Source: Paenibacillus aceti
Lineage (GTDB): Bacteria > Bacillota > Bacilli > Paenibacillales > Paenibacillaceae
Direction: 5' to 3'
Assembly (NCBI RefSeq): GCF_003614185.1
Contig: NZ_KZ987724.1
Span: 2,395,360 to 2,459,359 of the forward strand
DNA: 64,000 nt
Shown here piece by piece: positions 1 through 64,000 of this stretch (the stretch's first letter is position 1; every line of letters starts with the position of its first letter). A model generated the notes under the pieces. That model worked only from the letters and a program-made list of their open reading frames with translations. It was not told the origin of the DNA and did not search any database. Both the position numbers and the translations under genes were made by a program.

Positions 1-2178
1 CATCACCGTCTCTTTCAGTGTCTTGGCGATCACGTCAAGCTCACGCATCGTCAAATCGCACTCATTAAACTGGTGATCGTCCAGCCGACTCTTGATAATC
101 TTCTCGATCATCGTCTCAACCTGCTCCACCGTCGGCTTACGAAGCGAACGTACCGCCGCCTCGACACTATCGGCAATTCCGACTACAGCCGCTTCCTTGG
201 ATTGAGCCTTCGGACCATGATAACGGAAGTCTTCTTCGGTGAAATCCGGCTTGATCCCTTGCTCCTCAGCCAAAGCCAATGCTTTGTGATAGAAATAATG
301 CAGGCAAGTCGTCCCGTGATGCTGCTCGGCAATATCCCGAATCGGCTTGGGCAGCTTGTATTCCTTCAGCATTTCAACTCCATCCGTCGTATGAGCAATA
401 ATGATCGACTTGCTCAGCTTCGGATCGATGAAGTCATGCGGATTCTCCATATTGTTCTGATTCTCGATAAAATAGCTCGGACGCTTCGTCTTGCCGATAT
501 CATGATAGTAAGAGCCCACCCGGCAGAGAAGTCCGTTCGCGCCAATCGCCTCGGCAGCCGCTTCGGACAGATTGCCCACCATCACACTATGATGATAGGT
601 TCCCGGCGTCTCAATCAGCAGCTTGCGCAGCAGAGGGTGGTTCGGGTTCGATAGCTCTACCAGCTTCAGCGCTGACAGAATGCCGAATGTCACCTCGAAG
701 AACGGCATCAGCCCGATCACGAGGATCGTCGTCAGCAGGCCCCCAGCAACAGCGAAGCCGATCGTATATAGCGTGCTGGATTCCGTCCAGCCGTTATTGT
801 CCAGCAGGATTAGTGTAAAGGCCGAGAAAGATCCGAACAGGCAGATCATGATGCCCGCTTTGAGCAGCGTTGAACGCTGACTGGCCCGGTGAATCGCGAA
901 TATAGCAGCAAAGGAAATCACGATGGTGAAAAATCCGAACCCAAAGTCGAAGATTTGCCCTTTATGCACATTCAGAATGACACTAGCCAGAACGCTGAAC
1001 AGGATCGTACAGATATATGCAAGCTGTACATCCAGCAGCAATGTAATCAGCATCGCACCTACAGCAACAGGAGCAAGATACCCTACATAGATTCGCTGCT
1101 CATTCTGTAGAATAGCCGCTAAATGCAGTGAAATAATCGTAATCACGATAATCATCAGCAGCATAATAAACTGCGAATTGTTATATTTGAAGCGGCTGGC
1201 TCCTTCCGTCTGACGGATGTACATGATTAATCCTAATGCCAGTAAGGAAGACAGCATAACGAGCGCGAATTGCGGCCAATAATTGACCTCATTCTTGAGC
1301 AGGCCGTTCTTCTCAAGCAAGCTGTACATCTCTTCGGTGATCTTCTGGCCTTTGGCCACAAGCACATCGCCCTGCTTGATGAATACCGTCGGCGTATTCT
1401 CCCGCGCTTCTACCTTGGCGGTCTTGGTCGCCTCTTCATCATAGAATTTATTCGGCGTGATGACGAGACGGGCCAATTCCTGTACGACCTCGCGCGATAC
1501 CCGCTTGCTCAAGGAGCTGGTGCTGACCATTTCAGCCACCTTCGCCCTGGCCGTCTGAGCATCAACGATCTGATCTGTCATCAGCCGCGACACGATATCC
1601 GCCGCCACCGGTTTCATTTCATTAATATCTTCAAGCGTCAAACGCGGAATCTTAATGAAAGTCTCTTCGGAAATATGGTATTGCTGCTCATTAATCCGTT
1701 CAGTAGCTTCCTGTAACAGCGTCGTCGTATACTCGGTCGAATTACGGTTATTCTTGATGAAGTTCTGGATATGATCCTTCACCCGTTGAGGCAATTCATC
1801 ACGATAGATCTTCGTCTTCTCCTCAGTAGATACCTGATCATCCTGATTCAGCCTGACGATCCGATCCAGAATCTGCCCGATAAGAACCTCATTGCGCAGC
1901 GGCAGGATCGTATAGACTTGTCCCACCTTCTCCGCTGCTTCTTCCTGAGCCTTCAGCGTCGCCTTGGTATCGGGAATTTCCATCGGAGCCAGAATCTCTT
2001 TGTCGCTTGGTAAGCCGACCACAATATCATAGGTTTCCGGCAATAGCTTGGACGCCATGCTCACATACAGGATAACAATCAGCAATACATACAAAATATA
2101 GCGCACGGACGCGCTATATCTCCATCCAGCTGTTTTTGATTGAAACTTGATCTTTTTTTGCAGTTCATTTGAGGTCAT
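1..2178 (-). CDS. pgpH: PgpH-type 7TM-HD cyclic-di-AMP phosphodiesterase (YqfF), C-terminal end beyond window edge
   Basis: Membrane phosphodiesterase that hydrolyses c-di-AMP to pApA. The frame is open for 726 codons from ATG 2178 to base 1, so only the last few residues are missing (relatives are about 710-720 residues). Visible in order: a short cytoplasmic N-terminus, one membrane segment near residues 25-45, a large extracytoplasmic 7TMR-HDED-like domain, a block of several membrane segments (about residues 290-480), and a cytoplasmic HD domain with the HD pair at H559-D560 (YYHDIGK) and the downstream motif HHGT. A GGAGG precedes the start by about 8 bases, and the start lies 18 bases after the phoH stop, as in the Bacillus order phoH-yqfF. 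The family assignment is firm; c-di-AMP as substrate is known for Listeria and Bacillus members and inferred here. Confidence 0.95.
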   Translation of the reverse strand, partial: MTSNELQKKIKFQSKTAGWRYSASVRYILYVLLIVILYVSMASKLLPETYDIVVGLPSDKEILAPMEIPDTKATLKAQEEAAEKVGQVYTILPLRNEVLIGQILDRIVRLNQDDQVSTEEKTKIYRDELPQRVKDHIQNFIKNNRNSTEYTTTLLQEATERINEQQYHISEETFIKIPRLTLEDINEMKPVAADIVSRLMTDQIVDAQTARAKVAEMVSTSSLSKRVSREVVQELARLVITPNKFYDEEATKTAKVEARENTPTVFIKQGDVLVAKGQKITEEMYSLLEKNGLLKNEVNYWPQFALVMLSSLLALGLIMYIRQTEGASRFKYNNSQFIMLLMIIVITIISLHLAAILQNEQRIYVGYLAPVAVGAMLITLLLDVQLAYICTILFSVLASVILNVHKGQIFDFGFGFFTIVISFAAIFAIHRASQRSTLLKAGIMICLFGSFSAFTLILLDNNGWTESSTLYTIGFAVAGGLLTTILVIGLMPFFEVTFGILSALKLVELSNPNHPLLRKLLIETPGTYHHSVMVGNLSEAAAEAIGANGLLCRVGSYYHDIGKTKRPSYFIENQNNMENPHDFIDPKLSKSIIIAHTTDGVEMLKEYKLPKPIRDIAEQHHGTTCLHYFYHKALALAEEQGIKPDFTEEDFRYHGPKAQSKEAAVVGIADSVEAAVRSLRKPTVEQVETMIEKIIKSRLDDHQFNECDLTMRELDVIAKTLKETVM

Positions 2179-2196
2179 AGAGACAGCCCTCCTATA

Positions 2197-3168
2197 CTAG
2201 GCCTGATTTTCAGTAGCGCGGTCATAAGCGACAATGATCTTCTGAACAAGGGAATGCCGTACGACATCAGATTCTACAAAATCAACAAAGCCGATCTCTT
2301 CAATATTTTGCAAAATAGATCTTGCCTCAATCAACCCGGACTTCTTCCCTCTCGGCAGGTCGATCTGTGTCACATCCCCTGTGATCACCATCTTCGAGCC
2401 AAATCCGAGCCGGGTCAGGAACATCTTCATCTGCTCAGGCGTCGTGTTCTGAGCCTCGTCCAGGATGATAAAGGAATCATCCAGCGTCCGGCCACGCATA
2501 TAAGCCAGCGGAGCGATTTCGATCAACCCCCGCTCCAATGCCTTGGCCGTCTGATCCGGTCCCATGACGTCATACAGCGCATCATACAGCGGACGTAAAT
2601 AAGGGTCTACCTTCTCCTGCAGATCTCCCGGCAGAAAGCCCAGATTCTCTCCAGCCTCCACCGCCGGACGAGTGAGAATAATACGCTTAACGGATCCTTC
2701 CTTCAGCGCTGCGATAGCTAATACGACGGCAAGATAAGTTTTGCCTGTCCCGGCCGGGCCGATCCCGAACACAATATCATTCTTCTTAATCGTCGTGACA
2801 TAATGCTTCTGTCCGATCGTCTTGACCCGGATCGGCTTCCCTCGGAAGGTCACGGCAATTTCACCTTTATATAAATCAAGCAATTGATCAGCTCTGAAAT
2901 CCTGCGCCAGATCAATCGCATAAAGAACATCTCTTTCGGTCAATATATATCCATTACGTACTAGTTCGAGCAATACTTCAAATAACTGCTCAAGCCGCTC
3001 TACATCGCCATGCTGACCACGAACAGAGATTTCCGATTCTCTCAGGACGATGCTGGCTTCGAAGTTCTTCTCAATCAGCTTCAGGAATACGTCTTGGGGT
3101 CCGAATAATGATAATCCCTCAGACGCGTTTTGAAGCGCTATTTTGGCACTGACAAGTTGTTCTGACAA
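2197..3168 (-). CDS. phoH: PhoH-like P-loop ATPase
   Basis: Cytoplasmic PhoH-family ATPase of 323 residues, usual length, with probable RNA-related role that is not settled in Bacilli. The Walker A motif GPAGTGKT lies near residue 137, Walker B with FIILDEAQN near residue 235, followed by the conserved VITGDVTQIDLP segment. An N-terminal KH-like region of about 100 residues precedes the ATPase, as in Bacillus PhoH. It sits between yqfD and pgpH in what appears to be one co-transcribed block (gaps of 19 and 18 bases). Confidence 0.95.
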   Translation of the reverse strand: MSEQLVSAKIALQNASEGLSLFGPQDVFLKLIEKNFEASIVLRESEISVRGQHGDVERLEQLFEVLLELVRNGYILTERDVLYAIDLAQDFRADQLLDLYKGEIAVTFRGKPIRVKTIGQKHYVTTIKKNDIVFGIGPAGTGKTYLAVVLAIAALKEGSVKRIILTRPAVEAGENLGFLPGDLQEKVDPYLRPLYDALYDVMGPDQTAKALERGLIEIAPLAYMRGRTLDDSFIILDEAQNTTPEQMKMFLTRLGFGSKMVITGDVTQIDLPRGKKSGLIEARSILQNIEEIGFVDFVESDVVRHSLVQKIIVAYDRATENQA

Positions 3169-3187
3169 ATTAGCCTCATTCTCCTTG

Positions 3188-4357
3188 CTATTGTACGATT
3201 GGTAGTTCTTTTACTATATCCTGATCTACTTCAAAATGCACTTTCATATAAACTTTACCATTCTCAGACTTCTCATGCAAAATTTTTTGCGATAATATCG
3301 TACTATTTGTCCCATACTTGTTCATAATATCTCGTTTTGCCGCCTCTATCCCCTCATTTTTTGCTTTTTCCTCCGAAATTGTCATTTCGATGTATGTCGT
3401 CTCCAGGATCTTCTCACTCATCCAGCCGATCGGCAGCTTGAAGCTTCTCCAGGTAAGCGGGTCCAGTGTCGTCATCGTGTGAGATTTCTCGAAAGGAACC
3501 TTACCGTATCCCGTAATTTGAATCGCCGTCTTGCCAAAATATAAATAACCGCGCTCCTTCTTATCTCCGGTATATACCTTCTGCTTGCGCAGCAGCGGAG
3601 CCTCGATATTGTACTCATGCCATACAATCCCTCTGACCTCTCCCTTGGCTACGATCCTCTGGCCCCCCTGTTCGCCGGAGATGAGAATCTGTCCCCTGCG
3701 GACGCGGTCATTCTTCTTTACCTGGGGCTGCCCTCTTTCCGCATAAATCCTCGTCACCACCGCATCCGAGGTACTGATAAAATGGCGCGGATTCATCAAC
3801 TCCTGCTCCTTCGGCTTCGTCGCCTCCACGATCTGAATCGTAATCTTCGTCCCCGTCCGCGAAACCCCGACCCAGGATATGCCTGGCAGCTTCCGCGCCA
3901 GATCTTTGGAGAGCTCGTCCTGCTTAGGCAAGCGATGTATCCATTGGAACGGAAATAGCCCCTCGCTGCGTGCCGCTATTAGCACATCCTCCTTAGGAAT
4001 CTTCACATTCCCCTCCACTTCAATATCCCATACTAAAGAGGATAGAGCGATGACCGCAGCGAAGAACAAGGCGAAGCCGAGCGCGAACCATTTGCGCTTC
4101 CATAATCTAGCCAGCATAAAGGGCAAGCCCGATCTGCGCTTCACGCTGAGACGGCAGCCTGTCCGCTTTAACAGCGGACGTAATTTGAAGAAATCCGCTA
4201 ATTGGATATTCATTTCCACAGTCCCGTTCGGAAGCGGCTTCACATCCCATACCTGCATTCCTTGCTGGGTCAACTCATTCACCAATAATTCAATCGACTT
4301 ACCGCGGACAACTATCGTTACAGCGCCGCGCAATTGGGCAAAGACGGGTGATTTCAC
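3188..4357 (-). CDS. yqfD: Sporulation protein YqfD
   Basis: YqfD-family membrane protein of 389 residues; the Bacillus homologue is a stage IV-type sporulation protein acting in the mother cell. I chose GTG 4357 rather than the in-frame start at 4408 because a clear GGAGGAG (4365-4371) lies 7 bases ahead and because the longer version would run 47 bases back into yqfC. With this start the gene begins 4 bases after the yqfC stop, typical of translational coupling. A single strong membrane segment lies near residues 75-100, followed by a long extracytoplasmic region with a POTRA-like start (WDIEVEGNVKIPKEDVL) and a basic C-terminal half. yqfC-yqfD are paired in most endospore formers. Confidence 0.9.
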   Translation of the reverse strand: MKSPVFAQLRGAVTIVVRGKSIELLVNELTQQGMQVWDVKPLPNGTVEMNIQLADFFKLRPLLKRTGCRLSVKRRSGLPFMLARLWKRKWFALGFALFFAAVIALSSLVWDIEVEGNVKIPKEDVLIAARSEGLFPFQWIHRLPKQDELSKDLARKLPGISWVGVSRTGTKITIQIVEATKPKEQELMNPRHFISTSDAVVTRIYAERGQPQVKKNDRVRRGQILISGEQGGQRIVAKGEVRGIVWHEYNIEAPLLRKQKVYTGDKKERGYLYFGKTAIQITGYGKVPFEKSHTMTTLDPLTWRSFKLPIGWMSEKILETTYIEMTISEEKAKNEGIEAAKRDIMNKYGTNSTILSQKILHEKSENGKVYMKVHFEVDQDIVKELPIVQ

Positions 4358-4361
4358 AGCG

Positions 4362-4649
4362 TTACTCCTCCGTTCCGCGATATTTGATGCCTTCGATCTT
4401 TCCTTCAATGACGATTTCCTGCGGTAAAATTTCCTTTATGACAAGTCCGCTCCCCTCGACCTCAAGAGAACCTTGGCTTAACTCCAATTGAAGCTGTTCC
4501 GGAGAGAAGAACACTACCCCGCGATGATTCTCTATATATAGCTGCTTACCTCCGATCAAGGTGAGCCTGGGCAAATTAAAAACAAGATCTCCTGGCAAGT
4601 CGAGTGCATCGACCGTCCATTTGCGAAATTTGCGGACAAACCGGCTCAT
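4362..4649 (-). CDS. yqfC: Sporulation protein YqfC
   Basis: Small YabP/YqfC-family sporulation protein, 95 residues, rich in beta-strand pattern, with the family signatures LPGDLVFNLPRLTLIGG and NHRGVV. ATG 4649 is preferred over TTG 4658 because GGAGG lies 10 bases from the ATG but only 2 from the TTG. It is immediately followed by yqfD. In B. subtilis floA and a small gene lie between yqeY and yqfC; here they are absent and the gap holds a family A repeat instead. Confidence 0.9.
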   Translation of the reverse strand: MSRFVRKFRKWTVDALDLPGDLVFNLPRLTLIGGKQLYIENHRGVVFFSPEQLQLELSQGSLEVEGSGLVIKEILPQEIVIEGKIEGIKYRGTEE

Positions 4650-4811
4650 ATGAGGCAATCCTCCTTCCCCTACTGTACAAAATATGCGCGGAGGCCCTGA
4701 TTTATGAAAACAGCAAAAAATCCATTCTTGAGGTTGAGAAGCGGTGAAGCTGTGACAAGCTATTGGATCATTTCATTGATAACGCGAAACTAGCTGCTGC
4801 CTACTGCCTGA

Positions 4812-4910
4812 ATTTAACTTAAACAGGGGATCGTTATTTCGGAAAAAAAACGCCGAATGGCGAATTTTTACTCAAATAGCGATATATAGCGATATGGAGT
4901 TTCGTTAGAA
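4812..4910. repeat. Family A intergenic repeat, one forward and one reverse unit
   Basis: The 316-base gap between yqfC and yqeY holds one degenerate forward unit (about 4812-4841, ending GGATCGTTATTTCGG) and one reverse unit (4875-4910, AATAGCGAT...GTTTCGTTAGA) in which the AGCGATAT core is duplicated in tandem. The two units start about 62 bases apart, the same distance as the inner pair of the four-unit clusters elsewhere. They can pair as a long hairpin. The rest of the gap (4650-4811) shows no gene or clear signal. Confidence 0.8.
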
Positions 4911-4922
4911 CTCTGGAGACAG

Positions 4923-4954
4923 AAAAAACACCTTCTACATCGTAGAAGGTGTTT
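4923..4954 (-). terminator. Rho-independent terminator after yqeY
   Basis: Perfect stem of ACACCTTCTAC against GTAGAAGGTGT with a 3-base loop, followed on the minus strand by a run of Ts. It lies 12 bases beyond the yqeY stop and separates rpsU-yqeY from yqfC. Confidence 0.9.
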
Positions 4955-4965
4955 ACCTCTATCAG

Positions 4966-5409
4966 CTATTGCAGAAACTGTTGCACTGCCTGATTAATAA
5001 GCTTACCGTCAGCCCGGCCTTTGACCTTGGGCATAAGTGTGCTCATCACTTTCCCAATATCAGCTTTTGAAGAAGCACCGGTTTCCTGGATGGTCTGCTG
5101 TACAATGACTTTAATTTCTTCTTCAGTTAACTGTTTGGGAAGATATTCGGCAATGATCTCGACTTCCGCTCTGGCATTCGCGGCAAGATCTTCGCGTCCC
5201 GCTTTTTCAAATTCTTGGAGGGCATCTTTGCGCTGTTTGATCTCACGACTAAGGATATCAAGCACTTCATTATCTTCCAAAGTTCTTTTCAAATCTATCT
5301 CAAGATTCTTCATTGCAGAACGTACCATTCGTATGGTGGAGAGTTTGAGCTTGTCTTGACTCTTCATCGCTTGCTTCATATCTTCGTTCAATCGCTCGCT
5401 AAGATTCAT
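4966..5409 (-). CDS. yqeY: GatB/YqeY domain-containing protein
   Basis: Stand-alone YqeY protein of 147 residues, the usual length, homologous to the C-terminal tRNA-contacting domain of GatB but lacking the amidotransferase catalytic part. The start MNLSERLNEDMKQAMK and the ending with GRADGKLINQAVQQFL are family hallmarks. Its biochemical role is not established. It starts 15 bases after the rpsU stop behind a GGAGG (TTTTAGGAGGAATT), so the two form an rpsU-yqeY operon as in other Firmicutes, closed by the terminator at 4923-4954. Confidence 0.93.
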   Translation of the reverse strand: MNLSERLNEDMKQAMKSQDKLKLSTIRMVRSAMKNLEIDLKRTLEDNEVLDILSREIKQRKDALQEFEKAGREDLAANARAEVEIIAEYLPKQLTEEEIKVIVQQTIQETGASSKADIGKVMSTLMPKVKGRADGKLINQAVQQFLQ

Positions 5410-5424
5410 GGTAGCTAATTCCTC

Positions 5425-5598
5425 CTAAAACTTTCTCTTACGAGCAGCCTCGGACTTTTTCTTGCGCTTTACGCTTGGCTTTTCATAATGCTTGCGTTTC
5501 TTCACCTCAGCCAATACGCCATCTTTAGCAATGGAACGTTTAAAGCGACGAAGTGCAGCATCAATTGTCTCGTTTTTGCGAACTTTAGTTTCAGACAC
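5425..5598 (-). CDS. rpsU: Small ribosomal subunit protein bS21
   Basis: Gene of 57 codons for ribosomal protein bS21 of the 30S subunit, which helps initiation complex formation. The translated product starts (V)[18 protein letters not shown], continues with [22 protein letters not shown] and ends in the very basic tail [12 protein letters not shown], matching the family over its full length. The start is GTG 5598 with a strong GGAGGGAGG about 6 bases upstream. A good SigA promoter lies just upstream (5660-5689). It is followed by yqeY. Confidence 0.96.
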
Positions 5599-5659
5599 CA
5601 GTTTTCCCTCCCTCCGACCAGACCGTCCAAGAGCATAACAACACGGTTCATCAAGCTAC

Positions 5660-5699
5660 ATTATAGGGGAAAAATAAAGAAGGTGTCAACCTGACACCT
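5660..5699 (-). promoter_or_regulatory. SigA promoter of rpsU with palindrome over the -35 box
   Basis: On the minus strand TTGACA (5684-5689), an 18-base spacer and TATAAT (5660-5665) form a near-consensus promoter ending about 62 bases before the rpsU GTG. The -35 box lies within an inverted repeat AGGTGTCA-3-TGACACCT (5681-5699). The same palindrome followed by a T-rich stretch could also end transcription from the upstream HIT gene, so terminator and promoter may overlap. Confidence 0.8.
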
Positions 5700-5831
5700 T
5701 TGTTTTCCTACTTAATATTTATTACTTTCTTACAAATAAACAGCTTATGCCTTGTTGCATAAAGCACCGTTTACCTGCTCTGCGCCCCTAATTTCAGGCG
5801 GTTTCAGGCATCTGCCAATTGCCAAGAACCG

Positions 5832-6197
5832 TCAAATCGCGTGCGAATCCGAAGATTCTACCAAGGCTCCCAGTTTCGTTCCACCGATCAGATGGTAGTG
5901 AATATGGTATACAGCTTGACCGCTATCCGGACCGCAGTTATTGATCAGTCTGTAGCCTGTCTCAGCGATGCCGAGCTCCTTGGCTACTTTCTGGGCGACA
6001 CGGTGCAATTCACCGAGCATAGCAAAATCTTCCTCGCCAACATCATTCATCGTCGCGATATGTTTCTTCGGAATAATGAGCACATGGACCGGCGCCGCAG
6101 GCTGAATATCCTGGAACACCAGGAATGTATCGTCTTCATACACTTTTTTGGAAGGAATCTTCCCTTCAGCAATACCACAGAATAAACAATTTTCCAT
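5832..6197 (-). CDS. HIT family nucleotide-binding protein (HinT-like)
   Basis: Histidine-triad protein of 121 residues, probably a purine nucleoside phosphoramidase. N-terminal CLFCGIAEGKIPS is typical of bacterial HIT proteins, and the catalytic triad motif HIHYHLIGG lies near residues 98-106. The two N-terminal cysteines (CxxC) may join more distal residues in a metal site, as in some HIT proteins. It is transcribed alone, with its own promoter (6238-6266) just upstream. Confidence 0.93.
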   Translation of the reverse strand: MENCLFCGIAEGKIPSKKVYEDDTFLVFQDIQPAAPVHVLIIPKKHIATMNDVGEEDFAMLGELHRVAQKVAKELGIAETGYRLINNCGPDSGQAVYHIHYHLIGGTKLGALVESSDSHAI

Positions 6198-6237
6198 CTT
6201 GAATCCCCCTTACAATAATAGCTAATCGATCCCCTTA

Positions 6238-6266
6238 ATCATACCGAACCTAGCGAAAAAAGACAA
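6238..6266 (-). promoter_or_regulatory. Putative SigA promoter of the HIT gene
   Basis: Minus-strand TTGTCT (6261-6266), 17-base spacer, TATGAT (6238-6243), located 40 bases before the HIT start codon. The -35 box overlaps the T-run of the upstream hairpin element. Confidence 0.6.
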
Positions 6267-6367
6267 AAAAAAGAAGCACCCTGCCCTACTCCATTGAGAA
6301 GGCGATTCTACGGACGTATTGGAATCAAAAATAAGCATTCCTGCCACCAATACGTCCGCCGGGGTGC
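6255..6367 (-). ncRNA. Structured RNA element or complex terminator after the ABC exporter operon
   Basis: On the minus strand, about 90 bases between the exporter stop codon and the HIT promoter can fold as a three-way junction. The closing helix is 6362-6367 with 6276-6281 (GGGTGC/GCACCC). Arm 1 is a perfect 12-bp helix, 6347-6358 with 6311-6322 (CGGACGTATTGG). Arm 2 is weaker, 6301-6303 with 6283-6285 plus GAG/CTC. A long T-run follows directly (6255-6275). The ending makes it at least a terminator; the amount of structure is more than a terminator needs, so a small RNA or a leader is possible. Confidence 0.5.
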
Positions 6368-6456
6368 ATCTATAAGATGTCGGCTAACTGTAGTATAACA
6401 GCCGCTTGAAGCTGTATCTGTGATCTACATCACGTTTTGAACATTCCTTTAAAATT

Positions 6457-7605
6457 TTATGCGAAGCTCCTCGTATCGTTCATCCGCTTGAATTTATAAG
6501 TGGCCAGCAGGAATAAGACGACGACAAAGGAACTCAGCACTAATATATTAAATCCTATATCCTCCAGACTTGCGCCTTCTTGCAATTGTCCGATCGTCTG
6601 CAGCAGCCAGTGCTGTGGCATGAAATCAGCGATACGCCGCAGGAATGATGGCATAATATCAACCGGGAAGAAGCAGCCTGCCAGCATACAGCTCGGAGTC
6701 ACGATCAGATTCTGCAGAGCCCCTGACATCCCGCTGCTTTTGGAGAAAGCTACGATCACCAGGGATACGCCTACGGAAACAAGGGCGAACAAGGCCAGTA
6801 AACCAATGAGTTGAAGCAGTGAAATTCCCATATCCATCTTGAACACATATCTGATACAGATCACGGTGAAGGCGATTTGCACCAGCATAACGATAAAATT
6901 AGCAATGATATTCGAAATTACATAGGTTCGAGAACTGATTGGCGAAGACATCACTCTGAAATAAGTACGGTCCTCTCTTCCTACTATGATTAACTCGGAC
7001 AGATTGACCGCCGACATCATCATGAACATGATCAGAAATCCGATCGACTGATTGGACATGGCTACCATAACAGAGGTATCGTTCACCGATGACGTAGTCA
7101 GTTCGAAATCGATATTCTGATATTCATCGTACAATTGCTTGAATTTGGCCGAATCACCCGCTGCGATTTTTCCCATTACGCTAAAATTATCAATATAGTT
7201 ATACAGCATGGCCTTGACATATGCTGTCACCTCAGCGCCCTTCAAGGACTGAATAACGATGTGACCTGGCTCGCCGGCTAACACACTGTCCGAATAGCCC
7301 TTCTCCAGAATGAGGCCGCTATCAAGCTTACCTGCCGCGAGCTGCTGCTGCAGCTCTGCCTTCGTCACACCCACAACCTCTACCTGATCCAGACTTTCAA
7401 GGAAAGAGACGGTATTAGCCGCCATCTCCATTCCATCCTCATTCACGACACCGACATGCAAGCCTCCCTGACCATGCCCTGAATATAACAGTAGAGAGAA
7501 CAGAACACCTGCCAGGGGCAAACCGAGATAGATGAGCAGATTACTGCGCTTGCGAAAGTTCGTCCGTAGCGATGTAATGACCAGCCAGTAAATATCCTTC
7601 ACCAT
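6457..7605 (-). CDS. ABC-2 type exporter permease, second subunit (LnrN-like)
   Basis: Permease of 382 residues with the ABC-2 layout: one N-terminal membrane segment (about residues 22-42), an extracytoplasmic domain of about 140 residues, then five to six C-terminal segments. It directly follows the first permease (start ATG 7605, one base from the previous stop at 7606). Together with the ATPase it should form a drug exporter in the membrane. Gene order and subunit lengths resemble LnrLMN of B. subtilis, which exports linearmycin-type polyenes; substrate is an inference. Confidence 0.85.
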   Translation of the reverse strand: MVKDIYWLVITSLRTNFRKRSNLLIYLGLPLAGVLFSLLLYSGHGQGGLHVGVVNEDGMEMAANTVSFLESLDQVEVVGVTKAELQQQLAAGKLDSGLILEKGYSDSVLAGEPGHIVIQSLKGAEVTAYVKAMLYNYIDNFSVMGKIAAGDSAKFKQLYDEYQNIDFELTTSSVNDTSVMVAMSNQSIGFLIMFMMMSAVNLSELIIVGREDRTYFRVMSSPISSRTYVISNIIANFIVMLVQIAFTVICIRYVFKMDMGISLLQLIGLLALFALVSVGVSLVIVAFSKSSGMSGALQNLIVTPSCMLAGCFFPVDIMPSFLRRIADFMPQHWLLQTIGQLQEGASLEDIGFNILVLSSFVVVLFLLATYKFKRMNDTRSFA

Positions 7606-8739
7606 TTATAGCCCCTCCTTACGTCTCATTATCAATGCCGCTATAGTCAGCATCACGGCAGCAAGCCCGATATTAACCGTAAATACCGGCCAGGCCTCCC
7701 AGATTTCATTCCTGTAGACGATACCGGTTAGCGCTGAATTCGTCCAGTGAACTGGTGATAACCCGACAATAAACTTGAGCAGCCTGGTCATTTCGATCCC
7801 TGCTTCCTCGAACGGGAAATAAGCGCCGCCAAATACAGCCCCAAGCTGTGTAATGATGAGTAGTATCGCACGGCTCGCCGCCTCTTGGAAGATGTAGCTA
7901 ACCGCCAGCCCCAGGCTGACCGCCATAATGACCTGAGACAAGAGCAGGAGGATGACGACCGACAGATGATCGCCCCAGTATGCGCCGAAAGCGTATTTAC
8001 TGAAAAAAATAATGATTACCACACACAGCATATTTACAACGAGATTGCCAAGTACCTTCCCGGCGAAAATTTCTCCTTTATTAATCGGGGCCGATACGAG
8101 CCTATAGGCTGTTCCTTGCCTGATCTCAGTGGTGATCAATTGCCCCGCCGACATAGCTCCCCACAGGGCAACCACCGCCGTCATAGCCAGCGCGTAATAG
8201 TCTATCGCCCCCGGCTTGCGATTAGGTATTAACGAGGTCTCCTGAATATAGTTATGATCTGTTGAACCGGAGGTCAGGACCTCCATTTGGTCCGGTTGCA
8301 GCATCGCGATCGTGCTCCCAACCTTGAATTTCTCTGCAAAGGCCGTTAGCGTCCCCTGCAGAATTTGATGCTCCAGTTTAATGAAATTACTGCTATATAA
8401 CAGAATCCCATTTCCCGTCAGCTCCACATAATCGGCATATTTACCTTTTCTGACCTCTTCCTTGCCATCTACACCTGGCTTCAGTTCCTCGAACAGAATG
8501 CCGGATTTGGATACTTCAGCGGAGAAGACGGAGAAGCCTTCGGACAGCGCCTTATTCTCCCCTGTATCCTTCATCAGCACATGAATTTTATCGATCGTCT
8601 GGGTGCTCTCAAAGGCATTCCCTAGCGCAAATCCCAAGATCATCATCAGCACAATTGGAAAAGCGAGCATAAATATGAGCGTCCAACGGTCACGCAGATC
8701 CTGCAACAGCTCTTTACATGCAATGCGTAAAATATTCAT
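7606..8739 (-). CDS. ABC-2 type exporter permease, first subunit (LnrM-like)
   Basis: Permease of 377 residues with one N-terminal membrane segment (residues about 20-42), an extracytoplasmic domain, and five to six C-terminal segments including the region TTEIRQGTAYRLVSAPINKGEIFAGK, a typical ABC-2 coupling region. It starts 43 bases after the ATPase stop and touches the next permease. Probably works as a heterodimer with that protein. Confidence 0.85.
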   Translation of the reverse strand: MNILRIACKELLQDLRDRWTLIFMLAFPIVLMMILGFALGNAFESTQTIDKIHVLMKDTGENKALSEGFSVFSAEVSKSGILFEELKPGVDGKEEVRKGKYADYVELTGNGILLYSSNFIKLEHQILQGTLTAFAEKFKVGSTIAMLQPDQMEVLTSGSTDHNYIQETSLIPNRKPGAIDYYALAMTAVVALWGAMSAGQLITTEIRQGTAYRLVSAPINKGEIFAGKVLGNLVVNMLCVVIIIFFSKYAFGAYWGDHLSVVILLLLSQVIMAVSLGLAVSYIFQEAASRAILLIITQLGAVFGGAYFPFEEAGIEMTRLLKFIVGLSPVHWTNSALTGIVYRNEIWEAWPVFTVNIGLAAVMLTIAALIMRRKEGL

Positions 8740-8782
8740 CGATCTTCCCTTCCTCCGTTCATTAGCTTCACCTGTTCCATCC

Positions 8783-9718
8783 TTAATCGCGGAGCGTCCG
8801 TCCGGTCAGCGTCAGAAAGACCGTCTCCAGATTCGGCTCCTGCTCTTCAACGGAACGGATATCTGCATCCTGATCGATCAATGCCTTCAGAATCAAACCG
8901 AGATTATCCACTTCCAGATCGCAAAAAATACGGATCGTCTGCTCCTTCATATCAACGTTTCTTACCCCCGGAATACCTCGCAATATACCTAGCAGATTAT
9001 CGCTGCCCTTCTTCAATTCGATACGAATCTCTTTCACATCCGTAATTGTAGCCACCAGTTGCTCCTTCGTCCCCTCGGCGATGATCTTGCCATGGTCGAT
9101 AATAGCCAGCCGGCTGCATATCTCTTCGACCTCTTCCATATAGTGACTTGTATAGATAATGGTACAGCCCATCTCATTCAGCTTCCGTACGGAGTTCAGA
9201 ATATAATTGCGGGAATGCGGATCGATCCCGACCGTCGGCTCATCCATAATGATCAGCTTCGGACGATGGGCGATGGCGCAGGCGATGTTCAAACGACGCT
9301 TCATCCCGCCGGAGAAATTCTTCGGATAGCCCTTCATTTTATCCTCCAGTCCGACGAATTTGAGCGCTTCCTCTGTCCTCTCTCTTAGCTCCGCTCCACG
9401 AAGTCCATATAATCCGGTGAAGAAGCTGACATTCTCATAAGCGGTCATATCCTTATAGATCGCCAAATCCTGAGGCACGATCCCCAGATTCATTTTGGTA
9501 AATCGGCTATGCTTCGCAATATCCCGGTCCAGGATGCGAATATCCCCGCTGCTGGGCCGCAGCAAGGAAGCGATCAGGTTAATCGTCGTACTTTTTCCTG
9601 CCCCGTTCGCTCCGAGGAATCCGAAGATCTCCCCCTCCCGAACCGTCAGCGACATATTGTCCACCGCGATGAATTCGCCGAATTTTTTGGTCAATTCACG
9701 AATTTCCAGTACATTCAT
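8783..9718 (-). CDS. ABC transporter ATP-binding protein (LnrL-like)
   Basis: ATPase of 311 residues. Walker A GANGAGKST near residue 36-44, signature NFSGGMKRR near 135, Walker B LIIMDEPTVGID near 155 and the switch histidine in IIYTSHYMEEVEE. A C-terminal extension of about 90 residues resembles that of DrrA/LnrL-type exporters. It energises the two permeases downstream. The 225-base gap upstream, unlike the tight gaps after it, suggests an additional promoter regulated by the kinase/regulator pair. Confidence 0.92.
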   Translation of the reverse strand: MNVLEIRELTKKFGEFIAVDNMSLTVREGEIFGFLGANGAGKSTTINLIASLLRPSSGDIRILDRDIAKHSRFTKMNLGIVPQDLAIYKDMTAYENVSFFTGLYGLRGAELRERTEEALKFVGLEDKMKGYPKNFSGGMKRRLNIACAIAHRPKLIIMDEPTVGIDPHSRNYILNSVRKLNEMGCTIIYTSHYMEEVEEICSRLAIIDHGKIIAEGTKEQLVATITDVKEIRIELKKGSDNLLGILRGIPGVRNVDMKEQTIRIFCDLEVDNLGLILKALIDQDADIRSVEEQEPNLETVFLTLTGRTLRD

Positions 9719-9827
9719 TCAAGACACGCTCCATTTCGATTTATGGATTTCCATTCGTCTTTGGTAAGCTTATTGTAGAAAAAAAGGACGCCCCTATGTC
9801 AGTGCATAAGTTCATCCTTTGGGTATT

Positions 9828-9929
9828 AGAAATTTCATGTTTTATGTAGTCGTTGAAGTTATCCGCTATTGAAAACTACTGAGCAGGCGTATTCTTTTAG
9901 AAGAGTATGAATTCAGGGATGAAATTTCT
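9828..9929. promoter_or_regulatory. 11-bp inverted repeat in the gap between kinase and exporter genes
   Basis: AGAAATTTCAT (9828-9838) and its perfect complement ATGAAATTTCT (9919-9929) flank about 80 bases in the 225-base gap. They could be operator half-sites for the response regulator acting on the exporter promoter, or the stem of a long hairpin. Confidence 0.4.
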
Positions 9930-9943
9930 CATGCTCCTCACAT

Positions 9944-11077
9944 TTAGTCTTGTGGAGTCTCTCCCGTTATCGGAATTAGGGTCGTTACGCTGAAGCCCTT
10001 GGCTCCGTCTGCAATGATCGTACCATTCACCGCTGCCGTCCGCTCCTCCATCCCGATCAATCCCAGCCCCTTCACAATCTTATCTTTGCCCCGCCCATTA
10101 TCATGGACCACCGCTTTAATCATTTTACCCAGCACCCGAATCTCGACATGAACGATCGTCGCCTCCGCATACTTCGCCGTGTTCGTAAGAGCTTCAGTAA
10201 CATTCTCGTGAATGATCTTCCAATGCAGTGGTGTAATCAGTTCCAAATCGCCACTATGGACGACTGATGTAACGAGACCGGACTGGCTGCCGAACGCCTC
10301 TACCAATGTCTTCAAACGCTGGATTCCTAATTGCTGCAGCGTAGGTTTCATATTTTTCAGAGTATGCCGGATTTGCTCGATCGCCTCTTTGGAGATACCG
10401 ATGGCATTCTGCAGCAATTGCTCCGCCGAGGCCGGTTCGGCATGCAGCACACGCTTAGCTGCTTCCATCTGAATAAGCGATCCTGTCATGGAGTGGCCCA
10501 CTCCATCGTGAATTTCCTGGGATAGGCGGTTACGCTCCTCCAACTTATAGGTATATTCCGATACGCGGATGAATTCCTCATTCTCGTGCAGCTTCCTGCG
10601 CAGCTGGTCCTGGGAATGACGCAACTGGTCCAATTGCTCCTCCTGCTTATTCACCTTCGTACAGAGCCTGCCGAGAAGCAAGTAATTAAAAAGGCTGAGC
10701 AGCACGATCAGACCATACTGCAGCAGCAAGGTTACCCCATCTGACTTATGCACAACCCATAATGGCAACAATAGCAATAGTAGATATCCCCGCCGCCTTC
10801 GCCCTTGATCCGCTGCCAATTCGAAAATATTAAACGGGAGCAGCAAAATAAAGCTGGGGCCGATATAAATCGAACATACCAGTAAATAAGCGATGGTGAG
10901 CCAGATTAAGAACTGTCTGATATAACGGCTTCTAATAATTTGAATTACTAGATTCACAGCAACATAGACGAGAAAATAGAATATCAACCACCTTGAAGGC
11001 TGATCAATCGTGAAATATGTCAAGGCAACGACGAATAGTAACACGACCAGCTTATTGCCTATATTCCATTGCTCCAT
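9944..11077 (-). CDS. NarL-family sensor histidine kinase (LnrJ-like)
   Basis: Membrane kinase of 377 residues. About five membrane segments occupy residues 8-135 without a large external loop, typical of intramembrane sensing. A short coiled coil (about 140-170) leads to a HisKA_3 dimerisation domain with the phosphoacceptor H190 in QEIHDGVGH, then an HATPase domain with the N-box and the G-box DNGRGKD and GLGLIGMEER. It begins 4 bases after the regulator stop. By position it senses the compound exported by the ABC system downstream. Confidence 0.9.
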   Translation of the reverse strand: MEQWNIGNKLVVLLFVVALTYFTIDQPSRWLIFYFLVYVAVNLVIQIIRSRYIRQFLIWLTIAYLLVCSIYIGPSFILLLPFNIFELAADQGRRRRGYLLLLLLPLWVVHKSDGVTLLLQYGLIVLLSLFNYLLLGRLCTKVNKQEEQLDQLRHSQDQLRRKLHENEEFIRVSEYTYKLEERNRLSQEIHDGVGHSMTGSLIQMEAAKRVLHAEPASAEQLLQNAIGISKEAIEQIRHTLKNMKPTLQQLGIQRLKTLVEAFGSQSGLVTSVVHSGDLELITPLHWKIIHENVTEALTNTAKYAEATIVHVEIRVLGKMIKAVVHDNGRGKDKIVKGLGLIGMEERTAAVNGTIIADGAKGFSVTTLIPITGETPQD

Positions 11078-11081
11078 ATCC

Positions 11082-11726
11082 TTAGCGAGTCCTTCCCGTC
11101 AAATAATAGATAGCGATTTGCGTCCGATGCTCAAGTCCGGTTTTGTTCAACAGAGAAGTGATATAATTGGCGACCGTTCCTTCGGAAATAAATAGCTCCT
11201 TCGATATTTCCTTATTGGACAGCCCTTTGGCGATGCCAGCCATCACGTCCAGCTCCCGTTCCGTGAACAGGCTGACATCGATCGGCGGCTTATTCACAGG
11301 CGGCGTAGGGTCGCCGAGACTTAGCTTCAATTTATCGAGCACTACATTTTGCAGCACATTATGACCATGATAAATGCTTCTGATCGCATCGCGGATCCGC
11401 TCCGGATCGTTATTTTTCAATAGATATCCCTTGGCTCCGAAGCGGATCGCATCATTGATATATTCATCATCATCGAAGGTGGTCAGGATCAGCGGCTTCG
11501 TCTCCGTCGCTTCCGTCAACAGCCGCGTGGCCTCTACCCCATTCATCCGGGGCATGCGGATATCCAGCAGCGCTACATCCACTTCATGCGTCTTACAGAA
11601 CTCTACCGCCTGAGTTCCATCCTCCACCGTAGCTACGACTTCGAACTCATCGAAGGAATTCAATATAATGCGCATGCCCTCTCTAATGAATGAATTATCG
11701 TCAGCGACCAACACTTTAATTTTCAT
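11082..11726 (-). CDS. NarL/LuxR-type response regulator (LnrK-like)
   Basis: Regulator of 214 residues: receiver domain with acidic pocket ADD near residue 9 and phosphoacceptor D55 in LLDIRMPRMNG, then a LuxR helix-turn-helix (about residues 145-205, LTERELDVMAGIAKGLSNKEI). ATG 11726 is chosen over the in-frame ATG at 11744 because the bases between them form the ribosome binding site (AAGGGGCGG). First gene of the regulator-kinase-exporter set. Expected target is the exporter promoter. Confidence 0.92.
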   Translation of the reverse strand: MKIKVLVADDNSFIREGMRIILNSFDEFEVVATVEDGTQAVEFCKTHEVDVALLDIRMPRMNGVEATRLLTEATETKPLILTTFDDDEYINDAIRFGAKGYLLKNNDPERIRDAIRSIYHGHNVLQNVVLDKLKLSLGDPTPPVNKPPIDVSLFTERELDVMAGIAKGLSNKEISKELFISEGTVANYITSLLNKTGLEHRTQIAIYYLTGRTR

Positions 11727-11842
11727 ACATCCGCCCCTTCCCATCTTCTATGTAAATTGAACTCTTATAAAAAGCGGTAAACGAGAGGCCCCGTGGCTCT
11801 TACTCTTACTAGAAGAGCCCTGCAAGCCTCAAGCTGTTGGAG

Positions 11843-12029
11843 CTCTAACGAAACACCGTATCGTTATTTGGGCAATAATGAGGGGAATGGGAATCTAACG
11901 AAACACCAGATCGCTATTTTGGTCAAAACGAAGGTTTAAGACAGAAAATTGCCCTAATAGCGATATCCAGTTTCGTTAGATTTTAAATCACCCTTTTTGG
12001 ACGTAAATAGCGATGCCTAGTTTCGTTAC
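11843..12029. repeat. Family A repeat cluster, four units (forward, forward, reverse, reverse)
   Basis: Four units: 11843-11869 and 11893-11920 read CTAACGAAAC...ATCG(T/C)TATTT; 11955-11980 and 12004-12029 read AATAGCGAT...GTTTCGTTA. Equivalent bases are 50, about 60 and 50 apart. Outer and inner pairs can form an extended hairpin of about 190 bases. The spacers share a weaker AAAAGGG...GAATCTAACG pattern, so the true unit is about 50 bases. Confidence 0.88.
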
Positions 12030-12171
12030 AAATGAGGGCGATGGTGCGACATCGCCTGCATAATTGCAGAACATACATCTAATCTTCCGAATTATGGGGA
12101 AACCGCCCCTTTAGTTGCATTCTCTACACTTCATATCATCGAATCCTACAAGACCGGATGACTTCGTAACT

Positions 12172-12247
12172 CTAAGTGTAAGTTTTACAATTAATCGAGT
12201 GCAAGGAGCGATTACCTCTTATTTAGTTGTACTTTATACAATTAGAT
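12172..12247. repeat. Family B repeat, two units
   Basis: CTAAGTGTAAGTTTTACAAT at 12172 onward and TTAGTTGTACTTTATACAAT at 12222 onward are 50 bases apart and resemble the quasi-palindromic units at 57.6-57.8 kb. They complete the 549-base gap between the regulator and sbcC, in which no gene is visible. Confidence 0.55.
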
Positions 12248-12275
12248 TAGTCGATGGGATGGTCACGTCCTGTCG

Positions 12276-15200
12276 CTACATGCGTTCAAAGACGACCTTG
12301 GAGCCTTCCCCGCCATTCTCTGCAGGGATCACGACCAGCTTGCGCACCAGTCGCGCCCGCAGCTCGGCAACATGGGTAATAATGCCGACCGACAGATGGT
12401 CATGATGAAGATGCTCCAGGGATGTAATTACCGTATCCAGTAATTCAGGATCGAGGGTCCCAAATCCTTCATCCAGGAAGAAGAATTGCAGCGGATACTT
12501 GCCGCGAAGCTGGATTTGCGCCGACAGCGCCAAGGCCAGAGCAAGCGAGGTGAGAAATGTCTCACCGCCGGACAGCGTAGCGACCGGACGCTTGACCCCG
12601 CCGTTCGCATCATCACAGATCACAAAGCCTCCGCCGGAATCCGTCTCCAGGGAATAGCGCTGCTTCGTCAAGGAACGCAGGCGCTGGGAAGCGGCATGGC
12701 TGACGTTCATCAATTGCTCCTCTGCGACGTATTCTACGAAGGCGTTGCCGCGAAGCGCCGACTGCAGCTTGCTCATCAAGCCGGCCTGATGCTCAAGCTT
12801 GGCCCGCTTCGTCTCAAGCTCCTGCCAGCGCACATGCCGTGTGGCCAAATCCTCCAAATCCCGCTCCGCACGGGCCTTCCCTTGCAACGCAGCCTCATCC
12901 AGCTCCTTGGCCGTCGATAGAGCCAGCTGGCAAGTCTCCCATTCGGCCTGGCTCACGATTCGGCCATTAAGCTTGGCATCGAGCTCCTGCAAACGGAGCT
13001 CATGCTCGCGCTGCCGCTCCCTATGCTCCTTAATCTGCTGCGCCATCGCTTCCGTCTGCTCCCGGGCGAGCAGCGCTTCCGCAGCCTCCGCTTCGCTGGC
13101 AAAAGGCGACTCCGCCAGCTCTTGGGCACAGCGCGTCCCCCAATATTGCTCCTGCTCCCGGGCTGAGGCGGCCGCCTGGGTGGCTGAAGCCGCCTGAGTA
13201 GCCGCTTCATTGCTGCGAGCCGCTGTCTCCGACTGTATGCGGCGAGTGTCTTCAGCCGTCTGACGCAGCCTGTTCAGTGAGCTCTCTGCTTCAAGCAGCA
13301 GCACTTCTACCTGCCCTTCCCCGATCCAGGCTGTTAGACGCGCCCGCTTCTCCTGCAGCAAGGCTTGCTTCCCCTGCTCCTGCGTCTCCCACTGTAGCAG
13401 CTGCTTGTCCAGCTCGACAGACTCCTGTGTTAATACGGCAATCCGGGCAGTCCTCTCCTCGATAAAAGGAACACTGGCTGCCAATCTCTGCTTAATATCA
13501 TCGGCCTGGCGTTCCTTCGCCTGCATTTGCTCATGAGCCGCGCCAACCGAATCCAGCGACAACTCGACATAAGTCTTCTGCCAGGATGTCAGCTTACCGC
13601 TTAATTCCTCGTGCATAGCGGCATGCCGGGCGCTCGATTGCTCCAGCAATCCGATAGCGGCAGCCGATTCGGATTGTGCCGAGCTATGCTGTGGCAGCAA
13701 GGCCGTAAGATCAGCCTTGGCCTTCCGGGCATCACGCTGCAGCTGCTGCAATTGCGAGCGTAGAAGCCCCTGCTGCGCCTCTAATTCGGCGATAGACTCT
13801 TGGAGGTCACTTGGCTCCAGCCCCCTGCCTGACGCAGCAGATGGCGACTGTCCATCCGCAGACGACTCTTGGGAAGCCGCCGTCTCAATCCGGCCTGAGG
13901 CCGGCGACTCTTCCAACAGATTCTCCAGCTCGCTCTCCCCTGCGCCAAGCAGTTCAAGCAAGCTGGTTCCAGCCGCAATATCCCGTGACAGCTCGAATTG
14001 AAGCTCCTTGATCTGCACGAGCAGCGCGGTGACCTGCGCCAGCTCATGTTCCGCATTCGCCGCATGCTCTTCTTCCGCCATGCCGATTCCAGGATGATGC
14101 TCCGATCCGCATACAGGACAAGGCGAGCCCTGCTGCAATTGCTCGGCCAGACGGCGCGACCAGATATGTAGCTCCCGCTCCTTCAACGATCCCTTCAGCC
14201 TGGCCTCGGATTCTATCAACTGCTGCTGATAGAGATGGGCCGCTGCGCTTAAATGCTGCACTTGCCGCAGCTGCTCCAGCGCTTCTCCGGCCAGCTCCTG
14301 ACAGCCTTTCTCGATCAGTTGCTTCGCCCGAACCAGCTCCTGCAAGCGAAGCGCCGCTTGCTCCGCGCTGGCCCGGAATTTCCGCTCTTCTTCCGCAGCC
14401 GCCGCTTGCTGCTGTCGCAATCTAGCGATCTCCTGCCCGCTATGGAACGCGGCTTGAAGGCGCGCCCGCTCGTCCAGGCTGACCTCGCAGCCTGCCCGCT
14501 GCTGCTCCAGCTCACGCTGGCGCTGCTGCGCCTTGGCAAGAACCTGCTCTTCCTTAGCCTGTTCTTGCCCCAATCGCTCCCGCTGGCGCTGCGCGTCCTC
14601 TCGCTGCTCCTGGAGCCGCTTCAGCTCGGCGAGCAGCGCATCGCACTCCGCCTGCAGCAGCTTGGCCTGCTCCAGCTCGCTTATGCGCAGCAGCAGCGCA
14701 GGCTCCTTCGCGGCAAGCGCCAGCCTTGCCGCTTCTGCGGCCTCCGCCGCCCGGCCGGCGGCCTGGGCCGCTTCCGCTGCCGCCCGCTCCGCGCTGGCAG
14801 CGCCCTGCTCCCGCGCAGCCGCCTGCTGCTGCGTCTCTTTCCAGGCGGCCAGCGTCGGCCGGAGCGCCTCAGCGGCTGCGGCCCGGGCCAGATCGGCCTC
14901 CAGCTTCGCGATGGCCGCATCCCCTGCGCGCAGCTCCGCCAGCTGTGCCGCCCGCAGGCTGCGCTCCTCGCTGAGCTCGCGCTGCCTGGACAGCTCGGCC
15001 GCCTGCTGCTGCGCTGCAGCCAGTGCTTCCCGCCGCTGCGCAGCAAGCTCAGCGGCCTGCTGTAAGGCGCTCTCAGCCTGCTTCAGCGCCTCCTCAGAGG
15101 CGTTGCCGAGCCCCTGCTGCTCCGCCTCCAGCTGTTTGAGCGCCTGCTCCGTCTCCTTGACCTTGCGGCTGAGTTTCTGCACCAGCAAATCCCCATACTG

Positions 15201-15734
15201 CTCCAGATGGAACAGGCGCTGCAGCATTTGACGGCGCTCCGCTCCTTTGAGCGACAGGAACTCGGCGAATTTCCCCTGCGGCAGCACGACAGCCCGCGTG
15301 AAATCATCCATTTTCAATCCGATCTTCTCTTCAACAGTACGGGTGACATCCGCCAACTTGTCGGCGAGCACCACGTCGCCTTCCTCGCGGATTTCCACGA
15401 AGCGGCTGAGCGTATTGCTGATGGACAGCTCATTCTGCCGTTTGAAGCGCCGCTCTACCCTGTACCGTTCAATCCCCTGGGCCGAAGCCAGCTCGAATGT
15501 GAACGAGACGAATAGCGCGTCCTCAGCCTGGTTCATAATCCCCTGCGTACCGCCGGAAGCGCGGCCTACCTTCCCGTACATCGCCAGATTGATCGCATCC
15601 AGAATCGTCGATTTTCCGCTGCCCGTCGGGCCAAAAATACCGAACAGCCCCGTTTCACACAGCTCGGTAAAATCAATCTCCTGCATCTCGCGATAGCTCT
15701 GCAGCCCGGCCAATTTCAATGTGATTGGCTTCAT
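12276..15734 (-). CDS. sbcC: Exonuclease SbcC, ATPase subunit of SbcCD
   Basis: SMC-like ATPase of 1152 residues that with SbcD cleaves hairpins and protein-blocked DNA ends. Walker A GPTGSGKST near residues 35-43; two long Gln/Glu/Ala-rich coiled coils; the zinc-hook CPVCG near residues 540-544 at the apex; ABC signature LSGGETFL and Walker B FFFLDEGFGTLD near the C-terminus. The coiled-coil part is extremely Ala/Gln/Leu-rich and GC-rich, which produces long spurious frames on the opposite strand. It follows sbcD by 3 bases. Confidence 0.96.
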   Translation of the reverse strand: MKPITLKLAGLQSYREMQEIDFTELCETGLFGIFGPTGSGKSTILDAINLAMYGKVGRASGGTQGIMNQAEDALFVSFTFELASAQGIERYRVERRFKRQNELSISNTLSRFVEIREEGDVVLADKLADVTRTVEEKIGLKMDDFTRAVVLPQGKFAEFLSLKGAERRQMLQRLFHLEQYGDLLVQKLSRKVKETEQALKQLEAEQQGLGNASEEALKQAESALQQAAELAAQRREALAAAQQQAAELSRQRELSEERSLRAAQLAELRAGDAAIAKLEADLARAAAAEALRPTLAAWKETQQQAAAREQGAASAERAAAEAAQAAGRAAEAAEAARLALAAKEPALLLRISELEQAKLLQAECDALLAELKRLQEQREDAQRQRERLGQEQAKEEQVLAKAQQRQRELEQQRAGCEVSLDERARLQAAFHSGQEIARLRQQQAAAAEEERKFRASAEQAALRLQELVRAKQLIEKGCQELAGEALEQLRQVQHLSAAAHLYQQQLIESEARLKGSLKERELHIWSRRLAEQLQQGSPCPVCGSEHHPGIGMAEEEHAANAEHELAQVTALLVQIKELQFELSRDIAAGTSLLELLGAGESELENLLEESPASGRIETAASQESSADGQSPSAASGRGLEPSDLQESIAELEAQQGLLRSQLQQLQRDARKAKADLTALLPQHSSAQSESAAAIGLLEQSSARHAAMHEELSGKLTSWQKTYVELSLDSVGAAHEQMQAKERQADDIKQRLAASVPFIEERTARIAVLTQESVELDKQLLQWETQEQGKQALLQEKRARLTAWIGEGQVEVLLLEAESSLNRLRQTAEDTRRIQSETAARSNEAATQAASATQAAASAREQEQYWGTRCAQELAESPFASEAEAAEALLAREQTEAMAQQIKEHRERQREHELRLQELDAKLNGRIVSQAEWETCQLALSTAKELDEAALQGKARAERDLEDLATRHVRWQELETKRAKLEHQAGLMSKLQSALRGNAFVEYVAEEQLMNVSHAASQRLRSLTKQRYSLETDSGGGFVICDDANGGVKRPVATLSGGETFLTSLALALALSAQIQLRGKYPLQFFFLDEGFGTLDPELLDTVITSLEHLHHDHLSVGIITHVAELRARLVRKLVVIPAENGGEGSKVVFERM

Positions 15735-15737
15735 CCT

Positions 15738-16916
15738 CTATTCCACCTCCTCGCTGTCCTGCTGCTCGTCCTCGGCGACGAGCGACATGAATAGTTCAAC
15801 CAGTTCCGTCTCCGGCTCAGCTCCACCGCTCTGCCGCTGGTAGAAGCGGCGGAACAGTTCATCCACCGGCATCCCGGCGCGCGAGAAGGCCTGCTCTTCC
15901 TGATCCCGACCAGGATATACCGGGCGAATATGAATAATCCCTTCATGCGCCTTGCGCAGCGCCTGAATCTCGCCCATGGACATCGCCTCCGTCAGGCTGA
16001 TCTCCAGATCGATGAAAGCATTCGCATCCCGGCCTTCATCTAACCAGCGCTGCACCTCCTCCAGTCCGCCGCGGCAACCCCAGCGCACCAACGGCTTGCC
16101 GCTCGTCAAATACAGCTCGCTAGTCTGCGGCTGCCCACCCGGGACAATATCGAGCAGCATGACCGATTTGGCCTGTCCTGCTTCCGAGAAGCTGTAGGCC
16201 AGCGGCGAGCCGCTGTAGCGCATCATGCTGGCGGCCTTAACCGCCTGTGGACGATGCAGGTGCCCGAGCGCCGTGTACTGGGCTCCGACTTCAAGAGCGG
16301 ACGGGTCTACCGTATAAGCCCCGCCGACCTGAATCGGCCGCTCGGAATCGCTCTCCAGCCCCCCGAGCACGTAAATATGGCTCATCGCCAAATTGACAGT
16401 ATCCGCACGGAAGGCTCCGGCCAACTGCTTCATCAAGCGCCCTACCTTGGCGCTGTATGCAAGGCGCAGCTCTGCTTCGTCGCTCTCCCCGGCCAATAGC
16501 TCGGACAGGCGGGATTCCGAAGGGTAAGGCAGAGCGGCGATCGAAGCAATCTCTCCCGTACGCGGCACCTGCACCTTAACCGCTTCAGCGGCTGGCAAGC
16601 CTACCAAGCTGATTCCCCGCCGTGACACCAGCGGAGCCACAGCCGCGATCCGCTCCGGCTGATCATGATTGCCAGCGATGACCACGAGCTGCCTCCCCTT
16701 CTCAGACAGCCGGGCAGCCGCATCATAGAACAGCGACTCCGCTGCGGCAGGCGGATTGACGCTATCATAGACATCGCCTGCCATCAGGATGACATCGACC
16801 TGCTCCTCCTCCGAAATCGCCACCAGCTCATCCAGGAATTGCTCCTGCTCCGGCAGACGGCTCCTCCCTTCGAGCGTACGGCCCAAATGCCAATCACCCG
16901 TATGCAAAATGCGCAC
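15738..16916 (-). CDS. sbcD: Exonuclease SbcD, nuclease subunit of SbcCD
   Basis: Mre11-type calcineurin-like nuclease of 392 residues. Metal-binding motifs in order: GDWHLG (residues 7-12), GDVYD (near 47), GNHD (near 81), and the later GHLHRPQ (near 220). Starts with GTG 16916 behind an AAGGGAGAGAAG stretch. Forms an operon with sbcC, three bases apart. The addA gene lies upstream across a repeat-filled gap. Confidence 0.95.
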   Translation of the reverse strand: MRILHTGDWHLGRTLEGRSRLPEQEQFLDELVAISEEEQVDVILMAGDVYDSVNPPAAAESLFYDAAARLSEKGRQLVVIAGNHDQPERIAAVAPLVSRRGISLVGLPAAEAVKVQVPRTGEIASIAALPYPSESRLSELLAGESDEAELRLAYSAKVGRLMKQLAGAFRADTVNLAMSHIYVLGGLESDSERPIQVGGAYTVDPSALEVGAQYTALGHLHRPQAVKAASMMRYSGSPLAYSFSEAGQAKSVMLLDIVPGGQPQTSELYLTSGKPLVRWGCRGGLEEVQRWLDEGRDANAFIDLEISLTEAMSMGEIQALRKAHEGIIHIRPVYPGRDQEEQAFSRAGMPVDELFRRFYQRQSGGAEPETELVELFMSLVAEDEQQDSEEVE

Positions 16917-16954
16917 TCTTCTTCTCTCCCTTCCAACTCTATTACTCTAAATCG

Positions 16955-17144
16955 CTCTAACGAAACTGGAGCACGCTATCCCCCTTAGAAAAGGACTATT
17001 TTCATGCTAACTAAACTCCATATCGTTACCTCGATGAAAACATCGCCCTTTCTAGCCTTTGAAGCCTAATAGCGATGCCCTGTTTCGTTAGATCTTATGG
17101 AAGCCTCTTTTGGCTCAATAAACGATACCAGGTTTCGTTAGCAA
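16955..17144. repeat. Family A repeat cluster, four degenerate units
   Basis: Forward units at 16955-16980 and 17006-17030, reverse units at 17066-17094 and 17116-17144, in the 250-base gap between addA and sbcD. Spacing is about 51, 60 and 50 bases, the same as the cluster at 11.8 kb, although the sequences have drifted (e.g. CTAACTAAACTCCATATCG). No other feature is seen in this gap. Confidence 0.82.
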
Positions 17145-17166
17145 TAAGCGCCAGCACTTACCGCAT

Positions 17167-20100
17167 TCATAGCCTAACAGCATCGCCGCTATCGATGAAA
17201 TATAGCCACTTCTCGGCGATGGGGACACCTGTAATATCTTCGATCGCCTTCGCATATAGTTCCAGCTGGAAACGGTAGGATTCAGCCAAGGCCTTCACGC
17301 CGCCGCGATGCTCCAGCACCCGGTCACTCTTGTAATCCAGCAAATACTGCTTGCCGTCTACGAAGAATAAACAGTCGACCACCCCTTGGATCAACACTGT
17401 CTCTCCATCCAAGCCAGGAATCGCTCGTCCCCCGTTAGTGCCCACGGCCAGAGATAGACTCATCGCACTATCAGGAACTGCTGTTTCTCTCGAATCTACC
17501 GCTATAGCAGAATCCGCTGCCCGATCACTACCTTTAACCGCCGCAGTATACTGCCCCTCTAACGGGGCCAGTGTCGGGAAGGCCTCTGCCGCCGATAGGC
17601 CGTAGCTGAACGGCAGCTCACGCTTGACCCACTCGGCGCGGTCGAGCAATTGCCCTACCGGGCTATTCCAGAACTCGGCGATGCGCGCGGGATCGATGGC
17701 CGCAGCCTGCTCCTTCGTCATAATCTGCCGCTCGATCAGTGATTCTAACAGCTCGGCCACTAGCGCCTCATCGCTGCCTCTATCAAAAGGCAGATGCTGC
17801 ATAACCATATGATAGGCCGTACCGCGCTCCGTCGGCGTCAATCTGGCCTGCTCCATGAAGCGAGGTCTGCGCAAATGCAATGTAAGCTCTAACTGCTCTG
17901 CACTCTGATTCAACTCCTGCTTCAGCGCGGTCTCCGCGAATAAATTGGCGGCGGCTTCCTCTACATGATGCATCGTCTTCATCTCGGTCACCGAGGTCTT
18001 GGCCGCGAGGTGCGTAGCTCCGCTATGCGGATACATCCAGTTCAGCCGCTCTGCGGTCAAACGGTCAAGCTCACTCTGCCCCTCTGCGCCTGCACCTTCA
18101 ACGCCCGCCAGCAGGCTTAAGCCGGTCTCTTCCACGGCTTCTCCCAGCCCGGTCGCGGCTGCCTCGGCCTGCCCTGGCGCAGCGACCTCCTGTGCGCTTA
18201 CCAGCCTGATCGTCCAGGCGGATGCATCGTCAGTCAGCGCAGCGCTCACCGTATCCGGCAAGCCACCGAATTGGCGCAGCTCTGCCGCCGCTGGATGACG
18301 GATCAAGCCCGGGCCGATCCAATCGAGATAGCAGCGGCCGCGTACGAGCACGTAATCCGGCAATCTCTCAGCCTGCACCTCAAGCACCCCGCCCCAATTC
18401 TGGACGGACTTGGCCAGATCTTTGACCGTGGAGACGAGAATCAGCTTCTCCTTCGGCCGCGTCAGAGCTACGTAGAGCACCCGCATCTCCTCCGCGAGCA
18501 GCTCCATCTGCGCCCGGCGGCGGATCGCCAGATTGGGCAGAGTCGGATAGCTAACCCTAAGCTCACTGTCCACGAACTTGGGGCCGAAGCCCATCTCTTT
18601 ATGAATCAGGAACGGGGCGTTCAAATCCTGACGGTTGAACTGCCGCGACAGCCCCGCCACGAAGACAACCGGAAACTCCAGCCCCTTGCTCTTATGAATC
18701 GTCATAATCCTGACGGCATCTTCCTGCCCTTCGTTAGAGGCCGCTGCCCCCAAATCTCCCCCATTATCCTTCAGTCGCTGAATATAGCGCAGGAAGCGGA
18801 ACAAGCCTCTCGACGAGGTAGCCGACTCATACTGCATAGCCCGGTCATAGAGGGCCCGCAGGTTCGCCTGTCGCTGCGTGCCTCCCGGCAGACCGCCTAC
18901 CCAGTCGAGATAACCGGTATCGCGGTAAATCCCCCAGATCAGCTCGCTAAGCTCGCCTTCCCTTGCCCGATCACGCCAACCCCTGAGCTGCCCCAGGAAA
19001 CGCTGCAGCTTAGCCGCAAGCTCAGTCCGTCCCTCAGTGGAAGTTGCCGTCTCCGGATTGTCTATATCTCCGTTCTCGTGCTCCCCTTGCACAGCCGCTC
19101 GCAAGACAGCTTCATAGAAATGACCGCGCTCTGCCGCCAGGCGGATCTCCGCAAGTTCCTCTTCGGAGAAACCGTATAATGGCGAGCGAAGGACAGCAGC
19201 GAGTGGAATATCCTGCAGGGGATTGTCGATGACCTGGAGCAGCGACAGCATCGTGTCTACCTCAGAAGCCTGGAAGTACCCCTGGCTTAGCTCCGCCACA
19301 GCCGGGATACCTTCCCGCCGCAATTCCTCGATCATGACAGGCGCCCAGGACAGCGCCGATCTGAGCAGAATCGTCATATCCCGGAAGCCTGCCGGACGCA
19401 TCGCCTTCGTCTGCTTGTCATAGATCTGCAGCGGCGGCTGTCCGCCTTCTCCCAGCAGCTTGCGAATCCGTCCCGCGATCGCCCGTGCCTCCAGTTGTAC
19501 CGCCTCCAGCTCGATAAGCTCCTCCGCCTCGCCGCCATCCGCAGCTTCAGCCGTATCGTGCTCCGCAGCAGCGGAGTTATCCTTACTGCGGTCAATCAAC
19601 AGCAGCTCGGGATGATACTCATCTCCGCGATGATCCGGGAATCCTTCTCCATATACAAGCTCTGCCCGCGTATCATAGTCGATCTCCATCGCGTTCTCAC
19701 TCATCGTCTGTCTGAACAGCATATTGACCGCATCGACCACCTCTTGACGACTACGGAAATTGCGGGCCAGATCGATCCTAAGCCCCGACTCGCCGATTTC
19801 ATCGCCATAGCTGCGATACTTCTGCAGGAACAGCCCCGGCTCCGCGAGCCGGAATCTGTATATACTCTGCTTCACATCACCGACCATGAAGCGGTTGCCA
19901 GGCTCCGTCCTAGCAATCAAGGAAATGATATCCTCCTGCACTGTGTTCGTATCTTGGTATTCATCCAGCAGTACCTCATCGTATTGCGCCTGATACTCCA
20001 GGGCCGCCGCCGAAGGCAGTAAATTGCCCGGGCTTGAATCTGGATGCCGCAATATCTGTAGACAGTAATGCTCCAGATCAGCAAAATCTAGCCAGCCCCT

Positions 20101-21198
20101 GGCCGTCTTCTCCGTACGGTAACGGGCTGCGAACTCAGCGATCAAGTCCGCAAGCTCCTTCATCAATGGAGCCGATTGATGCAACTCATTCAAATAAGCA
20201 TCGGCTGTACGCCCGAATAACTGGGTCTGCAGCTCGCTGACCAGCTTCTTGGCTTCCTCGCGCAATGCTTTTGCTCTCTCCTGAAGCAGTGGATCGGTCT
20301 GATCCTTCTTACAGGGCTTCAGCTTGCCGAAGCTGACCGTCTGGAAAACATCATACAGCTCCGACCACGGACGCTCCTGCACCGCAGTCAATAAATGCCC
20401 GATAACGTCCAGATCCTCGCTAAAGGTCAGCGCATAAGGCTGCGGACCGCCCGGCGCCTCAGCGATGGAACGAGCCTGGCGGAGCAAATCCGCCGCCCCG
20501 GCCAAGGCCAGCTCCGTATCGCGGATAATGCTCTTCACCCACAGGCTGTCCTCCAGCGTAGCGAGGTCCGGCGCAGTGAAGGCTTCCGCTGCCTGGCTCA
20601 GCCAATGCTCCGGCCAGGAATGGCTCTGCGCGAAATTGTACAGCTTCAACACGAGCGAGAAGACAGCATCATCACTCCGTTCACCGCCGAACCAGTCGAC
20701 CAGGCCTAAGAAGCGGTTCCCTTCCTCCGCCGAAGCATATTTGTCTTCGAACAGTTGCTCCAGCACCTCCTGTCTGAGCAGGGCCGTCTCGCTCTCCGAA
20801 GCGATCCGGAAGCCCGGATCGAGCGGAATTAAGGTATAGTAACGCTGGATCACCTCCATACAGAAGGAATGAAGCGTCGTAATCGAGGCTCGGCCAAGCA
20901 TAGCCAGCTGCCGGGTCAAATGCTCATTGCCCGGGTCCTGCGCCAGCTCCTTCTCCAGTGCCTCGCGAATCCGCCCCCTCATCTCCGAAGCTGCCGCTTT
21001 CGTAAATGTGGCGACGAGCAGACGATCCACATCCAGTGGATGCTCGCGCGAGGACAGCTTGCGGATAATCCGCTCGACCAGAACCGCCGTCTTGCCTGAA
21101 CCGGCTGCCGCCGCGACGAGAATATCCCCGCCGGTCAGCGTTATAGCCCGCCACTGATCATCGCTCCAGAAGCTTCCTTGCGGCTTCGGTATCATCAT
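17167..21198 (-). CDS. addA: ATP-dependent helicase/nuclease AddA
   Basis: Large subunit of the AddAB recombination helicase-nuclease, 1343 residues, longer than the B. subtilis protein (about 1230). UvrD-type motifs are present: AAAAGSGKTAVLVERI (residues about 30-45), LLVATFTKAAASEMRGR, DEYQDTNTVQEDI (motif II), and TIHKSKGLEFPVVFVAGL. The C-terminal RecB-like nuclease domain shows LIQGVVDCLFF and LLDYKSDRV with the catalytic D-x-K. It overlaps addB by 4 bases (ATGA), so the two are translationally coupled. Confidence 0.96.
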   Translation of the reverse strand: MMIPKPQGSFWSDDQWRAITLTGGDILVAAAAGSGKTAVLVERIIRKLSSREHPLDVDRLLVATFTKAAASEMRGRIREALEKELAQDPGNEHLTRQLAMLGRASITTLHSFCMEVIQRYYTLIPLDPGFRIASESETALLRQEVLEQLFEDKYASAEEGNRFLGLVDWFGGERSDDAVFSLVLKLYNFAQSHSWPEHWLSQAAEAFTAPDLATLEDSLWVKSIIRDTELALAGAADLLRQARSIAEAPGGPQPYALTFSEDLDVIGHLLTAVQERPWSELYDVFQTVSFGKLKPCKKDQTDPLLQERAKALREEAKKLVSELQTQLFGRTADAYLNELHQSAPLMKELADLIAEFAARYRTEKTARGWLDFADLEHYCLQILRHPDSSPGNLLPSAAALEYQAQYDEVLLDEYQDTNTVQEDIISLIARTEPGNRFMVGDVKQSIYRFRLAEPGLFLQKYRSYGDEIGESGLRIDLARNFRSRQEVVDAVNMLFRQTMSENAMEIDYDTRAELVYGEGFPDHRGDEYHPELLLIDRSKDNSAAAEHDTAEAADGGEAEELIELEAVQLEARAIAGRIRKLLGEGGQPPLQIYDKQTKAMRPAGFRDMTILLRSALSWAPVMIEELRREGIPAVAELSQGYFQASEVDTMLSLLQVIDNPLQDIPLAAVLRSPLYGFSEEELAEIRLAAERGHFYEAVLRAAVQGEHENGDIDNPETATSTEGRTELAAKLQRFLGQLRGWRDRAREGELSELIWGIYRDTGYLDWVGGLPGGTQRQANLRALYDRAMQYESATSSRGLFRFLRYIQRLKDNGGDLGAAASNEGQEDAVRIMTIHKSKGLEFPVVFVAGLSRQFNRQDLNAPFLIHKEMGFGPKFVDSELRVSYPTLPNLAIRRRAQMELLAEEMRVLYVALTRPKEKLILVSTVKDLAKSVQNWGGVLEVQAERLPDYVLVRGRCYLDWIGPGLIRHPAAAELRQFGGLPDTVSAALTDDASAWTIRLVSAQEVAAPGQAEAAATGLGEAVEETGLSLLAGVEGAGAEGQSELDRLTAERLNWMYPHSGATHLAAKTSVTEMKTMHHVEEAAANLFAETALKQELNQSAEQLELTLHLRRPRFMEQARLTPTERGTAYHMVMQHLPFDRGSDEALVAELLESLIERQIMTKEQAAAIDPARIAEFWNSPVGQLLDRAEWVKRELPFSYGLSAAEAFPTLAPLEGQYTAAVKGSDRAADSAIAVDSRETAVPDSAMSLSLAVGTNGGRAIPGLDGETVLIQGVVDCLFFVDGKQYLLDYKSDRVLEHRGGVKALAESYRFQLELYAKAIEDITGVPIAEKWLYFIDSGDAVRL

Positions 21199-24100
21199 TT
21201 TCGCTCATCCTTTCCATCCAACTCATCGAACAGCTCCCAAATCTCATTCTTGCCAGGCTTACTCAGCAGCTGATAGCCGCCACTCTGCTCCTGATCACTC
21301 TCAAATCTGCACACCGACCGATACGCGCAAAAGGTACAGGCCGTCTCCGTCCCCAGCCGATAAGGAGCGATATCTACATTCCCATCGGTAATCCGCGTGC
21401 CGATATCCGCTATAATCCGGCGCACGGAACCAAGCAGCGCTTGCCACTGCTCTAATGTCGCCACCGCAGCACTGCTATAGAAGCCGCCATCCGCCTTCAC
21501 CGCAACCGGCAAAATATCGGAATATCCCTTCTCCAGCTCATTATCCATCTTGGAAATGACTTCCCGGTCGGCGAGCAGCAGGCCTTTCATTTTGAATCGC
21601 TTCAGCATTTCAAGCTGCGCCTGGTCTGCACTCATTCCGTTGCTGCTCTGCAGGAGGGGGTTGTGTACGTGAAAATACAGCGTGCCCGCCGGCAACGCAG
21701 GACGTCCGAGCCAAGCCTCAGCCGAAGATAGGAGCACATCAAGATAAGTCAGCATCTGCAGCGACAGGCCATAATAAACCTCATGCAGCCTTAGATCAGT
21801 CTGACTCGATTTATAATCGATCACGCGCAGCAGCAGGCCCTGATCGCTCTCCGCCATATCCACCCGATCGATTCTGCCCACGATCTCCATGATACAGCCG
21901 TTAGGCAATTCAAACGTCAGCGGTGGCAAGGTACGCCCCGGTCCGAAGTCCATTTCCAATCCAATCGGTTCAAAGCTGCCGCGGCGCGATTGCTCTCCCA
22001 GAATAACCGAGGCTCGTCCAACGATATTCTTCAGCTTGCGCGTGATATACCCGTAACGATGCGAGCTGAGCAGAATCTCACCCTGCAGTTTCGGCGCGAG
22101 CTTGTCTACCGCCGACTCCGCTTCATGCAGACATTCCTCCGTCGTCAGGCTTCCCCAGCTCCGGCCCTGATCCTTAAAGCTGACCGCCATCATGCTTAAT
22201 GCGGCGTGAAATAGCTGGCCGATATCCGGCGCCTGTAGACGGTAGATCTGCCTTTCCCTCAGTTTCAGGCCGTAGGCCGCAAAATGCGAGAATGGACAGG
22301 CCGAGAATTTCTCCATTCTCGACACACTGGTGCGCAGTCTTTTGCCATATAGCTTATAACTAGTCGCAGCAGTAAGGGTGCTCGCGCGATTCCGATAGTT
22401 CAGAGAGTCTAGCAAAAACCTCGTATTGTCCTTCCACTCTGGCTGCGCTTGATACCAATCGAGCACATGCCACCAGATCGGCGAGATCTCATAACCCGAT
22501 TTCCAAGATCTTAGCTGGGTGATCAGATTCGTCAAAGTAGGCAGAGGCCGAGTCACATGCTCAAGCTGATGACTCAGCGGCTCGCTGCCATTTAGAGCTC
22601 CGCTCAAATACTCTTCACGAAGATGCGGGAAGATCCTCTTCACCTGGCGAATCAGCTCCGATGGAAGCAGGGTCTTGCCCTCTTCATCCGCAGCAGGGTA
22701 GCTTAGCCATAAGGTATGACTGGCAGCCGTAATCGCACCATAGATCAGAAATCGCTCGTCCAGCAGTCTGCGCGTCATTCCCGGGGCGAGCTGTAGCCCG
22801 AGCTCACTCAGCCGCTCCCGCTCCTGATCGCTAATTACCCCTTCCTCCTGCAAATTTGACGGCATAACCCCTTCATTAATGCCGAGCAGGAAGGCGTGCT
22901 TGACATGGCTTGTACGAGTTCGATCCGTGCTTCCGACCAGCACCTGATCCAGGGCAGGCGGAACCATACCGAGCTTCAAATCCTTAAGCCCCGTCTCTAA
23001 AATACCAGCGAACAGCTCCGGCTCCAGCGTCTCATCGCCCATCATCTCCACGATCTGGTCGAGTAATCCCAATACAGCATCCCAGAGCTGACGATGCTCC
23101 ATCGCCTGCTGCGGATCGCCTTGGCGAAGCGCGGAGTGCGCCATATAATCGAGTCGCTGTGGTACTTCTATCTGCTCTAGCAGATGATAAACCGCCGCGC
23201 ACATCTCACGGACGTTTTCCGAGCGTTTCATTCTTTTCTCAAAAGCAGACAATGGTGTACTGACGAGGCTCCTACATTGCTCCAGACGATGGAGCTTCTT
23301 GCTATCCGATGCTTTCAAACCATCGCTACTCTGTTCCGGTTCCAGTGACAGGCTCGGAGCATTCTTCCACGGACGTCCATCATACCAGCGATACCCCTGG
23401 ATTCCACTGGCCAGCACATAGTTCTCCAGAATGTCCATATCCTCCCGGGTGATGCTTCCGTCCAACGGCAGCAGGAACTCGCTCTTTACGCAGCGGAACA
23501 CATCCTCATAGCGCCAGAACCGCAAAATAACATCCAGCGCACCGCGAATGAACTCCATCAGTGGGTGATGGAGGATACCTGCTTTTTTATCCATAAAGAA
23601 GGGGATCTCATAATCGGCAAATACCGGACGGATTACATGCTCATAATCTTGTAAATTGCGTACAAAAATAGCCATATCCCGCCAACGCGCACCCTCATCT
23701 CTGGCCAATCGCACCATCTCACGCGCTGCGCCCTCCACCTCGGCCAATCTATTAGCCGCTCCCTGGAGCCGTAGTGACTGATCGATGTCCTTGGGGGCTG
23801 ATTCCTGCGGCCACGGTATGCGCCGTTCATAGGCATACTCAAGATAGGAGAGCGTCTCGCTGTGCTTAAATCTGGGATAAGGTCTGGTATCGAGCCGCAC
23901 GGTATCCTTGATCTCTATGCCTGCCGTCAGCGCCAATTCGCGAAGCTTCATATATGTAACCGCCGTCGGATAGAACAAATTCAGATCATGCGGAGGCAAG
24001 CCTTCGTCATAAGCCCGATCCAGGGTTAACGCGACAGTGACCTGAGCCGCCGTCTCCATCAGCGCCTTCAAAGCCAAATATTCCTGCGGGGTAAAGGTCT

Positions 24101-24728
24101 GGAATCCATCGATCCAAATGCTCGCTCCCTGCAGATAGGACGAATCCTTAGCCCCTTCTGCAAGCTTGAATACATGATCCTCGGCATCGATATATAGCTT
24201 GGACAGCTCGGCATCGAATTCATGGAATAGAATACTGAAATCACTCAGCTTATCTCTGAGCAGTGATGAAGTTCTGGAGGAAGTCTCCAGTAAACCTATA
24301 TATTCATCCAGGCGGGAGAAATCAGCATTATGCTTCTTCAACTCTGTATAGAAATCATTCATGCGCTCGATAAGACCGAGCTGATCCGCTGATTTCCCGA
24401 ACAGCTTGAGATCGTCCTGATGCCGTCTGACGATTTTATAGAGCAGCATTTTCTTGCCTTCCTCACTGATCGGCACGACCGCCGATCCCCCGGTCTCCTG
24501 CATCACCCGCAAGGCCAGACGGCGAAAGCCGAGAACCTGAGAGCGTAATGTGCCCTTGATGCCCGGTGTGTTCAGAATCGCCTGCTCGATCTGGAAGGTC
24601 CCCTGTTCAGGCGCAAGCAGAATAAGCGGCGGCCCCATCGGATTCTTCCGCAGCTCGGTTGTGATCGAATCCAGAATCATGCTGCTCTTGCCGCTGCCTG
24701 ACCGGCCGATAATGAATTGAAGTGACAT
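21195..24728 (-). CDS. addB: ATP-dependent helicase/deoxyribonuclease AddB
   Basis: AddB subunit, 1177 residues, usual length. An N-terminal P-loop IIGRSGSGKSS (residues 6-16), a degenerate helicase core that recognises Chi in B. subtilis, and a C-terminal nuclease domain with GRIDRVDM and VIDYKSSQ. Four cysteines for the structural 4Fe-4S cluster are visible: one in FSACPFSHF and three in ACTFCAYRSVC near the C-terminus. First gene of addB-addA, followed across the repeat gap by sbcD-sbcC, the same order as in B. subtilis. Confidence 0.96.
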   Translation of the reverse strand: MSLQFIIGRSGSGKSSMILDSITTELRKNPMGPPLILLAPEQGTFQIEQAILNTPGIKGTLRSQVLGFRRLALRVMQETGGSAVVPISEEGKKMLLYKIVRRHQDDLKLFGKSADQLGLIERMNDFYTELKKHNADFSRLDEYIGLLETSSRTSSLLRDKLSDFSILFHEFDAELSKLYIDAEDHVFKLAEGAKDSSYLQGASIWIDGFQTFTPQEYLALKALMETAAQVTVALTLDRAYDEGLPPHDLNLFYPTAVTYMKLRELALTAGIEIKDTVRLDTRPYPRFKHSETLSYLEYAYERRIPWPQESAPKDIDQSLRLQGAANRLAEVEGAAREMVRLARDEGARWRDMAIFVRNLQDYEHVIRPVFADYEIPFFMDKKAGILHHPLMEFIRGALDVILRFWRYEDVFRCVKSEFLLPLDGSITREDMDILENYVLASGIQGYRWYDGRPWKNAPSLSLEPEQSSDGLKASDSKKLHRLEQCRSLVSTPLSAFEKRMKRSENVREMCAAVYHLLEQIEVPQRLDYMAHSALRQGDPQQAMEHRQLWDAVLGLLDQIVEMMGDETLEPELFAGILETGLKDLKLGMVPPALDQVLVGSTDRTRTSHVKHAFLLGINEGVMPSNLQEEGVISDQERERLSELGLQLAPGMTRRLLDERFLIYGAITAASHTLWLSYPAADEEGKTLLPSELIRQVKRIFPHLREEYLSGALNGSEPLSHQLEHVTRPLPTLTNLITQLRSWKSGYEISPIWWHVLDWYQAQPEWKDNTRFLLDSLNYRNRASTLTAATSYKLYGKRLRTSVSRMEKFSACPFSHFAAYGLKLRERQIYRLQAPDIGQLFHAALSMMAVSFKDQGRSWGSLTTEECLHEAESAVDKLAPKLQGEILLSSHRYGYITRKLKNIVGRASVILGEQSRRGSFEPIGLEMDFGPGRTLPPLTFELPNGCIMEIVGRIDRVDMAESDQGLLLRVIDYKSSQTDLRLHEVYYGLSLQMLTYLDVLLSSAEAWLGRPALPAGTLYFHVHNPLLQSSNGMSADQAQLEMLKRFKMKGLLLADREVISKMDNELEKGYSDILPVAVKADGGFYSSAAVATLEQWQALLGSVRRIIADIGTRITDGNVDIAPYRLGTETACTFCAYRSVCRFESDQEQSGGYQLLSKPGKNEIWELFDELDGKDERK

Positions 24729-24880
24729 AAAATTCCTCCTAACGCTACTTGGAGTCTATTTCAACCTGTAATAGCTAAATGAATCGTAAGCTGATTCGTA
24801 TAATTATGGGTATGATTCAGTATATCATATCAAAAGGAAATAAGAATGTACGTTCCTAGATATAGGTAATTGCGTATATA

Positions 24881-24924
24881 AAAAGACGATGGCCCCCCCA
24901 GCCCAGAGCCAGGAAACCATCGTC
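24881..24924 (-). terminator. Terminator after bdhA
   Basis: Stem GACGATGG/CCATCGTC (24885-24892 with 24917-24924) enclosing a GC-rich loop, then TTTTTATA on the minus strand, about 50 bases beyond the bdhA stop. Confidence 0.85.
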
Positions 24925-24975
24925 AGTTCATTTTATTCTATTAATAACGGCTATTCAGCCTTTAATTGCTTATGC

Positions 24976-26025
24976 TTATTCTGCCTTCACAAGAATCTTC
25001 ACATGGTTCTTCTCTTTCAGAAGAGCTTCGAAGCCTTCTTCAATGACATCGTCGAGCTTGATCCGCTTCGTGACCAGCTTGTCCGCCGAGAAGTATCCTT
25101 GACCCATCAAGCTGATGACAGCTGGGAATACGTTGCGGTAGCCGATAATACCTTTGATGCTGCGTTCGTTCATAACGACATGGTTCGGATGGAGCGCTGC
25201 TTCCTTCTCGAAGATGCTGACGATCATCAATTCGCCGCCAATTCTCGTCGAGTTCAGCGCTTGGGTGAACACGGGTGGAACACCAGTAACTTCAAATGCA
25301 ACATCTACACCGCCATTCGTGCGTTTGCGGATTTCTTCAACAACATCATATTCTTTAGGATTGATGACGATTGCACCGAGCTCTGTTGCTTTTTGTTGAC
25401 GTTCAGCAGATAGCTCAACTGCATAGATTTCTGATGCACCGGAAGCTTTCAGAGCTTCGATAACGAGCAAACCGATCGGGCCTGCGCCGAATACTGCTGC
25501 TTTGTCGCCAACCTTCAATTTGCTCTGGCGGACAGCATGCAACGCAACTGCGGAAGGTTCCACAAGTGCGCCTTGCTCATAGGAGATATTGTCTGGAATT
25601 TTATGAACCATCGCTTCATCAGCAGCTACATATTCGGAGAAGCCTCCTCCGCCACCGGCAAGTCCAAGGAATCCCATCGAGGAGCACAGGTTATAGTAAC
25701 CAGCTTTACAAGCTTCACAATGACCACATGCGAAAATAGGTTCGACAGTGACACGGTCGCCAGTCTTGAACTTCGTTACTCCTTCACCTACTTCAACAAC
25801 TTGTCCGGAAAATTCATGCCCCATAGTAACTGGAGCTTTCTCCCCGGTAAGTGGGTGTGGTGTACCTTCTGGAATGAAGATCGGCCCTGCTGTATATTCA
25901 TGTAAGTCGCTGCCGCAAATACCGCACCATTCGACCTTGATTTTAACTTTACCCGGTTTAGCAGCCGGTTCTTCAATATTTTCCAAACGCAAGTCTTTTT
26001 GACCATGCCATCTTAGTGCTTTCAT
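24976..26025 (-). CDS. bdhA: (R,R)-2,3-butanediol dehydrogenase
   Basis: Zinc-dependent medium-chain dehydrogenase of 349 residues that interconverts acetoin and 2,3-butanediol with NAD(H), used in overflow metabolism at low oxygen. It aligns with B. subtilis BdhA almost throughout. Catalytic-zinc motifs CGICGSDLHEY (near 34) and GHEFSG (near 70) are present. Unlike the B. subtilis protein as I recall it, the structural-zinc loop keeps its cysteines (CGHCEACKAGYYNLC near 100-114). Nucleotide-binding VFGAGPIGLL near 178. Transcribed from a promoter with an operator, divergent from the LacI gene. Confidence 0.93.
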   Translation of the reverse strand: MKALRWHGQKDLRLENIEEPAAKPGKVKIKVEWCGICGSDLHEYTAGPIFIPEGTPHPLTGEKAPVTMGHEFSGQVVEVGEGVTKFKTGDRVTVEPIFACGHCEACKAGYYNLCSSMGFLGLAGGGGGFSEYVAADEAMVHKIPDNISYEQGALVEPSAVALHAVRQSKLKVGDKAAVFGAGPIGLLVIEALKASGASEIYAVELSAERQQKATELGAIVINPKEYDVVEEIRKRTNGGVDVAFEVTGVPPVFTQALNSTRIGGELMIVSIFEKEAALHPNHVVMNERSIKGIIGYRNVFPAVISLMGQGYFSADKLVTKRIKLDDVIEEGFEALLKEKNHVKILVKAE

Positions 26026-26099
26026 CTATTCCATCCCCTCAGATGTATTAAAAATTAAATAAAATTCAGCCTATATCCGGAAATTTTTTTATTTTTTTC

Positions 26100-26147
26100 G
26101 GAAACGTTTCCTAAACAAACTCTAGCACTTTGCTAACGCACTGTCAA
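26100..26147 (-). promoter_or_regulatory. bdhA promoter with LacI-type operator
   Basis: Minus-strand TTGACA (26142-26147), 17-base spacer, TAGAGT (26119-26124), followed by the perfect 12-bp palindrome GGAAACGTTTCC (26100-26111) at the expected transcription start. A central CG is typical of LacI/CcpA-family operators. The likely ligand is the adjacent LacI protein; it departs from the cre consensus at several positions but CcpA binding cannot be excluded. Confidence 0.75.
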
Positions 26148-26205
26148 CGGATATACGGATATATTGTTTTTAGCTATGATTTTATTCACACAAACTAGGT
26201 TATGT

Positions 26206-26211
26206 TATAAT
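26206..26211 (+). promoter_or_regulatory. -10 box of the lacI-type gene promoter
   Basis: TATAAT on the plus strand about 64 bases before the start, with a weak -35 candidate (TTATTC, 18-base spacer). It lies in the divergent bdhA/lacI interval. Confidence 0.5.
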
Positions 26212-26274
26212 AATTTCGTAGATATTCCGTAGACATTAAGTTAACTTTGTGGAAATGATTTCGAAATAGCAAGG

Positions 26275-27315
26275 ATGGGATCATATTTGGAGAACGAGAA
26301 GGTTACGATAGAAGTCGTCGCTGCCAAGGCAGGGGTCGGGATCGCCACCGTATCCAGAGCGATTAATAATATGGGCGGCATCAGTCCCAAGACCAAGGCC
26401 AAGGTGATGGCAGCCGTTGAAGAGCTTGGATTTATTCCCAATTCCAATGCACAGAATCTGAAGCTGCGGCAGACGAAGCAAATCGCACTGGCCGTGCCGG
26501 ATATCCGCAATGCTTTTATCCCTGAAATCGCCTATGCCGTCGAGCAGGTCGCGAAATATTATGGGTATCGTGTCGTTCAGATCAATACGTTGGGGAATGT
26601 GCGGTCAGAGCTGGAGGTACTGCGTGACATTAAGAAGCTGCATGCGGACGGACTCGTTATTTTACCGCTGGCCTACCCCAAGACGCTCAAGGATCTGATT
26701 AACAAATCCAAGCTTCCCATCTCTATTATCAATTACGGCAAAAAATTAGATCCCGACACCAAAGCCGACATCGTCAGCCTCTCCACACAGGAGGGCAAGC
26801 TGGTCATGGAGCATCTGATCAATATCGGAAGAACGAGAATCGCCTATGCTGGCGCTCAGAAGGAGATCATTGAGGAGAGATTTTTCGCCTATGAGGATGC
26901 CGTTGATCATTTCGACTGCTCGCTGGTCTATTTCGGGGATGACTTCTCCATGCAGACCGGGGCCAAGGCGGCGGATCATTTCGTGAATCTGGCGCATATG
27001 CCGGATGCGATCTATGCCGGGAATGATATGGTGGCGATCGGACTTCTGAACCGCTTCAAAGAACTGGGGGTTCGTGTGCCGGAGGATATCGCTATCGTCG
27101 GAATCGACAACAATATATTGTGCACCATTACCACGCCGAAGATCAGTTCCGTGTCGATCATGGGCTCGGAAGTAGCCAAGGTAGCGACAGAGCTGCTGCT
27201 GCAACGGATTCAGGAACAAAAAATCGGCCTTTATGAAAGGGTTCAGTTCGAACCGCGCCTGTTCGTCAGGGAATCCAGCCTAGCCCGTACCCATACTACC
27301 CAGCATATCGATTGA
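26275..27315 (+). CDS. LacI family transcriptional regulator, divergent from bdhA
   Basis: Regulator of 346 residues: N-terminal LacI helix-turn-helix (VTIEVVAAKAGVGIATVSRAINN, about residues 10-32) and a periplasmic-binding-like effector domain (NTLGNVRSELEVL..., AGNDMVAIGLLNRF, PEDIAIVGIDN). The ATG at 26275 has AAGG directly ahead; TTG 26290 is an alternative start. It is divergent from bdhA across 249 bases that contain the operator GGAAACGTTTCC, so bdhA and its own gene are the expected targets. The effector is unknown. Confidence 0.88.
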   Translation: MGSYLENEKVTIEVVAAKAGVGIATVSRAINNMGGISPKTKAKVMAAVEELGFIPNSNAQNLKLRQTKQIALAVPDIRNAFIPEIAYAVEQVAKYYGYRVVQINTLGNVRSELEVLRDIKKLHADGLVILPLAYPKTLKDLINKSKLPISIINYGKKLDPDTKADIVSLSTQEGKLVMEHLINIGRTRIAYAGAQKEIIEERFFAYEDAVDHFDCSLVYFGDDFSMQTGAKAADHFVNLAHMPDAIYAGNDMVAIGLLNRFKELGVRVPEDIAIVGIDNNILCTITTPKISSVSIMGSEVAKVATELLLQRIQEQKIGLYERVQFEPRLFVRESSLARTHTTQHID

Positions 27316-27396
27316 CCTATCGCGTTCAGAGATCATATGGGAGACTAGCCTTAGGAGCTTTAAGCTTCTAGGGCTAGTAGTCGCTGTTGCCACAGC

Positions 27397-28827
27397 TTAC
27401 TCGAACATCTCTTGATAGAGGCCGATGAATCGCCTCATCCCTTCTCGCAGCTGCTGCTCATTTAGATAGGAATAGCTCATCCGCATCCAGGAATTCATCT
27501 CCCTCAGCGGGTCGCAGATCGAGCCGGGTACGAAGGTGATCGATTGCTCGCGGCAGCTTGCAAGCAGCTCATCCATGCCTGCGGATGCTGATCCCGGCAA
27601 TTTGATCCACAGGTTAAAGCCACCATCTGGGCTATTCCACTGCCAGCCAGTGCTTTGCAGCTCCTCCTCCATAATACCTTTGCGAATCGAGAGCGCGGTC
27701 CGCAGCTTATGTAGATGCTGCTGCATGCGTTCCGAGAAGAAATAGTGGAGGAAGATCTTTTGATTCAACAAGGGGGTTCCGCTATCCGTCAATGATTTGG
27801 CCTTGAGCAGATATTTCATAATTCCGGGGCGGCAGGCCACCATAGCTATGCTTAAGCCTGGAGCTATATATTTGCTGAAGCTGCGGATGTAGATCACATG
27901 CCCGGAGGTATCATAAGCGAAGAATGGTGCAGGCGGAGCCGCCCCAAAATAAATATCCGGATAAGAATCATCCTCCACCAGTAGACAGCGATATTCCGCC
28001 GCCAGATCGACCAGCCGCTTCCGCTGCTCCGCTGGCACGGTGTACCCGGTTGGATTTTGGAAGGTAGGATTCATATAGAACAAGCGCGGTTTATATTTTC
28101 GCATCAGCTCTTCGACCTGCTCCAGGCAATAGCCGTCCGGAGTAATCTCGGTGGGAATTAGGTTCGCTCCCTGTCTTGTGAATATATCGATTGCCGGGCT
28201 ATACGTGGGCCGCTCCAAGATCACATAATCCCTGGGCTTGACCAGAACTCTGGCGATCAGATCGATCGCCTCCTGCGAGCCGGAGCTGATCAGGACCTCA
28301 TCCTCCGTCAGCTCAAAATGATACCGCCCCGTAAAATATCCTCTTAACGCTTCTCTAAGCTCCCTATCCCCCTGCGTAGTAGAATAGGTTCCGAGCACCT
28401 TCGGATACAGATCGAACACTCTTTTGACATATTCAGAGAAATAACGATTCGGCAGCAGATTAGGGTCCAGCAGTGCCTTGGAAAATTGATAGACCGCCTC
28501 GACCTGATGGATTTCGGATAGATGGCTGTCATGAACATATGCCGAGATGATCGGGTCCTGCTGCACTGCAACTGGCGGCCACGTACTCCCAGGCTGCACA
28601 TAATAGCCGGACTTATCTTTTACATATACCTTCGCGTTCTGTTTCAGTAATTGGTAGGCTTTGAAGACGGTCAAGCGATGCACCCCGAATTCCGACGCCA
28701 ATGACCGAACGGAAGGAAGCCTCTCATGGGCTTTCCATTCTCCGCGTCTGATTCGCTCAAGAAGATAATCATAGACCTGTTCAAACAGTTTATCGGAATT
28801 CGCATTTAGAAAAATAGCCTTTTTCAC
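27397..28827 (-). CDS. MocR-type GntR/aminotransferase-fold regulator
   Basis: MocR/PdxR-type regulator, 477 residues. A GntR winged helix occupies about residues 8-75 (LPSVRSLASEFGVHRLTVFKAYQLL) and a class I aminotransferase domain the rest, with SGSQEAID, NPTFQNPTGY and the PLP lysine at about K319 in SFSKYIAPGL. GTG 28827 is preferred to ATG 28833 because AAGGAGG lies 7 bases from the GTG and only 1 from the ATG. Divergent from the EamA exporter gene (122 bases apart), which it probably regulates. Confidence 0.88.
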   Translation of the reverse strand: MKKAIFLNANSDKLFEQVYDYLLERIRRGEWKAHERLPSVRSLASEFGVHRLTVFKAYQLLKQNAKVYVKDKSGYYVQPGSTWPPVAVQQDPIISAYVHDSHLSEIHQVEAVYQFSKALLDPNLLPNRYFSEYVKRVFDLYPKVLGTYSTTQGDRELREALRGYFTGRYHFELTEDEVLISSGSQEAIDLIARVLVKPRDYVILERPTYSPAIDIFTRQGANLIPTEITPDGYCLEQVEELMRKYKPRLFYMNPTFQNPTGYTVPAEQRKRLVDLAAEYRCLLVEDDSYPDIYFGAAPPAPFFAYDTSGHVIYIRSFSKYIAPGLSIAMVACRPGIMKYLLKAKSLTDSGTPLLNQKIFLHYFFSERMQQHLHKLRTALSIRKGIMEEELQSTGWQWNSPDGGFNLWIKLPGSASAGMDELLASCREQSITFVPGSICDPLREMNSWMRMSYSYLNEQQLREGMRRFIGLYQEMFE

Positions 28828-28949
28828 GGCCATCCCTCCTTCTCCCCACATTATATATGATATATTCTCTAGCTGGAATCTGTTCTATGTTTAATAATCT
28901 GTTCTATTCCTTTCCCTGTAATATAAAACAATACTAAGGAGGAATAGAC

Positions 28950-29878
28950 ATGATACTAGTAAATTATTTGCTGATGTGCCTAATTTTTGGGACGACCTTT
29001 CTGGCTATTAAAATAGGAATCGATGCAGGGGCGCCGCCCTTCTTCTCAGCGGGAATTCGCTTTCTGACGGCAGGAAGCGTTCTATTGTTATGGATGGTTG
29101 GCAAACGAAAAGCAAGTTTCTCCCTTTTGCTGCGCAAGGAAATGCTCCTGACAGGAACGGGGTTAACCTTCGGGGTATTCACGACTCTTTATTGGGCCGA
29201 GCAGTATTTGAGCTCCGGGATTGCAGCCATCCTGTCGGCAACGGCCCCCCTAATGATTTTGCTGCTGCAGACCGTCATCGCCCGGCAGCGGCTGGCGCTT
29301 AGCTCGTTGACAGGCTGTCTCATAGGTTCTGCTGGCCTCGTTTTGCTGTTATTGCCCGGCATCAATGTAAGCTTCAGCAAGCTGTGGGTGCTTGGATGTG
29401 CGGCCGTTTTATTGGGCCAAGTTTTCTATTCGGCTGGTACCGTGTATTCGCGCCGTGTCGTGCAAAGGTTTCAAGATGTATCTCCCATCGCCCTGAATGC
29501 GGCACAAATGATGTATGGCGGCGCGCTGTTGCTTATTTTATCCTTATTCACCGAGAAGATTCATATTGGGACAATGCTTGCGCCAAACGCGATTTTATCG
29601 CTCTTATTTTTAATCATTGCCGGATCAATGACGGGACATACAATTTTTTATTGGCTGATCGCCAAAACCAATCCAGTGTTTCCATCCACCTGGCTTATAT
29701 ATCGCCTCTAATCGCCCTTTGTCTTGGCGCTGTTTTGTATGGGGAGCCGGTTTCGCTTGTATCTGTAGCTGGCGGAATTACCATTATCATCGGCATCATC
29801 TTCATCAACCTGGACAATTTGAAGACCCTGGTGTTCAAAAGCAAACCTGCGGGGAAAAAGACTGGGGAAACGGTGTGA
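28950..29878 (+). pseudogene. EamA/DMT family exporter, interrupted by a frameshift
   Basis: Ten-segment drug/metabolite transporter with two EamA repeats. The first frame (from ATG 28950, GGAGG ahead) runs 253 codons and stops just after FPSTWLIYRL at about 29709. The missing C-terminal portion continues in another frame at the same spot (AYISPLIALCLGAVLYGEPV... to a stop at 29878). One extra base near 29694-29696 would join the two into a normal protein of about 309 residues. Either a recent inactivating mutation or a sequencing error. No slippery sequence is evident. Confidence 0.85.
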
Positions 29879-29883
29879 TTGGT

Positions 29884-29909
29884 CTATAGCGTTTCTCAGT
29901 TTCGTTAGC
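29884..29909. repeat. Family A repeat, single reverse unit
   Basis: CTATAGCGTTTCTCAGTTTCGTTAG matches the reverse unit of family A with changes in the core. It sits directly after the EamA reading frame. Confidence 0.6.
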
Positions 29910-29921
29910 GAATTCAGCATG

Positions 29922-29953
29922 CAAGAAGCCGACCTTAAAGGATCGGCTTCTTG
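29922..29953. terminator. Hairpin between EamA and hpdA
   Basis: An 11-bp stem CAAGAAGCCGA/TCGGCTTCTTG lies between two convergent genes. No T-run follows on either strand, so it may be a weak bidirectional terminator or only an RNA-stabilising hairpin. Confidence 0.5.
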
Positions 29954-30029
29954 TACATCGCGGCCGCTCATCCTTGAAGTGGCCTCGATTGGAGGTTTTC
30001 ATATCAAAAGCGGACTTCTGAACAACCTC

Positions 30030-31013
30030 TTAAAACGGCGTATTAGAGCCTATATAGCAATGAATCCCTCTCTCTTCAAAGACAGAAATGTACGGAATAA
30101 GCTCTGTTGGATCCATGCTCTCTAGTTCAGTAAACGGATAAACCACGCCAAGCTGGGTCCACTTGCTATCACCCATTCGGTGGAAAGGCAATAAATTGAT
30201 TTCTTTCAGGTTCAAGCTGGCCATGAAATCAGCTGTTTTAATCATATCTTTCATATTGTGATTGAAGCCTGGAATGACAGGTTTCCGAATGATCAATCTC
30301 CCCTTAAATTCAGGACCTGCTGCGATTGTGATATTATCGAGAACCTGTTTGTTAGACATTCCCGTTTCTTCAATATGCTTCTCATTATCCATATTTTTCA
30401 AGTCCATAAACATAAAATCAATGTATGGAATAATCGTGCGGAAGGTCTCACTTGGTACACAGCCGCAAGTTTCTATCGCCGTATGAATATACGCCTCTTT
30501 GCAATATTTCAATGCCGCTAATAGAAAGTCTTTCTGTACCATAGGCTCCCCGCCAGTAAAGGTAACACCGCCATTGCCGCTCCAGAACTGCCTGTCTCTA
30601 GAGACAATATGGATGAAGTCATCTAGTGTAAACTCTTTCCCGCTGACTCTAATAGCCTCATCCCTGCACGCTTCAGCGCATTCATAGGTGTTACAGCCTG
30701 AGCATATATCCCGATTGATAACGACCTTATTCTGATTGTTAATATGGATCGCATTGCGGGGACATCTTTCTATGCATCTTTCACAGTTGAACGCTTCATA
30801 TTTGCATTTCTGTTCCGCATACATTAATCTTTGACGTACTTTCCAGCCTTCTGGATTGGCACACCAGGTACATTTAAGTGGGCATCCTGATAAGAAGAAT
30901 AAGGTTCTACAGCCTGGACCATCATGAACAGAATAAGCCTGTACATCAAATACGATACCTTTTGCCTGTTGTCGTTCTGCTCCAATTGGCATACTTAGAT
31001 TCATACGACTCAT
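30030..31013 (-). CDS. hpdA: Glycyl-radical enzyme activase, 4-hydroxyphenylacetate decarboxylase type
   Basis: Radical SAM activase of 327 residues that installs the glycyl radical on the decarboxylase large subunit. The SAM-cluster motif is C44-x3-C48-x2-C51 within LSGCPLKCTWCANPEGW. A ferredoxin-like insert with eight further cysteines (C70, C77, C80, C84; C104, C107, C112, C116) supplies two extra 4Fe-4S clusters, as in the activases of glycerol dehydratase and HpdB. The GGE motif is seen as TFTGGEPM. Start ATG 31013 has AAGAGG 8 bases upstream. Last gene of the hpdB-hpdC-MFS-hpdA operon. Confidence 0.93.
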   Translation of the reverse strand: MSRMNLSMPIGAERQQAKGIVFDVQAYSVHDGPGCRTLFFLSGCPLKCTWCANPEGWKVRQRLMYAEQKCKYEAFNCERCIERCPRNAIHINNQNKVVINRDICSGCNTYECAEACRDEAIRVSGKEFTLDDFIHIVSRDRQFWSGNGGVTFTGGEPMVQKDFLLAALKYCKEAYIHTAIETCGCVPSETFRTIIPYIDFMFMDLKNMDNEKHIEETGMSNKQVLDNITIAAGPEFKGRLIIRKPVIPGFNHNMKDMIKTADFMASLNLKEINLLPFHRMGDSKWTQLGVVYPFTELESMDPTELIPYISVFEERGIHCYIGSNTPF

Positions 31014-31044
31014 GCTCGGATCTACCTCTTTTCATCTTATGAAT

Positions 31045-32358
31045 TTAAGCTTGCGAGCTGCTTGTCACATCCTCTTCATTGCTCTGCGATTTTTTCTTCT
31101 CGGCAGTGAGCGGGAGCAAGCAGGCAAAGCCAATCGATACGGCAAAGGAACCAAGGGCAAATAACATGGAGCCCAAGTATGAACCAAAATTATCGTAGAA
31201 GAAACCGCCCATATAGGTTCCAACTGCTGGACCAATCCCCATGACCACCAGGGTAGCTAACCCCCAAATTTTGCCGATACTTTTTCTACCGTAAATTGCT
31301 CCTGCATAGCCCGCGCATCCACCTGGCTCGATTGCCCAATATATGGAGAAGAGAACACATGCGATGATTCCAAAGAATATATGGGTTTTGGTCAGCAGCA
31401 ATAATGCACAAGCAAGTACCCCAATCGCCGGTCCGAAGATTAGCATAATCTTTCTACCTTTAGCTTCATTATGGTATTTTATGACCAGCTTATCAGCGAT
31501 AACCCCAAGTAAAGGCATTGTAATAATGCCGCTGACCCCAATCACGATATACAAATTGGTAGCTGTCCCCAGATCCAATTTAACATCTTGAACAAAGAAG
31601 TTTACAACTTGTGACCAAACTAGAAATTCTGCCAGCATACTGGTCAGAAAAGCGATGATTGTCCCCCACACCGGGAAAGTCTTAAATGCTTCCTTTACAG
31701 TCCAGCTTCTTTGCTCTTGTACAGCCCCGTCAGCAGCATTTGGCATTTCGCCAAATGGCTTGACTCCATAGTCCTCAGGATTCTTGCGGGCAAATAGAGC
31801 CGCTATGATTAATGCGATGAACACAACGACTGCCAGGATTTGCATGGCCACGCGCCAATCCATACTCTTCAGAATTCCTTTGAGGCCGAGACTTAAAACA
31901 ACTTGTGCCATTGGAGCCCCCATAAAGGCCCAGCCCCACATTTTTGCATAGCTGGTACCAACATACCATTTCCTTACCGAAACCGTGGAAGAGACCCATA
32001 GCATCCCCGTCCCAATTCCGGCGAAGAACGAATATGTAAATAGGTATCCAGCATAGCTGCTTTGCAAGCTTGTTAAATAAAATCCCAAAGCCCCGAATAC
32101 AGCACCTAGCACAAAAGCTGGCCTTGTCCCCCATTTATCGATAATCATACCGCTAAAGAACGCTGTAACGGCATAGATCGTCATCATTAAGGAATAACCT
32201 AATGAGGTGGCGGATACGGTAAGGCCCATTCCTTCTGACATTGGACCTAATAATATGCTAAAGGTCGACCGGTATCCAAACAAACAAAATACGGCTAACC
32301 AAGAAGCGATGACCACATAGATCCCTGTTCTGCGAGCTTGTTGATCATTCACACTCAT
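31045..32358 (-). CDS. MFS transporter in the decarboxylase operon, probable aryl-acetate carrier
   Basis: Twelve-segment major facilitator of about 437 residues, nearest in character to the oxalate/formate-antiporter-like group (FGYRSTFSILLGPM, GLGYSL-type region, DKWGTRPAF loop between segments 2 and 3). It lies between hpdC and hpdA, 31 bases before hpdA, so its probable job is uptake of the arylacetate or exchange with product. Start is uncertain: ATG 32376, ATG 32358 and GTG 32352 are all in frame, and the only ribosome-binding-like stretch (GGGGGG) sits between them, which favours 32358 or 32352. Confidence 0.82.
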   Translation of the reverse strand: MSVNDQQARRTGIYVVIASWLAVFCLFGYRSTFSILLGPMSEGMGLTVSATSLGYSLMMTIYAVTAFFSGMIIDKWGTRPAFVLGAVFGALGFYLTSLQSSYAGYLFTYSFFAGIGTGMLWVSSTVSVRKWYVGTSYAKMWGWAFMGAPMAQVVLSLGLKGILKSMDWRVAMQILAVVVFIALIIAALFARKNPEDYGVKPFGEMPNAADGAVQEQRSWTVKEAFKTFPVWGTIIAFLTSMLAEFLVWSQVVNFFVQDVKLDLGTATNLYIVIGVSGIITMPLLGVIADKLVIKYHNEAKGRKIMLIFGPAIGVLACALLLLTKTHIFFGIIACVLFSIYWAIEPGGCAGYAGAIYGRKSIGKIWGLATLVVMGIGPAVGTYMGGFFYDNFGSYLGSMLFALGSFAVSIGFACLLPLTAEKKKSQSNEEDVTSSSQA

Positions 32359-32387
32359 TCCCCCCATTCGACTCATCCATTAATCGG

Positions 32388-32413
32388 AAAGGAAGGGTAC
32401 GTACCCTTCCTTT
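32388..32413 (-). promoter_or_regulatory. Intra-operon hairpin between hpdC and the MFS gene
   Basis: Perfect palindrome with 13-bp arms (AAAGGAAGGGTAC and its complement) and no T-run after it. In the hpdC-MFS gap such a hairpin would protect the 3' end of an hpdBC message or attenuate the downstream genes. Confidence 0.7.
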
Positions 32414-32429
32414 GTGCAATTTATCCTAG

Positions 32430-32711
32430 TTATTTAACCTCTGTATATTCCTTCTTAGCCGCAAAATCTTCACATTGGAATGCCTTCAAATCTTCGTATG
32501 TCCAGAAGCCCTTCTTAGAAGCTTTACATTCCCCTAAGAAAGGTGTTTCACCAGCAGCATAGTTGGAGCAAAATTTACATTTAGGAATAGCAGAGCATTC
32601 CGGACATACAGGAGTGTCAATCATGACCAGTTCATTCGTTAATTTGCAAATGCCTTTGGCAACATCCACAGGAATAAAGTTCCGGCAATCATCATGTCTT
32701 AGTTCACACAT
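32430..32711 (-). CDS. hpdC: 4-hydroxyphenylacetate decarboxylase small subunit (two 4Fe-4S clusters)
   Basis: Iron-sulfur small subunit of 93 residues. Relative to the clostridial protein as I recall it (ligands H3, C6, C19, C36 and C42, C45, C58, C76) the equivalents here are H6, C9, C22, C39 for the first cluster and C45, C48, C62, C80 for the second, all present with correct spacing apart from a one-residue insertion. This subunit is found only with 4-hydroxyphenylacetate-type decarboxylases, not with most other glycyl radical enzymes. It starts 3 bases after the hpdB stop. Confidence 0.93.
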   Translation of the reverse strand: MCELRHDDCRNFIPVDVAKGICKLTNELVMIDTPVCPECSAIPKCKFCSNYAAGETPFLGECKASKKGFWTYEDLKAFQCEDFAAKKEYTEVK

Positions 32712-32714
32712 TGT

Positions 32715-35426
32715 CTACACCCCTTCATATTCTGTTCTAGCAATTACTTCGTCTTGAATTGGCTTACCGATCTCACACCAATATTGCGTAAAGCCTGCAA
32801 CACGTACTAGCAGCTCACGATAATTTTCTGGTGATTTCTGCGCATCGATCAACATCTTAGAGTCAACGATGTTATATTGAATGTGATATCCGCCTTTTCT
32901 CATGTAAGCTCTAGTCAAGTCAAGCAGCTTCTTAGATCCTTCAACGCCAATAACAGCATTTGGATGAATCTTCATATTCATTTGCGAGTTTTGAGATTGG
33001 GAATGATCCCAACATGTAGCAGACTCAAACAATGCGTATGGACCATTTCTGTCTGTGCCTGGATATGCGGACATCGAGCCATCTGCATAGGTTGTTCCAG
33101 CTAGACGTCCATCTGGTGATGCTAAAGTAACCGCACCTTGTGCACCGTGTGTAGAAACCGAGATTTGACAAGGATACAATGGTTTCGCATATAAGGATTC
33201 ATAGTCTCCACACATTTCACAGAACCATTCCTCATAGGCTCTCAAGATTTCATCTGCATATGGATCGTCATTTCCATACTTAGGTGCTCTTAGGCAATCC
33301 GAGTGAATATCATCGTATTTGTCGATACCATCCTTTTTCTCTTGTGTGCCGAGCGAGAAGCTTCCAACTTCTGCAGCGGTTTTGAAGCCAAAGTTATTGA
33401 GAAGAGCTTCTTTCATCTCATCGAACGTATATTTCTTATCATCGTATACAAGCTTCTTCATCGCGGCTAACGAGTTGACCATATTGATCGTTCCGCAGCT
33501 TTCAATATTATATGTGGCATTGAAGCGATAGCCCATATTACCAATATGCTGGCCTTTATCCAAGCAATCTGGCTTCAATAAGGAATTGAAGATCGCCATA
33601 TTATGCTTGCGCCAAATATCATGCTGAATATTGTTCGTAGTGGTCAAGCAATCACAAGTCATCGCATAGTATTCCTGGAATGTCTCCCACAGTTCTTCGT
33701 AAGTGTCCAGTTTTTTATTATGTGGAGGATATACTTGTTCACCTGTACGGTGATCAAAACCATTGGTTAACACTAATTCAAGCACCTTTGGATTGGCAAT
33801 GAAGTGGACGCCAACGCTTGTAGGCTGTCCTGCACCGCCAGGAATCCAGTATTTGCGGTCATTCAAGACGAGCTCTTTCCAAATGCCCGGCGATGTTTCG
33901 AGACAACCGCCGATAGAGAATGCTCGTGCATTGGTCAAATCCATGCCTTCCTTGGCATAGTTCTTCATCATGAACTCAATGCCTCCGCGATTGTTCATCC
34001 AGGCTGGATATCCGGCTCCCATCTTGTCACACTCGATTGCTTTCAACAAGAATTCTTCCGGCAGCTTGTCATCATACAGAACAGAAAGTGTAGGTTGTGT
34101 GGAATCACAACGGATACCTGCTTCAAGAATCAACATCTCCAGACGGTTAGCTGCTGATTTTCCATCTCTTGTTACACCGCCCAGAGCGAGGTTGTTGAAT
34201 GTGTTACCTGCTAATACGCCTCCAACTACACCGGCACAAGCGAAGCAGTCAATCAAACTGAATTTCACGCGGTGGCATTCCAATAGCTCAACAACTTCAT
34301 CCTCGGTAATTCGGCCTGCTTCCATATCTTGTTCGAACCAAGGCCACAGAATTTGTCCCACTCTCCCAGGTGACATACCGGAGATCGCATCTTCATTAAT
34401 AACAGCAAGATGAATGAAGGTTGTTAATTGCAAAGCTTCTCTGAATGTACGCGGCTGTTTATGTGCAATATGATAGAGTATGTCTACTAAATCACCATAT
34501 TCTTTCCGTTCTACTTCTGTTTTGGCAACCTGCTGTAAACGAGCCGCTTCTTTAGCATAGTTTTCGATCCAGCCGCTAACGCCTTCTAATATTGTTTTGG
34601 CAGCTTCATAGAAATAAAGCCTGTCCATACCGGTAATGCCATCTCCATGAGCGCGTCCTGCAACTGCATCCTTGCATTCATTGCACATCTCAATCAAGCT
34701 ATCAAAGCCATACTGCAATGGATAGTAGTAATTGATTACCTCACGGCCTTGCGGCAGTGTATAACCGGAGTCGAACATACAGATTACAGATCTCATAATC
34801 TGTTCTTTCATTTGGTATTCAGGAACCATTTGTTCGTATTTGTGGCCTAAATCATCAACGGATTTGCCAACCCACTCCCTTGCCAACTTCACAAGTGCCG
34901 GAACCTCTTCAGCACGCATACCAAACTTGCCGGCAATAGATGTCACCTTACCAACGGATTGTGTTACGTTACCGCCGCCAGTACCGAAGGTACTCACTTC
35001 ACCCGCGCTCGCGGAACCGCTCTTAAGAGCCGCCTGGAACAGTTCATCCTCTTTGGCCATGTAATAGGATTCTGACATCCAGGGCATCGGGAATGAACCA
35101 CGATAATGATATGTCTTACCTCCAACTAGCAGCTCACCTGGATAAATCGTAGGTGTAATGTGAAGAAAAGCACTTTTCAATGCTTCAGCTCTTCTCATAA
35201 TGACAAGATCGCCCTCAGTCTCCTGGAACTTTCTCGTGTACCAGTAAGGAAATTCACAGGATGCAGATGATAGCGTTTGCAAAAATAAATTTTTCAGCTT
35301 TTTAACTCTTGGATGGGGATCCTTCTTCACTTCACGTCCAACAATTTCATCAGGAGCGGTACCGCCATACTGAAAACTAATCGGAACCCCTTTTTCCTTT
35401 AGAATGTCTTCTAATTTTAATGACAT
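32715..35426 (-). CDS. hpdB: 4-hydroxyphenylacetate decarboxylase large subunit, glycyl radical enzyme
   Basis: Glycyl radical enzyme of 903 residues that decarboxylates 4-hydroxyphenylacetate to p-cresol without oxygen. The radical loop RVAGF has its glycine at G878. The thiyl cysteine C508 and the adjacent acid E510 are in [12 protein letters not shown]349, H541 and E642 also match the clostridial active-site residues I recall (S344, C503, E505, H536, E637, G873), each shifted by exactly five. H541 and E642 are the residues expected to bind the phenolic hydroxyl, which argues for hydroxylated arylacetates rather than phenylacetate or indoleacetate. First gene of its operon, GGGGAGG ahead of ATG 35426. 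Confidence 0.93.
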
Positions 35427-35472
35427 GGTATTAAAACCTCCCCTAAGCTTAGATAAGCTTGATTTACTTATA

Positions 35473-35533
35473 AGTATAAAGAAGGGGCCCCCGTGTAAGT
35501 AATTGTCCGATCGTATGATTTAAGTATGATTAA
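35473..35533 (-). promoter_or_regulatory. hpdB promoter region with direct repeat, candidate activator site
   Basis: Minus-strand TATACT (35473-35478) with a poor -35 (TTACTT, 35497-35502, 18-base spacer). Just upstream are two copies of AATCATAC (35513-35520 and 35524-35531), exactly 11 bases apart, one helical turn. A GGGGCCCC palindrome lies within the spacer. The arrangement suits an activator binding next to a weak -35 box, most likely the PocR-LuxR protein. Confidence 0.55.
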
Positions 35534-35538
35534 CTGTA

Positions 35539-35572
35539 TAAAAAAGATGTAAAGATAATTATCTTTACATCT
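35539..35572 (-). terminator. Terminator of the sensory operon
   Basis: Perfect palindrome with 14-bp arms (AGATGTAAAGATAA and its complement, 35545-35572), followed by a T-run on the minus strand. It separates the three-gene sensory operon from hpdB. Confidence 0.9.
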
Positions 35573-35587
35573 AAAGTGGTAGGGCAA

Positions 35588-36472
35588 CTATCCGTTTAAG
35601 CCATGATATTGATTCTTCTGGTAGAATATTTCATCATTCAATACTTGTTCCAAAATGTTTATAGTGTTCTTCGTGTGTTTATTTGTGACCATTTCCTTCT
35701 TGAACTCGTCCAAAGCCAATTTTTTATCTCCCAGCCGCTGGTATACGTCGACAAATCGCTTGACGGTTCGGACTAAAGCCACCTCAAGGGATTCATCCGT
35801 CATCCTTTCTTGATCATCCATACGATGCAAGATGTACCCTATTTTTTTCATTACACTCAGAGGCTCTAAAACCTTAATCCAATCCTTATGTTCCCTCTCA
35901 TCCAACAATAAAGATATACTGGATATTCCTGCTGACCAATGGATCTTCTGAATTGTTTCATTGGATACAGGCAGCATATTGGTTACCTTTTCACAATACT
36001 CCATATAGAGCAATGCCTTCTGGCATTGTTCTTCGTCTTTGAGCTTGAGCATGTTCAGAAATACCTGAATAATACTATCCAAATCTTCCTTGTGCTGGTC
36101 TGTTTCTTTCTTTTTCATTTGCAAATGAATAACACTTTTTAATTCTTGCATATCTACAGGCTTTGATAGAAAATAATTCGCTTCTACTTCAATGCTGCGT
36201 AATCTGTCTGCCACATCACTTAGTACAGTCAACATGACAATTCGGATGTCTTTCGTTTTTCTATTGTTTCTTAGTCTCTGACATACCTCAAATCCATTTA
36301 GACCAGGCAGCATAACATCCAGCAATATTAAATCCGGCAAATAATGCTCTGCCATTTGCAAAGCTTCCATCCCGTGGAACGCCTGCAGCACCTCATAATT
36401 CCAGGCCTCGATAATATCCTTATACAATTCACAATTTTCCCGGTTGTCATCTACAAGCAATATCCTGTTCAT
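35588..36472 (-). CDS. Response regulator without DNA-binding domain
   Basis: Receiver protein of 294 residues. The receiver (residues 1-120) has the acidic pair DD near residue 8, phosphoacceptor D52 in LLDVMLPGLNG and the lysine of FLSKPVD. The remaining 170 residues are helical and carry no recognisable helix-turn-helix. The pattern DSIIQVFLNMLKLKD...EYCEKV resembles the first helices of HD-GYP domains with the metal ligands lost, so a degenerate HD-GYP output is my best guess. It is last of three genes, 10 bases after the kinase, and probably acts by protein contact, for instance with the PocR-LuxR protein. Confidence 0.85.
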   Translation of the reverse strand: MNRILLVDDNRENCELYKDIIEAWNYEVLQAFHGMEALQMAEHYLPDLILLDVMLPGLNGFEVCQRLRNNRKTKDIRIVMLTVLSDVADRLRSIEVEANYFLSKPVDMQELKSVIHLQMKKKETDQHKEDLDSIIQVFLNMLKLKDEEQCQKALLYMEYCEKVTNMLPVSNETIQKIHWSAGISSISLLLDEREHKDWIKVLEPLSVMKKIGYILHRMDDQERMTDESLEVALVRTVKRFVDVYQRLGDKKLALDEFKKEMVTNKHTKNTINILEQVLNDEIFYQKNQYHGLNG

Positions 36473-36482
36473 CTACTATCCC

Positions 36483-38489
36483 TCATTTAAGATTTACGTT
36501 ATTCTTCTTTGGTATAAAGATTGTAAATTCTGCTCCTTCTCCTAAAGAGCTCTTTAAGCTAACAGCGCCCTGATGCAATTCAACCATTCTTTTTACAATC
36601 GGCAGACCAAGCCCAGTACCGTCATATTGCCGGCTATAAGAGCCATCAACTTGTTCAAAAGGCTCAAATATCCGATCATGATCCTGTTCATCGATGCCGA
36701 TCCCGAAATCCCTCACCGTAATACTGTGGTAAGACGGATTTTCTATACAGTTAATATGAATTTCCCCATTGTTGTAGCTGAATTTAATCGCATTTAACAG
36801 CAGATTCAAAATAATTTGCCGAAATTTGTTCCCATCCACATACAATCTCATCTGCTCTGGCTCAACCTGCAGACGGATTTGTATATTTTTGTTCGAAGCT
36901 AAACCCGCGACATCAAAGATGCAGGCACCGATCAGTTCCTGGGCAAGAAACTCGTTTTTCATCAAATACATTTTTCCGGATTCGATCTTGGAAATGTCTA
37001 ATATATCATTAATCAATTTCAACAAATGACCTGCATTATTGCTAATAACCTGCAGATATTTAATTTGCTTCTCATTCAGCGGTCCAAAAACTCCATTTTC
37101 TAAAGTTAAAGAACTGCTAATAATGCTATTAAGCGGTGTTTTCAGTTCATGACTCATATTCGCCAAAAACTGTGATTTGACATCATCGCCTCTCTTCGCC
37201 TCGAACATAGCAACTTGCAAATCCCTTGTTCGAATGGCAACTTGTTCCTCTAATTCGGTTTTGTATTTATTCAGCTCCAGCTCATAGCTCAAGCGTTTCT
37301 GTTCACTTAGATCCAGATTCACCGCCAGCTCGTGGATTAGCTGCAATAGTTGAATCCCTTCATCTTCAGTTTTGGTAAGCCACTCTGACTTGACGGTTAT
37401 ATCCCTCTTCCCTGCAGTGATTTCCTTCAAATAATTCATCGATTCTTTAAGCGGGCGAGTGATCTTATTAGCAAAATAACGGCCAATAAACAACAGTACG
37501 AACAGGAACAAGCAGGTAATAATCAATATCAAGTTGTTGTTGGCATTTACTACCGTATTGAATTTATATTTTGGAATGCCGACGCCTAACTCACCAACAA
37601 CATCACCATCTATATTCTTGATACCACTATCCAAATAGTAGTGAATTTCTGTACCTATTAACACCTTCCCGTATGTATAGTTCCCCTCTACACCCATCGA
37701 CTTGTCCTGCAAAGCGTTACTGTCCTCTAAGGCAACCGGATTTTTACTGCCAATATAATTGCTGCTCTCCTTGCTCTTAATGTTGGAAGTCACGCGAATA
37801 CCATCCATCCCAATAGACAAGAAGGACTCTGAGATGCTGTTTGTGTACATTTCCGGAAAATATGGATCGTTATTGATGATATCGGCAAACAGAATATACC
37901 CTAGCAATTGATCATTTGTACCATACACAGGTGCTATAACGATTCCCATCAACATATTTTTGTACAAACGGTTATTCTGTTCTGCGCTGCTTACCTTCAC
38001 ACATGACTCTTGATAAAGAGTGGAGTCTGAATAAAATATGTCATCAACATGCTGTCGATCCATAGTAGCTATAGAAGCTTTCCTCATATTAATTCTCTCA
38101 AGGTAACTCTTCTTCAACAGCATCTCCGGAGCTTTTAGTTCCTTGTTGCTAAAGAGCACACTCCCTTTAGGATCGAAAAAAAGGATCATATCTACATAGT
38201 TTAATACCTTGTTCAAATCCTCTAACTCTGATTCAATTCCTGAACTGTTCCTCTCGTATGCTGCATTCTGCAGCCGCTCCTCAAGGCTTAAAAAATCAGC
38301 AATACTTTGCATTTCATCCATTCGGGAGGAAATAATCGACTGCGCGTTTCGAAGTCCATTTTTCAAATATTCAGCCGCACTTGAATCATTCAATTTAAAC
38401 ATAATGATGTTTGAAATGATTAAAAACAGAAACATAGGCATAATAATCGTACCAAAAACCAATAAAATGGTGCGTTTTTTAATCGACAT
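36483..38489 (-). CDS. Cache-domain sensor histidine kinase
   Basis: Membrane kinase of 668 residues. N-terminal membrane segment (about 8-30), a Cache-like external sensor (about 40-310, including ELGVGIPKYKF before the second membrane segment near 318-336), HAMP-type linker (NKITRPLKESMNYLKEI), coiled coil, HisKA with phosphoacceptor H447 in ANMSHELKTPLNS, and HATPase with DFGIGIDEQDHDRIFEPF and GTGLGLPIVKRM. The external sensor suggests it reads a small acid outside the cell, plausibly the arylacetate. It follows the PocR-LuxR gene by 9 bases. Confidence 0.9.
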   Translation of the reverse strand: MSIKKRTILLVFGTIIMPMFLFLIISNIIMFKLNDSSAAEYLKNGLRNAQSIISSRMDEMQSIADFLSLEERLQNAAYERNSSGIESELEDLNKVLNYVDMILFFDPKGSVLFSNKELKAPEMLLKKSYLERINMRKASIATMDRQHVDDIFYSDSTLYQESCVKVSSAEQNNRLYKNMLMGIVIAPVYGTNDQLLGYILFADIINNDPYFPEMYTNSISESFLSIGMDGIRVTSNIKSKESSNYIGSKNPVALEDSNALQDKSMGVEGNYTYGKVLIGTEIHYYLDSGIKNIDGDVVGELGVGIPKYKFNTVVNANNNLILIITCLFLFVLLFIGRYFANKITRPLKESMNYLKEITAGKRDITVKSEWLTKTEDEGIQLLQLIHELAVNLDLSEQKRLSYELELNKYKTELEEQVAIRTRDLQVAMFEAKRGDDVKSQFLANMSHELKTPLNSIISSSLTLENGVFGPLNEKQIKYLQVISNNAGHLLKLINDILDISKIESGKMYLMKNEFLAQELIGACIFDVAGLASNKNIQIRLQVEPEQMRLYVDGNKFRQIILNLLLNAIKFSYNNGEIHINCIENPSYHSITVRDFGIGIDEQDHDRIFEPFEQVDGSYSRQYDGTGLGLPIVKRMVELHQGAVSLKSSLGEGAEFTIFIPKKNNVNLK

Positions 38490-38498
38490 AGCTGCTCC

Positions 38499-39215
38499 TC
38501 ACAAATCCAGTTCATTCTGCTTCAGGAAGATAATAAGCTCGATACGATCTTTCAATCCCAATTTATTCAATATATTAGTGATGTGAGTTTTCACAGTAGC
38601 TTCGCTGATGTTGAGCTTATTGGCAATCTCTTTATTGGAAAGACCCCTGTATAGCTTATTAATGACTTCTATTTCACGTTTCGTAATTTTATTCTCTAGT
38701 AAGAATAATTCTGATGAACTGTGGACGGGCTCCTCCTCGACAACTTCTTCCGAAACAGGCACTTGATTGAGCAAAGCGAAGCTGTTTAATAGTAGCTCGA
38801 TCAGCATATCCAATTTATCATTTGCCCTCTCAGTACCATAACAATAATCATTGAGCAGCGATCCCATTCCTATAGCAATAACCTGCTTGTTAAACATGAT
38901 CGGAACTACAAAATTGCATCTTCCCATATAGCACGAGTAAATATATTGCTTTTGATTCAGCAGTACATGAGAAATTACATTCTGTCTTTCCATTTGACAG
39001 CGATGGTTGTTCTGTTGGTAAATGTCGTAGCAAAATAAAGAAGAGTTGGACCACACCGTCAATGGCTTCCCTTCCAGATTCAAGATACATAAACTTATAT
39101 CAAACGCTTTCGCAAAGCTGTCCTGAAATGCTTGAATTTTATTCTTACCAATCTTGAATAACCATTTCTGACTATGATCAATATTAGGTTGTTTATCCTC
39201 TTTCATTGTTCTCAT
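38499..39215 (-). CDS. PocR-domain LuxR-type transcriptional regulator
   Basis: Regulator of 238 residues. The N-terminal PocR ligand-sensing domain (about 20-140) shows QDSFAKAFDISLCILNLEG and the conserved cysteines of LFCYDIYQQNNHRC and YSCYMGRC. A C-terminal LuxR helix-turn-helix follows (about 175-232, ITKREIEVINKLYRGLSNKEI). It lacks a receiver domain. PocR domains sense small organic ligands such as propanediol; here an aromatic acid is the inferred ligand. ATG 39215 is preferred to ATG 39221 because AAAGGG is then correctly spaced. First gene of the sensory operon. Confidence 0.88.
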   Translation of the reverse strand: MRTMKEDKQPNIDHSQKWLFKIGKNKIQAFQDSFAKAFDISLCILNLEGKPLTVWSNSSLFCYDIYQQNNHRCQMERQNVISHVLLNQKQYIYSCYMGRCNFVVPIMFNKQVIAIGMGSLLNDYCYGTERANDKLDMLIELLLNSFALLNQVPVSEEVVEEEPVHSSSELFLLENKITKREIEVINKLYRGLSNKEIANKLNISEATVKTHITNILNKLGLKDRIELIIFLKQNELDL

Positions 39216-39361
39216 AAACATCCCTTTCTTGCTATAGACTTCACTTCTCGCATAATAAGGAATGCGCTTTCATTTCTAAACACTATGGGACTCGTTCAGC
39301 GCTACTATATACGTTATTAGAAATCTTATCTATCATTTCAGTCACACTGCCATAGCTATTC

Positions 39362-39392
39362 AAAAAAGCCAACCAGACATGTCTGGTTGGCT
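39362..39392 (-). terminator. Terminator after the rRNA methyltransferase gene
   Basis: Perfect palindrome with 13-bp arms (AGCCAACCAGACA and its complement) and TTTTTT on the minus strand. It isolates the methyltransferase gene from the sensory operon. Confidence 0.9.
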
Positions 39393-39445
39393 AATACTCT
39401 TCAAACCAATATTTTCTTGAACGTACCTTATTAAACCTAAGATCA

Positions 39446-40816
39446 TTAAAACGTCTTGCTGCGAACCTCAAAGATCGCAAATTTCAGATAGTGTCCCTCA
39501 TCTACGCCGAGGATTTGCGGATGGTCCTTGCCAGCCGCACGCCATTCGACAAGACGTAATACTTTGCCTGCATCGGCAGCGGCATCCTGGATTGTCTGCA
39601 GGAATAAATCGGGACGCATATGGTATGAACAGCTGGCGGTAACCAGATAGCCGCCTTCATTCACCAGTTTCAGCCCCTGTAGATTAATCTCCTTGTATCC
39701 ACGACAGGCACCCTTGACTGCCGATCTGGTCTTGGCAAAGGCCGGCGGATCGAGAATAACGACATCCCAGGTACGCCCGCCGCCCGCGGTCATCTTCACG
39801 GATGTATCGACCTTGCCATCCTGCGCTCCACGCCGATTCCGATCGTCCAGCCCTTTCACCTGACTGCGGAGATAATCAAACGCATCCGCCACGACAAATT
39901 CTACGCGATCCGTAAATCCGTTCAACTCCACATTCACTCTGGCGCTCTCAATCGCATGCTCGGAAATATCGAGACAGGTTACTTTTTTGGCGCCGTATTT
40001 GCATGCATGAAGTGTAAAGCTGCCGGTATGAGAGAAGCACTCCAGCACAGTCGCCCCATCCCAATAAGGGAACGTCACTACCTTACCGTTGGAATTAACC
40101 GGCATAAGCTTAGGCGCTTCCCCAGGCTCAGCGACCTCCTTCAGCTCAATTCCACTGCGTTGGCCCCAGCCGGTCATCAGCGGCGCAATCGAAGCCCGGT
40201 TTTCACGCTGATCGAAGAAATAGCCCGTCTTCTGCCCTTGCTCGATATCCACCTTAACCTTCAATCCATTTTCGAGGATCGTCACATAACGTGGCGCTTC
40301 CCCGTACAATGGTCCTTTTACCTGCTCCAGCCCTTCCATCTCACGGATGGACACATCGCTGCGCTCATATATGGCTGTCGGCCCAACTACCTTCACAAGC
40401 GCCTCGACGATCTCCTTGCGGCATTGATCCATGCCGAGCGTCAACAGCTGCACAACGAGCACATCCGCGAAACGGTCCACGATCAACCCAGGCAGGAAAT
40501 CCGCTTCCCCGTAGACCAATCGATAGGCATCGCCTGGTACGAATCTCTCTCTATGATGCAGACACTCGGTGAACCGCTCCGTGAAAAACTCCACATCCAT
40601 CTTGTCCAGCGGACGGTAGGACACAGCGCGTACCGTTATTTGCGAAGCCGGATTGTAATAGCCCGTCGTGAGAAACTTGCGACGATGATCATAAATCTGC
40701 ACCAGGCTACCTGGTTCCGGCTCCCCCTCCACCAGCTCGATTTCATTTTTGTATACCCAAGGATGGGCTTGTTCCAAGCGCTTCTTGCGACTTTTGTGTA
40801 ATATAACGGATGCCAA
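39446..40816 (-). CDS. Class I SAM-dependent rRNA methyltransferase (RlmI/YwbD-like)
   Basis: 23S rRNA m5C methyltransferase-like protein of 456 residues. An N-terminal PUA domain (HPWVYKNEIE...) is followed by a Rossmann methyltransferase with VLECFSHTGSFTLHA (SAM site), LDPPAFAKTR (catalytic motif) and a C-terminal SCSYHMRPD. TTG 40816 is chosen because GGAG is 8 bases upstream; the in-frame GTG 40825 overlaps the binding site. The protein is about 60 residues longer than usual because of two polar inserts: one before the SAM motif (about 215-255) and one before LDPPAF (about 325-350). Confidence 0.88.
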   Translation of the reverse strand: MASVILHKSRKKRLEQAHPWVYKNEIELVEGEPEPGSLVQIYDHRRKFLTTGYYNPASQITVRAVSYRPLDKMDVEFFTERFTECLHHRERFVPGDAYRLVYGEADFLPGLIVDRFADVLVVQLLTLGMDQCRKEIVEALVKVVGPTAIYERSDVSIREMEGLEQVKGPLYGEAPRYVTILENGLKVKVDIEQGQKTGYFFDQRENRASIAPLMTGWGQRSGIELKEVAEPGEAPKLMPVNSNGKVVTFPYWDGATVLECFSHTGSFTLHACKYGAKKVTCLDISEHAIESARVNVELNGFTDRVEFVVADAFDYLRSQVKGLDDRNRRGAQDGKVDTSVKMTAGGGRTWDVVILDPPAFAKTRSAVKGACRGYKEINLQGLKLVNEGGYLVTASCSYHMRPDLFLQTIQDAAADAGKVLRLVEWRAAGKDHPQILGVDEGHYLKFAIFEVRSKTF

Positions 40817-41015
40817 TCTATCCACTCCTTCATCATTTCCATGTTATAACTTGCTCATATGCCAATATCAGCCCTTATAGGCTCCCTGCGGGCATGGATG
40901 TCCCACCAGCAGCATATAAGTAACTTGTACACCTATATGTCGAGCTTAATTCCTGAGCATCCTCGGGATCAAAGCTGGACTCTTGAAACGACCTCTAAAA
41001 AAAGGGGGAAGACGG

Positions 41016-41996
41016 ATGTTGCATGATCTTATACTCCCGGTCACCTTGGGACTCGCCCTCTTCCTGTTCGGCATGAAGCTGATGGAAGCGGCGCTTCATG
41101 CCTGGGCCGGGCCCAGGCTGATCAAGCTGCTGCATACGTCTACCAAAACGCCGTGGGCCGGGCTCGTATCAAGCACCTTCATTACCGCAGTTCTCCAGAG
41201 CAGCACCGCCGTAACTGTAATGACGATCGGGCTTGTTAACGCTGGACTATTGACCTATGCCAGAACCCTCGGCATCATTCTCGGCGGCAATATCGGCACC
41301 TGCCTGACCACCGAGCTGATCGCTCTGGATATATCCAGCTTCGGACTTCCGCTCCTGACGATATCATTGCTGCTATGGGCAGCTGCGGTCATAGGTGAAG
41401 AGTATTTCCCCGGCGGATACTCGAGCCGCCGTCCTCATTTGTTGCGTCCGCTCCAGTATGGAGCGCTGGCCTTAACGGGCTTCAGCCTGATCATGATCGC
41501 CATCCGCTGGATGCAATCGATCGGGCCGGAGCTTGAAGCTTACGGCATTATCGATAAGCTGCTGAACCATGCCGGAGACAGCCTGCTATGGGGCGCCCTC
41601 GCCGGAGCTGCGGTGACCGCCCTGATCCACAGTAGCGCAGCGGCCATCGCGATGACGATGGGACTGGTCTCCACCGGTGCCCTGCCCGTCTCGCTCGGGA
41701 TCGCTATGGTGATCGGCTCGAATGTAGGCACCTGTGTGACGGCTCTGATCGCGGCCATCGGCGGCACAAAATCAGGCCAGTTCGTCGCGTACTCCCATGT
41801 TATTCTCAACCTGCTCGGGGCCTTATTCTTCCTGCCGCTCATGCCTTTGCTGGAATCCACCGTCTCCTGGATGACCGCCGATCCGGCGGCGCAAATCGCT
41901 CATTCCCAAACGCTGTTCAACGTCATATGCTCACTTCTGGCTCTGCCCTTCTGCTATTTGCCAGTATGGAACAAGCTGGATCTGCAGCAATCATAA
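41016..41996 (+). CDS. Na/Pi cotransporter family protein (YqeW-like)
   Basis: Membrane protein of 326 residues with the two inverted QSS repeats of the Na/Pi symporter family: TAVLQSSTAVTVMTIGLV and TALIHSSAAAIAMTMGLV, each followed by a GxNIGTC/GSNVGTC motif. There is no PhoU-like tail. ATG 41016 has GGGGGAAGACGG ahead; the farther upstream in-frame TTG has no binding site. In B. subtilis yqeW lies between yqeV (mtaB) and rpsU; here it is close to mtaB but on the opposite strand. Confidence 0.9.
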   Translation: MLHDLILPVTLGLALFLFGMKLMEAALHAWAGPRLIKLLHTSTKTPWAGLVSSTFITAVLQSSTAVTVMTIGLVNAGLLTYARTLGIILGGNIGTCLTTELIALDISSFGLPLLTISLLLWAAAVIGEEYFPGGYSSRRPHLLRPLQYGALALTGFSLIMIAIRWMQSIGPELEAYGIIDKLLNHAGDSLLWGALAGAAVTALIHSSAAAIAMTMGLVSTGALPVSLGIAMVIGSNVGTCVTALIAAIGGTKSGQFVAYSHVILNLLGALFFLPLMPLLESTVSWMTADPAAQIAHSQTLFNVICSLLALPFCYLPVWNKLDLQQS

Positions 41997-42005
41997 GCCG
42001 CTATG

Positions 42006-42440
42006 TTAGATACCCGCGACACCCAGCAGCTTTAATGCTTTTTCCAAAATAAAATCATTGTTGTCATAGCCCTGTCTTTGCTGCTTCTCCCAAGCTTCCA
42101 GCGGCTCATACCATGCAACATCACGGATCTCCTCGACCTGAGGACGAAGCTCCCCGCCCTTGCTCTCAACCAGATAATAATGCACCTCTTTGTCCACGGG
42201 GCCCCGAGCGGGGTGGGGATAGGTGTAGGCGATAATGTCGATTAACTGATCGATCCGGCCAATGATGCCGGTCTCCTCGCGAATTTCCCGGAGTGCAGTC
42301 TGTTCTACGGTCTCCCCCTTTTCCCGCTTCCCTTTGGCAAAAGACATCTTGCCGTACCGATCGGTGATCAGTTGAACCTGCAATTGTCCGCCGTCCCTTC
42401 TATATACGACGCCTCCAGCGGATATTTGTTTATATGGCAT
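42006..42440 (-). CDS. NUDIX hydrolase
   Basis: NUDIX hydrolase of 144 residues with a complete Nudix box GKREKGETVEQTALREIREETG near residues 43-64 (given in two parts: GKREKGETVEQTAL and REIREETG). ATG 42440 is chosen because GGAGGTTCAAGG immediately precedes it. Acts on a nucleoside diphosphate linked to some moiety; substrate unknown. Convergent with the YqeW-like gene, 9 bases apart, with no visible terminator between them. Confidence 0.9.
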   Translation of the reverse strand: MPYKQISAGGVVYRRDGGQLQVQLITDRYGKMSFAKGKREKGETVEQTALREIREETGIIGRIDQLIDIIAYTYPHPARGPVDKEVHYYLVESKGGELRPQVEEIRDVAWYEPLEAWEKQQRQGYDNNDFILEKALKLLGVAGI

Positions 42441-42492
42441 CCTTGAACCTCCTCGCCCCACAACCCATAATCATTCCATGCTGAATCCACAA

Positions 42493-42529
42493 CAAGGATT
42501 TCGTCCCTTCCATTCGGGAGAAATCCTTG
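42493..42529. terminator. Hairpin between mtaB and the NUDIX gene
   Basis: A 10-bp stem CAAGGATTTC/GAAATCCTTG with a 17-base loop lies 36 bases beyond the mtaB stop. No T-run follows, so termination would be weak. Confidence 0.4.
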
Positions 42530-42564
42530 TCTACAATGCTATATAAGTTAATATTGGCAAAATA

Positions 42565-43905
42565 CTAAGCCAGAGCTTGAATCGAATCGTCGAGTACACG
42601 CACCAATGTACCTTCACTCGTATTCGCATCCGCACGGTCGAGCTTGACTCTACACAGCTTGCCGATCATATCCTGCGAGCCCGGGAAGCGAATCTTCAAA
42701 TAATTATCGCTAAAACCGGTCAGATGCCCATCCACTGCCAAGGCTTCCATATCCCGTTCAGGAATAACGTCGAGCACTTGACCGACGAACTTCTCCGCAT
42801 AAGCCTGTTGCATCGTCTCCGATAACTCGATCAGTTCTTGTACACGAGCATGCTTGATCTCCTCGTCTACTTGATCTTCCATCTTCGCAGCCGGCGTACC
42901 TGTCCGAGTGGAATACGGGAATACGTGCATTTCCGAGAAGCCGATCCGCTTCAAGGTCTCGTAACCGTCACGGAACATCTCCTCCGTCTCGCCAGGGAAG
43001 CCGACGATGACATCGGTCGTGATCGCTACATCCGGCATAAACTCGCGGATTTGCTTGATCTTCTGTTCGAATTCCGCCACCGTATATTTACGGCGCATCC
43101 GCTTCAATACATCGTCATTCCCGGCCTGGATCGGAATATGGAAATGACGGCACATCTTCGCAGAACCCTCCAGTACCTCGAGCATCCGGTCATCGATCTG
43201 GCTCGCTTCAATCGAGCTGATACGAATCCGGCCGAGGCCTTCGATCTTATCCAGATCCCACAGCAGATCAGGCAGCTTGTAGTCTTCCAGATCATCGCCA
43301 TATCCGCCAGTGTGAATCCCGGTTAATACAATCTCATTATATCCGGCAGCGACCAGCTGACGTGCCTGGTTAACTACACTCTGCGGATCGCGGCTGCGTG
43401 ATAGTCCGCGCGCCCACGGGATAATACAGAAGGTACAGAAATTGTTGCAGCCCTCCTGAATCTTCAAGAAAGCCCGGGTATGATCGGCGAAATTCGGAAC
43501 ATCCAACTCCTCAAACTCACGGGTCTTCATTATATTACGCACCGCATTGATAGGTTCACGCTGTGCTCTGATTTGGTTCACATAAGGAATAATCTTTTCT
43601 CGATCCTGGTTGCCGATCACGAGATCGACGCCAGGAATATCCATAATCTCTGCAGGAGAGGTTTGGGCATAGCATCCGGTGACCGCGATGATCGCGTTTG
43701 GATTACGCCGTACGGCACGCCGAATAATCTGCCTGCTTTTTTTGTCACCCGTATTCGTCACAGTACAGGTATTAATGAGATACACGTCCGCCGTATGTTC
43801 GAAATCGACTTGCTCGTAGCCCTCATTTTTGAACATTTGCCAGATCGCTTCTGTATCGTAGAAATTAACTTTGCAGCCCAAAGTATAAAATGCAACGGAT
43901 GGCAT
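42565..43905 (-). CDS. mtaB: tRNA N6-threonylcarbamoyladenosine methylthiotransferase MtaB
   Basis: Radical SAM methylthiotransferase of 446 residues that makes ms2t6A at tRNA position 37. N-terminal UPF0004 domain with LGCKVNFYDTE, NTCTVTNTGD and VTGCYAQ supplies three cysteines for one cluster; the radical SAM motif CNNFCTFCIIPWARG lies near residue 153. A C-terminal TRAM domain follows. ATG 43905 has GGAGG 9 bases upstream. Downstream of rsmE, 2 bases apart; this rsmE-mtaB pair equals yqeU-yqeV of B. subtilis. Confidence 0.95.
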   Translation of the reverse strand: MPSVAFYTLGCKVNFYDTEAIWQMFKNEGYEQVDFEHTADVYLINTCTVTNTGDKKSRQIIRRAVRRNPNAIIAVTGCYAQTSPAEIMDIPGVDLVIGNQDREKIIPYVNQIRAQREPINAVRNIMKTREFEELDVPNFADHTRAFLKIQEGCNNFCTFCIIPWARGLSRSRDPQSVVNQARQLVAAGYNEIVLTGIHTGGYGDDLEDYKLPDLLWDLDKIEGLGRIRISSIEASQIDDRMLEVLEGSAKMCRHFHIPIQAGNDDVLKRMRRKYTVAEFEQKIKQIREFMPDVAITTDVIVGFPGETEEMFRDGYETLKRIGFSEMHVFPYSTRTGTPAAKMEDQVDEEIKHARVQELIELSETMQQAYAEKFVGQVLDVIPERDMEALAVDGHLTGFSDNYLKIRFPGSQDMIGKLCRVKLDRADANTSEGTLVRVLDDSIQALA

Positions 43906-43907
43906 TC

Positions 43908-44672
43908 TCAAGCTCCTCCCATTTCTCCAGATTCATACATGATGCAAGTCAGGGCGGCCATCGCCGCCGTCTCCGTACGCAGTATGCGCCGTCCCAAGCC
44001 GATCGATACGGCGCCAGCCGCTATCGCCGCCGTCACCTCAGCCTCCGAGAAGCCACCTTCTGGCCCGACGATAACTGCTATCTTGTAGCTTCTATCACTC
44101 TCAAGCCCGGCGACAAAAGGCTGCAGCGCATCGCGCAGCCCCTGGCCGTTCTCCTGTTCATAGCATAAGCATACCAGATCAAAGCCGGCTACCGCAGCCA
44201 GCAGCTCTTTCCAGGATACGGGCGACTCCACCATCGGAATTTTACTGCGATGGGCCTGTTCAGCAGCTTCCTTGGCGATTTTACGCCAGCGTATCGTCCG
44301 CTTTTCTTCTTTTTTCATATCATATTGGACAACTGTCCGCTCCGAAATGAAGGGCAAGAACGCCGCCGCTCCGATCTCGGTGCATTTCTGAATCACAGTC
44401 TCCATCTTATCGCCCTTCGGCAAACTCTGAGCAATCGTCACCTGTAGCCAGGCTTCTCCCCCCGGTTCCAGATCATTCACAATCTCCGCCACCACTTCAC
44501 CAGGCTCGATCGAGACGATCTTAACCAGCGCTTCGCGTGAGATTCCGTCACTGACGATGAATTCATCTCCGGGCTTGGAACGCATCACTTTTCCAATATG
44601 ACGAGCGTCCTCGCCTGTAATCGTTACCTGCTGATCAATAAATTGCTCAGATTCAATGAAATAACGCTGCAT
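43908..44672 (-). CDS. rsmE: 16S rRNA m3U1498 methyltransferase RsmE
   Basis: SPOUT-class methyltransferase of 254 residues. N-terminal PUA-like domain (MQRYFIESEQF...TGEDARHIGKVMR), then the knotted domain with VTIAQSLPKGDKME, KCTEIGAAAFLPF, IVGPEGGFSEAEV and LGRRILRTETA at the C-terminus. All family hallmarks are present. Tightly followed by mtaB. Confidence 0.95.
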   Translation of the reverse strand: MQRYFIESEQFIDQQVTITGEDARHIGKVMRSKPGDEFIVSDGISREALVKIVSIEPGEVVAEIVNDLEPGGEAWLQVTIAQSLPKGDKMETVIQKCTEIGAAAFLPFISERTVVQYDMKKEEKRTIRWRKIAKEAAEQAHRSKIPMVESPVSWKELLAAVAGFDLVCLCYEQENGQGLRDALQPFVAGLESDRSYKIAVIVGPEGGFSEAEVTAAIAAGAVSIGLGRRILRTETAAMAALTCIMYESGEMGGA

Positions 44673-44783
44673 TCTCGTATCATTCCTCAGCTTAAAATAC
44701 GTGTACTAACTCAAAATCAACATGGTCCATCATACAACTTTTGCTGCAAGCTTTCCAGTCCATATTCAGCTTAACGGCAGGCT

Positions 44784-45479
44784 CTATATGCTGTGAAGAA
44801 GCATATTAAAGAAAGAGATAATATTGCCCGACCACAGATAGGCCAGATCATATAGAGGCGCAATCGTATAGCGCTGCAAGGCAGGGACAACAAGGATGAT
44901 AAGAAAGATAATAATAGACCAATTCTCAAATTGCTGCAGCTTGCCTAGCATCCGGCGCGGTACGATATCCTCCAGAATACGGTATCCGTCCAGCGGAGGC
45001 AGCGGGATCAAGTTAAACAGGAACAAGAAGAAGTTCATGTAGATAAACATCCCGAAGAAGGTATGAGCGGCTATAGTGTACTTGCTGTTTCCGTCGATGG
45101 CCAAATGCGGAATTACGCCGGAGCGCAGCAGAAGTACGTAAATAAAAGCTCCAAAAATACCGAGCAGCAAATTGCTGAGCGGCCCGGCGATCGAGACGAC
45201 AACGCCCATCGTGCGCGGCTTGCTGAAGTTGTCCCGATTGACCGGAATCGGCCTTGCCCAGCCGAAGCCAGCGATCAGGAGCATAATAACCCCCAGCAAG
45301 TCGAAGTGGACCGCAGGGTTCAAGGTGACTCTTCCTAGCAGCTTGGCTGTAGGATCACCAAATTTATTAGCGAAATAAGCATGTGAAAATTCATGTACCG
45401 TAAAAGCGATTAATAATGTGATTAGAAAAAAGGGAAGCTGGCTTAACGGGACACGCAAAATTTGATTCAAAAAATCCAT
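44784..45479 (-). CDS. M50-family site-2 protease, YwhC/RseP-like core
   Basis: Membrane zinc metalloprotease of 231 residues with four to six segments. The zinc motif HEFSH is in segment 1 (near residues 22-26) and the third ligand is in the NLIPLPPLDGYRI region near residue 160. No PDZ domain. ATG 45479 is used because AGAGGTAG precedes it at 6 bases; the longer reading would overlap prmA. It follows prmA by 4 bases. Its substrate is unknown. Confidence 0.9.
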   Translation of the reverse strand: MDFLNQILRVPLSQLPFFLITLLIAFTVHEFSHAYFANKFGDPTAKLLGRVTLNPAVHFDLLGVIMLLIAGFGWARPIPVNRDNFSKPRTMGVVVSIAGPLSNLLLGIFGAFIYVLLLRSGVIPHLAIDGNSKYTIAAHTFFGMFIYMNFFLFLFNLIPLPPLDGYRILEDIVPRRMLGKLQQFENWSIIIFLIILVVPALQRYTIAPLYDLAYLWSGNIISFFNMLLHSI

Positions 45480-45483
45480 AAAT

Positions 45484-46452
45484 CTACCTCTTTCTGGCGA
45501 CAAATGCGACCCAGTCTTCTTCCCGTGCCGCTTCTACAATTTCGAAACCAGCCGACACGAGCGCTTCCTGTACAATTTGCTCCTTATTCTTATAAATTCC
45601 TGATGCGATATAATATCCGCCCGATTGCAGTGCCTCATATACGTCCTCGATGAAGAGCAGTATAATTTCGGCCAAAATATTCGCAACCACCACACGAACC
45701 GGTAGCTTCACGTCAAGGGCGAGCTGTTCCCCCTGTTTCAACACGGATAGCAAATCGCTCTCGACGACCTGAATCCGGTCTTCCAGACGGTTCAATTCTG
45801 TATTCTCCGTGGCGCTGGTCACCGCGATTGGATCAAGGTCAAGCGCAAGCACTCTTGAAGCCCCCAGCTGGCAGGCGCCGATCGCTAATATCCCCGAACC
45901 CGTCCCGACATCGATCACTTCATCGCCCTCCTGGATGACTCCTTCCAGAGTACGCAGACAGAGTGAAGTCGTCGGGTGAGTTCCTGTGCCGAAGGCCATC
46001 CCGGGGTCAAGCTCGATAATTTTCTCCGCCGGGGACTGCGGCGTATAATCCTCCCAGGTCGGCTTGATCGTCAGCTTCTCCGATACACGCAGCGGCTTGA
46101 AATATTGCTTCCAGTTATTCGCCCAGTCATCTTCTCTTACGTCTCGGACTGTGATCTCTGCCTCGCCTGGATCAATATTGAAGTCACGGAGCTCTTCAGT
46201 ACGCTCCTTAACCTGTTTGATTACTTCATCCATATCGCTACCTTGCGCAAAATATCCACTGACCTTCGCTTCCCCTTCAGGAATGTCATTAGGTGGAATT
46301 TCAAACCACTGGCCCAGCGAAGTGTCTCTCGGTTTGCTATTATCGACATGCTCTTCAATCGTCACACCGCCGGCCCCTGCTTCATGCAGAAAGTTTGAGA
46401 CCATTTCCACCGCTTCCTCAGTAGTATGTATAGTAAGTTCTTTCCAGATCAT
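45484..46452 (-). CDS. prmA: Ribosomal protein L11 methyltransferase PrmA
   Basis: PrmA of 322 residues, which trimethylates ribosomal protein uL11. N-terminal substrate domain (MIWKELTIHTTEEAVE), then the SAM-binding motif VIDVGTGSGILAIGA near residue 185, LDLDPIAV, and the catalytic NILAEII. Preceded by GGAGG. Followed by the M50 gene. In B. subtilis prmA follows dnaJ directly; here four small genes lie between. Confidence 0.95.
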   Translation of the reverse strand: MIWKELTIHTTEEAVEMVSNFLHEAGAGGVTIEEHVDNSKPRDTSLGQWFEIPPNDIPEGEAKVSGYFAQGSDMDEVIKQVKERTEELRDFNIDPGEAEITVRDVREDDWANNWKQYFKPLRVSEKLTIKPTWEDYTPQSPAEKIIELDPGMAFGTGTHPTTSLCLRTLEGVIQEGDEVIDVGTGSGILAIGACQLGASRVLALDLDPIAVTSATENTELNRLEDRIQVVESDLLSVLKQGEQLALDVKLPVRVVVANILAEIILLFIEDVYEALQSGGYYIASGIYKNKEQIVQEALVSAGFEIVEAAREEDWVAFVARKR

Positions 46453-46516
46453 CGTATGATTTCCTCCTTAACATCCATGCATAAGATTTATTGTACTATA
46501 TTTTATTGCAAGTTGA

Positions 46517-46541
46517 CAAAAAAGCCGCATAAGCGGCTTTT
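46517..46541 (-). terminator. Terminator after the YfhD-like gene
   Basis: Stem AAAGCCGC/GCGGCTTT with a 4-base loop (46521-46540), then TTTTTT on the minus strand, 13 bases beyond the stop codon. Confidence 0.88.
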
Positions 46542-46553
46542 CTGACAAATCAT

Positions 46554-46742
46554 TTATAGACGTTTGTGATTTTTAAGCTTATCGTGCTGCATGCGGGCAT
46601 CCGCTCGTTCACTTCGTTCTAACGCTTCCCAATCCTCCTGATCCGCCTGGTCCCGGGAGAACTCGACATCTTCAAATCGGCCATCTGATAGGGATCTAGG
46701 AGTGGACTTCTTATGTTCATGGTTGGATTTTGAATGACTCAA
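46554..46742 (-). CDS. Small YfhD-like hydrophilic protein
   Basis: Highly charged protein of 62 residues without membrane segment. The middle DVEFSRDQADQEDWEALERSERADAR resembles (in two parts, DVEFSRDQADQEDW and EALERSERADAR) the core of YfhD-type small proteins of Bacilli, whose function is unknown. It has its own terminator. Gene reality is supported by length, position and codon pattern; the family name is tentative. Confidence 0.65.
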   Translation of the reverse strand: MSHSKSNHEHKKSTPRSLSDGRFEDVEFSRDQADQEDWEALERSERADARMQHDKLKNHKRL

Positions 46743-46821
46743 ACTTCATCTCTCCTTCTCGTATTCCTTCTCTTCATGTATGAAGCTTCTCTACTATCGA
46801 TCTAATTTATTGAACTGCGGC

Positions 46822-47184
46822 TTACATCATACCTCCGGCTTCCTCAACAATACGAAGCGCCTGATGATGAATCCCCTCATCAACAACCGCTGTCAGCAGA
46901 ATATCATGTCCTGTAGGGCCACCCTGTCCGCCATGGCTCATGCCGCTATTCGATGGATCTGCCGCAGACAGAACCCCGCTGGAGCTGGCCAGATCAGAGC
47001 CATGCAGCATCGCCGGCATCCCCGTACGATCAGCGAGGGATTGAAATAAACCGGAGTTCTGCTCCGAGTAACGCGTGAATCGGTCGATCGACACATCGAG
47101 CGCCCTGAGCGCATTCAGCTTACGAGCCGCGCCTTCAGCCTCTTCCGGGCTTTTGAAATAGGCTAATATATTTTTCTCACCCAT
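46822..47184 (-). CDS. Hypothetical protein, 120 residues
   Basis: I do not recognise a named family. The N-terminus ILAYFKSPEEAEGAARKLNALR predicts a beta-alpha ferredoxin-like half, and a similar ILLTAVVDEGIHHQALRIVEEAG is at the C-terminus, joined by a Gly/Ser-rich linker. The pattern recalls stress proteins that modulate DNA or membrane binding, but no catalytic residues are visible. Start ATG 47184 follows GGGGAAGG. Divergent from the next gene. Confidence 0.65.
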   Translation of the reverse strand: MGEKNILAYFKSPEEAEGAARKLNALRALDVSIDRFTRYSEQNSGLFQSLADRTGMPAMLHGSDLASSSGVLSAADPSNSGMSHGGQGGPTGHDILLTAVVDEGIHHQALRIVEEAGGMM

Positions 47185-47406
47185 ATCATAACCTGCCTTC
47201 CCCTATTCCGGTCGAACCGGCTTGATCAGGAGTTTCTGCAAATGCAAATACAGATGCAGTTTCCTTGAAGTTTTATCATGTATGCTTCGAATCTTTTTTA
47301 TACAATGGTTTAATTAAAATTTGAAACCCTAGGACAGGTTCTACGTATTACTTAAATAGCTAAAGCAATTCAAACGAATAGATTACAGGAGGGTATTTAC
47401 AGAACA

Positions 47407-47871
47407 ATGCTGAAGAAGATGATGTTGATCGTGATGGCGTTTACTTTACTGATCGCCTTCACCAATCCCGATTATGCCGATGCTAGACGAGGCGGCGGTT
47501 TCAGATCCGGACCTAGAAGCTACACACCTACACCCAAGAAGTCAACGACCAACAACAATTATAAAAAATCGGATACCACGACCAATAATAAAATGTCCGG
47601 CACTACAGCTACCAGCGGGGCAAATACCAAACGCGGATTCTTCAGCGGTGGCAGCTTCATGAAGGGCCTGATGGTCGGCGGCTTGGCCGGAATGTTATTC
47701 GGCGGCCTGTTCGGCAATATGGGCTTCCTCGGCAATATGCTGGGAATGGCTGTGAACTTACTGGCGATTTACTTCGTTATTATGATCGTCATGTCGCTGT
47801 TCCAGCGCTTCAGAAGAAAGCCGCAGCAGCCAAACGGTCCTAATGATTATAACCGTGGAGGAAGGTATTAA
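47407..47871 (+). CDS. Secreted/membrane protein with Arg-Gly-rich start and C-terminal membrane segments
   Basis: Protein of 154 residues. A signal peptide (residues 1-26, MLKKMMLIVMAFTLLIAF... cut after YADA) leads to a region RRGGGFRSGPRSYTP and a Thr/Asn/Lys-rich low-complexity stretch (about 45-75). A Gly-rich segment (SFMKGLMVGGLAGMLFGGLFG) and one further hydrophobic segment (about 115-137) follow. This layout equals the N-terminal part of bacterial Tim44-like membrane proteins without the Tim44 domain. Function unknown. Followed by the YxcD gene after 4 bases. Confidence 0.75.
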   Translation: MLKKMMLIVMAFTLLIAFTNPDYADARRGGGFRSGPRSYTPTPKKSTTNNNYKKSDTTTNNKMSGTTATSGANTKRGFFSGGSFMKGLMVGGLAGMLFGGLFGNMGFLGNMLGMAVNLLAIYFVIMIVMSLFQRFRRKPQQPNGPNDYNRGGRY

Positions 47872-47875
47872 TCAC

Positions 47876-48169
47876 ATGGTTCTTAGTATGGATGAAATTA
47901 TTAACGCCATATGTCTCCATACCGCAGAGAGAACCGGAGTCCGGCCCACCGACGTTCAAGTTGAGCTAAGCTGGGATGAGGAATACGGCTACACTGGAGA
48001 GATATGGGTGAACGGACGCAGCCGATACATTGTCGAGCTGAACATTATTGAAGCGATCATGCAATATGTATACCGGGAATATGGAATTCGCGCTTTCCGC
48101 GATGATATTACTCTGGATTTGGACGAGGAGATCACGGCCATCATCCAGGAGCCGGAGCAAGCCTATTGA
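47876..48169 (+). CDS. YxcD family protein
   Basis: Small acidic cytoplasmic protein of 97 residues matching the YxcD family (DUF2653), with VQVELSWDEEYGYTGEIW and REYGIRAFRDDITLDLDEEITAII. Function unknown. ATG 47876 has GGAGGAAGG 10 bases ahead, and lies 4 bases after the upstream stop, suggesting a two-gene operon. A bidirectional terminator follows. Confidence 0.78.
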   Translation: MVLSMDEIINAICLHTAERTGVRPTDVQVELSWDEEYGYTGEIWVNGRSRYIVELNIIEAIMQYVYREYGIRAFRDDITLDLDEEITAIIQEPEQAY

Positions 48170-48250
48170 CCCATGGATACGAAGATCGAAGGTCGAGTTC
48201 GGGATATGTTTCTGCCCGAGCTTGGCCTTTTTGCTTGGAACGAATCTAAA

Positions 48251-48304
48251 AAAGAGGATATCCCCCCATCACCATAGATCTGGTTCATAGGGAATATCCT
48301 CTTT
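48251..48304. terminator. Bidirectional terminator between yxcD and dnaJ
   Basis: Stem AAAGAGGATAT/ATATCCTCTTT with A-run on one side and T-run on the other, placed between two convergent genes. It serves the YxcD gene on the plus strand and dnaJ on the minus strand. Confidence 0.85.
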
Positions 48305-48322
48305 ATCTTTTATAGAAACGGA

Positions 48323-49441
48323 TCAGTCTCCACGAAATGCCTTCTTCATGCGGTCAAAAAATGATTGCTCATTCTCATGGGTTTGCTCCCCGCTAAGTGA
48401 GGCGAATTGACGCAATAGCTCCTTCTGCTCATCGCTCAGCTTGCTAGGGGTAATGACCACCACTTTGACATGCTGGTCGCCCTGGCCAACTCCCCGTAAT
48501 TTAGGCACACCCTTGCCTTTCAAGCGGAAGAAGGTACCGGTTTGCGTACCAGCAGGAATCTTCAGCTTGACCTTCTCGCTCAGCGTCGGAATCTCAATCT
48601 CGTCACCCAGCGCCGCCTGAGCAAATGTAAGCGGGACTTCGCAATAGATATCGTCGCCCTCACGCTCAAAGAAATCATGCGATTTCACATGAATGACAAT
48701 GTACAGATCACCCGCAGGGCCTCCGCGAAGTCCGCCTTCCCCTTCACCGGCCATGCGCATTTGTGAACCGTCATCCACCCCCGCAGGAATGCGGATGTGA
48801 ATCTTGCGCTGCTTCTTCACCTGACCGTTGCCGCCACAGGTTGTGCATTTCTCCTTGATGATCTTGCCCTTACCGCCGCAGTTGCTGCAAGCACGACGAT
48901 TGACCATACGGCCAAACGGCGTATTCTGCACAACTTCCTGCTGGCCGCTGCCGTGACAGACGGAGCAGGTCTCCGGCTTGGTTCCTGGTTTGGCTCCAGA
49001 GCCGAAGCAGGTGTCGCAGCTCTCCGTTCTAGGGATGCGAATATCCATCTCTTTTCCGAAGACCGCTTCCTTGAATTCAATCGTTAAATTATATTGCAGA
49101 TCGCTCCCACGCTGCGGTGCATTCGGATCACGGCGGCCACCGCCACCGAAGAACATATCGAAGATATCGCCGAAGCCGCTGAAGTCGCCCCCTTGGAAGC
49201 CGCCGCCCATACCCTGGTTCGGATCGACATGTCCGTATTGGTCATAGCGTGCCCGTTTGCCACTATCACTCAGAACATCGTAAGCTTCCTTGACCTCTTT
49301 AAATTTATCCTCCGCATCGCTCGCCTTGTTCACGTCCGGATGATATTGGCGCGCCAGCTTGCGATATGCCTTCTTGATCTCATCCTCATTGGCGCCCTTG
49401 GAGACACCAAGCACTTCATAATAATCTCGCTTCTCAGCCAT
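48323..49441 (-). CDS. dnaJ: Molecular chaperone DnaJ
   Basis: Type I J-protein of 372 residues, co-chaperone of DnaK. J domain (1-70) with HPD in QYHPDVN, Gly/Phe-rich linker (75-105), zinc domain with four CxxCxGxG motifs ([32 protein letters not shown]), then the client-binding C-terminal domains. Last gene of hrcA-grpE-dnaK-dnaJ; preceded by a hairpin in the dnaK-dnaJ gap. Confidence 0.97.
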
Positions 49442-49506
49442 CCTTCCACCCCCGTTATCGCTTGATTGGCGTGCCGAAAGTAAATCCTTCCCTTAATCCG
49501 GCAAAA

Positions 49507-49548
49507 GGAAAGTCAAAGCGCGTCAAATGCCCGACACTTTGACCTTCC
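49507..49548 (-). promoter_or_regulatory. Hairpin in the dnaK-dnaJ gap
   Basis: GGAAAGTCAAAG and CTTTGACCTTCC form an imperfect 11-12 bp stem between dnaK and dnaJ, without a T-run. Such a hairpin would reduce read-through or shape mRNA stability. Confidence 0.5.
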
Positions 49549-49600
49549 CATTCACCAAAGCCTATTTCATATCAAAATTGACCTATGAGCAGGCGTTATT

Positions 49601-51454
<1,854 letters not shown>

Positions 51455-51526
51455 TTAAAAAGTTCAAATCGTAAATTACAAATTTGTTAGCGACTACAGC
51501 TTCGCTGTTATAATGCTGTTGCCGAT

Positions 51527-52126
51527 TTAGCCGCTGACTTTAACCATAGCTGGCCGGAGCACCTTATCTTTAAGAAGATACCCTCTTTGAACTTCCTCAA
51601 CGACGATACCTTCCTCGTATTCATCCGATTCCACCTGCATGATCGCTTGATGGAATTCAGGATTAAACACTTCGCCGACAGTCTCCATCTTCACGAGACC
51701 CTCAGCCTGCAGCACAGTCTCGAACTGGCGGATGATCATCTCGACGCCTTTGGCGTACGCCGCGACCTCCTCGTTATCACTAACTGTGCTCAAGGCTCTC
51801 TCGAAGTTATCAATAACAGGAAGCAGCTCGGAGATCAGCTTGGATGAAGCATATTTAGCCAGATCTTCCTTTTCTTTTACCGTACGGCGCCGGAAATTAT
51901 CATAATCAGCCTGGACACGCAAGAGCCGCTGCTGCTGCTCCAACAATTCAGCCTGAAGCTTCTTCAGCTCACCGTTAGCATTCTCCTCAGCGGCTGCTTC
52001 CGCTGCTTTCTCAGTCTGTTGTTCCTTCGGCTCCTCCGCCTCATGACCATGATCTTGATTCACATCCACGCCATTCAATTCTTCCTCGATATTGATATTA
52101 TCTTGAACCGGCTGTTGTTCTTTCAA
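51527..52126 (-). CDS. grpE: Nucleotide exchange factor GrpE
   Basis: GrpE of 199 residues: acidic disordered N-terminus (1-60), long coiled coil (about 60-110, ELLEQQQRLLRVQADYDNFRRR), then the beta-rich head (EVFNPEFHQAIMQV, GYLLKDKVLRPAMVKV). Starts with TTG 52126 behind AAGGAGGTGA. Releases ADP from DnaK. Confidence 0.97.
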   Translation of the reverse strand: MKEQQPVQDNINIEEELNGVDVNQDHGHEAEEPKEQQTEKAAEAAAEENANGELKKLQAELLEQQQRLLRVQADYDNFRRRTVKEKEDLAKYASSKLISELLPVIDNFERALSTVSDNEEVAAYAKGVEMIIRQFETVLQAEGLVKMETVGEVFNPEFHQAIMQVESDEYEEGIVVEEVQRGYLLKDKVLRPAMVKVSG

Positions 52127-52159
52127 GATGTCACCTCCTTGACTTTCCCTTACTAATGA

Positions 52160-53197
52160 TTATTTCTCATGCATTCTGGTAAAAAACTGGGTTAAGTTCT
52201 TGGACAATATATCCAAAATCGGTATCACCCGAGCATAATCCATCCGAGTTGGTCCCAAAATACCAATCGTTCCAACCGATTCGCCTTCAATCGCATAAGT
52301 TGCTGTAATCAGACTGCAATTGGCGAAGGCATCATGATTAATCTCGGAACCGATGCGCACTTGAATTCCCGTGCCTGCCGAAGCAGTAGCCAGCATCTTC
52401 ATTAATGTCGGCGTCTCCTCGAACAGATCAAGAATGCCTTTAATCTTGTCGACATCCCTGAATTCGGGCTGTGTCAGCATGTTGGTCGCTCCGCTAAGGA
52501 TTAGCCGCTGGCCCTCCTGACCATTGTCAAAGGCCTCATCCAGCACCTTCATCAATTCCTCGAAATGCGTAACATAACGCTGCATTTCCTGGCCAAGCTC
52601 ATTGTACAGAGCGGATTTCAATTTGTAGATTGGAACTCCTGTCAATTTGTAATTCAGTAAATTGACGACCTTCTCCATTTCCGAAATCGAGACGCCGGCT
52701 GGAATCGTTACGGTCTTGTTCTCCACCTGTCCGGTACTCGTCACGATAATCGCTACCGCCGTATTATCCTTCAGCGGAAGCAGTTGGAAATGCCGCAAAG
52801 ACGTATGAAAAACTTCCGGCCCAAGCAGGATGGAAGTGTAATTCGTCATATGGGATAGAATCGTTCCGGCATGCTGCATAACCTGTTCAAGTGCATTTAG
52901 TTTTTCCGCAAAGAACATTTTCATTGTAGCTACTTCTTCAGGAGCAAGCAAATTTAATGGGGATAAATGATCCACATAGTACCGATAACCTTTATGGGAC
53001 GGGATACGTCCGGCCGAGGTATGCGGCTGCTCCAGAAAACCAAGCTCCTCAAGATCAGCCATCTCATTACGGATCGTAGCGGGACTATACCCGACATCGC
53101 CGCGTTTGGAGATGCTTCGGGACCCCACCGGCTCCGCCGAGCGAATATAGTCATCTACAATAGCATTCAATATCATTCTCTGGCGTTCCGTCAACAT
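52160..53197 (-). CDS. hrcA: Heat-inducible transcription repressor HrcA
   Basis: HrcA of 345 residues, repressor that binds CIRCE. N-terminal winged helix (MLTERQRMILNAIVDDYIRSAEPVGSRSI) and GAF-like central and C-terminal parts (GPTRMDYARVIPILD). ATG 53197 is used because GGAGGGATATCC lies directly upstream. First gene of the operon, just behind the CIRCE element, so it represses itself; GroE folding of HrcA sets the heat response in the family. Confidence 0.97.
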   Translation of the reverse strand: MLTERQRMILNAIVDDYIRSAEPVGSRSISKRGDVGYSPATIRNEMADLEELGFLEQPHTSAGRIPSHKGYRYYVDHLSPLNLLAPEEVATMKMFFAEKLNALEQVMQHAGTILSHMTNYTSILLGPEVFHTSLRHFQLLPLKDNTAVAIIVTSTGQVENKTVTIPAGVSISEMEKVVNLLNYKLTGVPIYKLKSALYNELGQEMQRYVTHFEELMKVLDEAFDNGQEGQRLILSGATNMLTQPEFRDVDKIKGILDLFEETPTLMKMLATASAGTGIQVRIGSEINHDAFANCSLITATYAIEGESVGTIGILGPTRMDYARVIPILDILSKNLTQFFTRMHEK

Positions 53198-53234
53198 GGA
53201 TATCCCTCCTAGATCCAAGATTTTGATGCGGTCG

Positions 53235-53261
53235 TTAGCACTCGACCGGGTCGAGTGCTAA
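53235..53261 (-). promoter_or_regulatory. CIRCE operator of the hrcA operon
   Basis: TTAGCACTC-N9-GAGTGCTAA, identical to the consensus. The nine-base spacer (GACCGGGTC) is itself palindromic, so the arms extend to 13 bp around a single central base. It lies 38 bases before the hrcA ATG and just downstream of the promoter. Confidence 0.97.
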
Positions 53262-53272
53262 ACCCTATTACA

Positions 53273-53302
53273 AAAATACCAAACCAACCTGACCATTGTC
53301 AA
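53273..53302 (-). promoter_or_regulatory. SigA promoter of hrcA
   Basis: Minus-strand TTGACA (53297-53302), 18-base spacer, TATTTT (53273-53278). The CIRCE site covers the expected transcription start. Confidence 0.75.
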
Positions 53303-53303
53303 G

Positions 53304-53771
53304 TCAGTCCAGTATCTTGAGCACAGCTATTTCATCACAAGCATGCTGCTTGGCGCAATTCACGCAATCCGTCCATACTTTCTCCGGGAAAATATTTTTC
53401 TCTACAACATCGAAGCCGCTCTTCAGAAAGAAGGAAACCTCATAGGTCAGTGCCATCACCTTCGGGATACCTAGCGCTCTTGCCTCTTCTACCAGCTGTC
53501 TGACCAGCATGGAGCCGAGCCCTTGCCCTTTGTAGCCTTCAGCGATGCCGAGCGAGCGAATCTCCACGAGTTCATCGCCCAGTTTGCATAGTGATCCGCA
53601 GCCAACGATCGTTCCGTCCACCTCAGTTACTACGAAATCATCGATCAGCCGTTCCAGCGCTTTACGAGAGCGCGGCAGCATGATTCCTTTGCGTGCATAA
53701 TCATCAATCAGTAGGTATAATTGCTCCACATCCTTAAGTGTTGCTCTTCTGCTTACCGCGACGGCTGGCAT
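53304..53771 (-). CDS. GNAT N-acetyltransferase, N-acetylglutamate-synthase-like
   Basis: Acetyltransferase of 155 residues with the GNAT motif A (EIRSLGIAEGYKGQGLGSMLV, i.e. LGI...GYKGQGLGS) and LGIPKVMALTYEVSFFLKSGF. It resembles the short stand-alone synthases (ArgA-like) that acetylate glutamate. The C-terminal CVNCAKQHAC motif (CxxCxxxxxC) is common in this group. ATG 53771 follows GGGGGAGAG. Its position just upstream of hrcA is not informative about function. Confidence 0.78.
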   Translation of the reverse strand: MPAVAVSRRATLKDVEQLYLLIDDYARKGIMLPRSRKALERLIDDFVVTEVDGTIVGCGSLCKLGDELVEIRSLGIAEGYKGQGLGSMLVRQLVEEARALGIPKVMALTYEVSFFLKSGFDVVEKNIFPEKVWTDCVNCAKQHACDEIAVLKILD

Positions 53772-53939
53772 AGCTCTCCCCCTCAATCTCCATCTTGATT
53801 TCCAATATTTAATACGAATAAATATACATCATGACGTATAAAACTTCAAGAGAGAAAATTCGTTCTGCTATGGGAGGGAGAAACTATAGGTGAACTAAGG
53901 CTAGTGCGAATGCACACTTTAGTCCTGTATATAATGAAA

Positions 53940-53977
53940 GAACAAAGGATATCGCCGGAATGGCGACAGCTTTGTTC
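53940..53977 (-). terminator. Terminator after hemW
   Basis: Stem GAACAAAG/CTTTGTTC around an inner TCGCC/GGCGA helix, then a T-rich stretch on the minus strand, about 18 bases after the hemW stop. A second hairpin (about 53894-53923, GTGC-GAAT-GCAC core) follows. Confidence 0.78.
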
Positions 53978-53994
53978 TTCATTCGAGTTCATAT

Positions 53995-55212
53995 TTATTT
54001 AGGTTCCGTGAGGGTGTCGATAAATTCGGCGAACACCTCGTTACCGAACAAGAGTCCTTTCTCGCTAAGGCGATAGCCGCCTCCATCCTCATGGCGTTCA
54101 AGTAAGCCGGCCTCCAGCATTTTGCGTAAATGGCTGCCAAACATGTCCTCAAGCTTCACGGCAAATTGAGCCTCGAAATCAGCATCACGGATCCCGTCCA
54201 GCATGCGAAGGCCGACCATCATGAAGTCCTCCATCGCTTCCTCGCGCGGTACGACAAATTGCTCCAGACGCGGGAGCCTTGAGCTCGCCGCTTCCACGTA
54301 AGGATTCACGCCCTTGATATTCATATGGCGCTGATGGCCCACATAGCCGTGGGCTCCTGCACCGAACCCATAATAATCCTCATTTCGCCAATAAGTGATA
54401 TTATGACGGCTCTCATAGCCCGGTTTAGCAAAATTGCTGATTTCATACTGCCTATATCCGGCTTCCTTCATTCGTTGCATCAACAGCAAGTACATCTTCA
54501 GCTCATCCTCTTCATCCGGAAGCGGAAGCTGATTTTTCTTATATAACGTATGGAATAGCGTATTCTCTTCCACCTTCAGACTATAGATCGAGTAATGAGG
54601 CAGATCCAGCTCAAGGGCTTTTTGTACGCTGTAATCAAGCATTTCCACGGTCTGATTCGGCAGACCGAACATTAAATCGATCGAGAGATTATGCAGTCCT
54701 GCCTTATGGGCATTCTCCAGGCTGCGATATACATCGACGGTATTGTGAATACGGCCAATTCCCGAGAGCAGCTCATTCTGGAACGCCTGGACGCCGAAGC
54801 TAACCCGGTTTACACCGCCTTCATGCATCACCTTCAGCTTCTCAAGATCGGTCGTACCCGGGTTGGCCTCCATGGAGAATTCAATATCTGCTGCAAAATT
54901 CGGGAAATGCTTGCGTATTGAAGCGAGGAAAAATTCCATCTCCTGTGGATTTAATACGGTAGGCGTCCCCCCGCCGACGAAGATGCTGCGAATTTCCCCT
55001 GGAGGAGCATCGCGAACTGTAAGCTCCATTTCGTGGTCCAAAGCCCGTAAATAGTCCATGACCGGCTGATCCTTCAATACATATGAATTGAAATCGCAGT
55101 AGAAGCATTTATTCGTACAGAAGGGAATATGAATATAGATCGCCTTCGGAGCAGATGATCCTGCTTCAATGATCTGTTCAGGCATTCCCTCATTATTTGT
55201 CATGTCGTTCAC
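53995..55212 (-). CDS. hemW: Heme chaperone HemW
   Basis: Radical SAM protein of 405 residues that binds heme and delivers it to target proteins. The SAM motif C-x3-C-x2-C is in IPFCTNKCFYCDFNSY near residue 32. The fourth cysteine of true coproporphyrinogen dehydrogenase (HemN) is replaced by F, so it is HemW. GGGTPTVL and a C-terminal winged-helix region (VGLRMLDGI, YRLSEKGLLFGNEVF) match the family. Downstream of lepA as in B. subtilis. Confidence 0.94.
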   Translation of the reverse strand: MNDMTNNEGMPEQIIEAGSSAPKAIYIHIPFCTNKCFYCDFNSYVLKDQPVMDYLRALDHEMELTVRDAPPGEIRSIFVGGGTPTVLNPQEMEFFLASIRKHFPNFAADIEFSMEANPGTTDLEKLKVMHEGGVNRVSFGVQAFQNELLSGIGRIHNTVDVYRSLENAHKAGLHNLSIDLMFGLPNQTVEMLDYSVQKALELDLPHYSIYSLKVEENTLFHTLYKKNQLPLPDEEDELKMYLLLMQRMKEAGYRQYEISNFAKPGYESRHNITYWRNEDYYGFGAGAHGYVGHQRHMNIKGVNPYVEAASSRLPRLEQFVVPREEAMEDFMMVGLRMLDGIRDADFEAQFAVKLEDMFGSHLRKMLEAGLLERHEDGGGYRLSEKGLLFGNEVFAEFIDTLTEPK

Positions 55213-55245
55213 GGCAATGCCTCCTTAAATATACATTATAAGTCA

Positions 55246-55268
55246 AAAGGAAAGCCCGAAGGCTTCCC
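55246..55268 (-). terminator. Terminator after lepA
   Basis: GGGAAGCC-UUCG-GGCUUUCC on the minus strand, a stable UUCG tetraloop hairpin with one G-U pair, followed by TTTT; 25 bases beyond the lepA stop. Confidence 0.82.
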
Positions 55269-55292
55269 CTATTGAATATGAAGATATCTCTT

Positions 55293-57110
55293 CTATTTAT
55301 CATCAATCTTGAGTACAGCCATAAATGCTTCCTGCGGTACTTCAACACTGCCGACCTGCTTCATCCGCTTCTTGCCTTCCTTCTGCTTCTCGAGCAGCTT
55401 CCGCTTCCGCGAGATGTCGCCGCCATAACATTTGGCAAGTACGTTCTTGCGCATCGCCTTGACGGTCTCGCGGGCGATAATCTTCGTTCCTACCGAAGCC
55501 TGGATCGGCACCTCGAACATCTGCCGCGGAATCAGTTCACGCAGCTTCTCGCAGATGACCCGTCCGCGATGGTAAGCCTTCTCGCGGTGAACGATGAAGG
55601 AGAGCGCATCAACCTGTTCGCCATTAAGCAGAATATCCATCTTGACCAGATTGGACTTACGGTAACCGGAAATTTCGTAGTCGAAGGAAGCATAGCCCTT
55701 CGTGCTTGATTTCAATTGATCGAAGAAATCATAGACGATTTCCGAGAGCGGAATCTGATACGTAATCGTTACGCGAGTTGTATCCAGATACTCCATGTTC
55801 ACGAATTCACCACGCTTGTTCTGGCAAAGCTCCATCACAGTTCCGACGAAATCATTCGGTACAATGATCCCTGCCTTCACATACGGCTCCTCTACATATT
55901 CAATCTTGCCAACCTCTGGATAATTAGACGGGTTGTCGATTGTAATCAGCTCGCCATTGGTCAGCATGACATGATAGATAACACTCGGTGCCGTCGTAAT
56001 TAACGGAATATTGAATTCACGTTCAATCCGTTCCTGGATAACGTCCATATGCAGGAGACCGAGGAATCCGCAACGGAAGCCAAATCCGAGAGCGCTCGAT
56101 GTCTCCGGTTCGAAGCTGAGCGAAGCATCGTTAAGCTGTAGCTTCTCCAGCGCCTCACGCAGATCATTATAGTCCGAGGATTCGATCGGATAGAGACCGC
56201 AGAATACCATCGGATTGATTTTGCGATAGCCCGGCAGCGGTTCTGTTGTAGGATTCTTCGCATCCGTCACCGTATCCCCTACTCGGGTATCCCCCACATG
56301 CTTGATGCCAGCCACGATAAAGCCTACATCGCCGACGTTCAGTTCGTCCACAATGGTCATGCGCGGTTTGAAGGCCCCTACCTCAATAACCTCGAATACT
56401 TTGTCGGTGGCCATCATTTTGATTTTGGAGCCTGCTTTGATATGACCATCTACCACCCGTACATAGACGATAACACCTTTATATGGATCATAATGAGAGT
56501 CAAAGATCAGAGCCTTGAGCGGCTGATCCGGGTCGCCTGTCGGCGCCGGTACCTTCTGCACTACTTGCTCCAGAATCTCTTTAATCCCGATGCCTGCTTT
56601 CGCAGAAGCGTGCACAGCTTCACTGGCATCGAGCCCGATCACTTCCTCAATCTCTTCCTTCACACGTTCCGGGTCCGCACTTGGCAAGTCAATCTTATTG
56701 ATGACCGGCAATATTTCCAGATCATTATCCAGAGCCAGATACACATTAGCCAGCGTCTGCGCCTCAATCCCTTGAGCAGCGTCCACTACGAGCAGAGCGC
56801 CTTCACAAGCCGCAAGGCTACGTGATACTTCGTACGTAAAATCCACATGCCCCGGGGTGTCAATCAGGTTGAGAAGATATTCCTCACCGTCATCCGCTTT
56901 GTAAACTAATCGAACGGCCTGCAGCTTAATCGTAATACCGCGTTCCCGTTCCAGATCCATTTTATCGAGCACCTGCTCCTGCATTTCGCGGGAGGTGAGC
57001 GCACCGGTATATTCCAGAATCCGGTCGGCTAATGTCGATTTCCCATGGTCTATATGTGCAATGATACTGAAATTACGAATTTTTTGTTGTCGAAGCTTAA
57101 TATCTGTCAT
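55293..57110 (-). CDS. lepA: Elongation factor 4 (LepA)
   Basis: Translational GTPase of 605 residues, usual length. G1 AHIDHGKST (near residue 19), [18 protein letters not shown], domains II/III/V as in EF-G and the LepA-specific C-terminal domain ([22 protein letters not shown]). ATG 57110 follows GGGGGTAAGG; the in-frame start 15 bases earlier has no spacing for a binding site. A near-consensus promoter is 42 bases upstream. Followed by its own terminator, then hemW. Confidence 0.97.
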
Positions 57111-57151
57111 CCTTACCCCCACCACAAAATCCTTTTGAGTATAATCAATTC

Positions 57152-57180
57152 ATTATATCAGTTGCAGAGACAGACAGCAA
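57152..57180 (-). promoter_or_regulatory. SigA promoter of lepA
   Basis: Minus-strand TTGCTG (57175-57180), 17-base spacer, TATAAT (57152-57157). Confidence 0.75.
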
Positions 57181-57432
57181 TTATACATTTAAGGAAGTCG
57201 GTATGCTGCCTGCTCCTCGTTTAAATTACCCCGTTCATATCTGAGCATATTCGTGCCCAAGTATATCCCGCTTATCTGGCCTCAGCAGGGCGATTTCTAT
57301 ATACCTGATTAGTTAACAGTGATTAAGCTATATTCGCACGCACATATATCGCACACCTAGCGCACCGCCCCACGTTCATACACTACTACTACAAATTACT
57401 CCAGAAAATGCCCAGGTTATTGCGGCACTATG
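57181..57432. other. Intergenic stretch without recognised feature
   Basis: Between the lepA promoter and the family A repeats I find no coding frame of credible length, hairpin with T-run or repeat. The sequence is mixed in composition. Confidence 0.6.
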
Positions 57433-57571
57433 CTGTAACGAACCTACGTATCGCTATTTGCACCAAAAGGAGCGATTTCAGAATCTAACGAAACTGGGCA
57501 TCGCTATTGCGGCAAAAAAGGGGTGAAATAGCGGGTTTTTACCGAAATAGCGATATGGTGTTTCGTTAGAT
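57433..57571. repeat. Family A repeat cluster, forward-forward-reverse
   Basis: Forward units at 57433-57460 and 57483-57509 (50 bases apart), reverse unit at 57544-57571. A fourth partial AAATAGCGG lies at about 57526. Spacer sequence CACCAAAAGGAGCGATTTCAG resembles that of the 11.8 kb cluster, supporting a 50-base unit. Confidence 0.87.
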
Positions 57572-57622
57572 CTGAGTTGAGGCTGAGGGGGTATGGGAGA
57601 GCATTGTACACAGACCGGACGG

Positions 57623-57811
57623 AACATAAGTGCTATATTGCAACTATTTTACTCATTCTTACCCTCTTTAGAGAAAATAACTGCTTTTATACAATTATTC
57701 AGATGGTTTTCTCCCCAAAGAGGCTTATATGAAGAAGATAGTTGCACATAAGCAGCTATTCCCCAGTACACAGCGCCATTTCACGGAAATAAGTGTATTT
57801 TTACAACTATG
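57623..57811. repeat. Family B repeat cluster, four units
   Basis: Quasi-palindromic units ATAAGTG-CTATATTG-CAACTAT and variants at about 57626, 57677, 57738 (reverse) and 57789. Offsets are 51, 61 and 51 bases, the same geometry as family A. The units lie directly after a family A cluster, as they also do at 12.2 kb. Confidence 0.78.
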
Positions 57812-57921
57812 CAGCCTACTATGACAACCAATCGCACATACAGAATTAATTTTTACAAAACAGCCCGGATCGCTCTTGAAATAAATATAGACTCGAACTA
57901 TATTGAATATATGATTTGTAT

Positions 57922-57945
57922 TTTGTTATTTTATTATATAACAAA
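57922..57945 (+). promoter_or_regulatory. Inverted repeat upstream of the epimerase gene, candidate LacI operator
   Basis: TTTGTTAT (57922-57929) and its complement ATAACAAA (57938-57945) with 8 bases between, 48 bases before the epimerase start, followed by TACTAAC. The same ATAACAAA and TACTAAC words overlap the -10 box of the LacI gene at 63.03 kb, so both are likely bound by that regulator. Confidence 0.55.
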
Positions 57946-57992
57946 TACTAACAAGACATTGATTACTCCGAGAGAAGGAGGTTCAAACGACG

Positions 57993-59183
57993 ATGGATTC
58001 TGGGCGCTGGAGAAATGAGTTACAGCAAGAGCTTCAGAGTAATATTCTGCAGTTCTGGATCGACAAGAGCATCGATTCTGCACACGGCGGCTTCTACGGG
58101 GCGATTAGTCAACCTCTACAGGTAATTCCTGAGGCGGATAAGGGACTTGTCCTCAATGCGCGGATCCTATGGTCCTTCGCAGCGGCATACCGTTCCTTGC
58201 AACAACCGCAATATCTCACAATGGCAGAGCGGGCTTATGAGTATCTGATTGCTCACTTTCTGGATCAGGAGTATGGCGGCTTCTACTGGATGCTCGACTA
58301 TAAAGGCAGGCCGATTCAGGACAAGAAGCAGGTATATGGGCAGGCCTTTGCTATTTACGGCTTGGCTGAATATTATCGGGCTACCCAGCGGCAGGAAGCA
58401 CTCGACCTAGCGATTGAAACCTATAATCTGCTGCAGAAGCACAGTTATGACAGCGTTCACAAGGGATATATCGAAGCGCTGACCCGCGACTGGAGAGAGA
58501 CGGACAATCTGAGTCTCAGCCGCAAGGATCTGAATGAGAAAAAATCGATGAACACCCACCTCCATGTCCTTGAAGCGTATACCACCCTGTACAAGGCATG
58601 GAAATCTCCTGGGCTATCTATAAGTCTGGCTGAGCTAATCCAAGTTATTTTGGAGCATATTATCGACTCTAGCGGCCCGCGCTTCCACTTATTCTTTGAT
58701 GAAGCCTGGAAGGTGAAGGGCGAGCATATCTCATATGGCCATGATATCGAGGGCAGCTGGCTGCTCGTCGAGGCCGCAGAAGCGCTCGAAGACAGCGAAC
58801 TCGTGGAGCAGGTCACACCTATTGCGGTGGCCATGGCCGATGCTGTGTTGACCGATGGCGTCGATAAAGACGGCGGTATCTGGAATGAGGCTGCACCGAG
58901 TGGACTGACCAATATGAATAAGGATTGGTGGCCGCAGGCAGAAGCGATGGTCGGTTTCTTCAATGCCTATCAATTAACAGGCGAACGAAGATTCGAGCAG
59001 GCTTCCAGGCATTCCTGGGATTTTATCCAGAGACACATCGTCGACCATACTTATGGCGAGTGGTATTGGGGAGTAGGCCCGGACGGAGCGCCGCTCCAGC
59101 GCGGGCCGAAGATCAGCCCGTGGAAATGCCCCTATCACAATAGTAGAGCTTGTATGGAAATGCTGAAACGCCTGCACGACTGA
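57993..59183 (+). CDS. Cellobiose/mannobiose 2-epimerase
   Basis: AGE-fold (alpha6/alpha6 barrel) epimerase of 396 residues that converts the reducing-end sugar of beta-1,4-disaccharides, e.g. mannobiose to mannosyl-glucose. Conserved histidines are H189 ([10 protein letters not shown]), H250 ([11 protein letters not shown]) and H382 ([11 protein letters not shown]); the last two match the catalytic pair known in Ruminococcus albus. Length and motifs fit cellobiose 2-epimerase rather than GlcNAc 2-epimerase. Preceded by GGAGG, and followed 75 bases later by a GH130 phosphorylase, which points to mannobiose as the main substrate. Confidence 0.9.
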
Positions 59184-59257
59184 AATATTATGCACGGACT
59201 CAAAATCAATATCAACATCATCATCCAACATCTATAACTTACCTGGAGGAAATGAAA

Positions 59258-60433
59258 ATGAACCTGTTCGCAGAACGCAAGCAAACCCTCACCGAGCATT
59301 ATGAGCAGTTGATCAGTCGCTCGAATGAGAAGCTTCCCAACGGAAATGGAATCTATGACCGTTATAAATACCCGGTTTTGACCGCCGAGCATGCCCCACT
59401 GATATGGAGATATGATTTCAACCCGGCCACGAATCCTTACTTCGCGGAAAGACTTGGCATTAATGCTGTGCTTAATCCAGGTGCTATTTTACTTAATGGA
59501 AAATATTATCTGGTGGCACGTGTGGAAGGCTATGACCGCAAATCCTTCTTCGCTGTCGCTGAGAGCGAGAATGGTATCGACCATTTCCGCTTCTGGGACC
59601 ACCCGGTCGTTATGCCTGAGACGGAGGAGCCTGACACTAATGTCTATGATATGCGTCTTGTACAGCATGAGGATGGCTGGATATATGGCCTGTTCTGCAC
59701 CGAGAGGAAAGACCCTGACGCCCCTGCCGGAGACATCTCCAGCGCGGTCGCGCAATGCGGCATCGCCCGCACTAAGGATCTCGTCAGCTGGGAACGTCTC
59801 GCCGATCTGAAATCCAAATCTCCGCAGCAGCGAAATGTCGTACTTCATCCAGAATTCATCGATGGCAAATACGCCTTCTATACTCGCCCGCAGGATGGCT
59901 TCATCAGTACCGGTTCCGGCGGTGGCATCGGCTGGGGATTGTCTGCATCGATCGAGCAGGCCTGCATCGAAGAGGAATTAATAATAGATGAGCGTTGCTA
60001 TCATACCATTAAAGAAGTCAAAAACGGGCAGGGCCCAGCCCCGATCCGCACAGACAAAGGCTGGTTGCACATCGCTCACGGGGTACGCGGCACAGCAGCA
60101 GGGCTGAGATACGTGTTATACGTGTTTCTCTCCGATCTGCAGGAGCCCTACCGGATCACCCATCGTCCAGGCGGGCATTTTATCGCACCGCAGGGTGAAG
60201 AACGGGTCGGCGACGTGTCCAATGTTGTCTTCTGCAACGGAGTCATTGCCAAGGAGAATGGGGAAGTGTTCATCTATTACGCTTCCTCTGACACCCGCAT
60301 CCATGTTGCTACAACTACCATCGATCGTCTGCTCGACTATTGCATGAATACACCGGAAGATCCGCTCCGCTCTTACGCCTGTGTACAGCAGAGGATTCAA
60401 TTAATCGACCGTAATCTGGAATTTATCAAGTAA
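59258..60433 (+). CDS. GH130 4-O-beta-D-mannosyl-D-glucose phosphorylase
   Basis: Phosphorylase of 391 residues that cleaves beta-mannosyl-1,4-glucose with phosphate to mannose-1-phosphate and glucose. A five-bladed propeller pattern is visible and the putative general acid is D131 in NVYDMRLV, the same number as the residue identified in the Bacteroides fragilis enzyme. Other GH130_1 marks are [15 protein letters not shown] and [22 protein letters not shown] 59258 is chosen with GGAGG 9 bases ahead; an in-frame ATG at 59252 is too close. Partner of the upstream epimerase in beta-mannan use. Confidence 0.92.
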
Positions 60434-60461
60434 ATTCATATAATCCCTACCTAGTAAAAGA

Positions 60462-60510
60462 AACAAGTGCCTCCGGTAGCTCAACCTGGGGCACTTGTTC
60501 TTTTGTTTTT
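60462..60510 (+). terminator. Terminator after the GH130 gene
   Basis: AACAAGTGCC/GGCACTTGTT stem (60462-60471 with 60490-60499) followed by TCTTTTGTTTTT, 29 bases beyond the stop. It ends the epimerase-phosphorylase operon. Confidence 0.88.
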
Positions 60511-60711
60511 CACTACTAATTCATTCGAGCTGGTGATTAATTTTTCCAATTGAAGTATCATAGAAGCTGACTGACTATTTGTGCGGAAATGATTCCTGGC
60601 ATGTGTTTTCTGACATGATGAGTATGAGACTACAATCTATGCTGATTCTCAATGGAACCTTAACAGGCATCAGTCACTCTATTGAGCAATCGTCAACAGG
60701 AGTGATGAACA

Positions 60712-61917
60712 GTGGAAACTTGGAAGAAAAATTTATCAGTATTATGGATCGGATCTTTTATTGTATCATCAAGCTTCTCGATGGTTATCCCCTTCTTGCC
60801 ACTCTTTCTGATCGATCTGGGTGTGAGCAAAAACATCGAACTCTGGTCGGGCATGCTGTTCAGCAGCGCCTTCCTGGCCGGGGCCATCTCCTCTCCCTTC
60901 TGGGGAGCCGTAGGCGACAAATATGGACGCAAGCCGATGATCATTCGTGCCGGCTTCGTCTTATGCGTCATCTATCTTCTGACTGCATTCGTCACGAACG
61001 AGTACCAGCTGCTTGGACTGCGGATATTGCAAGGCCTGTTGTCCGGCTTCATTCCCGGTTCCATAGCCTTGGTTGGGACGAATACCCCGGAGCATAAGGT
61101 GGGCTACGCCCTCTCTATGATGTCTACAGCTACAGCAACCGGCAGTATTATGGGCCCGATGCTTGGCGGTATTCTCTCCAAACTATTCGATAACCGCATC
61201 GCCTTTGGCAGCGCCGGGGTGCTCTGCTTCGTGGCTACGATTCTGATTATATTCATGGTTAAAGAAGAGTCCTTCGTGCCGAGTAAAGATTCGGGCTCGG
61301 TTGTGAATACTTTCAAGCTGGCGGCGCATAACCGCCCTCTCGTTATTATTTTGATCTTGTCGCTATGCACGCAGTTCTCCGTCATGACGATCGAACCTGT
61401 GCTGTCCTTATATATCGTAGACCTTGGACATAATGCCAAGGATGCTTCGCTCGTATCCGGGATCGTCTTCTCTCTGGTCGGCGTGGCCAGTATCCTGTTC
61501 GCTCCGCGCTGGGGCAAATATGCGGATAAAGTCGGTTTTCATAAAATATTGCTGATCGGCTTATTCGCCGGCGGAATCGGCACCCTACTGCAAATACCGT
61601 TTCATAACATCTACTGGTTCTCGGCGATCCGCTTCCTGTATGGCTGCTTCTTCTGCGCCGTATTCCCTGCCCTGAACGGCCTTGTCGTACGCACGACCAA
61701 TCCGGATTTCCGCGGCCGGGCCTTCAGTCTGAACCAGACCGCCAACCAGCTCGGCGGCATGCTTGGCCCGCTCGTCGGCGGTGCCATCAGCGGCATCTGG
61801 AGCATTCATACGGTCTTCTGGGTTACCGGCATGCTATTGCTAGGCACCATGAGCCTTGGCTATTGGTCACAGCGCTTTGCCAAGCAGAAGCCTGCTGCAA
61901 ATACAATGGATGCCTAA
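60712..61917 (+). CDS. MFS transporter (DHA1-like)
   Basis: Twelve-segment major facilitator of 401 residues. The loop after segment 2 shows GDKYGRKPMIIRAG, and segment 5 contains a GPMLGG motif, both typical of the DHA1 drug/sugar-efflux subgroup. Start GTG 60712 with AGGAG 9 bases upstream. Convergent with the LacI gene and overlapping it by 4 bases. Could import mannan disaccharide or export another compound; position favours the former only weakly. Confidence 0.85.
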   Translation: METWKKNLSVLWIGSFIVSSSFSMVIPFLPLFLIDLGVSKNIELWSGMLFSSAFLAGAISSPFWGAVGDKYGRKPMIIRAGFVLCVIYLLTAFVTNEYQLLGLRILQGLLSGFIPGSIALVGTNTPEHKVGYALSMMSTATATGSIMGPMLGGILSKLFDNRIAFGSAGVLCFVATILIIFMVKEESFVPSKDSGSVVNTFKLAAHNRPLVIILILSLCTQFSVMTIEPVLSLYIVDLGHNAKDASLVSGIVFSLVGVASILFAPRWGKYADKVGFHKILLIGLFAGGIGTLLQIPFHNIYWFSAIRFLYGCFFCAVFPALNGLVVRTTNPDFRGRAFSLNQTANQLGGMLGPLVGGAISGIWSIHTVFWVTGMLLLGTMSLGYWSQRFAKQKPAANTMDA

Positions 61918-62981
61918 TTAACGGAAGATGATGGAGCCTTGGTCGAGTCGCGGAGGACCAGCTCGGTGGACATTAATATTTTCTCGATGGTCATATCCGG
62001 GTTCTCGATCCGCTCCATCAGCTTCTTCACAGCCCGGCGGCCGATCGCCTCTTTGGGCACATTTACAGTCGTCAGCGAGATCGCACCTCTCGTCGCATCG
62101 TCGATATTATCGAATCCCGAGACCGAGACCTGCTCTGGAACAGAGACGTCAATCTCTTGCAGTATGGCGATCACCTGCAGTGCAATCAAATCATTCGCAC
62201 AGACCAAAGCTGAAGGGAGCTTGTCCTCTCTCTGCTTAGATCTGAACAATTCAGTCAACTCTTCAGCGTATTCGCCGGACTCGACTCCTTTGAGACAGAG
62301 CATAGGGTCATCCATCTGCTGAGGCTCTAGTCCGCTTCGTTCCATTGCATCCCGAAATCCAAACCAGCGATCACGGAAGCTGCGCGAGAAGGATAAGTCG
62401 CCGATGAAGCTGAGCTTCCTGTGCCCAAGGCCAATCAAATGGGTGCACAGCCGGGCGATACTATCCATATTGTTCGCGAACACGGTATCGGTCGGAATCA
62501 AGGCGTCCTCATGATCCACCAATACGGTGGCAATCCCAAGACGATGAACCTCTAGCAGCAAGGAGGAATCGATCTGCCCAACCCCGATCATCCCCAGGAT
62601 CCCCCCAGGATTCAGAATATGAAGGATATTGTCCACCCGGGACTCCGATATAATCACCATTCCCAGCCCGCGCCGTTCTAACTCCCCGGAGATTCCCTCC
62701 AGAATTCTTCCCCAATAGAGAGACTCTCTCGTCTGAAATCGTATATTAGGCATTAGCACAATCACCGATTGCCTGCTACTTGTCTCGGAATATGAATGTG
62801 GATCTGCCTGATTTTTGATGTAAGCATTCTTTTGGGCAAAATAACCCAGCTGTGAAGCCGCCTCAATCACCCGATTCTTAGTGGCCTCATTCACCCCGCC
62901 TTTGCCGGATAGCGCCTTGGATACAACGAATTTGGATACTCCCAAATGATCAGCGATCTGCTGCATCGTAATCTTCTTCAA
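61914..62981 (-). CDS. LacI family regulator of the mannan cassette
   Basis: Regulator of 355 residues: LacI helix-turn-helix (ITMQQIADHLGVSKFVVSKALSG, residues 4-26) and effector domain (VLMPNIRFQTRESLYWGRIL, VCANDLIALQVIAIL, SVSGFDNID). Starts with TTG 62981. Convergent with the MFS gene (4-base overlap). Its promoter shares ATAACAAA and TACTAAC with the epimerase promoter, so autoregulation plus control of the epimerase operon is likely. The effector is probably a mannose- or glucose-containing disaccharide. Confidence 0.88.
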   Translation of the reverse strand: MKKITMQQIADHLGVSKFVVSKALSGKGGVNEATKNRVIEAASQLGYFAQKNAYIKNQADPHSYSETSSRQSVIVLMPNIRFQTRESLYWGRILEGISGELERRGLGMVIISESRVDNILHILNPGGILGMIGVGQIDSSLLLEVHRLGIATVLVDHEDALIPTDTVFANNMDSIARLCTHLIGLGHRKLSFIGDLSFSRSFRDRWFGFRDAMERSGLEPQQMDDPMLCLKGVESGEYAEELTELFRSKQREDKLPSALVCANDLIALQVIAILQEIDVSVPEQVSVSGFDNIDDATRGAISLTTVNVPKEAIGRRAVKKLMERIENPDMTIEKILMSTELVLRDSTKAPSSSVN

Positions 62982-62999
62982 CTTTATAATACCCCCGGA

Positions 63000-63045
63000 A
63001 CAAACAATAACAGTTTGTGTTTTTAGTTAGTATTATTATAACAAA
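63000..63045 (-). promoter_or_regulatory. Promoter/operator region of the mannan-cassette LacI gene
   Basis: Minus-strand TATAAT (63035-63040) overlaps TTTGTTAT (63038-63045). ACAAAC-7-GTTTGT (63000-63018) is a second small inverted repeat downstream. The TTTGTTAT word equals the arm of the inverted repeat at 57.92 kb. Confidence 0.5.
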
Positions 63046-63069
63046 GCTGTCTGCGGGGATAAACAGCTG

Positions 63070-63543
63070 TTATTCCTTGTCAGTGCCGAACCAGGAGGCG
63101 AACCAGCGGATTCCCCGTTTGGACATTTGCTGCAGCAGATTAGCTGTTTTATCGGCGATCTGGTCCACTGCCGGGGCTTCTGCCGGAGGCATGAGCAGCT
63201 GGCCTGGAGTCGGCATAGCTCCCGTTCCCGGAAGCTGCTGCTGATGCTGAGGAGAGCCTGCTTGAGACTGGGGATCGATATAATAGCCATTACCGGGGTA
63301 GCCAGGGGCAATTCCTTGATAGCCGGGACTCCCGTTCCCGTTCGTCCAGGCCGGCTGATTTCCCGTAGAGCCATACTCATATCCATTCGACCATACTCCA
63401 CCATGTCCGGTATTCACCTGGGCATAGCTCGGATTATAGGCTCCGGATGGGCTTGTTCCTGGCTCGCCCATTTGCATCCCCAGAGTCACTCCAGCCGCAA
63501 GCAGAACCATGTAAAATACCGCTCTCCTCATTTTTCTGCTCAT
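63070..63543 (-). CDS. YqxA-position small membrane-anchored protein
   Basis: Protein of 157 residues with an N-terminal membrane anchor (about 8-26, AVFYMVLLAAGVTLGMQMG), a Gly/Pro/Tyr/Asn-rich low-complexity middle (30-110), and a C-terminal amphipathic tail (DQIADKTANLLQQM...). The N-terminal ending GMQ is like YqxA (DUF3679), which lies between spoIIP and lepA in B. subtilis; here it directly follows spoIIP by 4 bases. The middle is much expanded relative to YqxA. Family membership is likely, function unknown. Confidence 0.7.
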   Translation of the reverse strand: MSRKMRRAVFYMVLLAAGVTLGMQMGEPGTSPSGAYNPSYAQVNTGHGGVWSNGYEYGSTGNQPAWTNGNGSPGYQGIAPGYPGNGYYIDPQSQAGSPQHQQQLPGTGAMPTPGQLLMPPAEAPAVDQIADKTANLLQQMSKRGIRWFASWFGTDKE

Positions 63544-63547
63544 TCGG

Positions 63548-64000
63548 TTAACGCTCCTTTCCGGCTTTCGCCAGCGTATCCACCTTCTCCGTCGCCTGGC
63601 TCTCCCAATAAATATCAGCGATAATATCCGCCAGCACTTTGGCCGTATTATTCAGTTCTTCCTCTGAACTATCTACACCGCCAATTTCAATAAGTATACT
63701 GTTAGGCGACAGGGACTGATTATATTCTCCATTGCCTTGCGCTGAAGTTTTCCCCCATACGCCACGGGATATGCCCGGATAGCTCTTCTTCATCCGCTCA
63801 TGAATCGAGTTGGCAAACTCCTCATTCTGTCGCCAATTCTCATTCTTATGCCCGATAATGAAGTACACCTGCGCATAATTGACGCCATCTATCGTCGCTG
63901 TCGTATTCTTATGGCGCGCGGAATCGCGATGAATATCGAAATAGTATTGCAGCTTGCCATTCTCCGACATCGCCTGTTTAACTGTCTCTCTTGAATATTT
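63548..64000 (-). CDS. spoIIP: Stage II sporulation protein P, C-terminal part, 5' end beyond window
   Basis: The last 150 codons of SpoIIP, the amidase/endopeptidase that with SpoIID and SpoIIM degrades septal peptidoglycan during engulfment. Visible parts: YFDIHRDSARHKNT with the zinc/active residues, IIGHKNENW, and GNGEYNQSLSPNSILIEIGGVDSS near the end. The frame is open to base 64000, so the N-terminal half is outside. Upstream of the YqxA-like gene, as in B. subtilis gpr-spoIIP-yqxA-lepA. Confidence 0.95.
   Translation of the reverse strand, partial: KYSRETVKQAMSENGKLQYYFDIHRDSARHKNTTATIDGVNYAQVYFIIGHKNENWRQNEEFANSIHERMKKSYPGISRGVWGKTSAQGNGEYNQSLSPNSILIEIGGVDSSEEELNNTAKVLADIIADIYWESQATEKVDTLAKAGKER

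Follow-up and report, generated by a model that had tools for sequence, protein, structure and literature searches.

How does a Paenibacillus genome come to carry a complete gene set for the formation of p-cresol from 4-hydroxyphenylacetate (HPA), and from where would its substrate be drawn? These questions were addressed for a window of 64,000 nucleotides from Paenibacillus aceti, i.e. the whole stretch of DNA that was analyzed. Our preferred reading, to which we assign a probability of roughly 0.7, is a horizontally acquired HPA decarboxylation module of seven genes that would sense HPA, import it, and convert it to p-cresol by means of an HPA decarboxylase (HPAD) of a second clade. A sequence-only reading had described the decarboxylase genes together with a carrier gene, and had proposed that the host ferments arylacetates derived from tyrosine. 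The features are collected in Table 1.

Table 1. Features of the probably acquired island, with positions in the window
Feature	Positions	Strand	Evidence
Horizontally acquired island (most likely), ~9.6 kb, seven genes	~29880-39445	.	flank alignments stop at 29823 and restart at 39446/39450
hpdA, radical SAM activating enzyme	30030-31013	minus	NF033717 equivalog, 446.4 bits (cut-off 420)
MFS carrier	31045-32376	minus	below cut-off for its closest NCBIfam models
hpdC, small Fe-S subunit	32430-32711	minus	NF033716 equivalog, 87.7 bits (cut-off 50)
hpdB, glycyl radical large subunit	32715-35426	minus	NF033715 equivalog, 1650.5 bits (cut-off 1150)
Terminator-like hairpin between sensor genes and hpdB	35545-35572	minus	12-bp stem and T run; consensus match only
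Response regulator	35588-36472	minus	Response_reg, 94 bits; HD domain not recognizable
Sensor histidine kinase, presumably membrane-bound	36483-38489	minus	HisKA and HATPase_c
PocR-domain/LuxR-type HTH regulator, candidate arylacetate sensor	38499-39221	minus	Pfam PocR 60.8 bits, GerE 71.6 bits

The hpdB-hpdC-MFS-hpdA operon

The genes hpdB, hpdC, the MFS carrier gene, and hpdA follow each other on one strand with gaps of only 3, 53, and 31 nt and thus fit a single operon, as had been read from the sequence before. HpdB, HpdC, and HpdA all scored above the cut-offs of their curated equivalog models, which makes the HpdBCA system complete. The closest NCBIfam models of the MFS carrier were those of the L-lactate and oxalate/formate antiport families, neither of which was reached at cut-off. 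HpdA contains the motif CPLKCTWC.

The small Fe-S subunit and its cognate radical SAM activase, both typical of HPADs, are thus present. Eight Cys/His positions of HpdC (H6, C9, C22, C36, C45, C48, C62, and C80), which we take to be the Fe-S cluster ligands, aligned with chain B of the crystallized Clostridium scatologenes enzyme (PDB 2y8n) and were conserved in 79 or 80 of 80 aligned sequences; their presence had been claimed earlier and held. HpdB is 56% identical to the large subunit of the same structure. Its residues S349, C508, E510, H541, E642, and G878 match S344, C503, E505, H536, E637, and G873 of 2y8n, so that the previously stated shift of five is indeed constant. Among these are the features that characterize HPADs, namely the radical-bearing Gly (G878), the thiyl Cys (C508), Glu1 (E510), and the Glu2 that faces the substrate hydroxyl (E642), with roles as assigned in the parts of PMC6181972 and PMC4979209 considered here. 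Glu642 argues against an unsubstituted substrate like that of a phenylacetate decarboxylase (PhdB), as far as the residue is treated in PMC4979209. An identity as indoleacetate decarboxylase (IAD) was rejected: the model NF033718 gave 701 bits (cut-off 1100), and both Glu2 and HpdC are present. Another glycyl radical enzyme, of the PFL type, is encoded in the genome; glycyl radical chemistry is therefore at home in this host.

Two clades of HPADs

A genome scan yielded 89 confirmed relatives, of which 80 loci were kept. The tree comprised 84 rows, i.e. 79 HPADs (including the window and 2y8n) and an outgroup made up of two IADs plus three further members of the glycyl radical enzymes. It was a quick maximum-likelihood tree (LG+G4) with SH-aLRT values only, no bootstrap, and a long-branch warning. 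Three partial HpdB rows (L107, L109, and L113) were excluded from the tree and from the clade counts, as was L148, which is HPAD-like in two frames and accompanied by HpdC (frame of 429 aa); the C. difficile protein lay outside the sequence set. All 79 HPADs separated from the outgroup with an SH-aLRT of 100. HpdB of the window thus falls with the HPADs and not with the IADs.

Within the HPADs two clades were found. Clade A consists of 37 rows including 2y8n (SH-aLRT 100), and clade B of 42 rows including the window (SH-aLRT 99). Members of clade B come from Thermosyntropha, Clostridium, Tepidibacter, Desulfosporosinus, Phascolarctobacterium, and Chloroflexi, with many Clostridia among them. 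The window belongs to a subset of 37 clade-B rows (98), and its nearest neighbors by path in this quick tree were a Clostridia MAG, Thermosyntropha lipolytica, and a Negativicutes MAG. To our knowledge, no enzyme of clade B has been assayed.

Most of the active site is invariant. Across 82 aligned rows, R223, F405, C503, E505, H536, E637, and G873 (2y8n numbering) were present wherever a row was not gapped; for S344 and G345 this amounted to 80 of 80 rows without a gap. Both IADs are without E637 and H536. The clades part at position 532, which is named as an active-site residue in the portion of PMC4979209 considered: all 42 clade-B rows have Ser, and 36 of the 37 clade-A rows have Gly, the remaining one (L075) having Ala. 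Clade B also carries one extra residue after position 216, near I219, a difference that holds for at least 90% of the rows in either clade. The clades further differ in 22 alignment columns in which a single residue accounts for at least 90% of each of them. Accordingly, HpdB of the window departs from the C. scatologenes type of clade A by S537 in place of Gly532 and by the extra G221. The HPAD-type reaction of clade B is well supported by these comparisons, and HPA is its predicted substrate.

The island, its carrier, and its sensor genes

In two congeners (G011 and G032), both flanks are collinear and lie only ~135 bp apart, and the island is missing at that site. These were the congeners with the most similar homologue of the flanking protein at 39446-40825 (92% and 90%). 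The GC content is 0.415 in 29900-39445 and 0.511 in the remainder of the window; values for the individual island genes, seven in all, range from 36.5 to 45.9%. The seven genes fill the island; other listed open reading frames overlap them or fall between them. HpdB exceeded the cut-off in this genome only, among 41 genomes of the genus, 296 of the family, and 398 of the class, the latter two sets being samples of larger groups that overlap with the genus set. Since the site is empty in two congeners, the GC content is low, and HpdB is over cut-off nowhere else in the sample, acquisition of the seven genes by horizontal transfer is most likely. The island illustrates how a complete module for p-cresol formation can enter a lineage in which the sampled relatives are without one.

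Gene presence at other loci was counted with bit thresholds of our own in flanks that extended up to 8 kb, several of them less far, so that presences are lower bounds. An orthologue of the MFS gene occurred near hpdB in at least 29 of 41 clade-B loci and between hpdC and hpdA in at least 28 of them; for clade A the corresponding counts were at least 5 and 0 of 36 within these flanks. Orthologues from the 28 clade-B loci were 56-67% identical in 27 cases and 46% in the other (L066). The view that the inserted carrier gene sets this locus apart from clostridia was thus not borne out: it is the commonest gene order of clade B, in which many Clostridia are found. The accompanying suggestion of dedicated substrate uptake is plausible, and was put forward previously for Olsenella (PMC6181972, in part).

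Directly upstream of hpdB, on the same strand, lie three contiguous genes (35588-39221) that, like the borders of the island, had gone unnoticed in the sequence-only reading, encoding a PocR-LuxR regulator, a histidine kinase, and a response regulator. They are separated from each other by 9 and 10 nt, and from hpdB by 161 nt. As this longer gap holds a terminator-like hairpin, the sensor genes and the hpd operon are probably two transcription units. The inverted repeat of the window was considered as an operator and rejected, as it reads as a terminator instead. The operator repeat of C. difficile (AAAAAG-N13-CTTTTT) is absent upstream of hpdB, and six upstream regions of clade B contained no perfect inverted repeat with arms of 7 nt.

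The structure model of the PocR-LuxR protein (mean pLDDT 79.7, pTM 0.55, 12 sequences) combined a sensor part of mixed alpha/beta structure with a C-terminal part that is helical. Among the best 50 Foldseek rows, whole-length matches to LuxR-type receptors (SdiA, CviR, and RhlR) and to CodY had good E-values and TMq values of 0.23-0.35; given the low TM, the resemblance to LuxR-type ligand receptors is one of fold only. Three cysteines (C64, C75, and C97) were invariant in 12 of 12 orthologues. For the kinase, the AF2 model (mean pLDDT 74.6, pTM 0.47) comprised a long N-terminal helix (3-68), an alpha/beta region up to ~306, a second long helix, and the kinase core, so that the sensor region sits between two long helices. 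Its best 50 Foldseek rows were mostly kinase-core matches and named no ligand for the sensor region. In the response regulator, Pfam recognized no HD domain, which was recognizable in all four relatives scanned, and an alignment of 13 sequences showed that the HDIGK and HHExxNGxGxP-like motifs are missing. Two other loci (L052 and L066) deviate from these motifs as well, and the loss of the output is therefore not unique to the window. A DNA-binding output was also considered and rejected, as Pfam found no such domain and the four relatives have HD.

Within flanks of up to 8 kb, the full sensor trio occurred in clade B at no fewer than 8 of 41 loci and in clade A at no fewer than 3 of 36; at L053, kinase and response regulator lie within the flank and the PocR-LuxR gene just outside it. 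For a search with the PocR-LuxR protein, 36 HPAD genomes were chosen, not randomly, from the 80 loci, and 12 of them contained a match at E ≤ 1e-12. The ten strong matches (E < 1e-38) all shared a contig with hpdB and were 0.4-9.0 kb away from it. The eleventh was weaker (5.2e-16) and lay ~0.45 kb from hpdB, and the twelfth was HTH only and far from hpdB; one genome had two more weak matches elsewhere. Linkage of the gene to HPAD was thus seen in 11 of the 36 chosen genomes. A further 24 had no match at this threshold, so that PocR-LuxR cannot be the sole regulator of HPADs and there must be others. Within the genus, two further genomes gave only C-terminal matches, and among the 398 class genomes only the gene of the window passed E ≤ 1e-30. 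Homologues were also detected at two IAD loci (L146 and L147, with 1768.5 and 1703.4 bits for the IAD equivalog model), where MFS, activase, PocR, and kinase homologues are 25-37% identical; L146 has a response-regulator match in addition (47% over the receiver part).

For C. difficile, PMC7925072 (considered in part) describes induction of hpdBCA by HPA via an unknown regulator, with the HPA transporter unidentified. The sensor genes are a named candidate for such an HPA-sensing regulator, and this candidate is the most useful part of our finding, p-cresol being a metabolite of gut, kidney, and livestock odour. Uptake of arylacetate by an MFS carrier is an earlier proposal (PMC6181972, as far as considered); the sensor trio is the new and testable part. 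Among the literature matches listed, no title or opening abstract line linked such a trio to HPAD, in a search whose scope did not extend to most subscription journals. Paenibacillus and p-cresol or HPAD co-occurred as terms in PMC8745165, which has another subject, and in PMC6906742, both considered in part.

Source of the substrate and comparison with known systems

The sequence itself shows the gene content, the catalytic residues, the grouping with HPADs instead of IADs, the insertion, and the linkage of PocR-LuxR to hpdB. For substrate, direction of transport, regulation, and energy gain we infer the following course of events. Arylacetate would be detected inside the cell by PocR-LuxR and outside by the histidine kinase, whereupon the hpdB-hpdC-MFS-hpdA operon would be switched on and the carrier would import HPA. 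HpdA would generate the glycyl radical of HpdB at G878, and the thiyl radical at C508, together with E510, E642, and H541, would then decarboxylate HPA in the absence of oxygen, with p-cresol and CO2 as products. Neutral cresol could then leave the cell. Import of an anion followed by proton-consuming decarboxylation may add to the proton gradient, a role proposed for HPADs in the sections of PMC13285125 considered here, or may merely clear a toxic acid. C. difficile is harmed by HPA and benefits when the acid is removed (PMC8588808, in part), which would give a further reason to carry an HPA-removing module. Several observations count against this reading: HpdB shares no more than 56% of its residues with the assayed enzyme, with Ser at G532 and the insert in clade B; the sensor trio is not universal and the response regulator of the window is without a recognizable HD domain; and the upstream regions yielded neither an inverted repeat (six in clade B) nor the C. 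difficile repeat.

The proposal that the host produces its own HPA from tyrosine and turns it into p-cresol by fermentation, with a secondary role for the carrier, now appears improbable. No alpha subunit of indolepyruvate oxidoreductase (IOR) exceeded the cut-off in this genome, and neither a tyrosine gene nor one of the hpdDEFGJK kind is among the seven island genes; the sensor and carrier set instead points to a substrate from outside. The genome does have two loci for general 2-oxoacid:ferredoxin oxidoreductases (one was classed with family models and the second solely through PF01855) that may act promiscuously on hydroxyphenylpyruvate; for VOR, PMC13285125 discusses such promiscuity. According to the same source, again in part, most HPADs are not near tyrosine genes, their physiological role being unknown, and Olsenella scatoligenes uses arylacetates and not the amino acids. 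Aerobic HPA degradation of the HpaB type was considered for this genome and rejected (no match to PF11794). Overall, the module looks built for imported HPA rather than for tyrosine fermentation. That the island is a mere passenger, unexpressed or partly decayed, is in our view the least probable of these readings: it occurs in only one of 41 genomes of the genus and the output domain of its response regulator is not recognizable, yet all seven reading frames are open, the catalytic residues are intact, and the genome encodes the other PFL-type enzyme.

Slightly less improbable than the tyrosine route is a sister specificity of clade B, whose enzymes might prefer another p-hydroxylated arylacetate (e.g. 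a ring-substituted one) over HPA. Such a preference would agree with Ser532, with the insert near I219 and the 22 distinguishing columns, and with the genome of Clostridiales VE202-21, which holds a clade-A copy, a clade-B copy, and an IAD. The residues assigned to the para-hydroxyl and carboxylate sides (E637, H536, S344, C503, and E505) are, however, the same in clade B as in clade A, and the single NCBIfam equivalog NF033715 covers both clades, with 36 of 36 HPAD genomes over its cut-off. We place at a similarly low level a broader idea, in which HPAD and IAD loci share one kind of mobile, self-contained arylacetate cassette. It would bring along a sensing pair, with PocR-LuxR acting inside the cell and the kinase outside, would spread across distant lineages, and would conserve energy through import coupled with decarboxylation, the clade-B enzyme (Ser for Gly532) having a substrate other or wider than HPA.

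The presumably acquired HPA module can be set beside four known systems. The hpdBCA genes of C. difficile encode the same type of enzyme and are induced by exogenous HPA (PMC7925072, in part); their operator repeat was not found in the window. The IAD loci of Collinsella (L146, G682) and VE202-21 (L147, G673) resemble the window in having an MFS gene and an activase gene beside the enzyme and PocR and kinase homologues nearby, to which L146 adds a response regulator; they differ in that the stretch examined had no HpdC match and that Glu637 and His536 are absent. The HPAD of C. scatologenes (CsdBC, PDB 2y8n/2yaj) has the same catalytic residues, a small subunit with eight ligands, and a dedicated activase. 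The window differs from it by the 56% identity, Ser for Gly532, and a one-residue insert, as well as by the MFS gene between hpdC and hpdA, the three sensor genes, and the lack of an adjoining hpdDEFGJK cluster, which is described in part of PMC13285125. Finally, the HPAD and IAD clusters of Olsenella scatoligenes belong to another phylum, and a count of the word 'regulator' in the main text of PMC6181972 gave 0, so that sensor genes are not treated there under this term; they share with the window an MFS carrier within the cluster, for which arylacetate import was proposed there.

Regulatory proteins of the island

Three cysteines of the PocR-LuxR protein (C64, C75 and C97) are invariant in all 12 orthologues (12/12). 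These residues could serve in metal binding or redox sensing, and either role would suit an enzyme sensitive to oxygen. In the response regulator, the HD domain is not recognisable in the window, and it is kept in all four relatives scanned. In the alignment, the HD motifs also deviate at L052 and L066, two loci from the genome scan for relatives.

Regulatory and flanking genes (window coordinates)
Feature	Position	Strand	Location
PocR-LuxR protein	38499-39221	-	island
Response regulator	35588-36472	-	island
MocR/PdxR-like GntR-aminotransferase regulator	27397-28851	-	directly outside island
EamA-type transporter gene	28950-29878	+	adjoins island

Genes flanking the island

The MocR/PdxR-like regulator scored 286.6 bits against the PdxR model (under the cut-off of 320). 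The EamA-type gene is broken into two frames, the longest of 253 aa, whereas both nearest congeners carry a single 300-aa frame; the split is either a genuine frameshift or a sequencing error.

Arylacetate decarboxylases in other genomes

The 4-hydroxyphenylacetate decarboxylase (HPAD) of locus L046 is nested among Clostridia in the tree, although its record is titled Lutibacter sp. B2 (Bacteroidota), reflecting a mislabelled record, contamination or transfer. Clostridiales VE202-21 (G673; L066, L100, L147 and L148) combines in one genome a clade-A HPAD (grouping with C. scatologenes 2y8n), a clade-B HPAD (grouping with the window enzyme) and an indoleacetate decarboxylase, as well as a further HPAD-like gene spread over two frames, with an HpdC match.
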